Translations under genes and position numbers: made by a program
Assembly: GCA_947507875.1 (NCBI GenBank)
Contig: CANNQP010000001.1
Span: 248,001 to 312,000, forward strand
Direction of reading: 5' to 3'
Length of the DNA stretch: 64,000 bases
DNA from: Verrucomicrobiaceae bacterium
GTDB taxonomy: Bacteria; Verrucomicrobiota; Verrucomicrobiia; Verrucomicrobiales; Verrucomicrobiaceae
In this document: piece after piece, positions 1 through 64,000 of the stretch
Position numbering within the stretch: the stretch's first letter is position 1
How the letters are laid out: each line of letters begins with the position of its first letter
The notes under the pieces: model-generated
What the model was told of the DNA's origin: nothing
Seen by the model: only the letters and a program-made list of their open reading frames with translations
Database searches by the model: none

Positions 1-2535
1 GAGCGCGAACTCGATCAAGGCCTCGCTGAAGCTGCGGGCGAAGGCGTTGGAATGGCTGGCGATGAGGTTGCGGAGGGCGAAGAAGTCAGTGAACTCTGGG
101 CCTTTGAAGAAAGCGGCGGCGGGCTGGATGGGCCAGCGCTTGGTGCTCTTGGGGTTGGGTTTGCCGTTGGCGTCGAGGGCGGTGTAGCTGTCCTCGGTGC
201 GCCATTGGCCGGCGGCATCGAAGTTTTCCAAACCGAAGCCGATGGGATCGATCTTGCGATGGCAACTGGCGCACTGCGGCTCCTCTTGATGCGCGAGCAA
301 GCGCTCCTGCGTCGTGAGCACTTTGCCCGCGAGTCGGGTGATGGCGGGCACGTTGGCCGGCGCGGGCGGAGGTGGATCGTGCAGGAGCTTGCGCAGCACC
401 CACGCGCCGCGTTCGACGGGGCTGGTGCGCTCGCCGTTGCCGCCCATGAAATGAATGGCCGCCATGCCGAGCAGGCCGCCTCGGGGCGAGTCCTTCGGCA
501 ACGACACCTTTTCGTAGCCGTCGCCCTTCACACCCGAAATGCCGTAGTAGTGGGCGAGCACGCGATTGAGGATGACGTAATCGGCGTTGAGCAGATCGCG
601 CAGGCTGGCGTTGTGCTTGAGGATGTGCGCGATGGTCTCGTGGATCTCGCCTTTGGCGGCGACCTTCGTGCCGGTGTCAAAGCGCGGATACAGCGCGCGA
701 TTCACCTCAAAGAAGTCGATGCGATCCAGTCCGAGCCATTGATGCACAAACGCGGTCAAAAAGCCCTCCGAGCGCGGATCATCGAGCAGACGGTTGGTTT
801 GCGCAGCGAGCACGTCGGGCTTCGAGAGATCACTCTTTCGCAGTTCGGCATCCGGCGGGGCGCTCCAGAGGAAATACGAGAGCCGCGTGGCGAGTTCCGC
901 GCTCGTCAAAGCGCGGCGTTTCTCATCGGGTGAAGGCTCGGCGAGGTAGAGAAACATCGGCGAGGCCAGCACGACGGACAGCGTCTCCTTCAGCGCGGCC
1001 ACGGGCTTGTCACCGGCTTTCCGGCGTACGTCGTAGAGGCGCATCAAGCGATCCACATAATCCGCAGGCGGCGCGGTGCCGCGAAAGGCCTCGGTGGCGA
1101 AGCGCTCGAAGGCTGCACGCAGTTCGGTGGCGGCGGGCGCGGGCGATTTGTCATCGAGCGGCAGCTTCAGCGCGGCAAAGCCGGGCGGCACGGGCTTCGT
1201 GGCATTCGGCACGCGTTCGACCTCGATCCAGTCCACCCACAGCACGAGCTCGGGGCCGATGCCATTGCGCTTCACGGCCTCGGCACGCTTGCGTCCGCCT
1301 TCTTCGTTGGTGTCCCAACTGCCTTTTTCGCGGAAGAAGAGCGAGCGATTGTCGCGGCTCAGATTTGCTCGCGTGAGTGTGAGCGGGATCTCGATGGTTT
1401 GCGGATTTTCCATCGTGCCGGTGATCTCATAAGTATTCAGCACCTTGCCTGTGCGGGCATGAATGCCGAAATCGAGGAAGCGACGCTCCGCGGGCGCGTC
1501 CTTCACCGCCGCGGCTCGCACGCGGACGACGTAATCGCCCACCGGCCAATCAAAAGGCACGAGCAACTCGATGTAGTTCACGTTCAGCTCCGCCGGATGC
1601 CGCGTCTGCACGCCCAGGTAGGCGCCGCGATCCACATCGGGCATGCCGATGTAATACTCGTGATACTTCAGCCAGCCCGCGCCGAGCGAATCGTTGGCGA
1701 GGTCGGCATCGTTCTCGCCTTTTTTATCAAAGCCAAACGTGCGGGGATTCGGCGCCCCCGGGATGCGGGCCCACTCGCGGCGGAAGCGCGACACATTCGG
1801 GAACTCCGCTCGCAGCTTCGCGACGATCTCCTTGTTCTCCGGCTTCGCGGCAGCGTCATCGACGGCCTTCACCCACTTCTGCGCCCGTTCGCGGGCATCG
1901 ATTTGATACTTCACAAAGTCGCGCACCTTCGGCGTGGTCGTCTCGCCTTCGTAATGCAGCGTCTTCGTCACGCTCGCCGCCGTTTGCCACGCAAACGCCT
2001 CCTCCAGCGCCTCACGACCGAGCGCCTGATACTGCTCGATCTGGTTCGCTGACATGAAGAGGTTCGAACCGACGGTATCAAAGGCCCCCGAGCCACCATC
2101 CGGCGGCAACTCCGCCACGTTGATCTCCACACCGAGCAGTTCCCGCAGCGTGTTTTTGTATTCGCGACGATTCAGCCGCCGCATCGTGATGACGCCCTTT
2201 TGATCGCCAAGACTCCGCCGGGCGGCGACCATCACATTCGCCAGATCATCGAGTAAATCGGCCTTCGCAGCACTGGGAGGCTGCTTCTCGTCCTCCGGCG
2301 GCATGTCGCCCGAATTCATCGCATTCAGCACCTTCTGCCACTTCTCGGCGATTTCGACCGTCGTGATCGAAAGCGGCAGATCATCGACCCGAAACTTGCC
2401 TTTCTGCTGTTCCGGCCCGTGACAGCTCACGCAGTGCTCTTTGAACAAGGCGCGGTGTTTTCCCGGCATCGCCGGCTCGGCAGCGAGAAGAACCCATGGC
2501 AAAAAAAGGAAGAGTAAGGAGAGACGGCGGGGCAT
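1..2535 (-). CDS. DUF1592/DUF1588/DUF1585-type (planctomycete cytochrome) secreted protein, 3' end outside window
   Basis: Manual translation from ATG (cat at 2533-2535) gives [54 protein letters not shown]... with N-terminal CxxCH and C-terminal [25 protein letters not shown]; frame stays open to the window edge, so the ORF track missed it. Confidence 0.9.
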
Positions 2536-3152
2536 GCAGAGAGTGTGATACGTCATCGGGCCCTCGCTTTGATCTCCGTTGCACGCAGAACGCGTTTCGA
2601 GCACGACCGTTGGCCAAGCATGGCCCTGTCACTCTTCGAACAGGAACGGCTGGACTGAACGCCATCGGACCAAGGGGCCAGGGCCTAGCCAGCTGAATCC
2701 CGCCTCGCAAGCCAACCGACCCGAGGCCTGGAAGACGGGGCAGGACGGGCGCAACACCAGGCATTGGCAGCAGGCGAGGTGAACCCATGACCTGGACGGG
2801 GAGGACATCAGCGTTTGCCTCAGGGCCATCGTCACCTCGGCCATCGCCATGCGTGCATTTCGGGATCGCTCTTCTTCTTTGTACAAATCGTGAGACCTTG
2901 AGTTGTTTTTCTTTTTAGGCCGAAAAGAACTCCATTCGGCAAAAGACAGCCTTGTCCCCTACGCAAGATTAGTTTGGTTTGCATTTTCGACCATCTTCCT
3001 TCACTTAAATCGACTCAGCGTTTGCAGAAAAATAAGCATCTCGCTTTTTCATCACTTATTTTACCCACCTCAATCCTTAGACAACTTAGGAAACCCAAGG
3101 CCCGCTAGCACCTCGATCGAATTAGCCTGTTGCAATCCAAACCCATCCCTGA

Positions 3153-4868
3153 ATGGCCCGCCAAGCATCCAGCAAACCCGCCGACTCCACCGCCAACCTG
3201 GGGTTTGAGGCCAAGCTCTGGCTCGCAGCGGACAAGTTGCGGAACAACATGGATGCGGCGGAATATAAGCACGTCGTCCTCGGGCTCATCTTCCTCAAAT
3301 ACATCTCCGACAGCTTCGAGGAGCGTCACCAATACCTACTGGATGTGATCGCCGGTAAAGTGAAGCCCGTGGATGAAGGCGACGAATACGCCAGCCCGGA
3401 GGAACCCGATGAATACCGGCAGAAAAACGTCTTCTGGGTGCCCGCCAATGCCCGCTGGTCGCACCTTCAGGCCAACGCGAAGCTGCCCACCATCGGCAAG
3501 ATCGTGGATGATGCCATGGATGCGCTGGAGCGGGACAATCCCCGCCTCAAAGGCGCGCTGAACAAAAACTATGGCCGCCCGGACCTCGACAAGCACCGCC
3601 TCGGCGAGCTGATCGACCTCATCGGCAGCATCCAGTTGGCCGATGTCGCCAGCCGGTCCAAGGACGTGCTGGGCCGCGTGTTCGAATACTTCCTCACCCA
3701 GTTCGCCAGCGCGGAGGGGAAGAACGGTGGGCAGTTCTACACGCCCTCCTGCGTCGTGCGCCTGCTGGTGGAGATGCTCGCGCCTTACAAAGGGCGCATC
3801 TACGACCCCGCCTGCGGCTCCGGCGGCATGTTCGTGCAGTCGGAAAAGTTCGTGGAAAGCCACGGTGGCAAGCTCGGGGACATATCCATCTACGGACAGG
3901 AGAGCAATCCCACCACCCGCCGCCTCGCCATCATGAACCTCGCCCTGCGCGGCATCGAGGCGGACTTTGGCAAGGAGCATGCCGACACCTTCCGCGTGGA
4001 TCAGCACCCCGACCTCCGCGCCGACTACGTCCTCGCGAATCCGCCTTTCAATGACAGCGACTGGTTCCGGAAGGACGACGACGTGCGCTGGCAGTTCGGC
4101 GTCCCGCCGAAGGGGAATGCCAACTTCGCCTGGGTGCAGCACTTCATCCACCACCTCGCCCCGCAAGGCATGGCCGGCTTCGTCCTCGCCAATGGCAGCA
4201 TGTCGTCGAACCAGTCCGGCGAGGGAGAGATTCGCAAAGCCCTCATCGAGGCCGATCTCGTGGACTGCATGGTCGCCCTCCCCGGCCAGCTCTTCTACAG
4301 CACGCAGATCCCCGTCTGCCTCTGGTTTATTTCCCGCGACAAGTCGGGCGGGAAACCCTCACCCGGCCTTCGGCCACCCTCTCCCAGTGGGAGAGGGGCT
4401 GGGGGTGAGGGTAAACAGCTTCGAGACCGCAGGGGCGAGACGCTGTTTATAGACGCCCGCAAGATGGGCACGCTGATTGACCGCGTGCATCGCGAGCTCA
4501 CCGACGCCGACATCGAAAAGATCGTCCGCACCTACCACAGTTGGCGCTTGGAAATCGAAATGGGGGAAGTCACCCGCACCCGCAGGGACGGAACCATTGA
4601 GCACGCGCTCGTCGATCCCAATCCCGCTTGGATCTACACCGACATCCCCGGCTTCTGCAAATCCGCCACCACCGCCGAGATCGCCGCGCACGGCCACGTC
4701 CTCACGCCCGGCCGCTACGTCGGTGCCGAGGAAATCGAAGACGACGGCGACCCCTTCGAGGAAAAGATGCCGCGCCTCGTCGCCGAGCTGGCGGGCCAGT
4801 TCATGGAGTCCGCGAACCTCGAAGCCGCCATCCGCGCCAATTTGAAAGGACTTGGTTATGCCCTTTGA
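3153..4868 (+). CDS. hsdM: Type I restriction-modification system methyltransferase subunit HsdM (with in-frame palindromic-repeat insertion)
   Basis: N-terminal [26 protein letters not shown] motif [17 protein letters not shown] motif; insert [19 protein letters not shown]. Confidence 0.95.
4356..4411. repeat. Palindromic element copy 1 (CCCTCACCC...CTCTCCCAGTGGGAGAG...GGGTGAGGG), in frame in hsdM
   Basis: Direct reading; 56 bp with inverted ends and central hairpin. Confidence 0.95.
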
Positions 4869-4967
4869 TCGCGGACAAAAAGAAACCCCGGCTCCAGTCA
4901 CCGTCGCGAAGGGCGGGAGAGGGAGGTCCGAGGCTTACATTGCAAACTTGCAATAGACCCACAGCCG

Positions 4968-5909
4968 ATGCAACACTTGTTTTATCATCAAGTTGAAGCG
5001 CTCTTCTCCTCGGAGCGGCTGGCGGCCTATGCGGTTTCACAGGGAGGCGCGGCTCCCGATCCCTGCGCCACGCTTGCCCGTTACCTGCTGAACATGGCGC
5101 TTTGTGAGAGTTTGTATTCCCCTCTCCAGATTGCAGAGGTCGCCCTGCGAAACGCCATCCACCAGCACCTCACCCACCTGTTTGGCCGCGAGGATTGGTA
5201 TGATGACCCGAGCTTCCAGCTCACCGTTTGGGCGGCGGATGAGGTTGGCAAGGCCAAAGCCAAAATCACCAAGACCCGCAAGCCCGTCACTGCCGGGCGA
5301 GTCGTGGCCGAGCTGCAGTTTGGCTTTTGGACCAGCCTCTTCGAGGCGCACTACGAGCAGCGCACCCGCTTTCTCCCCGGAGGCATCAAGGCCGTGTTCC
5401 GGCATCTCCCCAAAAGCCTTCATCACCGCAAAGATCGGAAAAACGATCTCGAAAACATCCGCCAGCTTCGCAACCGCGTGTTTCATCACGAGCGCATCGT
5501 CCACTGGCAGGACCTGGACGTGCGTCACGAGCGACTGTTGGAGGTCATCGGCTGGATCAGCCCGGCTTTGCGGCAGATGGCCGAGGCGCTGGATCGCTTT
5601 AAGGCTGTCCGTGCAGGCGGTTTGAAGCCCTGGCTGGAAAAATTGCGCCGCCATTGGCCCGCAGCCACCACCGTGCCAGCCAAGCCCGGCCTCATCGAGA
5701 TCCTACCGACCCCGTTGAGCGCCACCAATGGCATCGAGACGCCTTTTGGCCATCGTTGGGGCGGCGCTGTCTTCCGACTGTCGCTGGAGCACCTCAGCGC
5801 CATGCAGACCGGCCAGACCCTCGCGCTCGATGTGATGAGCGAATACATCACCTTCCTGCAACTCAGCCCGGAGGCGACGGCAAACCTTTCCACTTCCTCC
5901 CAGGCATGA
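4968..5909 (+). CDS. Abi-like (abortive infection) protein embedded in the hsd operon
   Basis: LQIAEVALRNAIHQHL...LENIRQLRNRVFHHERI pattern typical of Abi-like/Abi_2 proteins; sits between hsdM and hsdS. Confidence 0.75.
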   Translation: MQHLFYHQVEALFSSERLAAYAVSQGGAAPDPCATLARYLLNMALCESLYSPLQIAEVALRNAIHQHLTHLFGREDWYDDPSFQLTVWAADEVGKAKAKITKTRKPVTAGRVVAELQFGFWTSLFEAHYEQRTRFLPGGIKAVFRHLPKSLHHRKDRKNDLENIRQLRNRVFHHERIVHWQDLDVRHERLLEVIGWISPALRQMAEALDRFKAVRAGGLKPWLEKLRRHWPAATTVPAKPGLIEILPTPLSATNGIETPFGHRWGGAVFRLSLEHLSAMQTGQTLALDVMSEYITFLQLSPEATANLSTSSQA

Positions 5910-6031
5910 TTTCACGATCCACATTGAAGATGCCGCGCCTCGTTGCCGAACTACACGCCCAGTTCGCCGAGTCCGCGAAACTGGAGCAGGCCATCCAAAC
6001 AAACCTGAGGGGGCTGGGTTATGGCGGGTGA
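5906..6031 (+). other. 41-codon ORF duplicating the HsdM C-terminus ([34 protein letters not shown]), overlapping the abi stop and hsdS start
   Basis: Matches the HsdM tail [38 protein letters not shown] overlap with abi, 11-nt overlap with hsdS. Confidence 0.85.
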
Positions 6032-7415
6032 AGAAATCGTTCAGCTTCGCGACGTATGCGTGAAGATTGGGAGCGGGGCGACGCCTCGCGGCGGCAAAGA
6101 GGCTTACAAAGGCGGCGACACATCGCTCATCCGAAGCCAGAACGTTTACAACGAAGGCTTCCATCGCGACGGCTTGGTTTACATCGACGACGACCAATCG
6201 GCTGAACTGCGCAACGTCGAGGTGAAGGAGAACGATGTCTTACTGAACATCACCGGAGATTCGGTGGCGCGTTGCTGCCAAGTTGCAGCAGACGTTTTGC
6301 CCGCTCGGGTGAATCAGCACGTTGCGATAATCCGGCCTGAACCGAAGGCGCTCGATGCGCGCTTCCTCCGTTACGTCTTGGTTTCGCAAGAATACCAATC
6401 GCGACTTTTGGCTTTGGCTTCTGCTGGAGCGACACGGCCCGCTCTCACCAAGTTGATGATTGAGGAATTGGCAGTTCCACTCCCACCCCTCGCCGAGCAA
6501 AAAGCCATCGCGGCGGTGCTTGGGGCGCTGGACGACAAGATCGAGTTGAACCGGCGGATGAACGCGACGCTGGAGGCGATGGCGCGGGCGCTGTTCCAGG
6601 GCTGGTTTATTGATTTTGATCCGGTCCGGCAAAACCTGGACCGGAATCAATATCAACCCTCACCCGGCCTTCGGCCACCCTCTCCCCGTGGGAGAGGGTC
6701 TGGGGGTGAGGGAACCGCAGGTTTGCTCGACGGCCGCCCGCCTGTCGGCCTTGACCCCGCCACCGCCGCCCTCTTCCCCGCCTCCTTCCAAGACTCCGAA
6801 CTCGGCCACATCCCGAAGGGGTGGAGCATCCAGCCCGTCGGCGAGGTCGTCGATTGCGTCGGCGGCGGAACGCCGAGCACCGCCGAGCCAAAGTATTGGG
6901 AAGGCGGCACGCACCATTGGACGACACCGAAGGACTTCTCCTCGCTCCAAGCGCCCATCCTCCTCGACACCGACCGCAAGCTCACCGACGCCGGCATTGC
7001 CAAGATTTCCTCCGGCTTGCTACCCGCCGGGGCGCTGCTGCTTTCCTCTCGCGCCCCCGTCGGCTACCTCGCCATCGCCGCCATGCCCGTCGCCATCAAC
7101 CAGGGTTTCATCGCGCTGACGTGCAACGACCGCGCCTCAAACTTCTTCATGCTGAACTGGTGCCAGACGAACATGGCCGAGATCAAAAGCCGCGCCACCG
7201 GCACCACCTTCGCCGAAATCAGCAAACAGAACTTCCGCCCCATCCGCGTCGTGCTGCCGCCGAAAGAACTCATGGCCGCCTTTACCGCCAAAGTCGCCCC
7301 GTTCTACGCCCAAATCACCGCCAACCTCCACCAATCCCGCACCCTAGCCAACCTGCGCGACACGCTGCTGCCGAAGCTGCTTAGCGGGGAGTTGCAACCA
7401 AACCCAATAAACTGA
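6021..7415 (+). CDS. hsdS: Type I restriction system specificity subunit HsdS (in-frame palindromic insertion between its two halves)
   Basis: PLPPLAEQKAIAAVLGALDDKIELNRRMNATLEAMARALFQGWFIDFDPV; second TRD with LGHIPKGW and LRDTLLPKLLSGEL. Confidence 0.95.
   Translation: MAGEEIVQLRDVCVKIGSGATPRGGKEAYKGGDTSLIRSQNVYNEGFHRDGLVYIDDDQSAELRNVEVKENDVLLNITGDSVARCCQVAADVLPARVNQHVAIIRPEPKALDARFLRYVLVSQEYQSRLLALASAGATRPALTKLMIEELAVPLPPLAEQKAIAAVLGALDDKIELNRRMNATLEAMARALFQGWFIDFDPVRQNLDRNQYQPSPGLRPPSPRGRGSGGEGTAGLLDGRPPVGLDPATAALFPASFQDSELGHIPKGWSIQPVGEVVDCVGGGTPSTAEPKYWEGGTHHWTTPKDFSSLQAPILLDTDRKLTDAGIAKISSGLLPAGALLLSSRAPVGYLAIAAMPVAINQGFIALTCNDRASNFFMLNWCQTNMAEIKSRATGTTFAEISKQNFRPIRVVLPPKELMAAFTAKVAPFYAQITANLHQSRTLANLRDTLLPKLLSGELQPNPIN
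6657..6712. repeat. Palindromic element copy 2, in frame in hsdS
   Basis: 56 bp, nearly identical to copy 1. Confidence 0.95.
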
Positions 7416-7417
7416 GC

Positions 7418-8509
7418 ATGGAATACGAAATCGATTTTTTACCAGTTGGAGAGGAGTCGAAAGGCGGCGACGCAATTTGCTTCCGTTATTGGGACGCCAC
7501 GACTCCTCAATTTGTGGGCATCATCGATGGCGGGACTGCAGACGCAGGAGAGGCGCTCGTCAACCATGTTCAGAAATACTACGGCACGAAGCGCGTGGAC
7601 GTTGTCATTAACACCCATCCGCACGCTGACCACACGTCGGGGCTCTACACGGTTGTTGAGAAGCTCGATGTGCAACTCCTCATGATGCACAAGCCGTGGG
7701 ACCATGCGGTTGCTTTGAAGAACGTCTTTCAAGACGGGCGGATTACTTCAAGAAGTATCGATGAGCGCGTGCGGAATGCTTTGCAGCACGCCCACGACCT
7801 CCATGAACTGGCGACGAAGAAGCGGATACCTATCATTGAACCCTTTGCTGAGGGGAACCAGCCCTCGCCGTATATCCAGTTCCTCAGTCCGACGGTAGAA
7901 TACTACCAGAAGCTTTTGTTGGAGTTCACCGCTACGCCAAAGGCTCCAACGTTGGAATCAATCTACGAGGCCATGATGAAGAAGGCGCAGAAGACTGTGC
8001 AATGGGCGAAAGAGAATTGGAACACTGAAAGCCTCGTTGAGCCGGTTGAAGGCACTAACGCCGAGAATAATTCAAGCGTAGTCACCTTGTTGTCGTTTGG
8101 TGACGATCGCTTTCTGTTTACAGCAGACGCAGGTGTTCCGACACTGGAACTGAGTTGCGCAGTAGCCGAGATCCTGAAAATTCCCCTCGCCTCATTCAAA
8201 CTCGTTCAGATTCCGCACCACGGCAGCAAACGCAACGTAGGCCCCAGTGTTCTGAACAAGCTTGTTGGCGTTCCGGTGGCCGAGGGCACAAAGAGATTCT
8301 TTGCCTACGTTTCAGTTCCGAAAAAGGGAGAGCCAAAGCACCCATCGAAGCGCGTCTGCAATGCGTTCACTCGCCGGGGTGGCAAGGTTGTAGAGACAAA
8401 GGGGGGCATTAAATATTTTCACTCTAACGGAGTTCCCCTTCGTCCAGGTTGGGGGACTGTCGAACCAATGCCGCTGCATACCAACGTAGAAGAAGATGAC
8501 TCCGATTAA
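7418..8509 (+). CDS. MBL-fold metallohydrolase
   Basis: NTHPHADHTSGL motif (HxHxDH), DDRFLFTADAG, IPHHGSKRN as in ComEC-like MBL proteins. Confidence 0.85.
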   Translation: MEYEIDFLPVGEESKGGDAICFRYWDATTPQFVGIIDGGTADAGEALVNHVQKYYGTKRVDVVINTHPHADHTSGLYTVVEKLDVQLLMMHKPWDHAVALKNVFQDGRITSRSIDERVRNALQHAHDLHELATKKRIPIIEPFAEGNQPSPYIQFLSPTVEYYQKLLLEFTATPKAPTLESIYEAMMKKAQKTVQWAKENWNTESLVEPVEGTNAENNSSVVTLLSFGDDRFLFTADAGVPTLELSCAVAEILKIPLASFKLVQIPHHGSKRNVGPSVLNKLVGVPVAEGTKRFFAYVSVPKKGEPKHPSKRVCNAFTRRGGKVVETKGGIKYFHSNGVPLRPGWGTVEPMPLHTNVEEDDSD

Positions 8510-9257
8510 GATCATGACAGACGGCTACGAGCGAAAGGCGCGGCTATACCCCGCGCTCCTGTTGATTGCACCTGTCGTTGGAATGGCGGTTGCCATGCTC
8601 ACCGCGAAGTTTACAGGACTTCAATCATTAGCGGCGGGGGTAGTCGGGTGCGGCGGTGCGTTCCTTCTGACACAACTCGCGCGCGACTCTGGCAAGAAGC
8701 ACGAAGCCTCATTGTTCGTGAAGTGGGGAGGATTGCCGTCCATCGCTATTTTCAGGCATCGCGACGTTCGACTCGATGCCATCACCAAAGCCCGCTACCA
8801 CAAAAAGCTGGCTGGACTCGTAAAGGAGGCAAAAGCTCCAACGCCTGAGCAAGAGCAGGCGGACCCAGCCGCCGCCGATGCGGTCTATGCAGGCTGGTCG
8901 AACTACCTTCGCGTGAACACGCGAAACACGAAGAAGTTTGGGCTGCTGTTTCAGGAAAACGTGGCCTACGGCTATCGGCGCAACGTTTGGGGCCTGCGTG
9001 CCCTCGGCATCATACTATCCCTTCTCAGCTTAGTTGCCTGCGGGGTCCGGCTTTACTTCGTTCACTCCACGAGTGGCAAGATTGACGAGGCTTTAGGTGG
9101 TGCGGCGGCATTCGCGGCAATCATGCTACTGCTCTGGCTCTTCCGTTTTAATGCCGATTGGGTCCGCGTTCCGGCTGATGCGTATGCTGAACGTCTGGCG
9201 GAGTGCGCTGAGTCATTCGGAAAACCAACTGGAGCTAAGGAGGGCACCAAGAAATGA
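8496..9257 (+). CDS. Predicted membrane protein (about four TM helices)
   Basis: Hydrophobic pairs LLIAPVVGMAVAML / LAAGVVGCGGAFLL and LGIILSLLSLVACGVRLYF / AAAFAAIMLLLWLF flanking a soluble middle region. Confidence 0.7.
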   Translation: MTPIKIMTDGYERKARLYPALLLIAPVVGMAVAMLTAKFTGLQSLAAGVVGCGGAFLLTQLARDSGKKHEASLFVKWGGLPSIAIFRHRDVRLDAITKARYHKKLAGLVKEAKAPTPEQEQADPAAADAVYAGWSNYLRVNTRNTKKFGLLFQENVAYGYRRNVWGLRALGIILSLLSLVACGVRLYFVHSTSGKIDEALGGAAAFAAIMLLLWLFRFNADWVRVPADAYAERLAECAESFGKPTGAKEGTKK

Positions 9258-10059
9258 GCGCTGATAAGAAACCCGTTATTCTCTTCGTGGACGTTCTTGG
9301 TGTGCGGTCCAAGTGGCTCAGCGGCGGGCAGCCCGCCGCGGAAGCGGCATTTCAGGAGTTCCGAACCCTGATTGCTGCTTCTATGAAGGGGACTGTGTCC
9401 GACTCGCTCGTTCGCGGCGTGGTTGAATCGGACTCTGCTGCTTTGACGTTTTCGAGTCTTCTCCCCGCGCTGGAGGCAGCAAAAGCACTTTATTCTGCGG
9501 CTTTCCGCCGCAAGCACGGCCGCGTCTGGCTGCGAGGCTGCATAGTAAGCCTCGATGGACAAGATGCGCTGAGAACATCGACCACATTCTCGGGGAAGCT
9601 GAAAAGCATTGAACTCAACCTTTACAGCAAACCGTTGTTGGAGGCGATTGCCGTGGAGAAATCCGGGTTTAAAGGAATGAGGCTTTTGGTGGAAAGCAGT
9701 TTGATTACTGCCGAGGTGCGGGCGGCTGTGAAACAGCCAATAGGCCATCTCAATTTCATCCCGCTGTGCAAGCTCAAGGCGATGCGCTATCCCAAACGCA
9801 TCGACGGACTCTTCGTCGATTACCTATGGATGGCAACGGTAGAACGCGATGAGTTTGATGATATGCGAAGCATCATGGCTGTGCGCTTGCGCGGAGCTGC
9901 GGGCGACCCCGAAGAATTCAACCAAGCGGCGGCTACTCAGGTCGTTTTTCACGAGTGTGGCGCTATCCTTGGCTCGCTGGGCGGAAAGGCGCACTACAGA
10001 ACGCTCCGAGACGCTGAACGAGCAGGTGAGGAAGTAACGCCCAACTCAACCCCTGGGGA

Positions 10060-10063
<4 letters not shown>
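9254..10063 (+). CDS. Hypothetical protein with possible class III nucleotidyl cyclase-like fold
   Basis: ILFVDVLGV start, [30 protein letters not shown] spacing resembles cyclase catalytic domains; fold call is inference. Confidence 0.4.
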
Positions 10064-13695
<3,632 letters not shown>

Positions 13696-14093
13696 GGTCT
13701 TCCTTCAGCGGAGGTTCTTTGACGGCAAAATCTTCTTCCTCGACTCATCAAACGCAGCCCCTCCGATCCCAGCCATCTCCAAAGGGTCTGAGATCAGGCG
13801 CAGGTTCCGCTTCCAAGTGGACTCAAAAAGCCCGAACCGCTTGCCATGCAGTGCTTTGTGCGGCTTTGGGTCAGCTTGGGTTTCTGCGATGAACCCCATC
13901 CAATCTCTGCGGGAATGCCAGCGCGGCGCTGTCGGGGTTCAGGGGTTTGACGGATTTAGTCGCCACTTCGATGTGCCTAGCTAGAGCGCGCCGCCTTCCC
14001 TGCCCTCAACCTGGCGGTGCCTGGCTTCGCCTGAAGGTGCCGCGGTGTTGATCCACCGTGTGGGACGGAAACCTCCCTGGAAGGGGGTTGTCG

Positions 14094-14170
<77 letters not shown>

Positions 14171-14268
14171 ACCTTTTCGCGGGGCAAAGATTGCCCGGCT
14201 GGGGACGCGGATGATGGCGGGATGAGAAGCTTTTGCAACCGAGGAATGTGAACCAAGGTCAAAAAACT

Positions 14269-15219
14269 TCAGGAGGCTTGAGGCGGCTTCTTGCCTCGGA
14301 GGACTGCATGCAAAAGGAAAGCCAAGCCGGTCACGATCATGAACAGAGAGAAAAACTGGCCCCGCGTCATGCCCAGGATGGCATCCGCCCCCGAATCAGG
14401 CTGGCGCACGCACTCCAGGGCGATCCTGACGATGGCGTAGAGGAGGAAAAACAAGCCCGTCAAAAGGCCATGGGGCAGACGCGGCCAGCGGACTCTGATC
14501 GCCAGCAAGACAGCGCTCAACAGCAAGCCTTCCCCCAGGGCCTCGTAAAGCTGGGAAGGATGCCGGGGATGCAAGATGGAGGCCAGCTCGGCCCGCCCGC
14601 CGCCATGTTGCTCGAACCAAGTGATGATCTCGGGGCTATGCTGAAGTCCCGCCGGCAGCGAGACCCACTTGCCTCCTTGGTGGATGAAATCCTCGTGCAG
14701 CAGTTCTGTCGGAAACTGCACTGCCCAAGGCACCGTGGTGACGCGACCAAACAACTCGCCATTGATGAAATTCGCGAGGCGCCCACAGAAAACGCCGAGC
14801 GGCGCTCCACAGACGAGGGTGTCCCCGATGCCAGTCCAGGAAATGCGATGCCGGCGTGCATACCAAAGACAAAACAGAGCCACGCCCGCAATGCCGCCAT
14901 GACTGGCCATGCCGCCCTGGTGAATCATCAAAAGACGCCAAGGAGCCTGGACAAAGCTTTCCCAATCGTACAGCAGCATGTAGCCCACGCGACCGCCGAG
15001 CACGACGCCAAACACTGCCACCAGGGTGATGAAGTCCGCCACTTTGGCCTCTGGAATTTCCGAAAGCCCGCGCCGAGCCAGCCTGACCATCACCAAATAG
15101 GTCAGATAAAAGCCAAGGACATAGGCCAAGCCATACCAATGGATAGCGAAGCGGTCCCCCAAACGCAGCAACTGGGGGCTGATGTCATGCAGGTAATAGG
15201 CGAATAAGGATAACTCCAT
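14269..15219 (-). CDS. lgt: Prolipoprotein diacylglyceryl transferase (start likely MELSLFAYYLHD)
   Basis: HWYGLAYVLGFYL, GGRVGYMLLYDW, GGMASHGGIAGV, CGRLANFINGELFGR, HPSQLYEALGEG. Confidence 0.95.
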   Translation of the reverse strand: MELSLFAYYLHDISPQLLRLGDRFAIHWYGLAYVLGFYLTYLVMVRLARRGLSEIPEAKVADFITLVAVFGVVLGGRVGYMLLYDWESFVQAPWRLLMIHQGGMASHGGIAGVALFCLWYARRHRISWTGIGDTLVCGAPLGVFCGRLANFINGELFGRVTTVPWAVQFPTELLHEDFIHQGGKWVSLPAGLQHSPEIITWFEQHGGGRAELASILHPRHPSQLYEALGEGLLLSAVLLAIRVRWPRLPHGLLTGLFFLLYAIVRIALECVRQPDSGADAILGMTRGQFFSLFMIVTGLAFLLHAVLRGKKPPQAS

Positions 15220-15468
15220 CGAGCGGAGCGATGCCTCTGGGCAGCGAAGCCAGCAAGTAAAAGCAACAGCTGTCTCCACATCCTCGGCCGAAGCCTGGCC
15301 CGCGTTCTGCCAAGGCGAGGCGATAGCGCCCGCTGGTGGCCATGCGGGGACCGAAGGTGCCAGGCCGACGAGCCTGGAGAGCAAGGTTTCATCCACTGCG
15401 CGAGCGGGATCCTGAGGCGGCACGATGCCCCTGTGGCTCTGCGATCCATGGGGAGACTTTGCTGACTT

Positions 15469-16554
15469 ATGGCGCAATTTGAGAAGCCTACGGGCGTAGA
15501 GAAGCAACTGCTTATGTTTCAACTGAACGAATGCCTCCTCGCAGGTCAGGCGATTCCTGCCTGCCCTCTCGCTCTGGATTCCTCCCGTAAGCTCGATGAG
15601 AGGCATCAACGCGCCTTGCTGCGCTACTACGCTGCCGCTGGGGCCGGTGGAGTCGCGGTCGGCGTTCACACGACCCAGTTTTCGATTCGAGATCCCCAGC
15701 ATGGTTTGTTTCAGCCGGTGACGGAACTTGCCATCGATGAGCTAAAAAGAGCCGATGCGAAGCATGGGCGAAGGCATCTGCGCATCGGCGGCCTCTGCGG
15801 TCCGACCGCTCAAGCCGTGGGGGAGGCGACCTGGCTGGCCAGCCTGGGCTACGATGCAGGCCTGCTGAGCCTGGGTGCGCTGAAGGCGGCATCCGAAGCT
15901 GAACTGATTCGCCATGTGCGTGCGGTGGCCGACGTCCTGCCCGTGATTGGCTTTTACCTACAGCCAGCGGTGGGAGGGCGGCTGCTGCCGGTCAGTTTTT
16001 GGAGACAGCTCGCCCAAATCCCGGCGGTGGTGGCGGTGAAAATCGCACCGTTCAATCGCTATCAAACGCTGGATGTGATTCGTGCCTTTGCTGAGGTAGG
16101 CCGAGACGACGTGGCGCTGTACACAGGAAACGATGACGCTATCGTGATGGACCTGCTGACGCCATACCGTTTCGGCCATGTGGAAAAACGCATCGTGGGT
16201 GGTCTTCTGGGCCACTGGTCGGTGTGGACACGCCAGGCGGTGGATCTTCACCAGCGCTGTCGGGCCTTGAGCCGGGCTGAAGAAGCCATTCCCCAAGAGC
16301 TGCTCAGGCTAGCCATCGAGGTCACGGACTGCAATGCCGCCTTTTTTGATGCGGCCAACGCCTTCTCGGGCTGTATCGCAGGACTGCATGAGGTCCTGCG
16401 GCGGCAGGGGCTGCTGGATGGCATCTGGTGCCTGGATGAACAAGAGGCTCTCAGCCCAGGGCAGCGGGAGGAAATCGATCGAGTTTATGCCGCCTACCCC
16501 CACCTGAATGACGACGCTTTTGTCGCGGAGCATCTCGATGCATGGCTTTCTTGA
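15469..16554 (+). CDS. Dihydrodipicolinate synthase (DapA) family protein
   Basis: TIM-barrel DHDPS-like sequence VIGFYLQPAVGG...VAVKIAPFNRYQTLDVIRA. Confidence 0.7.
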   Translation: MAQFEKPTGVEKQLLMFQLNECLLAGQAIPACPLALDSSRKLDERHQRALLRYYAAAGAGGVAVGVHTTQFSIRDPQHGLFQPVTELAIDELKRADAKHGRRHLRIGGLCGPTAQAVGEATWLASLGYDAGLLSLGALKAASEAELIRHVRAVADVLPVIGFYLQPAVGGRLLPVSFWRQLAQIPAVVAVKIAPFNRYQTLDVIRAFAEVGRDDVALYTGNDDAIVMDLLTPYRFGHVEKRIVGGLLGHWSVWTRQAVDLHQRCRALSRAEEAIPQELLRLAIEVTDCNAAFFDAANAFSGCIAGLHEVLRRQGLLDGIWCLDEQEALSPGQREEIDRVYAAYPHLNDDAFVAEHLDAWLS

Positions 16555-16618
16555 TGCCGCCGGGATTGCAACCCCTGCGTTTCAAGATCATAGAAGACGC
16601 CGCATCGATTCCTGACCC

Positions 16619-17095
16619 ATGACCCGCACGCACCTCGACGATCACCCTTGGCAGGGGCAGTCCTCCCCCAGTGGCAAGTACTCCCTGCAACGCCGAACAC
16701 TCAGCCAGGAGGCGGGTGGCAAAAAAGACATCGGCACCTGGGGGGGAGGTCATCCGTTTGATCTCGAAGCTCACCGCTTGCCTCCGGGGAAGATGAATTT
16801 CCCTTACCATGCCCATTCTGCCCAGTGGGAGGCCTACTATATCCTGAGCGGAAGCGGCCAAATGAAGACGCCTGCGGGCTTGTATGACATTCGCCAAGGA
16901 GACTATCTGGTCTGTCCGCCGGATGAACCGCATCAACTGATCAACACCACCCGAGAAGACCTGGTTTATCTGGTGATCGCCAACCAACCGCAGGCGGATG
17001 TCATCCACTACCCCAACTCCGGGAAATGGCTGATCAAACCCCAGAAAAAAATCTTTGAGATGAAGGAAGTCGATTACTTCCAGGGCGAAGAGTAA
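16619..17095 (+). CDS. Cupin domain protein
   Basis: PYHAHSAQWEAYYILSGSGQMKTPAGLYDIRQGDYLVCPPDEPHQLIN. Confidence 0.85.
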   Translation: MTRTHLDDHPWQGQSSPSGKYSLQRRTLSQEAGGKKDIGTWGGGHPFDLEAHRLPPGKMNFPYHAHSAQWEAYYILSGSGQMKTPAGLYDIRQGDYLVCPPDEPHQLINTTREDLVYLVIANQPQADVIHYPNSGKWLIKPQKKIFEMKEVDYFQGEE

Positions 17096-17115
17096 ATCCT
17101 GAACGACAGCCATCC

Positions 17116-17586
17116 ATGCCACGACTTATCGCCATTGCAGCCATGTCATCCAACCGCGTGATTGGGCGCGCAGGTCAGCTCCCGTGGCACTACCCAGAAG
17201 ATTTGCAGTTTTTCAAACGCACCACACTTGGGCACCCCATTTTGATGGGGCGGACCACCTTTGAATCGATCGGACGGCCTTTGCCGGGCAGGCAAAACGT
17301 CGTGCTGAGCCGCACTCTGCCTGAGCAAGATCGCCTTTCAGTGATTCGAAACATCGAAGATTTGCCGCGGGTGTGTCCTGAAGACAGCACGGTTTTCGTC
17401 ATAGGCGGAGCCCAAGTTTATGAGGCGCTTTTGCCCCAATGCGCTGGGCTTTACCTCACCTGGATCAAGGCAAATCACGAGGGCGACACCTTTTTCCCAG
17501 AGTTTGAGGCCTTTTTTGATTTGAAGGAGATCATCGACCGCACCGAGGCGCTAGAATTTCGCTACTACGAAAGAAAGACGGCTTAG
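17116..17586 (+). CDS. folA: Dihydrofolate reductase
   Basis: IAAMSSNRVIGRAGQLPWHYPEDLQFFKRTTLGHPILMGRTTFESIGRPLPGRQNVVLSR. Confidence 0.95.
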   Translation: MPRLIAIAAMSSNRVIGRAGQLPWHYPEDLQFFKRTTLGHPILMGRTTFESIGRPLPGRQNVVLSRTLPEQDRLSVIRNIEDLPRVCPEDSTVFVIGGAQVYEALLPQCAGLYLTWIKANHEGDTFFPEFEAFFDLKEIIDRTEALEFRYYERKTA

Positions 17587-17685
17587 CCAGGGGCGATTGG
17601 GGGCGACACGAAGGGGGCTCACGACTTTGTGCGCTTGCACTCTGGGCAATTCCCCCGAATATCGCGCCCCTTTCGCAAACCTGCC

Positions 17686-19524
17686 ATGATTCCAAACGCC
17701 TATCGCTCCCTCCACTGCAACGCCATCCGTGCCGAACACATCGGCCAGAACGTGACGCTCGCGGGCTGGGTCAATTCGGCCCGTGACCACGGTGGTGTGA
17801 TCTTTGTCGATCTGCGTGACCGCGAAGGCCTCACCCAGGTGGTTTTCCGCCCGGAAGAAAACGCGGACGTGGCGGCGAAAAGTCACGACCTGCGCGAAGA
17901 GGATGTCATTCAAGTGACAGGCCGTGTGGAACAGCGCCTCACCGGCACGGAAAACACCAAACTCGACACGGGTGCAGTCGAAGTCGTCGTCACCACCTTC
18001 AGCATCCTGAATAAGGCGGACGTCCTTCCCTTCCAGCTCGACCGAGAGCTTTCCAATGAGGACATGCGGATGAAATACCGCTACCTCGACCTGCGCCGCG
18101 AGCGGATGAACAAAAACATCCGCCAGCGCCACAAGATCACCAACGCGGCGCGCAATTACCTCGACGCGGAAGGCTTCATTGAGGTCGAAACGCCCATCCT
18201 CTCCAACCCCACGCCCGAAGGCGCTCGCGACTTCCTCGTTCCCGCTCGGTTGAGCCCCAGCAAGTTCTTTGCTCTGCCTCAGGCTCCGCAGCAGTACAAG
18301 CAGCTCCTCATGGTCGCTGGCCTGGAACGCTATTTCCAAATCGCACGCTGCTTCCGTGATGAAGACCTGCGAGCCGACCGCCAGCCCGAGTTCACCCAGA
18401 TCGACATTGAGGCGAGCTTCATTCAGCAAAACGACATCATCTCGCTCGTTGAAGGCTTGCTTGCCTCCATGTTCAAGGCTGGACAAGGCATCGACATTCC
18501 CCTGCCCTTCCCGCGCATGACCTATCAGGAGGCCATGGATCGATTTGGCTCCGACAAGCCCGACACGCGCTTCGGCAACGAGATCGTGGACATGGCCGAT
18601 GTCTTTGCGAAGTCCGAGTTCAAGATCTTCCGCACCACGCTGGAAAATGGCGGTGTTGTACGTGCCATCAACGCCAAGGGTTTTGCCGGCATCACCACCG
18701 GCCAGATGATCCGCCTGAATGAGATCGCCATCCAGGCGGGCATGAAGGTCAAGCAACTCGCCTTCATCAAGGTGGAGCGCAACGAAGCCGGCGTGCTCGA
18801 ATACAAGAGCCCGTTGTGGAAGTTCTTCGGCGAAGAAGAAAAGGCCGCCCTCATCGCCAAGCTGGGCGTCGAGGAAAACGACATTGTTTTCTTCTATGCC
18901 GGCACTTGGGACGAGGCGTGCAACATCCTCGGTCGAGTTCGTCTGGAAATCGCCGAGATGCAGGAAACCACCAAGGGCAGCACCGCCCTGAACTTCCTCT
19001 GGGTCGTGGACTTCCCGCTGCTGGCCTACAGCCCCGAAGACCAGAGTTGGGTCGCCGTTCACCATCCTTTCACCCGCCCCAAAGCCGAGGACGTGCCCCT
19101 GCTGGACGCTGGTGAGTACGGCAAGGTGCGCGCCGAAGCCTACGATGTGGTTCTCAATGGCTACGAGTTGGGCGGCGGCTCCATCCGAATCCACGAAAGC
19201 GACCTCCAGTCCAAGATGTTCAGCGTCCTCGGGGTCACGCCGGAAGAGCAGCAGATCAAATTCCGCCACATCCTCGAAGCCTTCAAGTTCGGTGCACCTC
19301 CTCACGGTGGCCTCGCGCTGGGCCTCGACCGCATCGCCATGCTCGTCGCCGGAGAGGAAAGCATCCGTGAAGTCATTGCCTTCCCCAAAAACAACAAGGC
19401 CTGCGACCTCATGACGGACTCGCCGACCACGGTAGATTTCAAGCAGCTCCGGGAGCTCTATGTGCAGAGCACTTGGAAGGAAAAGAAGAAAGAAGAAGTC
19501 ACGGCATCGGGCACCCAGGCTTAA
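17686..19524 (+). CDS. aspS: Aspartyl-tRNA synthetase
   Basis: MKYRYLDLRRERMNKNIRQRHKI, FRDEDLRADRQPEFTQID, GLALGLDRIAMLV. Confidence 0.97.
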   Translation: MIPNAYRSLHCNAIRAEHIGQNVTLAGWVNSARDHGGVIFVDLRDREGLTQVVFRPEENADVAAKSHDLREEDVIQVTGRVEQRLTGTENTKLDTGAVEVVVTTFSILNKADVLPFQLDRELSNEDMRMKYRYLDLRRERMNKNIRQRHKITNAARNYLDAEGFIEVETPILSNPTPEGARDFLVPARLSPSKFFALPQAPQQYKQLLMVAGLERYFQIARCFRDEDLRADRQPEFTQIDIEASFIQQNDIISLVEGLLASMFKAGQGIDIPLPFPRMTYQEAMDRFGSDKPDTRFGNEIVDMADVFAKSEFKIFRTTLENGGVVRAINAKGFAGITTGQMIRLNEIAIQAGMKVKQLAFIKVERNEAGVLEYKSPLWKFFGEEEKAALIAKLGVEENDIVFFYAGTWDEACNILGRVRLEIAEMQETTKGSTALNFLWVVDFPLLAYSPEDQSWVAVHHPFTRPKAEDVPLLDAGEYGKVRAEAYDVVLNGYELGGGSIRIHESDLQSKMFSVLGVTPEEQQIKFRHILEAFKFGAPPHGGLALGLDRIAMLVAGEESIREVIAFPKNNKACDLMTDSPTTVDFKQLRELYVQSTWKEKKKEEVTASGTQA

Positions 19525-19584
19525 TTTCTATCGAAAGCGAGCCTTGAATCGTTTCGTTGAGTACCTTAACCTGCACCAACCACT

Positions 19585-19845
19585 ATGAATCACTCCGCCA
19601 TCTTAGCCATCGGTCCGCTTGGCACCCCTGAGCTCATCATCATTGCCATCCTTGTTCTTGTGCTTTTCGGCGCCAAGAAGCTCCCGACCTTTGCTCGCAG
19701 CCTGGGCAAAAGCATGGGGGAATTCAAAAAGGCACGCGATGAGTTCGAGCAAGAGCTCCACGCTGCGCAAGACCAAGCCGAAAGGCCTAGCATTCCTCAG
19801 ACTGCCGAAAAGCGCCAGCCAGTCAGCCCCAGCCAAAACATCTGA
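19585..19845 (+). CDS. tatA: Twin-arginine translocase TatA/TatE family subunit
   Basis: [39 protein letters not shown]. Confidence 0.95.
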
Positions 19846-19867
19846 TGTGGAGATTGCAGGCGTGAGC

Positions 19868-20788
19868 ATGCGAGCAAGTATCTCGATAAGGCGGACACTC
19901 GTGTCCGCCTTCTTTTTTGTCTGGCTCTCATCAGCCAGGGGTGAAGACGCCGGAACGTTTGTTTTCTGCAGCTACAATGTGAGGAACTGGCTCAAGATGG
20001 AGCGTTTCGTCGGTGGCCAGCGAACCCTCTCCGACAAACCGGAGGAAGAGAAAAAAGCAGTCATCCAGATTCTCAAAGACATCTCGCCTGACGTTCTCGG
20101 GCTGTGTGAAGTGGGGGATGACCAGGATGTCGCCGATCTACAAAAAAGGCTCAAGCAAGCAGCCGTCGATCTGCCGCACGTGGAGAGGGTCCAAGGCAGT
20201 GACCCTGTACGCAGCCTCGCTTTGCTTTCTCGTTATCCCATCGTGGCGAGAAATTCACGATCCGATTTAGGTTACATGATCCGTGGTGTTGCCATGCCTT
20301 TTCACCTTCAACGGGGGCTTCTGGATGCTACGATCGAGCTCAGCCAAGGGTTCCAGGTTCGTTTTATCGGTGTCCACCTGAAGTCCATGCGGGAAGTTGT
20401 GGAAGCCGACCAAGCCGTGATGCGTCGCCATGAGGCAACCCTGCTGCGCGCACACCTTGATCAAATTTTACTCATCGCCCCCAAGACCAAGATCCTCTGT
20501 TATGGCGATTTCAACGAGCATCGAAATGAGCCTGCCATTTCCATCATCATGGGAAAACGCAGCACGGATAAGCACATGCTAGAAATCGTCCCGAAGGACG
20601 TGAATGGCCAAGTTTGGACGCATTTCTGGGATGCGGCCGACAGCTACGCACGCTTGGATTACGTCTTCAGCAGCCGCGCGCTCCGTCCTCATCTGAATGA
20701 GGACGCGTCCCAAGTCTATCATCAGCCCGATTTTCTCAAGGCTAGCGACCACCGTCCGATCGTCATGCCTATTTCCAACAAGCGCTGA
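19868..20788 (+). CDS. Secreted endonuclease/exonuclease/phosphatase family protein
   Basis: Signal peptide then FCSYNVRNW, DVLGLCEVGD, GVHLKS, GDFNEH, SDHRPI. Confidence 0.85.
   Translation: MRASISIRRTLVSAFFFVWLSSARGEDAGTFVFCSYNVRNWLKMERFVGGQRTLSDKPEEEKKAVIQILKDISPDVLGLCEVGDDQDVADLQKRLKQAAVDLPHVERVQGSDPVRSLALLSRYPIVARNSRSDLGYMIRGVAMPFHLQRGLLDATIELSQGFQVRFIGVHLKSMREVVEADQAVMRRHEATLLRAHLDQILLIAPKTKILCYGDFNEHRNEPAISIIMGKRSTDKHMLEIVPKDVNGQVWTHFWDAADSYARLDYVFSSRALRPHLNEDASQVYHQPDFLKASDHRPIVMPISNKR
19888..19918 (+). terminator. Rho-independent terminator-like hairpin downstream of tatA, inside the signal-peptide coding region of the next gene
   Basis: aaggcggacac-tc-gtgtccgcctt-ctttttt. Confidence 0.8.
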
Positions 20789-20794
20789 CGCGAT

Positions 20795-21913
20795 TCACAC
20801 CACGGTTCCTTTCCCTGAACCTTTCTTTTTCTTGGGACGCACATCCGAACCAGGAACGCCTTCATCTTGAAGAATCGTGTCTTGAGGTAGTGGGGCCGCT
20901 TCGCTTTCGATCTTGGGCTCACTCTCGTTGTAGGGACTTTCCTGCTGATACAACTTCAGCCGGGTTTCAAATTCTGTTTTGAGCTGCTTGCGCTCCTCAT
21001 CGGTTATTTCCTGATCTTCAGCCAAGAGGGATAGGGACCGCTTTTGCCAGAGGATCGCTTCTAAAAATTCACCATTCCTGGCTAAACAAGCCGCTTTTGT
21101 ATCCAGCATTTCATACCTTTGCTCTTCGCCGGCCTCATCCATCATGCGAAGAGCACGGCTCGCGAACAACACGGCCTGCTCTCCATTTTGCAAAGACTCA
21201 TCCGGGCAGGTAGCCAAAAACCACGCTAGATTGTTGGAGGCCCAAGGATCCTCGCTCTTCGCGGCTCGCTGATACCAGGCTCCAGCTCTTCGATAGTCGA
21301 GAGGCACGCCATTGCCTGTGTAATACAAATTGGCGAGCCGACTCATCGCCTGAACAAAGTCTTGCTTAGCTGCCTTCAAGTAAAGCAGGGCTGCTTTTGA
21401 CGGATTTTTGGCAGCCCCCACGCCTCTCTCGTACTTGGAAGCCAAGGCGGTCTGAGCCTGAGGGTGATTTTGCTCAGCTGCCTTTTCCAGCCATTCGGTC
21501 GCCTTCACAGGGTCTTGTTTGATCCCTCGGCCCAAGTCATAAGCCATAGCCACTGCAAACTGGGCTGGAGCAAAACCATTGTGCGCAGCTTTTTGATACC
21601 ATTCCACCGCCTTAGCCTCATTCTTTTGCACTCCCACCCCGTCTTCGTGGAGAGACCCCATGACAAACTGGGCACGCAGATGCTTCTGCTGAGCGGCTTT
21701 CTCGATCCACTGGGTTCCTGATTTTTCGTCCTTTTTGCCACCTTCTCCCGTCAGCAAGCGCAGTCCCAGCTCAAACTGTGCATCGGCATCCCCCTTCTTG
21801 GCCCAGGATTCAAGTTCATCAACGGAACCACGGCCGGGGAGCTGTGACAAGGCGATCTCAGGCAAAATCGTAGCCGTGAGAAAAAGTAGAAAGGCGAGGG
21901 TGGCTCGGATCAT
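20795..21913 (-). CDS. SEL1-like / tetratricopeptide repeat secreted protein
   Basis: Repeated AxxWYQKAAxxGxxxAQxxLGxxY-type units and signal peptide. Confidence 0.85.
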   Translation of the reverse strand: MIRATLAFLLFLTATILPEIALSQLPGRGSVDELESWAKKGDADAQFELGLRLLTGEGGKKDEKSGTQWIEKAAQQKHLRAQFVMGSLHEDGVGVQKNEAKAVEWYQKAAHNGFAPAQFAVAMAYDLGRGIKQDPVKATEWLEKAAEQNHPQAQTALASKYERGVGAAKNPSKAALLYLKAAKQDFVQAMSRLANLYYTGNGVPLDYRRAGAWYQRAAKSEDPWASNNLAWFLATCPDESLQNGEQAVLFASRALRMMDEAGEEQRYEMLDTKAACLARNGEFLEAILWQKRSLSLLAEDQEITDEERKQLKTEFETRLKLYQQESPYNESEPKIESEAAPLPQDTILQDEGVPGSDVRPKKKKGSGKGTVV

Positions 21914-21985
21914 GGTGAGTAGATTTACGTCTCAGAAGTCCTGACTCAGACAGCAAAGGTATCCGCTAGCTCAAAACGGCTAAGC

Positions 21986-22723
21986 TCAGCGTGCCCAGCG
22001 CGCACCACGCGCAAGCGCGACGGTCCAGTTACGCAAGTGCATGAAGGAGTAATCGGTCTTTCCGACGGCTCCAATCATGCGCACGCCGGTGGCTTTTTTC
22101 CAGGCTTTGCTCATGCTTTCTCCGGTGTGACACCCCCAACTCTGACACGTCGCTTTGCGGGCAAAAGCACTCCGATTGAGTCGAGGCAGATCGGCCTCAT
22201 GCAGCCAAGCCGTAGAAGCTGCATAAACGTCACTGCTGTAGTCGAACAGGAAGCAATGCTTGTTCGAGTGACCGAAGTACTCGAAGCCGCTAATTCGATG
22301 ACGCGTCCTGGGAACCTGCGCACTGCCTTGGTTGATGTATTCGATCACTTCGTCGCCAGAGCGAAACCAAACGAGATTCACCTTGTAGGTATCTCGGACA
22401 GATTCACAGTGGGTGGTGAGTGGATCGCGATCCTCTTCCGCACGACGCACGTAGCCGTCTCGATAGACGAGCCAAGTGATGATCGTGCCTTGAGGTTGCG
22501 TTTTTCGTAGCTCCTGCATCCTCACTCGAGCGGTGCGAACGAAATTCCCCCACCAACGGTCGTGACGCATCACGGGTTGGCGGAGATCCTCCCATTTGCG
22601 CAAGGCAGGCCCTCCGGAACAGACGATGTATTCCGTAACCTCAGCCGCCGTGGCCTGTGGCACGAGTAAGCCTAGAACCGTTAGAAAGAAAAGAACGCGA
22701 AGCATCATGTCAGCCCTTAACAT
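21986..22723 (-). CDS. Secreted hypothetical protein
   Basis: Signal peptide MLRVLFFLTVLGLLVPQATAAE; CQSWGCHTGESMSKAW. Confidence 0.6.
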   Translation of the reverse strand: MLRADMMLRVLFFLTVLGLLVPQATAAEVTEYIVCSGGPALRKWEDLRQPVMRHDRWWGNFVRTARVRMQELRKTQPQGTIITWLVYRDGYVRRAEEDRDPLTTHCESVRDTYKVNLVWFRSGDEVIEYINQGSAQVPRTRHRISGFEYFGHSNKHCFLFDYSSDVYAASTAWLHEADLPRLNRSAFARKATCQSWGCHTGESMSKAWKKATGVRMIGAVGKTDYSFMHLRNWTVALARGARWAR

Positions 22724-22752
22724 GCTTGAGGGTCAGCAGGCTTGATGCCTAC

Positions 22753-23505
22753 TCAGTCGTTGGAGATTAACTTGAAGTTCTTGAACTGCACTTTCATCGG
22801 GGGCCCCTGATGGATTTGCAGGGCGATCAGGCCTTTCTTGGGTGCATTCGCCGCATCTTCATCGGTCACATCAATGGTCTGCAAGCCATTGATGAAATGC
22901 TGCACATGGTTTCCTTTGGCCACGATCTTGTACTCATTCCATTCCTCTTTCTTGATGCTCGCCTGAATGGCTGCGCTGTCACCCACTGGCTGACCTTTTT
23001 CGATGACTGGCTTTTTCGCATTCGTGCTTGGCTTGATCACGGTTTTTTCACCGCGAAGAGCCAAAATGCCACGACCACGCTCTTCATAGAGAATCCCGCT
23101 GTATTTGTCCCCGGCTTCGAAGTCAGCTTGGTAACCACTGATGATGGGACCAAATTCACCGGCTGGCAGTTCTTTGCTCCGGTATTGAACCCCTGAATTG
23201 CCTTTCTCGATGCGGTATTGAAAGGTCAGTTCAAAATCACCAACGGTGCCGCCTTTCCAAACCAAGAAGGTATTGTGCTTGATGATGCCCTTGGCTGGAT
23301 TGGCGGGGTCAGGTGGCGTGATGCCGGTGATGGCTCCATCCTGGACACTCCAGAGGTTCATGTTGCCTTCCCAGCCTTTGAGATCGACGCCATTGAATAA
23401 CGTGACTTCCGAGGAGGCATTGGCAGTCTGAGCAGAAACTTGCGCCTCTGAGCAGGTCAGGCAAAGAGTCGCAAAAAGAAAGGTAAGCAGGCGGTTGGAC
23501 TTCAT
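22753..23505 (-). CDS. DUF1080 (3-keto-disaccharide hydrolase) family protein
   Basis: VTLFNGVDLKGWEG...FELTFQYRIEKGNSGVQYRS. Confidence 0.9.
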   Translation of the reverse strand: MKSNRLLTFLFATLCLTCSEAQVSAQTANASSEVTLFNGVDLKGWEGNMNLWSVQDGAITGITPPDPANPAKGIIKHNTFLVWKGGTVGDFELTFQYRIEKGNSGVQYRSKELPAGEFGPIISGYQADFEAGDKYSGILYEERGRGILALRGEKTVIKPSTNAKKPVIEKGQPVGDSAAIQASIKKEEWNEYKIVAKGNHVQHFINGLQTIDVTDEDAANAPKKGLIALQIHQGPPMKVQFKNFKLISND

Positions 23506-23665
23506 AAGATGGAGTGGGAAGGATTTTCTAACGCGCAGGACCGTCTCTGTCTATCTCTGAGGAAGCCCTGAGCAAGATCATCTCCTCCGCAAGAAGCGAC
23601 CCGTTTAGCAATCAGTCAAAGGTTCGCCTTGCATGGCCCTAGGCATCGCGGTTTGAATCCCTAGC

Positions 23666-24733
23666 ATGGAAACTGATCCCAACGACCTGCCTGATCTGAT
23701 CACGCTGAGCCAACTCAAGCAGGTCACCGGCCAGGTGCCTCAGCCTTATCGGATTCATGCACAGATCGAGTCTAGGCTGGAAAAGAACACCTCAGCGGGC
23801 AGTCCGTTTTACGAATTGAAGCTAGTGGATGCGGGAGACTCGATGATTTGGCGCGTTTTCGACAACAACCCTTTGTTCCACGACGTTGGAGCATTAAAAT
23901 CGGGGCTCTTTCTGGAGCTAACTGCCCAGTGGCTGAACACAGGAAAATACGGCATCGAACCCCGGCAAGCGCATCTGAAGCTGCTGAATGATTCAGAGAA
24001 AGTGAGTTTGCTCGCAGGAGACCCTGCTTTGGTGGCAAGACAAAACCAAGATTTTGCAGACATCAAAGCGGCGACTCAGGCTCTCAGGGATCCACGGCTT
24101 CGAGGCATCTGCGCTCTGTTTTTGGAACGCCATGGTGAGCGCTTTAAACGCACGGCTGCCGCCCGTGAAAATCACCATGCGCGGCGTGGTGGATTGGTAG
24201 AGCACGTCGCCCAAATGATGCGGAGCGCGATGGCCTTGGCGTCAGTTTATCCGGATCTCAATCGCGATCTTCTCATCGCAGGTGTTTTATTTCACGACAG
24301 CGGCAAGCTATGGGAAAACGCCTACCCAGAGCAAGGCTTCACCATGCCGTATCATATTCATGGAGAGATGCTGGGGCACATCACGCTTGGCTTGGAACTG
24401 GTCAATAAGCTATGGCGCGAACTTCAGGAACGCCCGGAATCTGCCGACTGGTCCCTGCTAGAACCTGCCAATGATCAGGTTCGGTTACATCTCTTGCATT
24501 TGATCGCCTCACACCACGGTGAGCTTCAGTATGGTTCTCCTGTACTTCCCAAAACACCTGAAGCCATCATGTTGCACTACGTGGATAACATAGATGCCAA
24601 GATGGAAATGCTCAGGAGGGGCTATGAAAACTCACGTGAACTTGCTCCAGGCGTTTTTGAAAGGTTCAGGCCTTGGCCAGTCAACATTGTTTCACCGCTC
24701 GCTTCCCTTCCTGCGCAGCCGACCTCAGATTGA
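23666..24733 (+). CDS. HD-domain 3'-5' exoribonuclease YhaM-like protein
   Basis: N-terminal OB-like region; HHARRGGLVEHVAQM...LIAGVLFHDSGKLWE; ASHHGELQYGSPVLPKTPEAIMLHYVDNIDAKM. Confidence 0.85.
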   Translation: METDPNDLPDLITLSQLKQVTGQVPQPYRIHAQIESRLEKNTSAGSPFYELKLVDAGDSMIWRVFDNNPLFHDVGALKSGLFLELTAQWLNTGKYGIEPRQAHLKLLNDSEKVSLLAGDPALVARQNQDFADIKAATQALRDPRLRGICALFLERHGERFKRTAAARENHHARRGGLVEHVAQMMRSAMALASVYPDLNRDLLIAGVLFHDSGKLWENAYPEQGFTMPYHIHGEMLGHITLGLELVNKLWRELQERPESADWSLLEPANDQVRLHLLHLIASHHGELQYGSPVLPKTPEAIMLHYVDNIDAKMEMLRRGYENSRELAPGVFERFRPWPVNIVSPLASLPAQPTSD

Positions 24734-25096
24734 CGCGGATGAATCGTTGGCGTTACGGAGGCCCGCTTTCCAGCTTTTGTAGCTCTCCAATTCTCGCTCA
24801 ATCAGCTTCAAACAAAAGGCGATCACGGTGGCATCATCGATGTAACCGACCCCGATGATCACATCAGGAATGACATCGGCCGGATTGAGCACGTAGAGCA
24901 AAGCGAGCGCCCCTGCACTCAGCGCCCAATAGGGCACTTCGCGGTAGCGACCCGACCCGTAATCCTTCACCATCTCAAGGATAAGTTTGGCCTGCCCCAT
25001 CCACTGCTTCAAACGAGGCAGCTTGCTCTCGATTTCATCCGCACGCTGGGTGACTTTGGCAATATCAATGTCGTGCTGTTGATCCGAACTGGCCAT
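24725..25096 (-). CDS. YkvA family (DUF1232) protein
   Basis: YVLNPADVIPDVIIGVGYIDDATVIAFCL. Confidence 0.85.
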   Translation of the reverse strand: MASSDQQHDIDIAKVTQRADEIESKLPRLKQWMGQAKLILEMVKDYGSGRYREVPYWALSAGALALLYVLNPADVIPDVIIGVGYIDDATVIAFCLKLIERELESYKSWKAGLRNANDSSASI

Positions 25097-25121
25097 CGAG
25101 GTAAAAGATGTTTGTCGACCA

Positions 25122-25152
25122 TGAAAAAGCCCGCTGGAGAGTCCAGCGGGCT
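25122..25152 (-). terminator. Rho-independent terminator downstream of glnB
   Basis: agcccgctgga-ctc-tccagcgggct followed by ttttcat on minus strand. Confidence 0.85.
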
Positions 25153-25180
25153 TTGAGAGAAAGTTAAAGAATGGAATGCA

Positions 25181-25657
<477 letters not shown>

Positions 25658-25724
25658 TTATGCGTTTCTTTTTTAGCAGGGAGGCTCGGGTTGAAAAGCA
25701 GAGCTTCTCTTCTTTAGGTAATGC

Positions 25725-26636
25725 ATGATTCTGATTTCACCATGCCGTGCGAAGCGACTGGCCATGCTTTTGGCCATTGCCGCCCATCCTCTAGGCGGAG
25801 TTTTCGCTCAAGAGGAAAGCTTTCCCCTCATCATTCGCTGGTCCGTTGGTCACGTTTACACTCAGGAAACCATCACAGATACACTCACCGCGCTGACGGT
25901 GGCGGGCGCGTCTGAAGACCAAAAGATGAAGGTGGTCCAGACGACAGAAATCAGCGTCAAGCCATCCCCCAACGCTGGCAAAGCAGCCCGTGTGACGTTC
26001 AAGTCGCTGAAGGGCGATGTGATGCTGCGTGGAGTCAAGCACACCTTTGATTCTTCTAAGATGGCTGAGGCGAGCCCGATGATTCAAGCGTCACTGGGCC
26101 AAAGCGTCGGGCGTTCCTTTGAATTGCATTATGATGCTGACGATCGGTTTTTGGACATTCGTGATTCATCGAGTCTAGCCGACAAGAACCCAACGGCGCC
26201 TTCTCTGGAAACCATCGCCGAAGCTCATGATGTCGCTGAATTGTACCGACGCTCGTTGGAGATGGGACTTCCCAAGGTTCCCGTAAAAACTGGGGATCGC
26301 TGGACGACTCAGGAAACACTGAACTTTCCTAGCGCTGGCAAGGTGAACATCGAACTACGAGCCCATCTCGAATCCGTTGTGGATCATCAAGGCAGACGCC
26401 ATGCAAAAATCACCTTTGAAGGTGAGATGCGACGTGCTGATGAAGCCGTGGGCACGCGTAAGGTCACCATCGGCAAGGGCTCGCGCATGTCTGGTCAGGT
26501 GTTTTTTGATATAGACCGCGGCATGGTTTCTGAGGCTGTCTTTCGTTCAGAAATCCAACTCGAGATTCAGGGGAAAACCATTCCTGTGCGACAAAACGTA
26601 ACAACCCGACTGACGGGATTCCAAAAAGCTTCCTAA
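25725..26636 (+). CDS. Secreted hypothetical protein
   Basis: Long ORF with signal-like N-terminus. Confidence 0.6.
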   Translation: MILISPCRAKRLAMLLAIAAHPLGGVFAQEESFPLIIRWSVGHVYTQETITDTLTALTVAGASEDQKMKVVQTTEISVKPSPNAGKAARVTFKSLKGDVMLRGVKHTFDSSKMAEASPMIQASLGQSVGRSFELHYDADDRFLDIRDSSSLADKNPTAPSLETIAEAHDVAELYRRSLEMGLPKVPVKTGDRWTTQETLNFPSAGKVNIELRAHLESVVDHQGRRHAKITFEGEMRRADEAVGTRKVTIGKGSRMSGQVFFDIDRGMVSEAVFRSEIQLEIQGKTIPVRQNVTTRLTGFQKAS

Positions 26637-26765
26637 GCTTGTCGCATAACGAACCGATGCCATCGTGAAGAAGTCGTGGCTTCCTTGATTGCAGGCCACT
26701 CGTCAGATCGTTACTAAGCGCAGTCTGCTTGGCTTTTGCTCTGCCCTGAACTCCTCTTCTCACGC

Positions 26766-27983
26766 ATGTCTCCTACTCATCGCACGGCCTGGTTTGCTGT
26801 GGTCTTGCTGTTTCCTGTCGCCCTGTTGAATTACCTGGATCGTCAGATGTTGGCGACCATGAAAAGCTCCATGGTGGCTGAGATCGAAGGCCTGAGCACC
26901 GATGCACAGTGGGGACTGGTTCTCGCTTCGTTCAAATGGGTTTATGCCGTCCTGAGCCCAGTAGGAGGCTACATCGCTGACCGCTTTAGCCGGAGGCATG
27001 TGATCTCTGTCAGTCTTTTTGCATGGTCCGTGGTCACTTGGATGACAGGCCATGTCACCCACTATGAGGGACTCGTGACCACACGGGCACTGATGGGCAT
27101 CAGCGAGGCATTCTACATTCCTGCTGCTCTGGCCTTGATCTCAGATTATCACATGGGCAGCACCCGCTCTCGTGCCGTCGGGTTGCATCAAACGGGCATT
27201 TATTTTGGGCTCATTTTGGGTGGCTACGCCGGTTTCGTAGCTGACTCACCAACGTTGGGCTGGCGCTGGGCCTTTGATGCAGCTGGGCTTATTGGCATCG
27301 CCTATGCCTGGCCGCTTTTCATTCTACTAAAAAACCCGCCCAAAATCCAGCAAGCCACCGACACAAAACAAACGCCTTTGGCTGCATTCAGTGAGCTGAT
27401 GAAGAACCGTCATTTCATTCTTCTGGTGCTGTATTTCACGCTACCCGCTATCGCCGGTTGGGTGATCAAAGACTGGATGCCCGTGATTTTAAAAAATCAG
27501 TTTCATCTCACCCAGGGCGAAGCAGGAAAAGTGGCTGTTTTGTATGTTCAAATCGCCTCAATCGTGGGTGCCCTGACTGGCGGCATTCTGGCGGATCGCT
27601 GGATGCGCCGCACACAGCGTGGACGCATCTACACCAGCGCACTTGGCATGGTGCTGTTCCTTCCTGCCCTTTTCGGTCTCGGCGCCCCAGGCACGTTGAC
27701 GCTCGCCGTGTTTTTTTTGATGCTATTCGGCATCGGCTGGGGTTTTTTCGACTGCAACAACATGCCCATTCTGAGTCAAATCACCCGGCCAGAAGTGCGT
27801 GCCACCGGCTATGGCCTCATGAACTTGGTGAGTATCTCTTGTGGAGGCTTGGGCGACTGGGGCTTCGGAATTTTGCGTGACCGAGGCGTGCCGCTAACGA
27901 TGATCTTTGGCTGCTTCACCGGGGTCGCCTTACTGTCTCTGCTGGTGGTGATGCTGATCCGCCCCCCTGAAAACCAGCCTTGA
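26766..27983 (+). CDS. MFS transporter
   Basis: Twelve-TM pattern; LNYLDRQMLATM; YIADRFSRRHVISVS. Confidence 0.9.
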   Translation: MSPTHRTAWFAVVLLFPVALLNYLDRQMLATMKSSMVAEIEGLSTDAQWGLVLASFKWVYAVLSPVGGYIADRFSRRHVISVSLFAWSVVTWMTGHVTHYEGLVTTRALMGISEAFYIPAALALISDYHMGSTRSRAVGLHQTGIYFGLILGGYAGFVADSPTLGWRWAFDAAGLIGIAYAWPLFILLKNPPKIQQATDTKQTPLAAFSELMKNRHFILLVLYFTLPAIAGWVIKDWMPVILKNQFHLTQGEAGKVAVLYVQIASIVGALTGGILADRWMRRTQRGRIYTSALGMVLFLPALFGLGAPGTLTLAVFFLMLFGIGWGFFDCNNMPILSQITRPEVRATGYGLMNLVSISCGGLGDWGFGILRDRGVPLTMIFGCFTGVALLSLLVVMLIRPPENQP

Positions 27984-28017
27984 TCCTTGTCTTGTTCATC
28001 GAGGCAAAACCGATCCG

Positions 28018-28635
28018 TCAGATCAACTCCAGCTCGAGTTGGGCCACCGGGGCAAAGCTGCGGCGGTGCTCGGGACAGGGTCCCAAACGCTTCAACGCCT
28101 GACGATGCGCTAGCGTCGGATAACCTTTGTGAATCTCAAAACCATAGCCTGGGTAGCGATCTGCCATGGCCAACATGAGACGATCTCGACGCACCTTGGC
28201 GATGATGCTGGCCGCCGCGATGCTGTAGCTGAGACTATCTCCTTTCACCAAAGCCAGCTGATGAATGGGAAAGTCACGCACAGGTTTGCCATCAATGAGG
28301 GCAGCCTCCGGCTTGGGCCGCAAAGCCTGCACACAGCGTCGCATGCCCGACCAGGTGGCCTGAAGGATGTTGATTCGATCGATCTCAGCTACCTCAACCA
28401 TTTCCGCGTGCCAGTGAATGTCTGGGTGTGCCGTTAGCTCCTCATACAAGGCCTCACGGCGCTTTTCACTAAGCTGCTTTGAATCATTCAAGCGTGGATG
28501 GCTAAAACCTCTCGGCAAAATGACAGCGGCGACACTGACGGGACCAGCGAGGGGCCCGCGCCCCGCTTCATCGACGCCAGCAACAAAGCGGAAACCCGAG
28601 GCTAATAGGGTATGTTCGTGATCAAGACTTGGCAT
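28018..28635 (-). CDS. rnhB: Ribonuclease HII
   Basis: [23 protein letters not shown]...[15 protein letters not shown]. Confidence 0.97.
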
Positions 28636-28694
28636 TCCATCTCGAAATAGACCAGGGAATCGAAAAACGAAAAGCCTACTTTTGCAGCAGCGAC

Positions 28695-29537
28695 TTACTT
28701 CAAGGTGAGTTCCTCCATCACCGAGCGCAGTCGCTCGTGAGTTCCTGCCACCATACGCTGAGTCGGTGCTCCAGCTTTAGGATTGCTCCAGGTTTGCTCT
28801 AAATCAGCCAACAGTGTGATCAGCGGTTGTAACAAAGCCGAACGGCGAGTGAAGTCACTCAAAGTCGAAAAATCATGCCTCAATTCGGCAAGCAAGGCGG
28901 GTGAACCAATGCAGAGCGGCCGTTTGTCCACCTCAGGGGTCTCAACGACCAATTTGGACACAATTTCCAGCGAACGTATCCAGGCACCGAGGCTTACCAA
29001 GACCGCGAGATCTTCATCCATTTGCTCGCGCAAAATGCGCATCATCTCCAGATGTCCATCAATGATCTCTTGGCGCAGCCCCTTCCATTCATCCATTTCT
29101 GCCATCTTGGCCTGCGCCATTAGCCGCGGCATGATCCGATCTCCCATACCCAGGGTGCGGCAACAGGCGACGATGTCTTGATTATTGTTGCGGAACTGCT
29201 GTGCATCGCCTGCCTCCCAAATCAAAAAGCTCTCTCCGATCAGGCTGCCTAAAGTGAAGCCCGTCTTGCAGCGATCCGAACTTGGCGTCAGCGGCAGCCT
29301 AGGTCGGAAAAGCGAACGCCAGCGGGCCTTCGTGTGCCGCCCCGCCATCTCCAAAAAGTCCACGGGTGTCTGATCCTCGGTCCAAAACACTGGCCTTGCG
29401 ATGAATTCACCCGCACTCGCCGCGATAGAATCCTGGCCATCTTGAGTCGCCACACTCGACGCAACGACTTGCGCCCACAGCGCACCTGCCCCGAGGACGA
29501 GGCCAAGTGAGCAGAATCGTAAAAAACAGGGGGGCAT
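28695..29537 (-). CDS. Secreted hypothetical protein (start uncertain; ORF extends to 29606)
   Basis: Signal-like MPPCFLRFCSLGLVLGAGALWAQ. Confidence 0.5.
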   Translation of the reverse strand: MPPCFLRFCSLGLVLGAGALWAQVVASSVATQDGQDSIAASAGEFIARPVFWTEDQTPVDFLEMAGRHTKARWRSLFRPRLPLTPSSDRCKTGFTLGSLIGESFLIWEAGDAQQFRNNNQDIVACCRTLGMGDRIMPRLMAQAKMAEMDEWKGLRQEIIDGHLEMMRILREQMDEDLAVLVSLGAWIRSLEIVSKLVVETPEVDKRPLCIGSPALLAELRHDFSTLSDFTRRSALLQPLITLLADLEQTWSNPKAGAPTQRMVAGTHERLRSVMEELTLK

Positions 29538-29710
29538 GCAAAGAGGCGTGAAAGGAATCGAAAGAATCTGACTTCGATGCATCCAAAACGCGTCCTGTTC
29601 AATCATTTAACCTCACTAAAGTAATTGGACGTTAACAATGAATGCTCATTTGAACGCATCACAGCATTTCTTCTTGGCAAAACCAAGCCTGGCAAGCATG
29701 GAGATTCGTC

Positions 29711-30664
29711 ATGAAAATTGTCCTACTCGACGCCCACACCGCCAATCCTGGAGACCTTTCCTGGGCCCCGTTAGAAGCCATTGCTCCTTGCGACATCTAT
29801 CCACGAACCCCTCTGGCAGAGACGGTCGCACGTTGCCAAGATGCGGAAATCATCATCACCAACAAAGCTCCTTTAACCCGCGACCTTCTCACCGCTCTAC
29901 CCCGCTTACGCTACATTGGCGTCACGGCCACCGGGTATAACATTGTCGATACCGTGGCCGCTAGAGAACTGGGCATCACCGTTACCAATGTGCCAGGCTA
30001 CAGCACGCCAGCTGTTGCTCAGCTCGTCTTTTCTCTCCTGCTTGAGCTTACGAATCATGTTGGCCACCATGCCGCTACGGTAAGGTCCGGTCGCTGGGCC
30101 GAGTGCCCAGATTTTTGCTACTGGGATCATCCCGTGATTGAACTTCGTGGACGAACGTTGGGTATCATTGGTTATGGCGATATCGGCAGCGCTGTCGCAC
30201 GTATCGCGACGGCGTTTGGCATGAAGGTTCTGGCTAGCCGCCGCGAGTGGAAGACCCCACCTCCTGAAGGGGTCACCCCAGCAAGCCTGGATGAAGTTTT
30301 CTCACAAAGTGATGCCATCACGTTGCACTGTCCACTGACAGAGGCCACCAAGCACCTGATCAATAACCGTACACTTGAGCTGATGAAACCTACAGCGTTT
30401 CTCATCAATACCGGACGCGGTCCCCTGGTCGATGAAGTCGCTCTGGCATGTGCCCTCAATGAAGGTCGTATTGCTGGAGCTGGGCTAGACGTCCTCAGCC
30501 TTGAGCCACCTCAGCCAGGGCATCCACTTTTCACGGCACCGAATTGCCTAATCACCCCACACATCGGCTGGGCTAGCCGAGAGGCCAGGATTCGTCTGAT
30601 TGCCGCCGTAGCGGAAAATCTGCACGCCTTTTTGGCAGGTCGGCCAATTCACGTTGTCAATTGA
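29711..30664 (+). CDS. D-2-hydroxyacid dehydrogenase
   Basis: GRTLGIIGYGDIGSAVARIA; LINTGRGPLVDEVALACAL; ITPHIGWAS. Confidence 0.92.
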   Translation: MKIVLLDAHTANPGDLSWAPLEAIAPCDIYPRTPLAETVARCQDAEIIITNKAPLTRDLLTALPRLRYIGVTATGYNIVDTVAARELGITVTNVPGYSTPAVAQLVFSLLLELTNHVGHHAATVRSGRWAECPDFCYWDHPVIELRGRTLGIIGYGDIGSAVARIATAFGMKVLASRREWKTPPPEGVTPASLDEVFSQSDAITLHCPLTEATKHLINNRTLELMKPTAFLINTGRGPLVDEVALACALNEGRIAGAGLDVLSLEPPQPGHPLFTAPNCLITPHIGWASREARIRLIAAVAENLHAFLAGRPIHVVN

Positions 30665-30838
30665 GTCCATGATAAGAGGCGCATGCCCCTAAGACCATGA
30701 CTGAATCCCCACCAAAGCCAGACTGCCAGAGGTTTTAGAAGTCACGAGATCACACTGATTCGTTTTAAGATGGATTCGAGAATCGTCACAAAGTAAGCGT
30801 TTGGTCCCCCTTGCGTCACCTCCTCGCTGTTCGTCCCC

Positions 30839-33304
30839 ATGCCGTATCTGGCCTTCAATCTCTATGACGGTAATGAGTTCGTTTTCGATATCCTCGAAAA
30901 GCGTCTTTCCATAGGCAGAGATTCAAACAACGAACTCGTCATCGACAACACCTACATCTCCAGCTTTCACGCCGAGTTGATATGGAAGTCGGAGGGCAAG
31001 TACGAAGTTGTCGATCTCCAATCCGCTAACGGCACTTTTGTGAACGGCCAGCGAATTGAGCGCTGCGAAGTGCGCTTTGGTGACAAGATTCGGTTCGGCC
31101 AGCTTGATGCTCAGTTTCGGGAACACGCGTCCAAGGACGACTTGCCCGTGAGTTTGCCACAGCATGGGCTCGACAGCAAAAACACGCAGGCACCTAGCGC
31201 TGGTCGTCGTGGTGATACAGAGAGTATTCCCGTGCAGGACCTGCCAGCAGAGAGAAAAACGCAAATTCAGGCCTTTAGCCATGATCGTGATGGAGCCTGC
31301 GCTCCTAACGAATCGGCCTCCAGCCCATGTCGAGAAAGTGAGGAACATCTGAATCGCTTGAGGTCTGAGATCCTAGAACTGAAAAAGGAACTGCAATCGC
31401 TCAGCCAAGACAAGCTAGCTACCTCCGCCGCACTCGAACGAGTGCAGGGGGATCGCAATACAGCCAGCGCCCAACTGGACAAACTACGCGCCGAATACAA
31501 TACCCTACAAAAGAGCTTCAGCGAAACGCAACGAGACCAAGAGGCAGCGCTGAAAGTCCAGCAAATGCAGGCTGATGAAGCCGAAGCACGCCTAAAGGAA
31601 CTGACCGCCAAAGCCGCTCTAGCAGACCATTGCATCCAAGAACTGGCCGAAAGGCAAAAACAACTCAGCGAAGTCAGCGCCCAGTGCAAAGAAACCGAGA
31701 AACTCCGCCAAGATGCAGCCCATGCCCTGGAGGGGCTAGAGAAGCAGAAAGAAGCTTTAAAAAGTGAACTCACCACGCTGGAAGAACGCATTCTTGCGGG
31801 CAATGCGCAAATCCATGAGCTAGCCAATCAGGTCAACGCTGAGGAAATCCGAGCAGCCGAGGTTAGGGCAAATCTTCACAAAGCAACGGCCGCCCTTAGT
31901 TTGGCTGAGATGCGTCGCAACGAAGCGGAAACAGCAGCTGCAAACGCTCGAGAGGAAGACAAAACCTTGCGTAAATCGATCCCAGCCATGCGCATCGAAA
32001 TGGCAGAGCTGCAAGCGGCACTGACGAAGCTAACGCATGAACACGATGAAGCCTCCCAATACGTGACGCGCCTGAATCTAGGCAGCGACGAATCTCAGAA
32101 GAAGATCACCCTTCTTCAGCAGCAGATTTCTCAACTCGAAGAAGCTCAGCGACTGCGAGAAGAACGTCTCATGAAAGCTCAGGCGGATGTCGATGCCGAG
32201 GCCACCCGACTGAAAACGGTACAAGAAAAAACGGCTGAGGCCGAAACCGTGCTGAACACGATCGAAAAAGAGCTAAGGGAAAGCCGCAGCCGTGCCGACA
32301 GCAGCCGCACACAAGTCACCCTACTTGATGCTGACCTTAAAGCCCGCCTGGATCAAATCGAAACCCTGAAGCTCGAAGAGGCAAGACTTTTCCACCTCTC
32401 TCAATCTCATAGTACGGATATCCATGCGGCCAAGCCCCTACTGGATGAGATTCAGGGCAAAATCTGCCTCGAAGAAAAACGCCTCAGCGACTACACCCAG
32501 GTAGGTGGCCAGATCTTGAGCCTTGGTGACTCACTAGCCAGACTCGAAACGCGCTACAATGAAATCTCACGCAGCGTGAGTGAGGCAACCGAACGGGAAC
32601 TAGCGCTTCAAATTAAGATCAGCGCTCTTCAGGAAACCTGCGCTCGAGAACAGCATCGCCTGGAACAAATCCGCAAGGATGGCCAGCGTCTCGGAAGCCC
32701 TGTTGGCCACCCCGTGACCGAAGAGCCCCACCATCGTCTCGCTAGCCTCAATCGCCAAATTCAAGATCAGCTCGCCCAGAGTGAGCGGCTAAAAAACGAG
32801 ATAGCCATGCTGAGACAGCGACGAGCCGAATTCGCGCTGGCTGAATCTCAGATCAAGCATTGGCAAGAGATTGAATGCCGGATGCGAAGCCAACTGCATG
32901 AACTGGAAGAGAAGCACGAAATCATGCGCCGGTGCTTACCTTTGCATGAAGGCACCCTCATTGCGTTGGCTCACGACCTTATCAAACGCATGGATGGCAT
33001 CGACACACTCGCCTCTCACCACGCCGGTGAGAACCGTGGTGATGTCGTCGCTCAGCTTCTGACCGTGAAGGCCTCGTTTGAGGACCTGTTGTTCCACTAC
33101 GGCGTCCGTCAGATCAACTTCGCAACTGGCACCGAAGTGGATCCGCAGATGAGGCCTTGCATTAGCATCGTGGATAGCATTCCTGGAGAAGGAAAGGCAC
33201 GAGTCGTACAAACCTGCCGTGTCGGTTATGCCTACTCATGCGAAGACGGCCGTGAGGTGATTCTGAGAAAAGTCGAAGTCAGAACCTCAAGCCAATCAGG
33301 CTAA
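30839..33304 (+). CDS. FHA domain protein with long coiled coil
   Basis: LSIGRDSNNELVIDNTYISSFHAELIW...VDLQSANGTFVNGQRI then about 500 aa of heptad-rich coiled coil. Confidence 0.9.
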   Translation: MPYLAFNLYDGNEFVFDILEKRLSIGRDSNNELVIDNTYISSFHAELIWKSEGKYEVVDLQSANGTFVNGQRIERCEVRFGDKIRFGQLDAQFREHASKDDLPVSLPQHGLDSKNTQAPSAGRRGDTESIPVQDLPAERKTQIQAFSHDRDGACAPNESASSPCRESEEHLNRLRSEILELKKELQSLSQDKLATSAALERVQGDRNTASAQLDKLRAEYNTLQKSFSETQRDQEAALKVQQMQADEAEARLKELTAKAALADHCIQELAERQKQLSEVSAQCKETEKLRQDAAHALEGLEKQKEALKSELTTLEERILAGNAQIHELANQVNAEEIRAAEVRANLHKATAALSLAEMRRNEAETAAANAREEDKTLRKSIPAMRIEMAELQAALTKLTHEHDEASQYVTRLNLGSDESQKKITLLQQQISQLEEAQRLREERLMKAQADVDAEATRLKTVQEKTAEAETVLNTIEKELRESRSRADSSRTQVTLLDADLKARLDQIETLKLEEARLFHLSQSHSTDIHAAKPLLDEIQGKICLEEKRLSDYTQVGGQILSLGDSLARLETRYNEISRSVSEATERELALQIKISALQETCAREQHRLEQIRKDGQRLGSPVGHPVTEEPHHRLASLNRQIQDQLAQSERLKNEIAMLRQRRAEFALAESQIKHWQEIECRMRSQLHELEEKHEIMRRCLPLHEGTLIALAHDLIKRMDGIDTLASHHAGENRGDVVAQLLTVKASFEDLLFHYGVRQINFATGTEVDPQMRPCISIVDSIPGEGKARVVQTCRVGYAYSCEDGREVILRKVEVRTSSQSG

Positions 33305-33391
33305 GGCAAGTGCGCGATGGCCGACATGCACGAAGTACTGCAAACGCCGCGCAACCCGCTTCTGTAAAAAGCGTTTAGCTGGGCTCCGTTC

Positions 33392-34981
33392 ATGAATCTT
33401 CTGCTACCTCAAAGCCGCCGCAACGATCTTGATGCCCTGCGCGCGATAGCCATGTTGCTGGGCGTCGCCCTCCATGCCGCGCTAGCTTTCTCGGGTGGCC
33501 CCTGGATCGTGCAGGATTCTGTAACGCATCCGGCATTTCACGTCTTGATCAGCGCAATTCATGGCTTCCGGATGCCCTTGTTTTTTTTAATGAGCGGCTT
33601 TTTCACAGCCATGTTGTGGCGGCGACGTGGGCTAAGGGTGGTCATCAAGAATCGCTTTCATCGAGTGTTTTTGCCCATGCTGCTAGGTATGATCACCGTC
33701 GTGCCGCTGATGCACGGGTTCAGCCTTGAGGAAGCAAAATCAGTCCAACAGGCGATCTCCGCCACTAGCTCAAATCTTTGGAAAGCCTCTGCCCATGGCG
33801 AATTGGAACAGGTGAAAGAGCTTTTGGAGCAAGGAAAGCCACTGAACGAAACTGACCCAGTGCTCGGCATGACTCCCCTGAGCCATGCCACATTGCATGG
33901 ACACGAGGATGTCGTTCGGTTACTGCTAGCAAGAGGAGCAGATGCACGAGGACGAAACCGCGACGGAGGCACGGCTCTACACCTTGCGGCCTTTTTGGGT
34001 CGGGCGAAAATTAGCGAGCATTTGCTACGCGCAGGAGCCACACCCGACCTGAAGAACGTGCGGGGCGAGACTGCCATCGATGTCACCCTTCTGGATGAGG
34101 CATTGACCCGAATGATCACGCAAATGATGCATGTTCACCTAAATCACACCGCGCTAACGACGGGGCGGCAGCAGGTGCGGCAGCTTTTCGGTGCTGATCG
34201 ATCCGCCGCAGCGAAGAGCCAGCCACTGCTCAAGTTGTGGTTTTTTTGCACACGCGTGCCGCTTTTTTGCCACCTATGGTTTCTGTGGTTTCTGTGTTGG
34301 ATGGCAGGCGGCTTCGTCTTCTGGACCTGGCTTGCGAAGCGCACAGGTTGGCAGCCTGGAGAAAAACGCTGGATCACGTCTAACTGGCGTTGGCTATGGC
34401 TGGTGCCTTTGACGCTGATGCCCGCCTGGATCATGAGCCGCGGAATGCCTCATTTCGGACCCGAGACGAGCTCCAGTCTCGTGCCACCTCTTCCTTTATT
34501 GGGCTATTATGCCGTCTTTTTCAGCCTGGGAGTTTTGTACTTCGATGCTGAGGATTCTCAGGGGGAGTTAGGCAGACACTGGTGGCTGAGCCTGCCCATC
34601 GCGCTGCTTTTGGTGTTCCCCGCGGGCCTAGCTTTGACCTATCGGGATGCGTCCCCTTCCCTCTTGGCGGTTTTTTTGCAGGTTCTCTATGCTTGGCTCA
34701 TGTGCTTCGGCTTGATGGGTCTTTTTCGAGCGTTTTTATCGAAGGGAAGACCCTGGCTGCGCTATCTCTCTGACGCTTCCTACTGGATGTATCTGGCACA
34801 TCTACCGCTGGTGGTAGCAGCACAGCAGCAATTCAAAGCTATAAACATGTCCGCTGGGTTGAAATTTGCCGTGATCACCACAGGCAGCATAGCCGTTCTA
34901 CTGCTTAGCTACGAATTTCTCGTGCGCCCGACCTGGCTTGGCAGGCTGCTGAATGGAACAAGCGCTGCTCAAAAGCAGTGA
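33392..34981 (+). CDS. Acyltransferase 3 family membrane protein with internal ankyrin repeats
   Basis: RRNDLDALRAIAMLLGVALHAALAF, FFLMSGFF; ankyrin GMTPLSHATLHGHEDVVRLLLARGADARGRNRDGGTALHLAAFLGRAKISEHLLRAGATPDLKN. Confidence 0.85.
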   Translation: MNLLLPQSRRNDLDALRAIAMLLGVALHAALAFSGGPWIVQDSVTHPAFHVLISAIHGFRMPLFFLMSGFFTAMLWRRRGLRVVIKNRFHRVFLPMLLGMITVVPLMHGFSLEEAKSVQQAISATSSNLWKASAHGELEQVKELLEQGKPLNETDPVLGMTPLSHATLHGHEDVVRLLLARGADARGRNRDGGTALHLAAFLGRAKISEHLLRAGATPDLKNVRGETAIDVTLLDEALTRMITQMMHVHLNHTALTTGRQQVRQLFGADRSAAAKSQPLLKLWFFCTRVPLFCHLWFLWFLCWMAGGFVFWTWLAKRTGWQPGEKRWITSNWRWLWLVPLTLMPAWIMSRGMPHFGPETSSSLVPPLPLLGYYAVFFSLGVLYFDAEDSQGELGRHWWLSLPIALLLVFPAGLALTYRDASPSLLAVFLQVLYAWLMCFGLMGLFRAFLSKGRPWLRYLSDASYWMYLAHLPLVVAAQQQFKAINMSAGLKFAVITTGSIAVLLLSYEFLVRPTWLGRLLNGTSAAQKQ

Positions 34982-35096
34982 GTCACAAAGCGTGAAATCT
35001 ACCTCGGAGAAGGTCGAGATGACTTAACCAAGTTGCACCCGGCCCTATTCTTGCTCATCTCAAATTCTCTCCGTAACCAAACCTCTACAAAAGCCC

Positions 35097-36128
35097 ATGC
35101 CAGTCGCAACTCCCGCTCAATATCGTGCCATGCTAGACGCCGCCCAAAAAGGTGGCTATGCCTACCCGGCCATCAATGTGACCTCACTGCCTACGATCAA
35201 TGGCGCGCTCAAAGCTTTCGCAGAAAGCAAGTCGGACGGCATCATTCAGATTTCTACGGGTGGCGGTGAATTCGCCTCAGGCACAGCGGTGAAAGACATG
35301 GCACTGGGAGCCATCGTGCTAGCGGAGGCTGTGCATACTTTGGCAGCAAAATATGACGTGCTCGTGGCGCTTCACACCGACCACTGCCACCCCAAAAACG
35401 TCGAGAAGTTCCTGAAACCCCTGCTGGCTGCCACCAAAGCGCGCCGCGAAGCAGGCAAAGGCAATCTTTTCAACTCCCACATGTTCGATGGCTCTGAACT
35501 GAGCCTGGAAGAAAACATCAAGGTATCCAAAGAACTCCTCAAAGAGTGCGCCGCTTTAGATATCATCCTGGAAGTCGAGGCTGGTGTCGTCGGGGGTGAA
35601 GAAGACGGCCACGACACTTCCGGTGTTTCGAATGATAAGCTCTACACCACTCCAGAAGACATGCTTGCGGTCTATGAGGCACTGAACGGCATCGGACGTT
35701 TCATGTTCGCCGCGACGTTTGGTAACGTTCACGGCTCCTACAAGCCAGGGGCAGTGAAACTCAAGCCCACCATTTTGCGTGATGGCCAAGCCGCTGTGAC
35801 TGGCAAATACGGTCCACAGGCGGAGATGGACCTTGTCTTCCACGGGGGGTCTGGAACCCCGTTGGAAGAGATTCGTGAGACCTTGGACTATGGCGTCATC
35901 AAAATGAACATCGACACCGACACCCAGTATGCCTTTACCCGCCCCATCGTGGGCCACATGCTGAAAAATTATGACGGCGTCCTAAAAATTGACGGCGAAA
36001 TTGGCGATAAGAAAGCCTATGATCCACGCGCCTACCTGAAAAAAGGTGAACAGGGTCTATGCGACCGGATGAAGGAAGCCTGCAACGATCTCCTGAGCAC
36101 TGGCAAAACCATCTTTGGAACGGTCTAA
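35097..36128 (+). CDS. fbaA: Class II fructose-bisphosphate aldolase
   Basis: YAYPAINVTSLPTINGALKAFAESKSDGIIQISTGG; ALHTDHCHPK; FHGGSGTP; VIKMNIDTDTQYAFT. Confidence 0.95.
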   Translation: MPVATPAQYRAMLDAAQKGGYAYPAINVTSLPTINGALKAFAESKSDGIIQISTGGGEFASGTAVKDMALGAIVLAEAVHTLAAKYDVLVALHTDHCHPKNVEKFLKPLLAATKARREAGKGNLFNSHMFDGSELSLEENIKVSKELLKECAALDIILEVEAGVVGGEEDGHDTSGVSNDKLYTTPEDMLAVYEALNGIGRFMFAATFGNVHGSYKPGAVKLKPTILRDGQAAVTGKYGPQAEMDLVFHGGSGTPLEEIRETLDYGVIKMNIDTDTQYAFTRPIVGHMLKNYDGVLKIDGEIGDKKAYDPRAYLKKGEQGLCDRMKEACNDLLSTGKTIFGTV

Positions 36129-36158
36129 ACCCCTTCCCAAACGAGCAAAAACCTGCAA

Positions 36159-36195
36159 ACCGGAGCCACTGTGAAGAACAGGGCTCCGGTTTTTT
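36159..36195 (+). terminator. Rho-independent terminator of fba
   Basis: accggagcc...ggctccggt followed by ttttt. Confidence 0.9.
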
Positions 36196-36860
36196 CATAT
36201 CAAGCTGAGTTTGATCCCTCGCTGAAGTCCGCCGCAATGCCATTTGCCGCTTTCATGAATCCTACTCGCTAGCATAGCGGGAGAAATGGCAGAAGCGTCA
36301 TCACAAGAGCCAGTTTTTCACACGAAGTCTTTGCGCATAGCCCGATTCTGAAACGGGCATACGGGTAGCATAGAACAGCGAATCAAGTCACAAAACGCTC
36401 ACTTCAAGCATCTTAACCAAGCCCTTTAGGGGTAAACAAACTCTCTTCCTAGCGAAAGAAAAACCTGATTAACCCATCCCAAAGTGACAAAGTTGAAATG
36501 TTCCCCAATGGATTTTACACTGTTCCACAGTGGCTTATGCCTGTTTTTGAGCTGGTGATGATCTACGCGCTATTCAGGGCATGAGCTTGATAGGTAGAAT
36601 CACAAAAAGCATTGTGAATAACTTGTGAAAAGCTGCTGAAAAAGTCCCTCAAGTCTGGGAAAATCTACGGGAATCCGAGATAAAGCCCCCCTTAGCGACG
36701 GAACGTTATCTCGGAGCGCCTTCAGCACACGCGCTGAAACGAATGGACGGAACGCTGACAAAGCATGGAAAATCCCAATCTTCTGCAAGGTCTCAAATCA
36801 TGTTACCAACCACATGCTGCTGTTTTTTGTCCAAGAACCGTTCACCACAACCTATGATCT

Positions 36861-37394
36861 GTGCGCATGAATTCCCCCGACCGCACCACTGTCTTTTTGG
36901 AACTTTTGACCCAGCATGAGAGGGCTCTCTCGCTGTACGTGCATAGTTTGGTCCCAGGTGACGCGGCGGCTGAGGACATTTTGCAGCAGACGAAGATGAT
37001 CCTATGGAAACATTTCGATGATTTCGAACTCGGGACTCATTTCCTTGCCTGGGCGCGAAAAACCGCTTTTCACCAGATTTTAACGCACCGCCGCCAAAAG
37101 AAACGTGGGCATCTGCCCCTGGACGAAGTCGCACTCGAAAGTTTAGCTGCTGCAGTCTCAGAACTCTCGGCAGACATCTCCGAACGCCGCGAAGCTCTGC
37201 GCAGCTGTCTAGGCCGTCTGCCGATCGAGCACAGGCAGCTCATCCAACTGAGGTATTTCGACGATCTCGAGATCGACCAAGTCGCCGAACGACTGAAGCG
37301 CACCCCAGCCGCCGTCTATCGCGCTCTCAGTCGCGTGCGGATGACGCTGATGGAATGCGTGCAAAGGCAGCTTATGGCCGCGAGCCACTCATGA
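36861..37394 (+). CDS. RNA polymerase sigma factor, ECF-like (Rhodopirellula/Verrucomicrobium-type)
   Basis: AAEDILQQTKMILWKHFDDFELGTHFLAWARKTAFHQILTHRR; C-terminal HTH. Confidence 0.9.
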   Translation: MRMNSPDRTTVFLELLTQHERALSLYVHSLVPGDAAAEDILQQTKMILWKHFDDFELGTHFLAWARKTAFHQILTHRRQKKRGHLPLDEVALESLAAAVSELSADISERREALRSCLGRLPIEHRQLIQLRYFDDLEIDQVAERLKRTPAAVYRALSRVRMTLMECVQRQLMAASHS

Positions 37395-37416
37395 ACCATG
37401 CTAGGAATCAACTTTT

Positions 37417-38862
37417 ATGAATTCAAAAGAAAAATGGCAATTGATCGAACTCTGGGAGCAAGCCCGGGAAGGCACGCTATCTGAAGACAATTCCAACAAA
37501 CTGAGCCAGATCATCCAAGATGAGCCTGAAGCGCTTCGCTTGCTTGCTCATGCGGCTCTTTTAGATGCCGAAATCCAGCATCTGGACGCACGCGAGCTGA
37601 CGCAGCCAGTGGCCACGTCAGCTCGAAAAGAATCGCCGACTACATCCTGGCGGTGGCACCTCGTGACAGGAGCCCTGGCTGCGGCGATTGCGATAGCGGC
37701 TCTGACGCTTTTTGACCAAAGCCCAGCCCCTGTAGCGACCCTGGCCAAAGCCAAGAACTGCAAGTGGGGCAGCAGTGCCCTGCCGACGCTCGAGGGGTCC
37801 AATCTGCTGCCAGGCACGCTCGATCTGCTGGAGGGCATGGCCACGCTGCACTTTAACAGTGGAGCTGAAGTCATCCTAGAGGCTCCGGTTTGTTTAGAGG
37901 TGCTCTCTAGCATGGAGTGTCAGGTGAAGAAAGGCACGGTCGTGGCTGATGTTCCACCTCAGGCCAAGGGTTTTACAATCGTCACCCCCGAGACACGCAT
38001 CGTGGACTGGGGCACGCGTTTTGGCGTCAGTGCCGCAGAGGATGGCAAGTGCTTGGTCCACGTCATTGAGGGCCTGGTTGAGGTGCAGCGACATGGCGAA
38101 AAAGCATCGAAGGAACTGCGCGCTGGCCAGCGAGTGGACTACGGGGGCTTCATGGCAGGTGCGACAAATCCCGATGCAGATCGCGATGAGCAGCCGGAGC
38201 CAGGCCGCTGGCTGCCTGACCCATTGCGCGATCTCGGAGATGGTTGGCAGGCTGTGACCACCGGCTATGGAGAAGGCAGAGACACTTGGATTCAGTCGAA
38301 TGCCTCCATTCAGGCAACTGGGCGTGAATCCTTCCTGCGCGTCAAGCACAGTAGCCATGATGGGAGACTGGACCGCAAGGCCTACATCGCCTTCGACTTG
38401 CAGCGCTTCAAAGGGCGCCAGATCCTTGATGCTGAACTAGAACTGCACATTGAGCCCTCCGAGCTAGGCTTTGCTTCCCTGGTTCCTGATGCCACCTTTG
38501 TCATCCACGCCTTGATCGATGAAAGCCAAGATCAATGGCCTGAAGACGGACTCTCCTGGAAGCAGGCGCCCGCGCACGATGCAACACCTCAATGTCGAAC
38601 CGCACCAATAGCCTCGCAGACGGCCCTTATCGGAAAGTTCATGGTTCCGCAGGGCACGACCCGGGGTGCCTTCATCGTAGGCGGAAAAATGCTCACCGAA
38701 GTGCTCCGCCAAGACAGCAATGGGATGGTAACCTTCATCATCTGCCGCCAAACCGATGAAATGGCTCGAAATGGTCTCGCGCATGCCTTCGCCAGCCGAG
38801 AAAACACCAAAAACACCCCGCCAACCCTGCGGGTGAAGCTAGAACATGAAGGTGTGAAGTGA
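37417..38862 (+). CDS. FecR domain protein with C-terminal DNRLRE-like domain
   Basis: FTIVTPETRIVDWGTRFGVSAAEDGKCLVHVIEGLVEV; AYIAFDLQRFKGRQILDAELELHIE. Confidence 0.75.
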   Translation: MNSKEKWQLIELWEQAREGTLSEDNSNKLSQIIQDEPEALRLLAHAALLDAEIQHLDARELTQPVATSARKESPTTSWRWHLVTGALAAAIAIAALTLFDQSPAPVATLAKAKNCKWGSSALPTLEGSNLLPGTLDLLEGMATLHFNSGAEVILEAPVCLEVLSSMECQVKKGTVVADVPPQAKGFTIVTPETRIVDWGTRFGVSAAEDGKCLVHVIEGLVEVQRHGEKASKELRAGQRVDYGGFMAGATNPDADRDEQPEPGRWLPDPLRDLGDGWQAVTTGYGEGRDTWIQSNASIQATGRESFLRVKHSSHDGRLDRKAYIAFDLQRFKGRQILDAELELHIEPSELGFASLVPDATFVIHALIDESQDQWPEDGLSWKQAPAHDATPQCRTAPIASQTALIGKFMVPQGTTRGAFIVGGKMLTEVLRQDSNGMVTFIICRQTDEMARNGLAHAFASRENTKNTPPTLRVKLEHEGVK

Positions 38863-39042
38863 CGGAAAAACTGCTTGCTGCCCCTCACATCACTCCTACC
38901 ATGCGCGCCCTTCCGTCCGGCTATGCTGGAAGGAAGATCTTCAGCTAACCTCAACCCGCAGGTTTTCCGGATCAAGACTCATGTCTTGAGCATGCATCCG
39001 CTGAGCGCATGTGCGGAACTCCAGCACCCCCTACTCAACTAC

Positions 39043-39726
39043 ATGTCCCAAATCCTCGCCGAACTCGTCGAAGCAGGTGTCCATTTCGGTCACCAAACCA
39101 AACGCTGGAACCCAAAGATGAAGCAATTCATCCTAGATTCCCGCAATCAAATCCACATCCTCAATGTGGAAGAGACCGTGAAACAAGTGGAAGTCGCTGC
39201 TGCGTTCCTTTCCGAACTGGCACGCAAAGGCCGCCGCATGCTCTTCGTGGGCTGCAAACGCCAAGCTCAGGAAGCCATCCGTGAGGCTGCTGAAGCCTGT
39301 GGTCAATTCTATGTCAATCATCGCTGGCTGGGTGGCACCCTCACCAACCTGGAAACGATCCGCAAGAGCGTGGCTCGCCTCAACTACCTTGAGGAAATCG
39401 AGAAGAAGCCTGAGTTCAAGGCCATGTCCAAGAAGGAACTGGCATCCCTGAACCGCGAGCGCATCAAACTGGAACGCAACCTTCGTGGCGTGCGTGGCAT
39501 GGAAAAATTCCCCGACGCTGTGATCATCGTCGATAGCGCTCGGGAGCACATCGCGGTCAATGAAGCTCGCCGCCTGCGCATTCCAATCGTGGCCCTGGTG
39601 GATACCAATGCTGATCCAGATTTGATCGACTACCCCATCGCTGCCAACGATGACGCCATTCGCTCGATCCGCATCATTCTCCAGAAGCTGATCGACCCAG
39701 TGATCGCCGCTTCCGCTCAGAAGTAA
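39043..39726 (+). CDS. rpsB: 30S ribosomal protein S2 (start [18 protein letters not shown])
   Basis: [20 protein letters not shown]...[29 protein letters not shown]. Confidence 0.97.
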
Positions 39727-39748
39727 TTTCTTATCCCCCTCATTTACC

Positions 39749-40345
39749 ATGGCAGAAATCACCGCAAAACTCGTCCAAACTCTCCGCGAAAAAACCAATG
39801 CGGGAATGATGGAGTGCAAAGCCGCGCTCAAGGAAGCGGATGGCGACCTCGAGAAAGCCGAGACGATCCTTCGCAAGAAGGGCATCACCAAGGCTGAAAA
39901 GAAAGCTGACCGCCAGACCAAAGAAGGCATCGTAGCTAGCTACATTCACATGGCTGGCCGCATTGGCGTGCTGATCGAAGTAAACTGCGAAACCGACTTT
40001 GTTGCGAAGAACGAAAACTTCCAATCTTTCGTTCGCGATGTGTCGCTTCACATTGCTGCCGCCTCCCCCAAATACATTCAGCGTGAAGACGTGCCAGAGG
40101 CCTTGATCGCCAAAGAACGCGAAATCGCCGCTGAACAAGTGAAAGGCAAGCCCGCCGAGATCGTGGAGAAAATTGTCAGTGGCAAGATCGACAAGATCTT
40201 CGCTGAACAGTGCCTTCTCGACCAAGCCTTCATCAAGAATCCGGATCTTACGATCCGTGATCTCGTGAAGAGCAAAATCGCTGAGCTGGGAGAAAACTTG
40301 GTCATTCGCCGCTTCGTTCGTTACGCGGTGGGCGAAGAAATCTAA
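39749..40345 (+). CDS. tsf: Translation elongation factor Ts
   Basis: LVQTLREKTNAGMMECKAALKEADGDLEKAETILRKKG; VNCETDFVAKN. Confidence 0.97.
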   Translation: MAEITAKLVQTLREKTNAGMMECKAALKEADGDLEKAETILRKKGITKAEKKADRQTKEGIVASYIHMAGRIGVLIEVNCETDFVAKNENFQSFVRDVSLHIAAASPKYIQREDVPEALIAKEREIAAEQVKGKPAEIVEKIVSGKIDKIFAEQCLLDQAFIKNPDLTIRDLVKSKIAELGENLVIRRFVRYAVGEEI

Positions 40346-40369
40346 ACCTGAGTTACCGATCCATTGACA

Positions 40370-40402
40370 GGGAGCGGGCCATTTGCGTCCGCTCCCTTTT
40401 TT
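40370..40402 (+). terminator. Rho-independent terminator downstream of tsf
   Basis: gggagcgg...ccgctccc-tttttt. Confidence 0.9.
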
Positions 40403-40520
40403 GTGTCGATTTGCAGTTGCCCTTTCATTGACGCTACCCTTGCGGGCACCTAAACGTACATTCAATAACAGCATCAGGACAAATCCCACCTGAGCTAGAA
40501 TCCTTTTGACCCCATCCCCC

Positions 40521-41084
40521 ATGAAGTGCGACGTCTGTGCGAGCGAGGCCACGGTTTTCCTGACCCAAATCATCAATGGGCAGATGACCACCGTGAACCT
40601 GTGTGACGCGTGCTCCAAAGCCAAAGGTGTGACTGATGAAACAGGCTTTGGATTGGCTGAGGCCTTCCTCAGCGGCGGCATCCCTGAAACACCAAACGCC
40701 AGCGAAGCAGTCTGCCCAACTTGTGGTTTCACCGCCTCTCAATTGAAAAAAATCGGCCGCATGGGCTGTCCGGATTGTTACAGCACCTTCAGGGAGGGCC
40801 TGGATAACCTATTGAAGGCCATGCACAAAGGCACACGACACGTTGGCAAAATCCCCGCTAAATGGCAAACCACAGCGCCCGAATCCAGTCATGAGCGGCT
40901 TGATGAGGAAACTCCCCCCCTAAGTGAGAAAAAAAATCCCTCGGTTTCCGAGTCTGAAGAATCAGGGCCTAGCTTGGCTAAATTGAAAAAAGAGCTCGAA
41001 ACTGCCGTGCGCGAGGAGCGCTATGAAGAAGCCGCGATCATCAAACGAGAAATCGACCGCATCCAAGAGACCGATCAAGCTTAA
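40521..41084 (+). CDS. mcsA: UvrB/UvrC-motif protein, McsA-like activator of arginine kinase
   Basis: Two CxxC pairs and C-terminal LKKELETAVREERYEEAAIIKREI UVR motif. Confidence 0.8.
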   Translation: MKCDVCASEATVFLTQIINGQMTTVNLCDACSKAKGVTDETGFGLAEAFLSGGIPETPNASEAVCPTCGFTASQLKKIGRMGCPDCYSTFREGLDNLLKAMHKGTRHVGKIPAKWQTTAPESSHERLDEETPPLSEKKNPSVSESEESGPSLAKLKKELETAVREERYEEAAIIKREIDRIQETDQA

Positions 41085-41122
41085 AGACCAGCGTGTAGCA
41101 TCAGCCTCTCACCGCTCATCCC

Positions 41123-42223
41123 ATGCAATTTACCTCATTGATCAACCATCCCGCCGACTGGATGCAGGGCAGCGGCCCTCATTCGGACGTGGTCATGACC
41201 TCGCGGGTTCGGCTTGCACGTAACCTTCGTGGCTTTCCTTTCCCAGGCTACAGCCAAGAAAAACAGCGCCTAGAACTGCTAAACCTAGCCAAACCTGTGG
41301 TCGAGGCGCTTTCTGAAATGGGAGATGCCTACAGCGAAGACTACGTCAGCCTCACCAAGATCCACAAGCAGGTGTTGGTTGAACGACATCTCATCAGTCG
41401 TGAACATGCGGCTCGATCGGCAGGTTGTGCCGTGGTCGTTGATGCCAGGCAAAATCTCTCCATCATGATCAACGAGGAAGATCATTTTCGAATTCAAGGC
41501 ATCCGTGCTGGATTGGATCTGCTGAATGCCTGGAGCCTCGTGGATCGGGTCGATAGCGAACTGGAAGCCCATTTGCCCTATGCGTATGACCCAAAACTCG
41601 GCTATCTGACGGCCTGCCCAACCAATGTAGGCACCGGCATGAGAGCCTCCGTCATGCTGCACCTGCCTGCACTTGCTTTAACTGAGCAAATCAATCCCGT
41701 GATCAAAGCAGTCGGCAAAATCGGACTGGCAGTACGAGGCCTGTATGGTGAGGGGACGGATGCATTGGGCAATCTTTTTCAGATCTCAAATCAACACACG
41801 CTTGGAGAGAAGGAACATGACATCATTGCTTCCATTGAGCGAGTCATTGAGCGGGTCGTCAGCTCCGAACTGAATGCGCGTCAGAAGCTCTTGGAAGACA
41901 ATCCGATTATGCTTCGAGACCAAGTCGGAAGAGCCTATGCGATTCTCCGCCATGCTCATATCCTCAGTTCCAAGGAAGCACTTAATTTGCTCTCACTTCT
42001 CCGTCTCGGAGCCGACTTGGATATCCTGCCAGACTGTGACCGCAGTGTGCTTGATCTCCTGCTGATGGAAATTCAACCGGCGCATTTGCAGCTGCGGGCG
42101 GAAATCGAACTCAATGCAGAAGAGAGGGACATGCGCAGGGCCTGGCTCACGCGCTCGCGTTTGCGTGATATCTCAAGCCCGATCGAGCCGCCTCCAGATC
42201 ACCCTAACGAAGGCGATTCTTAA
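41123..42223 (+). CDS. mcsB: Protein arginine kinase (ATP:guanido phosphotransferase)
   Basis: DVVMTSRVRLARNLRGFPFPGYS; YLTACPTNVGTGMRASVMLHLPAL. Confidence 0.93.
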   Translation: MQFTSLINHPADWMQGSGPHSDVVMTSRVRLARNLRGFPFPGYSQEKQRLELLNLAKPVVEALSEMGDAYSEDYVSLTKIHKQVLVERHLISREHAARSAGCAVVVDARQNLSIMINEEDHFRIQGIRAGLDLLNAWSLVDRVDSELEAHLPYAYDPKLGYLTACPTNVGTGMRASVMLHLPALALTEQINPVIKAVGKIGLAVRGLYGEGTDALGNLFQISNQHTLGEKEHDIIASIERVIERVVSSELNARQKLLEDNPIMLRDQVGRAYAILRHAHILSSKEALNLLSLLRLGADLDILPDCDRSVLDLLLMEIQPAHLQLRAEIELNAEERDMRRAWLTRSRLRDISSPIEPPPDHPNEGDS

Positions 42224-42348
42224 GCGCAAATTTGTCTGTTGGGGAACCGGAGATTTTGATCCTAAAATGCAACTCCAAAGTTGATTTTAGCCTTGTCGTT
42301 AGAGGCATCCATCAGCAGACTCAACCTTCACTCCTAACCATTGTGGCC

Positions 42349-44706
42349 ATGAACCTGACACTGAATTCCATCCTCTACCCTGTACTGTTTTTTTCGGTGC
42401 CACTCACCATTCAGGCAGAAGTCCGCAAATGGACAAGCAAGGCTGGGACTTCTCTGGAAGCAGAAATGACAGGCGTAGATATCGCGGCACGAACCATCAC
42501 GCTAAAAAAAGCGGATGGCACCCCATTGACCATCCCGATTGATGCACTTTCGGATTCAGACAAAGCCTTCGCTGCTGCGGAATGGAAAAAAATGCAAGCT
42601 GCGCCAGCCACAGCAGGCACCCCTGCGCCGGCCACCACACCGACAACCACAGCCCAACCTGCAGCTACACCTACCGCTCCTGCCGCAGCAGTGCCTGGAC
42701 GCCCTGCCCCACCCCGCCCTGCCCTGACGATTCTTCCTGCGAAAAGCTTCAAGGCTCCCAATAGCGCAGATTACCTGTCGAAAGTTCTTAAAACACGGCC
42801 ACGCCTCATTCATGCTGACCCAGGTTGGGCCAGGCTGAAAGGCTACAACGCCTCAGACCCTGTGTTTGCAAAGATGATGGCCAACCTGAAAGCCGCCGGT
42901 GAAAAGCTACTCGAAACGCCTGAACTTACTCGTGTCTTTGGTGAGCAGCGAGGCACCGTCACCCCAGGGTCAAAAGCCATGTATCGTATAGCCACGCTCG
43001 GGGCTCTCAAATTCTTGGATGGTGATCCACGCTGGGAAGAAAGAGCTGTGCGTGAAATGATCGCCATCACGGATCCAGCCACTTTCCAGAACTGGTATGT
43101 CGATGAGCCTGAGGTAACGGCTGACTTTCTCATCGCAGCCTCGTTGGGTTACGACTACTTCCGCAATGCTTTCACCGCGAAACAGCTCAGCGATGTGAAA
43201 CTCTACATGGTACAAAAAGGCATTGATGCCTTGGCGGCTCGCCTCAAAGGAGACCCCATCCCACAAACGGCGCGGGGACAATCGGCAGGCACAGAATCTG
43301 CGCCTAAACCCAAAGCAGCACCGGCGAAACCCAATAGCAAGAAACAGGACGATGCTGAAGCAGACGCTGAGCACATGATCATGGCTTCGGCCTTGATCAT
43401 GTCAGCCATTTGTCTGGCCGATGACGATCCTTCAGCAGCCCGCCAAGCGATTGATGGTGCCGCGAAAATCTTCGGCAAAGGCATGACTCATTTTGCACCT
43501 GCCGGCATCTGGCCTGAAGGCATGGAAGCTGGAGAAGAAGTCTTGGATTACGCCATCATGGTTTTGCAAACCTTAAAAAGCAACATGGGTGGAGACTTCG
43601 GCTTTAGCCTACTCGAGGGTATTCCTCAGGCGGGCCTGGCTCGCTTGCATCTGGTCGGCCCCACCGGGGCTTTGTTCAACTATGGTGATTCAGCGGCCAC
43701 CAATCTATCTCGTCCATGGGTTAGCACTTGGCTGGCAGGACAGCACGGAAACTTTGGCCAAAAAGCGCTCACAGCAGGATCTGCTCCCGGAGCAGAAAGC
43801 GCCTTCTTGAACCTCGCTGGACATGTCATGTATTACAATGAGCACGCTGCAGGAGATGGCAAAGCGGACACCTTAGACTATGGTTTTGTCGGAGGTCAGC
43901 TTGCCACTCTGCGCACAGCATGGGATCGAAACGCACTTTACGTTGCCATGAAAGGCGGCGATAACAACATCTCGACAGCACAATTGGACCTGGGCAGCTT
44001 TATCTTAGATGCCGCTGGAAAAAGGTGGGCTATCGAACTCGGAGCCGAAAGTGATCGAGCCCCAGGCTTTGATCCCAAAGCCACCGACCGTTCCAAACGC
44101 TATCAGCTTTATGTCGAAGGTACACCTGGCCAGAACACACTGGAAATTGGCCAAGAAGAAGACGCACCTGCGGCCAAGAAAGGGTCACCGACTCCAAACC
44201 CTGTGATCAGCACGAATCAATCCTTCGATGCCAAAGCACAAACCCTGTTTATCAAAAGCACGGCAGAAGTAGGAATGGCTGCTTTCGATCTCAAAGAAGC
44301 TTACTCCAAGGCCACCAAAGAAGCGATCCGAGGCATCATGCTGGTTCGTGGCCCTAAACCTTATGTCATTCTTCAGGATGACTTGGTGATCAAAAACAAC
44401 ACCCCGGTGACTTGGAAAATGCATACCCGTGCTGAAATTAGCGTGGATGGAAAATCGGCCACCTTAACCGACAAAGAACAAAAACTTCATGCAGTGATTC
44501 TTTCACCTGCCAACGCGACCTTCAGCACCACGGAGCCGCCTGAACCCGCAAACGAACAAATGAAAAAGCTGACTGGCATACACGTCCTCAAAGTGAATGT
44601 AGCTGAAGGAAAAGGGCCCCAGACGATTAGCATTGCTTTTGCTCCAGGTGAACCCCCACCCGCCCATGCCGTGAAACCCATCACGGAATGGATGGGAAAA
44701 AAATAA
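42349..44706 (+). CDS. Secreted protein with N-terminal SHD1-like domain and heparinase/alginate-lyase-like region
   Basis: RKWTSKAGTSLEAEMTGVDIAARTITLKKADGTPLTIPIDALSDSDKAF; heparinase-like central region. Confidence 0.6.
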   Translation: MNLTLNSILYPVLFFSVPLTIQAEVRKWTSKAGTSLEAEMTGVDIAARTITLKKADGTPLTIPIDALSDSDKAFAAAEWKKMQAAPATAGTPAPATTPTTTAQPAATPTAPAAAVPGRPAPPRPALTILPAKSFKAPNSADYLSKVLKTRPRLIHADPGWARLKGYNASDPVFAKMMANLKAAGEKLLETPELTRVFGEQRGTVTPGSKAMYRIATLGALKFLDGDPRWEERAVREMIAITDPATFQNWYVDEPEVTADFLIAASLGYDYFRNAFTAKQLSDVKLYMVQKGIDALAARLKGDPIPQTARGQSAGTESAPKPKAAPAKPNSKKQDDAEADAEHMIMASALIMSAICLADDDPSAARQAIDGAAKIFGKGMTHFAPAGIWPEGMEAGEEVLDYAIMVLQTLKSNMGGDFGFSLLEGIPQAGLARLHLVGPTGALFNYGDSAATNLSRPWVSTWLAGQHGNFGQKALTAGSAPGAESAFLNLAGHVMYYNEHAAGDGKADTLDYGFVGGQLATLRTAWDRNALYVAMKGGDNNISTAQLDLGSFILDAAGKRWAIELGAESDRAPGFDPKATDRSKRYQLYVEGTPGQNTLEIGQEEDAPAAKKGSPTPNPVISTNQSFDAKAQTLFIKSTAEVGMAAFDLKEAYSKATKEAIRGIMLVRGPKPYVILQDDLVIKNNTPVTWKMHTRAEISVDGKSATLTDKEQKLHAVILSPANATFSTTEPPEPANEQMKKLTGIHVLKVNVAEGKGPQTISIAFAPGEPPPAHAVKPITEWMGKK

Positions 44707-44812
44707 TCGACTGTCCTCAAGCAGCAGGCGCGGACTCAGCCGAAATCGATAAGGATAGCCGGCAGAGTCCTATCCAAAAGCACTGCACCTTTCTTCCGAG
44801 CGTTAGCCCACG

Positions 44813-46120
44813 ATGTCACAGCCTACTTCGCCTCCTGAAATCACAAAACTGAGTGAGCTAAGCCCGCACCAACGCCGTTCTGGCATCGCTGCTTGGTTAG
44901 GCTGGCTGTTTGATGGCCTCGACATGCACATCTACACGCTGGTCGCCACGCCGTTCGTGGCCGCCTTGCTGATGCATGATGGACTGATGCCAGACCCTAA
45001 GGATGTGGACACAAAGGCCTCCATCATTCAGGCAGCCTTTCTCGTGGGTTGGGCACTGGGCGGAGGTTTTTTTGGCAGGCTTGGCGATGTGCTAGGCCGC
45101 AGCCGCACGCTTGTTTTGACCATCCTGTTTTATGCAGGCTTCACTGGCTTATCGGCTTTTTGCACCGAGTGGTGGCACCTCCTGATCTGTCGCTTTCTTT
45201 CCGCTCTTGGCATCGGTGGTGAATGGGCAGTGGGTGCTTCTTTGTTGTCCGAAACCTGGCCTAAAAAGTGGCGCCCCTGGATTGCCGCGACTCTTCAGAC
45301 AGCAGTAAACATGGGGGTTCTTTTGGCCTGTGCTGCGGGTGCTACCTTTGCCTGGATCGTAAGCCAAGGCTGGATGACCGAAGCCATGAGTCATCGCATC
45401 GTCTTTTTGGTGGGGATCCTCCCCGCCTTAATCACGCTGTGGATTCGCAAAGCGGTTCCCGAAACGGAGGAATGGTCTGCCGCAGCCACAAAGCGGAAAC
45501 CACCTCAAATTCGTGAGTTATTTGGTCCTCAGGTGGCAAGCACGACGTGGAGAGTGCTCGTGATCTGCGCCGTCTCCCTGACCGCCCACTGGGCTTTCAT
45601 GTTTTGGCAGCAAAGTCTCATCCGTGCTTTACCAGAAGTGAAAGCGCTACCGGGTATCGAACAGACTCGCGCCGTGGTTGAAGCCTTGGTGTGGATCATG
45701 AGTGGCTCCATTTTGGGCAATTATGTGGCAGGTTTCCTGGCCAAAATCTGGGGATATCGATTCGCCATCGTCATCATGCTCTTGGGTTACGCAGCTGCCA
45801 TGCTAACTGCCTTTCACAGCGTATCTGCGTGGACGCATGAGCAGATGCTGATCTGGTATGCTGTCATCGGTCTATGCCAGGGTGTCTTTGGACTCTTCAC
45901 GATGTGCTTGCCTCCCCTTTTCCCCACCTTGCTGCGCACCACAGGGGCAGGATTTTGCTACAACATCGGCCGCATTGTGGCAGCCATCGGCACGGTAGTT
46001 TTTAAGCTTTATGTCCCCGTGGGTGACTATCATCAAGCGTTGTATCTCGCCGGTTGGCTTTTCATCCCCGCTGCCGCGATTGCTCTGCTTTTGCCTGAGG
46101 AAAAAGAGGAAGCAGCTTGA
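44813..46120 (+). CDS. MFS transporter
   Basis: GWLFDGLDMHIYTLVATPF; GRLGDVLGRSRTLVLTI; GGEWAVGASLLSETWP. Confidence 0.92.
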   Translation: MSQPTSPPEITKLSELSPHQRRSGIAAWLGWLFDGLDMHIYTLVATPFVAALLMHDGLMPDPKDVDTKASIIQAAFLVGWALGGGFFGRLGDVLGRSRTLVLTILFYAGFTGLSAFCTEWWHLLICRFLSALGIGGEWAVGASLLSETWPKKWRPWIAATLQTAVNMGVLLACAAGATFAWIVSQGWMTEAMSHRIVFLVGILPALITLWIRKAVPETEEWSAAATKRKPPQIRELFGPQVASTTWRVLVICAVSLTAHWAFMFWQQSLIRALPEVKALPGIEQTRAVVEALVWIMSGSILGNYVAGFLAKIWGYRFAIVIMLLGYAAAMLTAFHSVSAWTHEQMLIWYAVIGLCQGVFGLFTMCLPPLFPTLLRTTGAGFCYNIGRIVAAIGTVVFKLYVPVGDYHQALYLAGWLFIPAAAIALLLPEEKEEAA

Positions 46121-46129
46121 GTTTTCGCC

Positions 46130-48505
46130 TCAATCTCTCGCCTTGAGCACACCGACCATGTCCAGTTGTCGGAGCATTCTTCCCACCACGGCAAAGCAAG
46201 CCAAAGCCGCGCCGGACACGACCAGTATCGCCACGCTATAAGTTTGATCACTAATGATCAGGGGTAAGCGAACCGTTTCAGTCCTCACCTGAGTGATGAT
46301 CCACATGGCTAGGCCTTTGCCAAAAAGCAACCCAAGTGGCAATGCAATCACGACAAGCATGGTGAGTTCCCCCAGTAAAACCGCAGCGACCTCTCGCTGA
46401 GTGAACCCGACAACCCGAAGCGTGGCGAGGTCTCTTCCGCGTTCACTAAGTGCAATGCGAGCGCTGTTGTAAACAACGCCAAACGCAACGATGACCGCCA
46501 GTGAAAAATAAAGCCTTTGCAAGATACTAATGCTTTCGCCTGTCGTGCTTCGAAAGGCAGCTAACTGATCTTTTTTGACCAAGGTGGTGGCTAACCTTGG
46601 TGTGGCTTTCACCTCTTTCATGAAAGCTTCCCAGCGATTTTGATCCACTCGGAGATAGGCACCACTCACACTTTCACCTTCCTTCATGACACGACGTAGC
46701 GCCTCAATGTCCATGAAAGCAGAGACACCCGAGAAATCTTCGATCAGACCTCGAACAGGCAATTGCAGAACAGGACGCTTTCCTTCTAAAACCACGACCC
46801 TCACGAGCTGTCCTGTAGTGATCCCCAGAGCTTCTGCCAATGCCTTTGACATCACGAGTCCGTCCTTGGGCAGGACTATGCGCCGGCCTTGAGCATCGAG
46901 CAATCGATTCAAAACCGCATTCTCAGGGAGCCCTGTTAACGCCAATCGCCGCGAAAAGGCCCCATGTTCAAAGCGGGCCTGAACCGCTCTTATCGGTTCA
47001 GCCAGCGTTACTCCCGGCAGATGCTCCAGGTCATGCAGAGCCTTGGCGGAACCTGGTTCGATAAGAAAAGTGACCACATCTTGCCTCTGCGCATCATTCC
47101 ATTGGTAGGTCAGGAGATAATCGATGCTGTCAGCCATGCTTCCTGGCAACACCATAAGCCCAGTAGCCAAAGAAAGCCCAGCGACCGTGAAGGCGGATTG
47201 CCATGGACGACGCTCTATGTTTCGAAGCGCCATGCGCCAAGCCGGACTCATCCAATTCGCCAGACCGACGCGCTCAAGAAAACTTGGTTTGTAGCTAGCT
47301 GGCGGCTCAGGGCGCATGGCCTCGGCGGGCGGTAACTTCACAGCCATCCAAACTACACTCAACACCCCGACCAACGAGGCCAGTGCACTCACGATCAAAG
47401 CCACTGCGACAGAACTGTAATCCATTACAAAATCCAAAGACGGAAATCGAAAGAACAACCGATACAAAGACAAGAGACCACCGCCCATGAACCGACCAGC
47501 AAGACCACCTAGGCATGACCCCAACACGACAATCACCATGGCAAAACCCAAGTAGTGTCTGCCTACCTGCCATGAAGAATAGCCCAAGGCTTTCAGCTGA
47601 GCAATTTGCTCACGTTGCAACCTCACCAGACGTGCGAGAACCGCATTCACCATGAAAGCAGCAACACTCAAGAAGACCAAGGGGTAAGCGACGGAAAGCG
47701 CTCGCAACACCATCAATTCATCATTCAGCCGTTTCGCACTGCCATGATCACTGCGCGTGATGGCACCAGCCACCCCATAAGTGCTCAACATCCGATCCAA
47801 CTCTGCAAGGATCGGCCCCGACTCAACTCCAGGAGCCAAATCCACACAAAAGTCATTGAAAGCCCCATCCATGTCATAAGCAGCAGACAGCGCCCTGTAG
47901 TTCATCCAGAACACACCGAAACGCTTGTTGTCTGGCAAACTCTCCCCTGCCCTCGCCTCAAAAACATATTCGGGAGACAAGCCAATCCCTGTAATCTGCA
48001 ACACATCTGAACGACCATTGATGATGGCCTGAACCCGATCGCCAGGCTGCAATCCATTCGCCTCAGCAAACGCCTCACTGACCAAAGCTTCACGCCTCGC
48101 ATCTGGCTGGGGCATTCTCCCTCGACGCAGAAACACTTGGTTCAACACGGGTTGCGATCCGCTTTCAGGCAAAGAAACCAACTGCCCCGAACACGGCACG
48201 GAAACACCGGGCAAATCCAACACCGCAGCTTGAACCACTCGAAGCTCAAGGGCGGCAATCCCTGGGATTTGCATGATTCGATCTTTGAGAGACAAAGGCG
48301 CACGCTTCAGCGTTCCAAACACATCAGCCATTCGATGTGATTGATAATAATCATCTCGAGTCTGCTCCAAGGTTAGCAGCAGACTTCGAGTCATGATCAT
48401 CATGGCTAATCCACAGGCCATGACCAGTGACACCGCTAGCACTTGGCCCTTCATGCGGCCCAAATCGCGCAGCAATTTCAAATCAAGCGGTGTCAGCATG
48501 CACAA
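46130..48505 (-). CDS. FtsX-like ABC transporter permease
   Basis: Two FtsX-like modules; ALRNIERRPWQSAFTVAGLSLATG; LSERGRDLATLRVVGFTQREVAAVLLGE. Confidence 0.9.
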   Translation of the reverse strand: MCMLTPLDLKLLRDLGRMKGQVLAVSLVMACGLAMMIMTRSLLLTLEQTRDDYYQSHRMADVFGTLKRAPLSLKDRIMQIPGIAALELRVVQAAVLDLPGVSVPCSGQLVSLPESGSQPVLNQVFLRRGRMPQPDARREALVSEAFAEANGLQPGDRVQAIINGRSDVLQITGIGLSPEYVFEARAGESLPDNKRFGVFWMNYRALSAAYDMDGAFNDFCVDLAPGVESGPILAELDRMLSTYGVAGAITRSDHGSAKRLNDELMVLRALSVAYPLVFLSVAAFMVNAVLARLVRLQREQIAQLKALGYSSWQVGRHYLGFAMVIVVLGSCLGGLAGRFMGGGLLSLYRLFFRFPSLDFVMDYSSVAVALIVSALASLVGVLSVVWMAVKLPPAEAMRPEPPASYKPSFLERVGLANWMSPAWRMALRNIERRPWQSAFTVAGLSLATGLMVLPGSMADSIDYLLTYQWNDAQRQDVVTFLIEPGSAKALHDLEHLPGVTLAEPIRAVQARFEHGAFSRRLALTGLPENAVLNRLLDAQGRRIVLPKDGLVMSKALAEALGITTGQLVRVVVLEGKRPVLQLPVRGLIEDFSGVSAFMDIEALRRVMKEGESVSGAYLRVDQNRWEAFMKEVKATPRLATTLVKKDQLAAFRSTTGESISILQRLYFSLAVIVAFGVVYNSARIALSERGRDLATLRVVGFTQREVAAVLLGELTMLVVIALPLGLLFGKGLAMWIITQVRTETVRLPLIISDQTYSVAILVVSGAALACFAVVGRMLRQLDMVGVLKARD

Positions 48506-49447
48506 CTATGGACTAGCGTTCACTTTTGTAAATCTGACCTCAACCTCGGGAAACTGACGCGCCCACTTTTGACCAGCCTCTTTCCCCATGACACACAGGG
48601 CAGTTGCCAAGGCGTCAGTTGTCGCACCATCTGGAGCAATCACGCTACATGCAATTCGCTCTCTTAAACCCAAACCCGTTCGCGGAGAGATGATGTGAGA
48701 GTAGCGCACGCCGTCGATCTCCACGTACTGATAAAGATCTCCTGAGGTCGAGACGGCCCGCTGACAAAGTAGGATTCGAGTTTTGCTGAGCTTGTCAGCC
48801 GTCAACATGACCTCCCACCCCTTTTGATCAGGTGGAGCTTCACCTGCCACGGTATCACCACCAGCTTGCACAATCGCCTTTGGAATGCCCTCTTGTTTCA
48901 AAATCCTCAAACACTCATCAGCCGCCCACCCCTTGGCAATGCCGCCAAGATCAATCAGGGTTCCCGGAGAAAGCAGAACCATTCGAGCATCCTCTTGAAC
49001 TCGAATACGTTTCCAATCTGTTGCTGCAATCGCCAACGCCAAACGATCCTGCGGAGGCAATCGGCCCGTGCGTTTGGTTCTTCTCCAAAGGTGGCTCAGA
49101 TGGCCACACGTTGGATCAAAAGCTCCATGGGTCATGTTCGCTAGGGCCACTGATTTTTTCAAAATTGCATACAAAGGTTCACTAACCGCATACGGCATCG
49201 AAGCATCTGGCGCACAAAGACGCATCAACTCACTGGCAGGGTCATAATCCGTGAACCTCGCATTCAGCTCTGCGATTCGTTCATAACACTTTTGCACCGC
49301 ACGACTCGCCTTCCCTTGCTCTTCGCAATAACACGAAATGCGAAACGTGGTGGCCATGCCTGAACCAGAAAAGTCGTATCGATGCAAAAGGTCTCCAGCA
49401 GTCGCAAAACTACCGATCAAAAGATGAAAAAATGCCAAGCAACGCAT
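48506..49447 (-). CDS. apbE: FAD:protein FMN transferase
   Basis: GSGMATTFRISCY; LIDLGGIAKGWAADECLRIL; AIVQAGGDTVA; TDALATALCVMG. Confidence 0.93.
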   Translation of the reverse strand: MRCLAFFHLLIGSFATAGDLLHRYDFSGSGMATTFRISCYCEEQGKASRAVQKCYERIAELNARFTDYDPASELMRLCAPDASMPYAVSEPLYAILKKSVALANMTHGAFDPTCGHLSHLWRRTKRTGRLPPQDRLALAIAATDWKRIRVQEDARMVLLSPGTLIDLGGIAKGWAADECLRILKQEGIPKAIVQAGGDTVAGEAPPDQKGWEVMLTADKLSKTRILLCQRAVSTSGDLYQYVEIDGVRYSHIISPRTGLGLRERIACSVIAPDGATTDALATALCVMGKEAGQKWARQFPEVEVRFTKVNASP

Positions 49448-49494
49448 CGTCGAACAACATGAACAACAACGAACCTCATGTCGATGATGTCAGC

Positions 49495-51699
49495 TCAAAA
49501 AAGTGGAATCGACTCTTTCTCCCACTCAACCCGCACCGTCGAGTACTTGTAACTCGGCTGACGGCTCAGCGGATCAAACGAAGCATGCGTGAGTTGGTTC
49601 ACCTGCGCATCATGCATCGGCAAATACACCTCGCCGGGCTTCACACAGCCCGTCAATCGGGTCAATGCCGTCAATTCCGCCCGCTTCGAGATCACACGCA
49701 CCCGCTGCCCATCCCGAACACCCAGTTTCGCCGCATCCTCGGGATTCAGATCCAGCATCAACTCCTCCGGCACCATCTTCGCCAGCACCGCCGACTTCCC
49801 CGTCCGCGTCTCCGTGTGCCACTGCGCACTCGTGCCGCGGCCCGTCATCAAAATGAGCGGAAACTCCGCACAACGCTGCTCCGGCGGCACGACAGGCTCA
49901 TCAAAGCAAAACTTCGCCCGCTGATCCTCGGTGAAGAACTTTCCATCCTCAAACAGCCGCCGTTCATTCGTCATTCGCCATTCGTCATTCGTCATTTTAG
50001 CTGGCCACTGCACGCCGCCGTGCTGGCGGATCATGTCGTAGCCTTCGATACCCGTGATCTCACACGGCTGCCCTTCGGAGCAGCGTTGCAGCACGCGAAA
50101 CACCGCCTCCGGCGTCTGCCACTCGCGGAACTTCTCCCCGCATCCCCAATAGTGAGCGATGAGCCGGAAGATGTGGAAATCGGCCAGCGATTGGCCGGGG
50201 GCGCGACGCACCTTCGGGCTGTAGCCGATGCGACGCTCGGAATTGATGAAGCAGCCTTCTTTTTCGCCCCAACCGGCCGCGGGTAGCACGAGGTGGGCTC
50301 GTTTTGCCGTCTCGGTGCTGCAGTACATGTCCTGCACGACGAGGAAATCGAGCTTGTCGAGGATGCGGTTCATCTCGTTCTGGTCGATCCACGAATGACT
50401 CGGATTCGTCGCGACAAACCAAATGGCCTTCACCGTGCCTGCATCCGCCGCCGCGATGATTTGATCATAGGCCAGACTCGGACGGTCCGGGATACGGTCG
50501 ACGGGAATGCCCATCGCCAGCGAGATCTTCTCTCGGTGTTTCGGATTCTTGAAATCATGCCCACCAAACAAGTTCGTCGTGTTTGAGAACAAGCGTGATC
50601 CCATCGCATTGCACTGGCCGGTGATGGAATTCGCTCCCGTGCCCGGTTTGCCGATGTTTCCTGTCATCAACGCCAGATTGATGATCGCCTGTGCCGTGCG
50701 CGTGGCTTGGTGGCCTTGATTCACGCCCATCGTCCACCAGAAACTGACCGCTTTGCCTTCCCGGATGATTTTAGCAAAACGAAGCAGTCTTTCGATGCTG
50801 ATGCCCGATTCTGCGGAGACACGTTCTGGCGTAAAAGCCGCCACAAAAGCCGCGAAAGCATCAAATCCGTTCGTGTGGGCCTCGACGAAGCTTTGATCCA
50901 CACCTCCATCACGAATCAGCAGATGCGCGAGACCATAGAGCAGCGTCAAATCGCTCTTCGGCTTGATGGCGTAGTGCTGCGAGGCCGCCATTGCCGTTTC
51001 CGTCGTGCGGGGATCGACGACGATGATCTCGGGCTGGCGTTTGTTCTTCAAAACACGCTGCCACATGATCGGATGCGCGATGCAGGGGTTCGCGCCGATG
51101 AAGACAAGCACATCGCTCTCCTCAAAGTCGGCGTAAGTGAAGGGTGGCGCATCGAAGCCGAAGCTTTCTTTGTAGGCGGTGACGGCGGTGGCCATGCACT
51201 GGCGCGTGTTGCCATCGCCATGAATCATGCCCATGCCGAACTTCGCTAAAGCGCCGAGAAAGGCCATCTCCTCGAACATGATCTGCCCCGTGCTGAGAAA
51301 CGCGGCGGCCTCGGGACCGTGCTGGTCGAGGATGCGCTTCATCTGATCGCAGAAGTAGCGCAGCGCGGTGTCCCAATCGACTTCTTTGCCATGCAGCAGC
51401 GGCATGCGAGCGCGATCCGGTGCATCGAGCACACTCAGCGCCTCCCAGCCCTTTGGACAGGCGGTGCCGAGGTTCACGGGGTAATCGGGATCAGGCGTGA
51501 GATTGATCGCCGCGCCGTCCTTGAGGTGAATGTTCAATCCGCAGCCGGTGGAGCAGAAGCCGCACACGGCTTTGGTCGTCGCATCTGGCAGCAATCGCGA
51601 TGGAACCTGCCCGAGCCCGAACTTCGCCGGTTCACGCACCAGATCGGCCGTCAGCGGGCCGGTCCATTCGCGGAAGGTCATGGCAGGTGCGGTGAGCAT
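49495..51699 (-). CDS. nasA: Molybdopterin-dependent nitrate reductase catalytic subunit, NasA-like
   Basis: [76 protein letters not shown]. Confidence 0.9.
49965..49997. repeat. Heptad tandem repeat (CATTCGT)n within nasA coding sequence
   Basis: cattcgt cattcgc cattcgt cattcgt catttt. Confidence 0.9.
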
Positions 51700-51700
51700 C

Positions 51701-53287
51701 TCAGTTTCCTGGCATTTTCGGCCCGTGGCAGGCGGTGAAGAAGTAGTGTCGCTCGATCAACTGGCTGCACAGCGTGATGGCAACGGACAAGGTGAAGACA
51801 GCGGCGACTTGAAACTGCGTGACAATGACCGTGGGCAAAACGATGCCGACGATGGCGAGCATGATTTTCCGAGCGCGAAGCAGATGCGGCAGTTTTTCCG
51901 TCAAAATGCGGGCAGACATGTGCCACGGGCTCGATGCATCGCGACGTGCCAGCTTGATCTCCCGCATCTCAAACAGCGAAACAGACCAGCGCAGCACGAG
52001 AGCTGTCGGAATGGCGATTTGCGCGAGCGGATGGCCCATCCAGGCCCAGATCACGCCGGGAATGGCCGTGCCGAGCAAAAGCATCGTGCCGAAGAATTTG
52101 CTGCCGGTGAGCTTCATCGACCAAAACGGACGCCGCGTGTCCACATAGACCATGACGGAGCTGTAAACGGCCAAAACGCCCGCGAGCGCCGCAAGGCTCA
52201 GCGTGAGCTTCGATGGAAAAAGCAGCGAAACAGCTCCCAGCTTCGCAAAGAGCCCGAAAGCGATGATTTCGCGCGAAAGCCAGGATTTCCGCCAGCCCAA
52301 AAACGCCCGCCAGGCCTTCAAAGGCTGCCCGAGATGCAAAACGCTCAGCGCGATGCCGACGACACCCATGATGAAACCCACCCACGAGCAAACCCAAGCC
52401 TCGCGTTGCCCGGTCAATCCAGCCAAAGAGGTCAATGCAGTCACCAAAAACGTCCCCGCGCTCATCTGCGTAAGCACGAGCATCCAGGTCAGCGGTGGAT
52501 GAGCCTGATCGAGGCGTAGCTGCCCTTCATCCGCCGGTTTGGCCTCCGGCAGCGGCTTGGCGGAGACGTAGGTCGTGGTGGGCTGCGTGTAGCTTGAATC
52601 AAAAGTGCCGGGCAGCAGGCGCTCCGATTTGGCGGCACCGACTTTCACGACCTGAATCTTGATCGCCTCGTTCGGGCAGGCTTGCACGCAGGCGGGTGCT
52701 TCGCCTTCGGCGAGGCGGCCATGGCACATGTCGCACTTCCGCACGATCCCGCGCTTGAGGTTGAACTTCGGCACGTCATACGGGCATTTCAGAATGCAGT
52801 AGCTGCAGCCAATGCATTGATCATCCAGATGCCGCACGATGCCTGTGAAGGGATCTTTGTCATACGCGAGCACCGGGCAGCCATTCGAGCATGCGGGGTC
52901 TTCGCAATGATGACAGGCCGTGGTGACGGTCTGCACATATGGCTTCTTTTCCAAACCCACCAACAAGCCCACATCCCGCCACGATTCATCGTCATCGAGC
53001 CCGTTGAGCGAGTGACAGGCCGCGACGCAGGCTTTGCAGCCGGTACAGGCATCCAGATTGACGTGGAAGGCATATTGCTCGCCCGGATTCGGCTTCGAAA
53101 GCGGGATCAGGTGGGTGAAGCGGTCTTTGACCGTTCGTGAATCAAACTCTTCGGAGAAGAGTGCGACGGGTGTGCGGAGGGTTTGCTGGTCACGGAGGGC
53201 TTCACTTATGATTTTTGATTTATGATTTACGATTTCAGAAGGAGCGCCTCCGCCCGCCTCTTGATCATTTGCCAAATCATAAATCAT
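51701..53287 (-). CDS. Fused 4Fe-4S ferredoxin (DmsB-like) and DmsC-like membrane anchor protein
   Basis: [76 protein letters not shown], then multiple TM helices. Confidence 0.9.
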
Positions 53288-53305
53288 AAATCGTAAATCA
53301 TAAAT
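53204..53305. repeat. Inverted AAATCRT heptad arrays flanking a short GC-rich core (MITE-like), at nirA stop / start of next ORF
   Basis: acttatgatttttgatttatgatttacgattt ... aaatcataaatcataaatcgtaaatcataaat. Confidence 0.9.
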
Positions 53306-55074
53306 TAGGCCGCCGGATCGAACGCCACTTGCAGCTCGTTCACCGAGTGCCGGTTGCAGTAGCTGTGAAAGCTCTCCTCCGGTCCGCTGCGGCCTTTGAG
53401 ATAGCCTTTCAGCATGCCTTCGAGCGTTTCACCAAGGGCTTCAAAGCTCACGTCGCTGAAGATCTGGCGGCCGATCTTGCGATTCTCGCCGAATCCACCG
53501 CCGACGGTGATGTGGTAGCCTTCGCCGCTTTCGGTTTTCACTTTGGTGCCGAGCAGGCCGATATCGCCCATGAAGTGCTGGGCGCAGGAGTGGGCGCAGC
53601 CGGTGAAGTGGATGTTCACGGGTTTGTCGAGCTTCACGAGCTTGTCGAGATGCTCCATCATGGCGATAGCGTGGCCCTTGGTGTCGGTGGCGGCGAACTT
53701 GCAGTATTTGTTGCCCGTGCAGGCGACGAAGCCGCTTTTCAGATTGGACTGCTCGCAGGGGAAACCGAGCTTTTTGAGCGATTTGGCGAGAGTAGCGGCA
53801 TAGGCCGTCTTCACGTTCGGAATGATGAAATTCTGCCACACGGTCAAGCGCACCTCGCCGCTGCCATAGCTGTCGGCGAGGTCGGCGATGCGCTCCATTT
53901 GCTTCGCGGTCATCTGGCCGACGGGGACGCTGGCTCCAACATAAACGAGTCCTTCCTGCTTTTGCGGGTAAGTGCCGACGTGGGAGTGGCCTTGCTGCGA
54001 GAACTCGCGCTTAGCCTGGATCGTTGAATCGGGTGCGAGCCGCGTGAGTTTGAATTTGAGGTGCTTCTCGGTCTCCACAAGCACGCCATCGAGGCCTTTG
54101 TCCTCCACGACATACTTGAAGCGGGCCTTCTTGCGGTTTGTGCGGTCGCCGAACTGGATGAAGACGCGCAGCAGCGCGACCATGACGTCGTTGAGCTGCT
54201 CGGGCTTCACCAGGACGCCCCAGTCGCTGGCGAAGGTCTGGTGGCCGGTGACGCCGCCGAGTGCGATGCGGAAATAGACGCCGGGCTCGATGCCTTCGCT
54301 GTTTTCGGTGATTTTTACCGCGCTGGCACCGATGTCGTTCGTGTCCTCGACCGACGAGATGAGCCCGCCGCCGTCGTAGGCGATGTTGAACTTGCGCGGT
54401 AGGTCGTAGAACTCCTTCGAGCCAATGATGAGCGTGGCGAGCTCGTTCACCAGCGGTCGCACGTCGATGAGCTCATGCGGATCGTAACCCGCGCAGGGGT
54501 TCATCGTGATGTTGCGGATGTTGTCGGCTCCCGCGCCCTTCGAATGCAAACCGCAGCCTTGGATGCGGCGAAGCACCTCCGGGCAGTTTTTCGGCTCGAT
54601 GAGGCGGATTTGAAAATTGTTCCGCGTGGTGATCTGGATGTAACCGGAGGTCAGTTCGCTGGTGATCGAGGCCAATTCACGAAGTTGGTAACTCTTCACC
54701 ACGCCGCCCGGAATGCGCAGACGGCACATGTAGCCGTCTTTGACGGGATTCAGCCAGAAGAGGCCGTTCCATTTGTAGCGGAAGACGGATTCAGGCTCCG
54801 GTTTGGCGTTCCAACGAGCATCGAGCACAAGTTGCTCGATGGCATCGAAGGGATGCAGCTCGCGTTTGATGCGCTCTTCCTTGGTGAGGTCGTCCAAAGA
54901 TGGGCCGGATGGGGCTGATGCGACGGATGGGGGGGATGAGATGTCGCCGAAGCTCACGCCACCCGCGGCGATGCCAGCGAAGAAGCCTTCAAGATAACGC
55001 TTCTGCTCGTTGGAGAAGTCCTCAGCGATCGGAGCGCCGGTCACACGTGGTGCATCAATAGACATCGCGGGCAT
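53305..55074 (-). CDS. nirA: NirA-like ferredoxin-type nitrite reductase (siroheme/4Fe-4S)
   Basis: YMCRLRIPGGVV; YIQITTRNNFQIR; CTGNKYCKFAATDTKGHA; HFTGCAHSCAQHFMGDIGLLG. Confidence 0.88.
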   Translation of the reverse strand: MPAMSIDAPRVTGAPIAEDFSNEQKRYLEGFFAGIAAGGVSFGDISSPPSVASAPSGPSLDDLTKEERIKRELHPFDAIEQLVLDARWNAKPEPESVFRYKWNGLFWLNPVKDGYMCRLRIPGGVVKSYQLRELASITSELTSGYIQITTRNNFQIRLIEPKNCPEVLRRIQGCGLHSKGAGADNIRNITMNPCAGYDPHELIDVRPLVNELATLIIGSKEFYDLPRKFNIAYDGGGLISSVEDTNDIGASAVKITENSEGIEPGVYFRIALGGVTGHQTFASDWGVLVKPEQLNDVMVALLRVFIQFGDRTNRKKARFKYVVEDKGLDGVLVETEKHLKFKLTRLAPDSTIQAKREFSQQGHSHVGTYPQKQEGLVYVGASVPVGQMTAKQMERIADLADSYGSGEVRLTVWQNFIIPNVKTAYAATLAKSLKKLGFPCEQSNLKSGFVACTGNKYCKFAATDTKGHAIAMMEHLDKLVKLDKPVNIHFTGCAHSCAQHFMGDIGLLGTKVKTESGEGYHITVGGGFGENRKIGRQIFSDVSFEALGETLEGMLKGYLKGRSGPEESFHSYCNRHSVNELQVAFDPAA

Positions 55075-56662
55075 AACGTTTTTCCTTCTTCATTTGCGCG
55101 ACGTAGGCGGCGGCTTCGTCGGCGGTTTTGTTGCCTTGGGTCTCGATGACCTTGTGGAGGGCATCATCGACGTCTTTGGCCATGCGTTTGGCGTCGCCGC
55201 AGACGTAGAAGTGGGCGCCTTCTTCGAGCCATTGCCAGAGTTCGCTGGCGGCCTGAAGCATGCGGGTCTGGACGTAGATTTTTTCCTCCTGATCGCGACT
55301 GAAGGCGGTGTCGAGGCGGGTGAGATGGCCGCTTTGTACCCAAGCGATGATTTGATCGTGGTAAAGGAAGTCGGTGGCGCGTTTTTGATCGCCAAAGAAG
55401 AGCCAGTTTTTGCCGGGGGCCTGGGTGGCTTCACGTTCTTCGAGGAAGGCACGGAAGGGCGCGATGCCCGTGCCGGGGCCGACCATGATCACAGGCTTGG
55501 TGAGATCGGTGGGCAGGCGGAAGTGATTCGCGGCGTGGAAGTAGATGCCGGTGGTCTCGCCAAGCGCAAGGCGATCGGCGAGGAAGGTGCTGGCGACGCC
55601 TTTGTGAGCGATGCCATCCGTGGTGTAGCGCACCGCGCCGACGCAGAGATGCACTTCATCGGGATGCGCCTTGATGCTGCTGGCGATGGAGTAGAGACGC
55701 GGCTGGAGCTTGCGGAGGTTTTCGAGGAAGGAATCGAGCGTGAGGCCGGCTTCGGGTATTTTGCCGAGGAGGCTGCGGATTTCGTAATCGGTGAGGAGAG
55801 CCTCGCGGAGTGTTTTGGTGCCGACTTTGGCATTCGGATCGAAGCCGTGGGCGGCGATGACGGCATCGACGACTTCGGGGCAGTTTTGGACGAAGACGCC
55901 GAGGGCATCTCCCACTTCGTAGGTAAGGCCGCTGCCGGTGAGTGCGAAGGCGATGTGGTGCGTGTCTTTGGCACTGCCGGGGGCGTTTAGGGTGTCGTTG
56001 GCGATGAGTTTCGCGGGGAAGGGATTCTTTTTGGACCAGGCTTTGTCGGACGGGTCTGACGTGTCGGACACGTCGGACGATTTGGAGGCTCCGAAGATGG
56101 TGAAAGCATTCTTGGACCACTCTTTGGCGAGGTCGTCGAAATCGACGTCGCAGTCCACGCGGTCCACGACGCGGGTGGCGCCGAGTTCGGCGAGGCGTTG
56201 ATCGAGTTTCTTACCGGCGAGGCAGAAGGTGTCGGCGTAGTTTTTGTCACCGAGGGCGAGGACGGAGTAGTTCACGCCGTCGAATTTCGGACTGCTGCCG
56301 TTTTGATTGATGGCGTCCCAGAAGGAGACGGCGTTGTCCGGCATATCGCCCTCCCCCCATGTCGAGGTGATGAGAAGGACGTTCTTGTCTTTGATGAGAT
56401 CGGCTGGTTGCAACGAATCGAGGCCCGCGGCTCGCGCCGCGAAACCCCGACTCGTTGCTTCCCTGGCCAGCCGCTTGGCCAAACTTTCCGCATTGCCGCT
56501 CTGACTGCCGAAGGCGATGAGCAGGGATCGTTTCGATTCCATAGAGGCATCACCAGCTACCGATGCGCCGCGATTCAAGACTCCAGCGAGGAAGCCATTG
56601 AGCCATGCGCGCTGCTCAGCGCTGAATGGTGCATTGTCAGGAATAAGGGGAACGATTTTCAT
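55055..56662 (-). CDS. Diflavin reductase (sulfite reductase flavoprotein alpha-like)
   Basis: Flavodoxin SLLIAFGSQSGNAESLAKRLA; FAD domain RLYSIASSIKAHPDEVHL; NADPH PVIMVGPGTGIAPFRAFLEER. Confidence 0.9.
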   Translation of the reverse strand: MKIVPLIPDNAPFSAEQRAWLNGFLAGVLNRGASVAGDASMESKRSLLIAFGSQSGNAESLAKRLAREATSRGFAARAAGLDSLQPADLIKDKNVLLITSTWGEGDMPDNAVSFWDAINQNGSSPKFDGVNYSVLALGDKNYADTFCLAGKKLDQRLAELGATRVVDRVDCDVDFDDLAKEWSKNAFTIFGASKSSDVSDTSDPSDKAWSKKNPFPAKLIANDTLNAPGSAKDTHHIAFALTGSGLTYEVGDALGVFVQNCPEVVDAVIAAHGFDPNAKVGTKTLREALLTDYEIRSLLGKIPEAGLTLDSFLENLRKLQPRLYSIASSIKAHPDEVHLCVGAVRYTTDGIAHKGVASTFLADRLALGETTGIYFHAANHFRLPTDLTKPVIMVGPGTGIAPFRAFLEEREATQAPGKNWLFFGDQKRATDFLYHDQIIAWVQSGHLTRLDTAFSRDQEEKIYVQTRMLQAASELWQWLEEGAHFYVCGDAKRMAKDVDDALHKVIETQGNKTADEAAAYVAQMKKEKRYARDVY

Positions 56663-56699
56663 CTGTCAGAGCGGCTTGAGAGATGCGTGTGGAGTTCGA

Positions 56700-58100
56700 T
56701 CAAAAGTCGAACTGCAACTGCAGGTAGGCAAAGTGAGCACTGTCATCGCCACGAGTGGCGGTCTGAGTTTCGGTGAGATAGTCGCCGGGCAAGAAGTAGG
56801 AGTAGCCAGCCTGTAATGCGACATGGGGATTGAATTTATAGACCGCAGTGAGGTCGATTTCCTGACCGCGAAAGGTGCTGGCATTCTGAGCAGCAGCGGC
56901 ATTGCGGGCCACGGCAGTGACGCCGTTCACACGACGCCAGACGTCGGAATTGTCGTCATTCCAATAGAGGTGGTAGTCGATCATCACCTTTAGCTTCTTG
57001 GTGGGCTGAAAGCTGATGTTGAGCTGGGGATTGTGCATGTTGATCCAACCCGTGGTGTCCATGTAACCATAGAAAAGGTGGTTCGTGGGATAGAGATTCT
57101 GGAAAGTGCCCAGATCGCCGTCAGCAGCATCACTATCACCAGGGCTCCAATTGTATTGCAGGCCAATCCGGGGCTTCCATGCGTGGGTGAAATTGTAACC
57201 AACGCCCCAATGACCGGCAAAGGCGGTCAAATCACGGCCTGAAACCTCGCCAACTTGGAAAGCCATCTCCATCTCATAGTCGAAACCGCGTAGTTTTTTG
57301 GGATCACCCTTCCAAAGAGTGCCAATGGTCCAGAAGTCGGTATCTCCATTATCCAGCACAGCACCAAAATCACCGTTACCCTGATCCTTTTTGTGAAACA
57401 CATAGAGATCTGTGGTGAGGTTGAACGGGACGAGCTGCGTGGAAAGATAGGCACCGCTGAAGAGTGTCTGCGAGGTTTCTTCGGTGTCGAAGAACTGGCT
57501 CTTGTTCATTTGCGTGGTGTTAAAAACAACCGGACTGGAAGTGAAAAGATCGAACTGCCATTTATCAGACGCGTAACGGAGCTTAATCGCATCAAAGGTT
57601 CGCGCTTGGTTTAGCCATTCAAGAGGACCGACGAGGCGTTGATCACCATAACTCAAAAACTGCCGACCAACAGTGGCGCTGAGCCCTTTCTTGATGTCTC
57701 CCATCTGCACATAAGCCTTGAGGATGTCAAAGTAATCATCCCCTTCAGCAGCGAGTTGGCCTGGTATGTTTGGCCGACTCCCCCCCAATTCACGAACATC
57801 TTGCCCCTGGACATAAAACTTCATCCAGTCTGTCATTTGGTAGCCTAGACCTAAACGAAATCTTTGGAGAAGCCATGTCGCATCCTGAGGACCATTGATA
57901 GCGCTGTTGAAATCAAAGTTGTTTTCACGAGCCTCAAAGCGCATCTTTTCCTGCACATCGACGGTGAGTTTGCCTTCGAAAAAAGTGATGGGTGCATAGC
58001 CGGGAGGCGCAGCCGGCTTCGAGCTTGGGATTGATGCTAAGGGTGAGCCCGCAAAGGCGTGAGATGCTGATGCCAGCAATAGTAGTGAGGAGACTTTCAT
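56700..58100 (-). CDS. Alginate-export/porin-like outer membrane protein
   Basis: Signal peptide MKVSSLLLLASASHAFAG; beta-barrel pattern ending in aromatic YLQLQFDF. Confidence 0.8.
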   Translation of the reverse strand: MKVSSLLLLASASHAFAGSPLASIPSSKPAAPPGYAPITFFEGKLTVDVQEKMRFEARENNFDFNSAINGPQDATWLLQRFRLGLGYQMTDWMKFYVQGQDVRELGGSRPNIPGQLAAEGDDYFDILKAYVQMGDIKKGLSATVGRQFLSYGDQRLVGPLEWLNQARTFDAIKLRYASDKWQFDLFTSSPVVFNTTQMNKSQFFDTEETSQTLFSGAYLSTQLVPFNLTTDLYVFHKKDQGNGDFGAVLDNGDTDFWTIGTLWKGDPKKLRGFDYEMEMAFQVGEVSGRDLTAFAGHWGVGYNFTHAWKPRIGLQYNWSPGDSDAADGDLGTFQNLYPTNHLFYGYMDTTGWINMHNPQLNISFQPTKKLKVMIDYHLYWNDDNSDVWRRVNGVTAVARNAAAAQNASTFRGQEIDLTAVYKFNPHVALQAGYSYFLPGDYLTETQTATRGDDSAHFAYLQLQFDF

Positions 58101-58937
58101 CTTGGAGTTATTGTTGATTATATCGAACTTTGACTTTGCGGCGGCTTGAAGGGAAAACCTGTGGTTTGAGGCCCAGGTTAATGCCAAGAACAGCCACGTT
58201 TGTGCCAAAGCCAGGCTCTGAGATCGAAAGCTTCTTGAATCCTATTCGTGTTTTCGATGAATATTGTTCATACACAATGCATGCGCATTTTCGCCAAAAA
58301 CCCTAAGCTAAGCCGATGAATTAGGCATTCTTTACCCTTAACCGATCTCTAACTGAATCATCATCGACTCTTTAATCTACATTTTGAATTCATCGGCATG
58401 ATACATACGATCTCCCTTTTGGAGAGAATGCCGGATGAACAAAACATAACATTTTCCGCTTAAGCATACTTCAGCATTAAGGATGGAAGGTATGAAAGCC
58501 ACGAAGCCTCCTTACAGCCAGTGTCCTCACATGGCACTTGGCGGAAGATAGATCATGTTTCGCAGAATAGCATCTCATCACATTCACACCTGTGAGCAAG
58601 GCTAACCAAAGGACCTCTTATCACTTCTATGGAGTGGCGTCGTATCACCATCAAAACTGCATCATTGCCCTTATGATGCCCTCATGCATCCAGGTTAAAC
58701 AACTCTTTTGCCACTTCATGACACACATCAAAAGAGTAAGATCAGAGTAACTTCAAAACATGAGCTCAAGTGTCCGATTGCGATTCAAAAGCCATCAACG
58801 AATCATTAGACACCATCACCATGAAATGCTTCGTGAACTTGAGGCGCATACTTAAATTCCGATTAGACGCTCACGATAGAATTTAGCTTGTGAAGCCTTT
58901 CGCTACAAAAGACTGATCGTCCATCGAGAGAAGCACC

Positions 58938-59810
58938 TCAGACTCTAACAAACCTCTTCGAAATGTTCATCTCGGTGGCCATGTCGGGGGAAGGCTTGAA
59001 CTCTGGCTCAAGGCTGGGACGGATGTGGGATTTGTCGTTGAGGAAGGTGATGAGGTGCTCGCGCAGCTCGTAGTAACGCGGGTCTTCCATGATCTCCTTG
59101 CGACTGCGTGGACGCTCGAAAGGGATCTTTAAGATATCGCCAACCTCAGCTTCGGGGCCGTCGGTCATCATGATGACGCGGTCGGAAAGGAAGATGGCTT
59201 CATCGACATCGTGCGTGACCATGAGCGTGGTGATGCGATTGCGACGCCAGAGGTCGAGCAGCACTTCTTGAAGCTCGTAGCGCGTGAGGGAGTCGAGCAT
59301 GCCAAAGGGCTCATCGAGCAGCAGCATTTTCGGCTGCAAGGCAAAGGCGCGTGCGATGCCGACGCGCTGGCGCATGCCCTGGGAGAGCTCGCCGGGATAT
59401 TTGTGCATGGCATCGGCGAGTCCAACGATGCTGAGGTAGTACTCGACCATCTGGCGGCGCTCGGCCTTGCTGGCGGTGAAATAGACCTGGTTCACGCCGA
59501 GCATGACGTTTTCAAACGCGCTCATCCAAGGCAGCAGGCAAGGCGACTGAAAAACGATGCCGCGATCCGGCCCCGGGCCGACGGCTTCTTTGCCGGCAAG
59601 GATCATGTTGCCCTTCGAGAGATCGCTCAAACCGGCGACCATCATGAGGACGGTGCTTTTGCCGCAACCGCTGTGGCCGATCAGCGTGGTGAACTCGCCC
59701 TCCTTGAGCTTGAGATTGAAGTCTTTGACAATGGTGGCCGGACCTTTGGGCGTGTCGTAGATCTTCCAAAGGCGATCCAGTTCGAGCATGGGGAGCTTGT
59801 GCGTGCTCAT
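58938..59810 (-). CDS. nrtD: Nitrate/nitrite ABC transporter ATP-binding protein
   Basis: [51 protein letters not shown]. Confidence 0.88.
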
Positions 59811-60727
59811 GCAGCCACCTCCACTTCTTCGCGTTTGTCGGCGGTGCGGCGTTTCGGACCGGTGCGGTTAAGGAATTGCAGGCTGTTCACGGTGGTGAGG
59901 TCTTCAGGCAGGATGTCCGGCAGCGTGAGCTTGAGGTTGGTCTTCGCTTTCGAGCGGCCTTTGGCATCGAGCAGCGTGGTGATGAGCTGCGTGCGCAGTT
60001 TTTTGAATTGGGGATCGTGATTGATCGTTCGGCGGTCACGCGGCCGGTCGAGGTCGATGATCATCGGCTCGCCGAGCGTAGCGGGCGCGGTGGGCAGCAG
60101 CGGGATGACCTTGTCGGCGACGAGGATGGCTTCATCGGGGTCGTTGGTGATCCAGATGACGGTGGTTTTGTTTTTCATCCAGATCTCGCTGATCTCATCC
60201 TGAAGCGTGGCACGTGTCAAAGCGTCCAAAGCGCTCAAAGGCTCGTCCATGAGCAGCACCTTCGGATTCATCGCCAGCGTGCGAGCGACGGACACCCGCT
60301 GACGCATGCCGCCGGAGAGCTCTTTGGGCAGTTTGTGTGCCGCAGGCGTCAGTTTGACCATCGCGATGTATTTGGAGATGTACGCCTTGCGCTGTTCTGG
60401 CGTCCAATCCTTGAAAACCTCATCCACCGCGAGCGCGATGTTTTCTTCGACAGTGAGCCATGGAAGCAGCGAGTAGTTCTGGAAGACCAATCCGCGATCC
60501 GGGCCTGGTTCGGTGATCTTTTTGCCTTCGATGAGCGCTTCGCCCGTGTCCGGCTTCACGAGACCGGAGATCAAATTGATCAGCGTGCTCTTCCCAGAGC
60601 CCGAGTAGCCGACGATGACGACGAACTCGCCTTCTTCGACACTGAGGTTGATGTCCTTGAGGACTTCGGTTCGCGAACCGTTGTGACCGTAGCCTTTGGA
60701 GGCACCTTTGATTTCGATAAGCGGCAT
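59807..60727 (-). CDS. nrtC: Nitrate/nitrite ABC transporter ATP-binding protein
   Basis: [52 protein letters not shown]. Confidence 0.85.
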
Positions 60728-60733
60728 ACGAAA

Positions 60734-61167
60734 CTTATGATTTACGATTTATGACTTATGATTTGGAATGGCGTTCCTATGACGAACTAAGAGCTCAAAG
60801 AACGGACCATGGACTTTGCGGTGCGAGTCCTCACGATGGTGGATGCGCTGCCGAAGACGACGGCTGGCAAAACGGTCGGAAATCAGATCGCGAGAAGCGG
60901 AACCTCGGTGGCGGCGAATTATCGGGCTGCTTTGAGGGCCAAGTCGGATGCTGATTTCATCAACAAGATCACGATTGTACTCGAAGAGGCCGACGAAAGC
61001 GGGTTTTGGATCGAACTGGCCAAAAAAGCCAAGTTGCTGCCCAGCAAGCGTCTGAAGGCCCTTCTTCAAGAAGCCGAGGAACTCACGAAAATCTTCAACG
61101 CCACGCGAGCAACGACCAAGCGCCGCACGGCCCGAAATCATAAGTCGTAAGTCGTAAATCATAAATG
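60734..61167. mobile_element. Candidate four-helix-bundle element: AAATCRT heptad arrays bracketing an S23/IVP gene
   Basis: Left array cttatgatttacgatttatgacttatgattt; right array aaatcataagtcgtaagtcgtaaatcataaat. Confidence 0.75.
60809..61150 (+). CDS. Four-helix-bundle protein (23S rRNA intervening-sequence protein family)
   Basis: MDFAVRVLTMVDALPKTTAGKTVGNQIARSGTSVAANYRAALRAKSDADFINKITIVLEEADESGFWIELA; antisense to surrounding nrt genes. Confidence 0.9.
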   Translation: MDFAVRVLTMVDALPKTTAGKTVGNQIARSGTSVAANYRAALRAKSDADFINKITIVLEEADESGFWIELAKKAKLLPSKRLKALLQEAEELTKIFNATRATTKRRTARNHKS

Positions 61168-61171
61168 ATGC

Positions 61172-62059
61172 TCAGGCAGTTTTGAACCGGCTTTCGACGA
61201 CACTCATGAGTCGGTCGAGGAGGTAGCCGATGAGGCCAATGGTGAGGATGCAGAGGATGATGTGGGCGTAGCTGTTGGCGTTGTATTGCTGCCAGAGGAA
61301 GCCGCCGACACCTGGGCGACCGGTGAGCATCTCCACGGCGACGATGACGAGCCAGGCGATGCCGAGGCTCAGACGGAAGCCGGTGAACATGTAAGGCAGC
61401 GTGGCGGGCACGAGGACCTTCCAGAGCGTCTTCCATTTCGAGAGTTTGAGCACCTTGGCGACATTCAAGTAGTCCACCGGCACGGCGCGGACACCGACGG
61501 CGGTGTTCATCACGGTGGGCCACATGGCGCAGATGGCGATGGTGAAGAGCGCGGCGGCATCGGAGGCACCGAAGGTCGTGCGACCATCGCCATCCATGAT
61601 TTTGACGCCGCTGAAAAGAATCATGCCCAGTGGCAGCCAGGCGAGCGGTGAAACGGGCCGAAGCACCTGAATGATGGGATCAAAGGCTTTCGTGAACGGT
61701 TTGGAGAGGCCGAGGAAGAAGCCAATCGGCGTGCCGATGATGAGCGCGATGAAATAACCCTGCGCCACGAGCACGAGTGACATCCAGGTGAAGCGGAGAA
61801 TGCCTTGGTCCAGCTCACCACGCTTGGCGAAGGGCTCGACGATGTAGGGCTTGCTGGCTGTCCAGGTCTCGACGGGCGTGGGCAGATCGGCGGAGAGGCC
61901 TTCACGCTTGGTGATTTTGACCTTGTCGCCGAAATCATCGACCTTTTCCGTCACCACAGACTTTCCGGCGATGGCATACCAGAAGACGCAGGTGATCAGT
62001 ATGGCAACCAACGGCAGGAAGATGGAGTCGAGTTTGTATTTGTGGATGAGGGGATGCAT
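61172..62059 (-). CDS. nrtB: Nitrate ABC transporter permease
   Basis: LGLSKPFTKAFDPIIQVLRPVSPLAWLPLGMILFSG; GFRLSLGIAWLVIVAVEMLTG. Confidence 0.92.
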   Translation of the reverse strand: MHPLIHKYKLDSIFLPLVAILITCVFWYAIAGKSVVTEKVDDFGDKVKITKREGLSADLPTPVETWTASKPYIVEPFAKRGELDQGILRFTWMSLVLVAQGYFIALIIGTPIGFFLGLSKPFTKAFDPIIQVLRPVSPLAWLPLGMILFSGVKIMDGDGRTTFGASDAAALFTIAICAMWPTVMNTAVGVRAVPVDYLNVAKVLKLSKWKTLWKVLVPATLPYMFTGFRLSLGIAWLVIVAVEMLTGRPGVGGFLWQQYNANSYAHIILCILTIGLIGYLLDRLMSVVESRFKTA

Positions 62060-62062
62060 CGG

Positions 62063-62169
62063 AATTTATGATTTATGATTTTTGACTTATGATTTCCGAT
62101 CTGACCTCCCTCGCCGCTCCTTGTGGAGCGGTTTGGGAAATCAAAAATCGTAAATCATAAATCATAAAT
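62063..62169. repeat. Inverted AAATCRT heptad arrays around a GC-rich hairpin core, between nrtA and nrtB
   Basis: aatttatgatttatgatttttgacttatgattt ... ccgctcc-ttgt-ggagcgg ... aaatcaaaaatcgtaaatcataaatcataaat. Confidence 0.92.
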
Positions 62170-62176
62170 GGCTCGG

Positions 62177-63451
62177 TCAGCCCTTGATCGTCTTCACCGC
62201 GAAGGACGCGGCGTAGGCTTCGAGGTCGGCAGTGGGGTCGAATTTGACGCCGTCGAAGAGGGTTTCGGCGCTGGTATCGGCTCCGGCGTGGGCGTAGCCG
62301 ATTTCCTTCATGGCTTCTTCATAGATGTCGGAGCGCATGACCTGCTTGGCGACGCCTTCGTAGTCGGGAGCGCCTTCGACAAAGCCCCAGCGGCGGAGCT
62401 GCGTGAGCCACCACTTGGCGTATTTGGCCTGCGGGTAGTTGCAGTTGCGATCGCTGAAGATCATGTAGTTCGGGTCCTTGAACTTGCGTCCGTCGCCCAT
62501 GAGGTATTTGCCTTCGAGGCGGCCGAGGATGGTCTCCGGCGGGCAGTTGATGTAGGTGGCGGCGCTGACGATGTTCGCCTGCTCGGGGCGGTTCTCCATC
62601 TTGTCGAGCCACACGCTGGCCTCGTGCAGAGCCTTGAGCACGGCTTTGACGGTCTTCGGATTCTTCGCGGTGAACTCCTCGGTGAAGGCGCAGACTTTTT
62701 CAGGGTGATCCTTCCAAATCGCCTGCGTGGTGATGGAGGTGAAACCGATGTCTTCCGCGATGGTTTTCGCATTCCAAGGTTCGCCGACGCAGAAGCCGTC
62801 CATCTTGCCGACCTTCATGTTGGCTACCATCTGTGGAGGCGGCACGGTGATGAGAGAAACATCCGCGCCAGCACCGGCAGCATCGCCGGGATTGATGCCT
62901 CCCGCAGCGAGGTAGTAGCGCATCCACATCGCATGAGTTCCGGGCGGGAATGTCATCGCGAAGGTCATCGGCATGCCTTTGGCCTTGGCATCATCAACGA
63001 AGGGCTTCAGTGCCTTCGGATCATCGGTGACCTTGCCTTTGTAGGCGTTGCTGAGCGAGATGGCCTGGCCGTTGCGGTTCATGATCCACGGGACGACTAT
63101 CGGCTTCTTTGGAGCACCACCGAGGCCCATGGAGGAGGCGATCGGCATGCCGAGAAGCATGTGCGTGGCATGAATGTCGCCATTCGAGAGCGAATCACGA
63201 ATCGCAGCCCAACTCGCGCCTTTGCTCACGGTGGAGTTGATGCCGTATTTTTTGAAGAGGCCTTTTTCGTGCGCGATGACGATGGGCGAGCAGTCAGTGA
63301 GGGCGATGATGCCGAATTTGAGATCGGTGGTTTCTGGCGATTCATCGGCATAGGCGGAACCGACCCAGCCCGAGGGCAGACCGGAGAAGAGGGCGCCGAG
63401 GCCAGCGTGGCGGAGAATGTTGCGTCGTGTGAGCGGAGTGGTGGTGTTCAT
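62177..63451 (-). CDS. nrtA: CmpA/NrtA family nitrate ABC transporter substrate-binding protein
   Basis: LKFGIIALTDCSPIVIAHEKGLFKKYGI; MKVGKMDGFCVGEPWNAKTI; Tat/signal-like N-terminus. Confidence 0.93.
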   Translation of the reverse strand: MNTTTPLTRRNILRHAGLGALFSGLPSGWVGSAYADESPETTDLKFGIIALTDCSPIVIAHEKGLFKKYGINSTVSKGASWAAIRDSLSNGDIHATHMLLGMPIASSMGLGGAPKKPIVVPWIMNRNGQAISLSNAYKGKVTDDPKALKPFVDDAKAKGMPMTFAMTFPPGTHAMWMRYYLAAGGINPGDAAGAGADVSLITVPPPQMVANMKVGKMDGFCVGEPWNAKTIAEDIGFTSITTQAIWKDHPEKVCAFTEEFTAKNPKTVKAVLKALHEASVWLDKMENRPEQANIVSAATYINCPPETILGRLEGKYLMGDGRKFKDPNYMIFSDRNCNYPQAKYAKWWLTQLRRWGFVEGAPDYEGVAKQVMRSDIYEEAMKEIGYAHAGADTSAETLFDGVKFDPTADLEAYAASFAVKTIKG

Positions 63452-63452
63452 T

Positions 63453-64000
63453 CTAGATCAGATTTTTGTTCTTGTTTTGGTTTCGGGCGGTCTTGGCGGC
63501 GGCTGATTTTGGGGAAAGTGGTAACACATTGGATGTCCAACACTCAGCGAGTGCCCGAGCAGCCTCGGCACGCTCCGCCGGTGTGATGAGACCATGCTCG
63601 ACAAACTGCTCCATCAGCCAGCGTCCACGTTGCCACGTTGGCTCATTGGCATCACGTCGATGAAATATATAAAAGGTCGAGCTATCGACGACTCTACCGC
63701 ATCCGAGTTCTAAGGGACCACAAAGAGAACGCCGAAGAATGTCCTCGTTTTGATGGTGGAAGAAACCACTGCGAATCAGGATACCAGCAACCTCGGGTCG
63801 ATTCTCTGGCTGATCACAGAACGCACATGCTTCCTTGAGCGCATTGATAATGGCTGTGACCTGATCAGACCGTTTCGCGATCAATGCTTCTGTCGTTAGA
63901 AAAACCTTCTCTGGATGATTGGGGGCTAACTGCTCACTCGTCGCAGCGATCCAGCCGGCGCCAGAAACAACCGCAGAGCTATTGTAGGGTTCTCCCACAC
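63453..64000 (-). CDS. NrtA/NasS-like nitrate-binding protein, C-terminal part (start outside window)
   Basis: GEPYNSSAVVSGAGWIAATSEQLAPNHPEKVFLTTEALIAKRSDQVTAIINALKEACAFCDQPENRPEVAGIL. Confidence 0.8.
   Translation of the reverse strand, partial: VGEPYNSSAVVSGAGWIAATSEQLAPNHPEKVFLTTEALIAKRSDQVTAIINALKEACAFCDQPENRPEVAGILIRSGFFHHQNEDILRRSLCGPLELGCGRVVDSSTFYIFHRRDANEPTWQRGRWLMEQFVEHGLITPAERAEAARALAECWTSNVLPLSPKSAAAKTARNQNKNKNLI

Follow-up and report, generated by a model that had tools for sequence, protein, structure and literature searches.

What is a small S23/IVP gene doing between two arrays of heptad repeats in the middle of a nitrate transporter operon? The window analysed here is a 64,000-nucleotide stretch of a Verrucomicrobiaceae genome, and a preliminary description of it had proposed that the gene and its arrays form a small mobile unit between nrtC and nrtB. 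Read directly from the sequence, the unit spans 434 bp (60733-61166 of the window) and consists of a left arm, an S23/IVP ORF on the plus strand and a right arm, placed among its neighbours as follows:

59807-60727, minus strand: nrtC-like ATP-binding protein gene, a flank outside the unit (ORF list and orthologues in relatives)
60733-60764, minus strand: left arm, four AAATCRT-type heptads plus 4 nt in minus-strand reading, sequence ACTTATGATTTACGATTTATGACTTATGATTT
60809-61150, plus strand: S23/IVP four-helix-bundle ORF, 113 aa from the ATG at 60809 (TIGR02436 and PF05635)
61135-61166, plus strand: right arm, AAATCAT AAGTCGT AAGTCGT AAATCAT AAAT, sequence AAATCATAAGTCGTAAGTCGTAAATCATAAAT
61172-62059, minus strand: nrtB-like permease gene, a flank outside the unit (ORF list and orthologues in relatives)

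The anatomy agrees with what had been described. Both arms are 32 bp long and mutually inverted, and a repeat search pairs them over 30 nt with 93% complementarity. The ORF runs antisense to both minus-strand nrt neighbours, and its last codons (AAT CAT AAG TCG TAA, NHKS-stop) are made of right-array sequence. Five nucleotides separate the nrtC start codon from the left arm, and another five lie between the right arm and the nrtB stop codon. The S23 ORF is the only gene of the unit: no catalytic gene was found in it, and no Y1 transposase inside or beside it.

The family assignment made in the preliminary description is borne out by profile scores above both cut-offs, 84.2 bits against TIGR02436 (cut-off 24) and 58.8 bits against PF05635 (cut-off 33.8). 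The ORF also matches the solved protein 2RLD by sequence (3e-16), an entry with five chains. By profile, then, the nrt-unit protein is a member of the S23/IVP family and is predicted to form a four-helix-bundle pentamer; a pentameric four-helix bundle is what PMC4990558 reports for the S23 protein of Xanthomonas. The native start, ATG 60779, hits a stop at codon 4 in the window copy (ATG ACG AAC TAA, 60779-60790, stop at 60788-60790), and relatives read ATG ACG AAC CAA, with CAA where the window copy has TAA. Judged from this alignment, the window copy has lost its native start, and the frame open from ATG 60809 is about 10 N-terminal residues shorter. Purifying selection on the S23 protein is strong (dN/dS 0.03-0.13), including between copies at different sites. 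A second S23-like match in this genome (G000:C35, L010, 500-1500) is a partial one, to a 226-aa ORF; that ORF is flanked by another kind of repeat, of the AGGTCGCATAGG...CCTATT type.

To assess whether arms are a general property of S23 genes, we reverse-complemented the right flank of each locus and compared it with the left flank of that locus, taking a score of at least 13 as inverted arms. The survey covered 127 distinct S23 loci (genus genomes plus 20 named loci), 126 of them usable and most from Prosthecobacter. With this single scoring scheme, and with many loci coming from draft MAGs, own inverted arms were found at 91% of the 126 loci, compared to 6.8% when flanks were swapped between loci and 1.5% in control windows. 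The inverted-array bracketing of the S23 gene in the nrt operon is thus confirmed and is not a product of chance. Direct (non-inverted) flank matches reaching 13 were seen in 15% of S23 loci, and about 2 of 48 ordinary ORFs of the window carried such arms once two matches from the nrt unit's own arrays had been removed. Arms were unrecognisable at 9% of the main set and at roughly one in four Bacteroidota loci.

The flanks of S23 genes are periodic, mainly at 7 or 14 nt and in some cases at 8 or 10 nt, a periodicity never obtained in shuffles. Arms built of 7- or 8-nt repeats have a median length of 32 bp, those built of 10-nt repeats one of 43 bp, with several of these at 33 bp, and AAATCRT arms almost always comprise four heptads plus 4 nt. 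The repeat itself varies by lineage: AAATCRT, AGTTTCA, GTTCTCG, AGTGCTC, GGAATGC, GATGAAG, GGCGGAG, GCTGGAT and others. The preliminary description had tied S23 genes to AAATCRT, and one half of this stands: S23 genes elsewhere do have inverted arrays of their own, but these are usually built from other repeats, so that the link is between an S23 gene and an inverted short-tandem array and not with AAATCRT. Arm similarity tracks protein identity: the arms are similar in 87% of pairs whose proteins are 90-100% identical and in practically none below 50%, a correlation that stems partly from shared descent of orthologous insertions. As for their surroundings, in 57 of the 93 measurable cases the stop codon of a neighbouring gene falls between -15 and +20 nt from the outer edge of the arm (a pattern, and no proof of target choice), and units are least common in divergent intergenic regions.

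The same architecture, with changing repeats, surrounds most sampled S23 genes in seven bacterial phyla. Arms were present at 22 of 29 loci in Bacteroidota (4% with swapped flanks), at 18 of 23 distinct loci in an Anaerolineae MAG, Marivirga and a Patescibacteria MAG taken together (the raw total of 26 counted three loci twice), and at all 15 plasmid loci (12% swapped). The plasmids came from Nostoc, Planktothrix, Anabaena, Gloeocapsa, Pseudanabaena, Dolichospermum, Chlorohelix, Treponema, Monoglobus and Bernardetia, and the arms on Nostoc-type plasmids include near-perfect heptads, for instance TAATTCG x4 and AATTCAA x4. Two of the plasmid units lie inside defence clusters: the one on Anabaena cylindrica plasmid pANACY.01 (L273) between cas2 and cas1, and the one on a Monoglobus plasmid (L278) between genes for restriction endonuclease subunit S and hsdR, which are unannotated there.

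We sought empty nrtC-nrtB junctions in relatives, as the preliminary description had advised, and nine were found, with 21-25 bp between the genes (G001, G005, G007, G008, G009, G026, G034, G046 and G047). A homologous unit occupies the junction in eight others (G011, G012, G017, G023, G025, G027, G028 and G036) and adjoins nrtB in G035. The G014 junction is filled by another kind of unit, in which inverted CGCAAAGG arrays enclose a GxxExxY gene. On the nrtB tree, the occupied G012 and the empty G008 are sisters with moderate support (83/99), and the occupancy pattern requires at least six changes, five of them forced by well-supported branches; exchange of alleles between species could explain part of these changes. 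Three more distant Verrucomicrobiota (L082, L083 and L085) carry the same S23 subfamily at nrtC-nrtB, and the nrt unit is found in many species, spanning more than one order. Much of this distribution may reflect old inheritance, or transfer of the operon, with losses. At the junctions, the divergence between occupied and empty alleles is too great for a target-site duplication to be read.

AAATCRT-type S23 units are also found at unrelated sites (G036:C36, G047:C1, G015:C45 and loci of other Verrucomicrobiota). G036, for example, has one unit at nrt and another elsewhere; in G047 the nrt junction is empty and a unit is present at another site. The copies at unrelated sites are 65-84% similar in DNA, and in most pairs the similarity stops about 10 bp or less from the outer arm ends. 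Other units have empty sites too: the unit at L107 in G023, G026, G030, G036, G040 and G047, and the gyrB-gyrA unit in G008, G014, G016, G032 and G039. The nrt unit, as MITEs and transposons do, has terminal inverted repeats at its boundaries and is present or absent at orthologous sites. Because junctions are empty in relatives, homology ends at the arms and other units leave clean empty sites, the feature is well supported as a repeat-bounded mobile unit with an S23 gene, much as the preliminary description had suspected. One candidate for a new site, L147, was rejected and left out of the count of copies elsewhere, its right flank being nrtB. The gyrB-gyrA junction seems to have been occupied repeatedly, with matches to the end of gyrB adjoining S23 matches in about 10 genus genomes (L129, L165, L168, L169 and L170 among them).

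The preliminary description had also tied the arrays to the gene, and here it holds in part: AAATCRT pairs occur without any gene as well, as expected of miniature derivatives. The window contains two such pairs, with z values for a single-strand fold:

53204-53305, no strand assigned: gene-less inverted AAATCRT pair, arms at 53204-53235 and 53274-53305, fold z -4.4
62064-62169, no strand assigned: gene-less inverted AAATCRT pair at the nrtB-nrtA junction, arms at 62064-62095 and 62138-62169, fold z -7.7

Further gene-less AAATCRT pairs exist outside the window in this genome, and also in relatives, with arms alike and loops unrelated. The nrtB-nrtA junction bears an AAATCRT hairpin in this genome and in G011, a GATTCCT-type heptad hairpin instead in G014 (flanks 96-97% identical), and an ordinary hairpin in G012 and G008. 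At some other sites occupied by an S23 unit in one species, related species have gene-less hairpins built from different repeats. These differing occupants indicate that the same junctions house different element types across species.

Taken as a whole, these observations are probably best explained by a small mobile element whose arms are bound by the S23 protein and whose ends are joined with the help of an enzyme acting in trans. The minimal element would consist of two inverted short-tandem arms, to which the gene-bearing form would add one S23/IVP gene. The arms are most likely both the ends of the element and its recognition sites. We infer that the S23 protein is most likely a factor of the element itself, one that would bind the arms as folded hairpin DNA or RNA (a hairpin intermediate) and draw the ends together, while cutting and joining would fall to an enzyme encoded outside the unit. 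Copies would settle next to stop codons and in tight operon junctions, and gene-less hairpins with the same arms would be derivatives mobilised in trans. The arm repeat would drift along with the protein lineage, giving each lineage its own arm sequence, and the intervening sequences (IVS) of 23S rRNA would probably be the same kind of element, resident in rRNA helices. On the form that is recognised, arm pairing within the AAATCRT family (14 elements) showed no covariation above shuffles, and arm mismatches showed no wobble bias (143 of the G-U type, 169 of the A-C type), so the hairpin need not be the selected form, and the working form may be DNA or RNA.

Arms of this kind are not exclusive to S23 genes. 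The unrelated GxxExxY family (TIGR04256) has inverted short-tandem arms at 23 of 31 loci, compared to 4.6% with swapped flanks. These loci are L046 (G014:C32) and L191-L220, many of them with other repeats, of the ACAGGATT or CACGGAA types, and several two-domain GxxExxY forms of about 280 aa lack arms. Within the window, a DUF559 (endonuclease-like) domain at 11334-11781 lies between inverted ACCCTCACCCCGGCCCTCTCCC-type arms, in frame within a type I restriction HsdR ORF (10060-13695), and plasmid HsdR homologues lack about 410 bp at this position. We do not claim DUF559 as a third general arm-bracketed family, as arms were found at 3 of the 10 strong DUF559 loci of the genus.

One could argue from this variety that the arrays are MITE-like ends moved by a hairpin-recognising host enzyme (e.g. 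Y1/HUH, RAYT-type), with S23, GxxExxY and other small genes as exchangeable cargo that has no role in movement. Gene-less pairs are indeed common, GxxExxY and the DUF559 gene of the window are bracketed alike, and Y1 transposases are present in 47 of 48 genus genomes, five of them in this genome. We nevertheless consider this explanation unlikely, since neither the variation of the arm repeat with S23 lineage nor the strong purifying selection between S23 copies would be expected of useless cargo, and the correlation between S23 and Y1 numbers is weak (rho 0.29), both rising with genome size. Y1 transposase was rejected as the S23 partner on the same grounds, being near-universal in the genus and only weakly correlated, with genome size as a confounder. 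Known elements of this general kind resemble the units in part. REP/BIME elements with their RAYT (Y1) are alike in forming short intergenic inverted-repeat hairpins near gene ends, in gene-less and gene-associated forms, but here the arms are tandem repeats, the inner gene is S23 and not Y1, and the genome's Y1 genes lie elsewhere. MITEs share the gene-less pairs of terminal inverted repeats and the variable position between relatives; they differ in that the gene-bearing form here has a small non-catalytic protein. No transposase ORF was found in the gene-bearing units examined, which is still compatible with a transposase acting in trans.

Less probable still is a host function, in which the hairpins would be 3'-end terminators, processing sites or mRNA stabilisers, S23 an RNA-binding regulator, and movement rare and incidental. 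It would account for the neighbouring stop codons close to the arm edge, for the hairpins of different types that substitute for each other at the same junction and for the conservation of the S23 protein. A sense-strand RNA function is, on the other hand, at odds with mismatches free of wobble bias and pairing free of covariation above shuffles, and with the antisense orientation of the unit in the nrt operon. Nor is any shared regulon evident among the neighbours of the units, which include nrt, gyrB-gyrA and many other genes.

The preliminary description had further hinted at an accessory role in retroelements. Avd, the accessory protein of DGRs, is a four-helix-bundle pentamer, and S23 could act in the same way, with a reverse transcriptase in trans copying the hairpin RNA into new sites. 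To this resemblance can be added the rRNA-located relatives described in PMC4990558. The idea fared poorly and we hold it to be very improbable: unlike a DGR, this genome has no reverse transcriptase (RVT_1, PF00078), and neither do 19 other genus genomes of the 48 searched, including ones with 9 and 10 S23 matches, and the numbers of reverse transcriptases and S23 genes are uncorrelated across the genus (rho 0.04). Gaps in MAGs and lost reverse transcriptases are a possible reason for such absences; dependence on a reverse transcriptase is disfavoured by the absence here together with the lack of correlation in the 48 genomes. Finally, an origin of the arrays by chance or by replication slippage (one explanation in the literature for abundant heptad repeats, cited in PMC4679880), with no connection to the gene, can practically be dismissed, as slippage yields direct arrays of variable length and not two matching inverted arms, AAATCRT arms keep their four heptads plus 4 nt, and own and swapped flanks contrast so sharply.

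Returning to the small mobile element with an arm-binding S23 protein, its nearest counterparts in anatomy are in rRNA genes. As described in PMC4990558, rRNA IVSs with an S23p ORF (Leptospira, Coxiella) are likewise about 430 nt long, have terminal inverted repeats and vary in presence. The Coxiella IVS has an S23 ORF, 28-bp terminal inverted repeats, which equal four heptads in length, and tandem heptamers (GACAGAT/GACAGAA) before the ORF, treated in that account as a strain-variable feature. The same account calls rRNA IVSs selfish or possibly mobile, with an unclear origin, and places them in 23S rRNA helices, from which RNase III excises them, whereas the unit here sits between the protein genes nrtC and nrtB. 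The nrt unit thus shares with rRNA IVSs an S23 ORF between terminal inverted repeats and falls outside their class by location; an IVS-like working is plausible, and by anatomy the rRNA IVSs look like rRNA-resident examples. The link to IVSs rests on the literature, as no 23S sequence was present in any of the 312 loci fetched.

Heptanucleotide repeats have been reported in several bacteria: GGGAATC in Xanthomonas, with 70-75 inverted heptad pairs per genome, and GGGGAYT in Nostoc, both generally unassociated with mobile elements (PMC4692102), and TAACTGA in Beggiatoaceae (PMC4679880). These and the cyanobacterial STRR have the repeat length in common with the arms here, the STRR being compared by repeat length and tandem arrangement only. 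Neither paper connects its repeats with S23 genes or mobile elements, and in the open-access literature we found no paper connecting S23 or four-helix-bundle genes (or GxxExxY) with tandem or inverted arrays. Cyanobacterial plasmid S23 genes are, as seen above, bracketed by heptads such as TAATTCG. A broader proposal can be made tentatively, and we would sooner question it than assert it: S23 genes may be the core of pan-bacterial, transposase-less mobile elements with inverted arrays of 7- to 10-nt repeats as ends, in which the repeat of each lineage would be an "address" read by its own S23 protein, rRNA IVSs a special case, and many unexplained heptanucleotide repeats gene-less derivatives.

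The S23/IVP family is without a known function, although rRNA IVSs with S23 genes have been under study for over 25 years (PMC4990558), and polymerase slippage has been held responsible for the many heptanucleotide repeats of bacterial genomes. The bracketing offers a common, testable frame for both. It predicts that an S23 protein binds its own arms but not arms from a different lineage, and that the elements move; it suggests Xanthomonas, Nostoc, Leptospira and Coxiella as places to look; and it would account for the presence in 23S rRNA helices of an S23 ORF flanked by terminal inverted repeats.

Some heptad sequence of the window lies within reading frames. In the minus-strand ORF 51701-53287, the N terminus (peptide MIYDL...NHKSK) contains an in-frame reading of the gene-less hairpin at 53204-53305, and this hairpin directly adjoins, at 53305, the stop codon of the following gene. 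At 49964-49996 the heptad TCATTCG forms a solo array (x4.7) that lies in frame within the minus-strand ORF 49495-51699, which is molybdopterin oxidoreductase-like (nitrate reductase-like).
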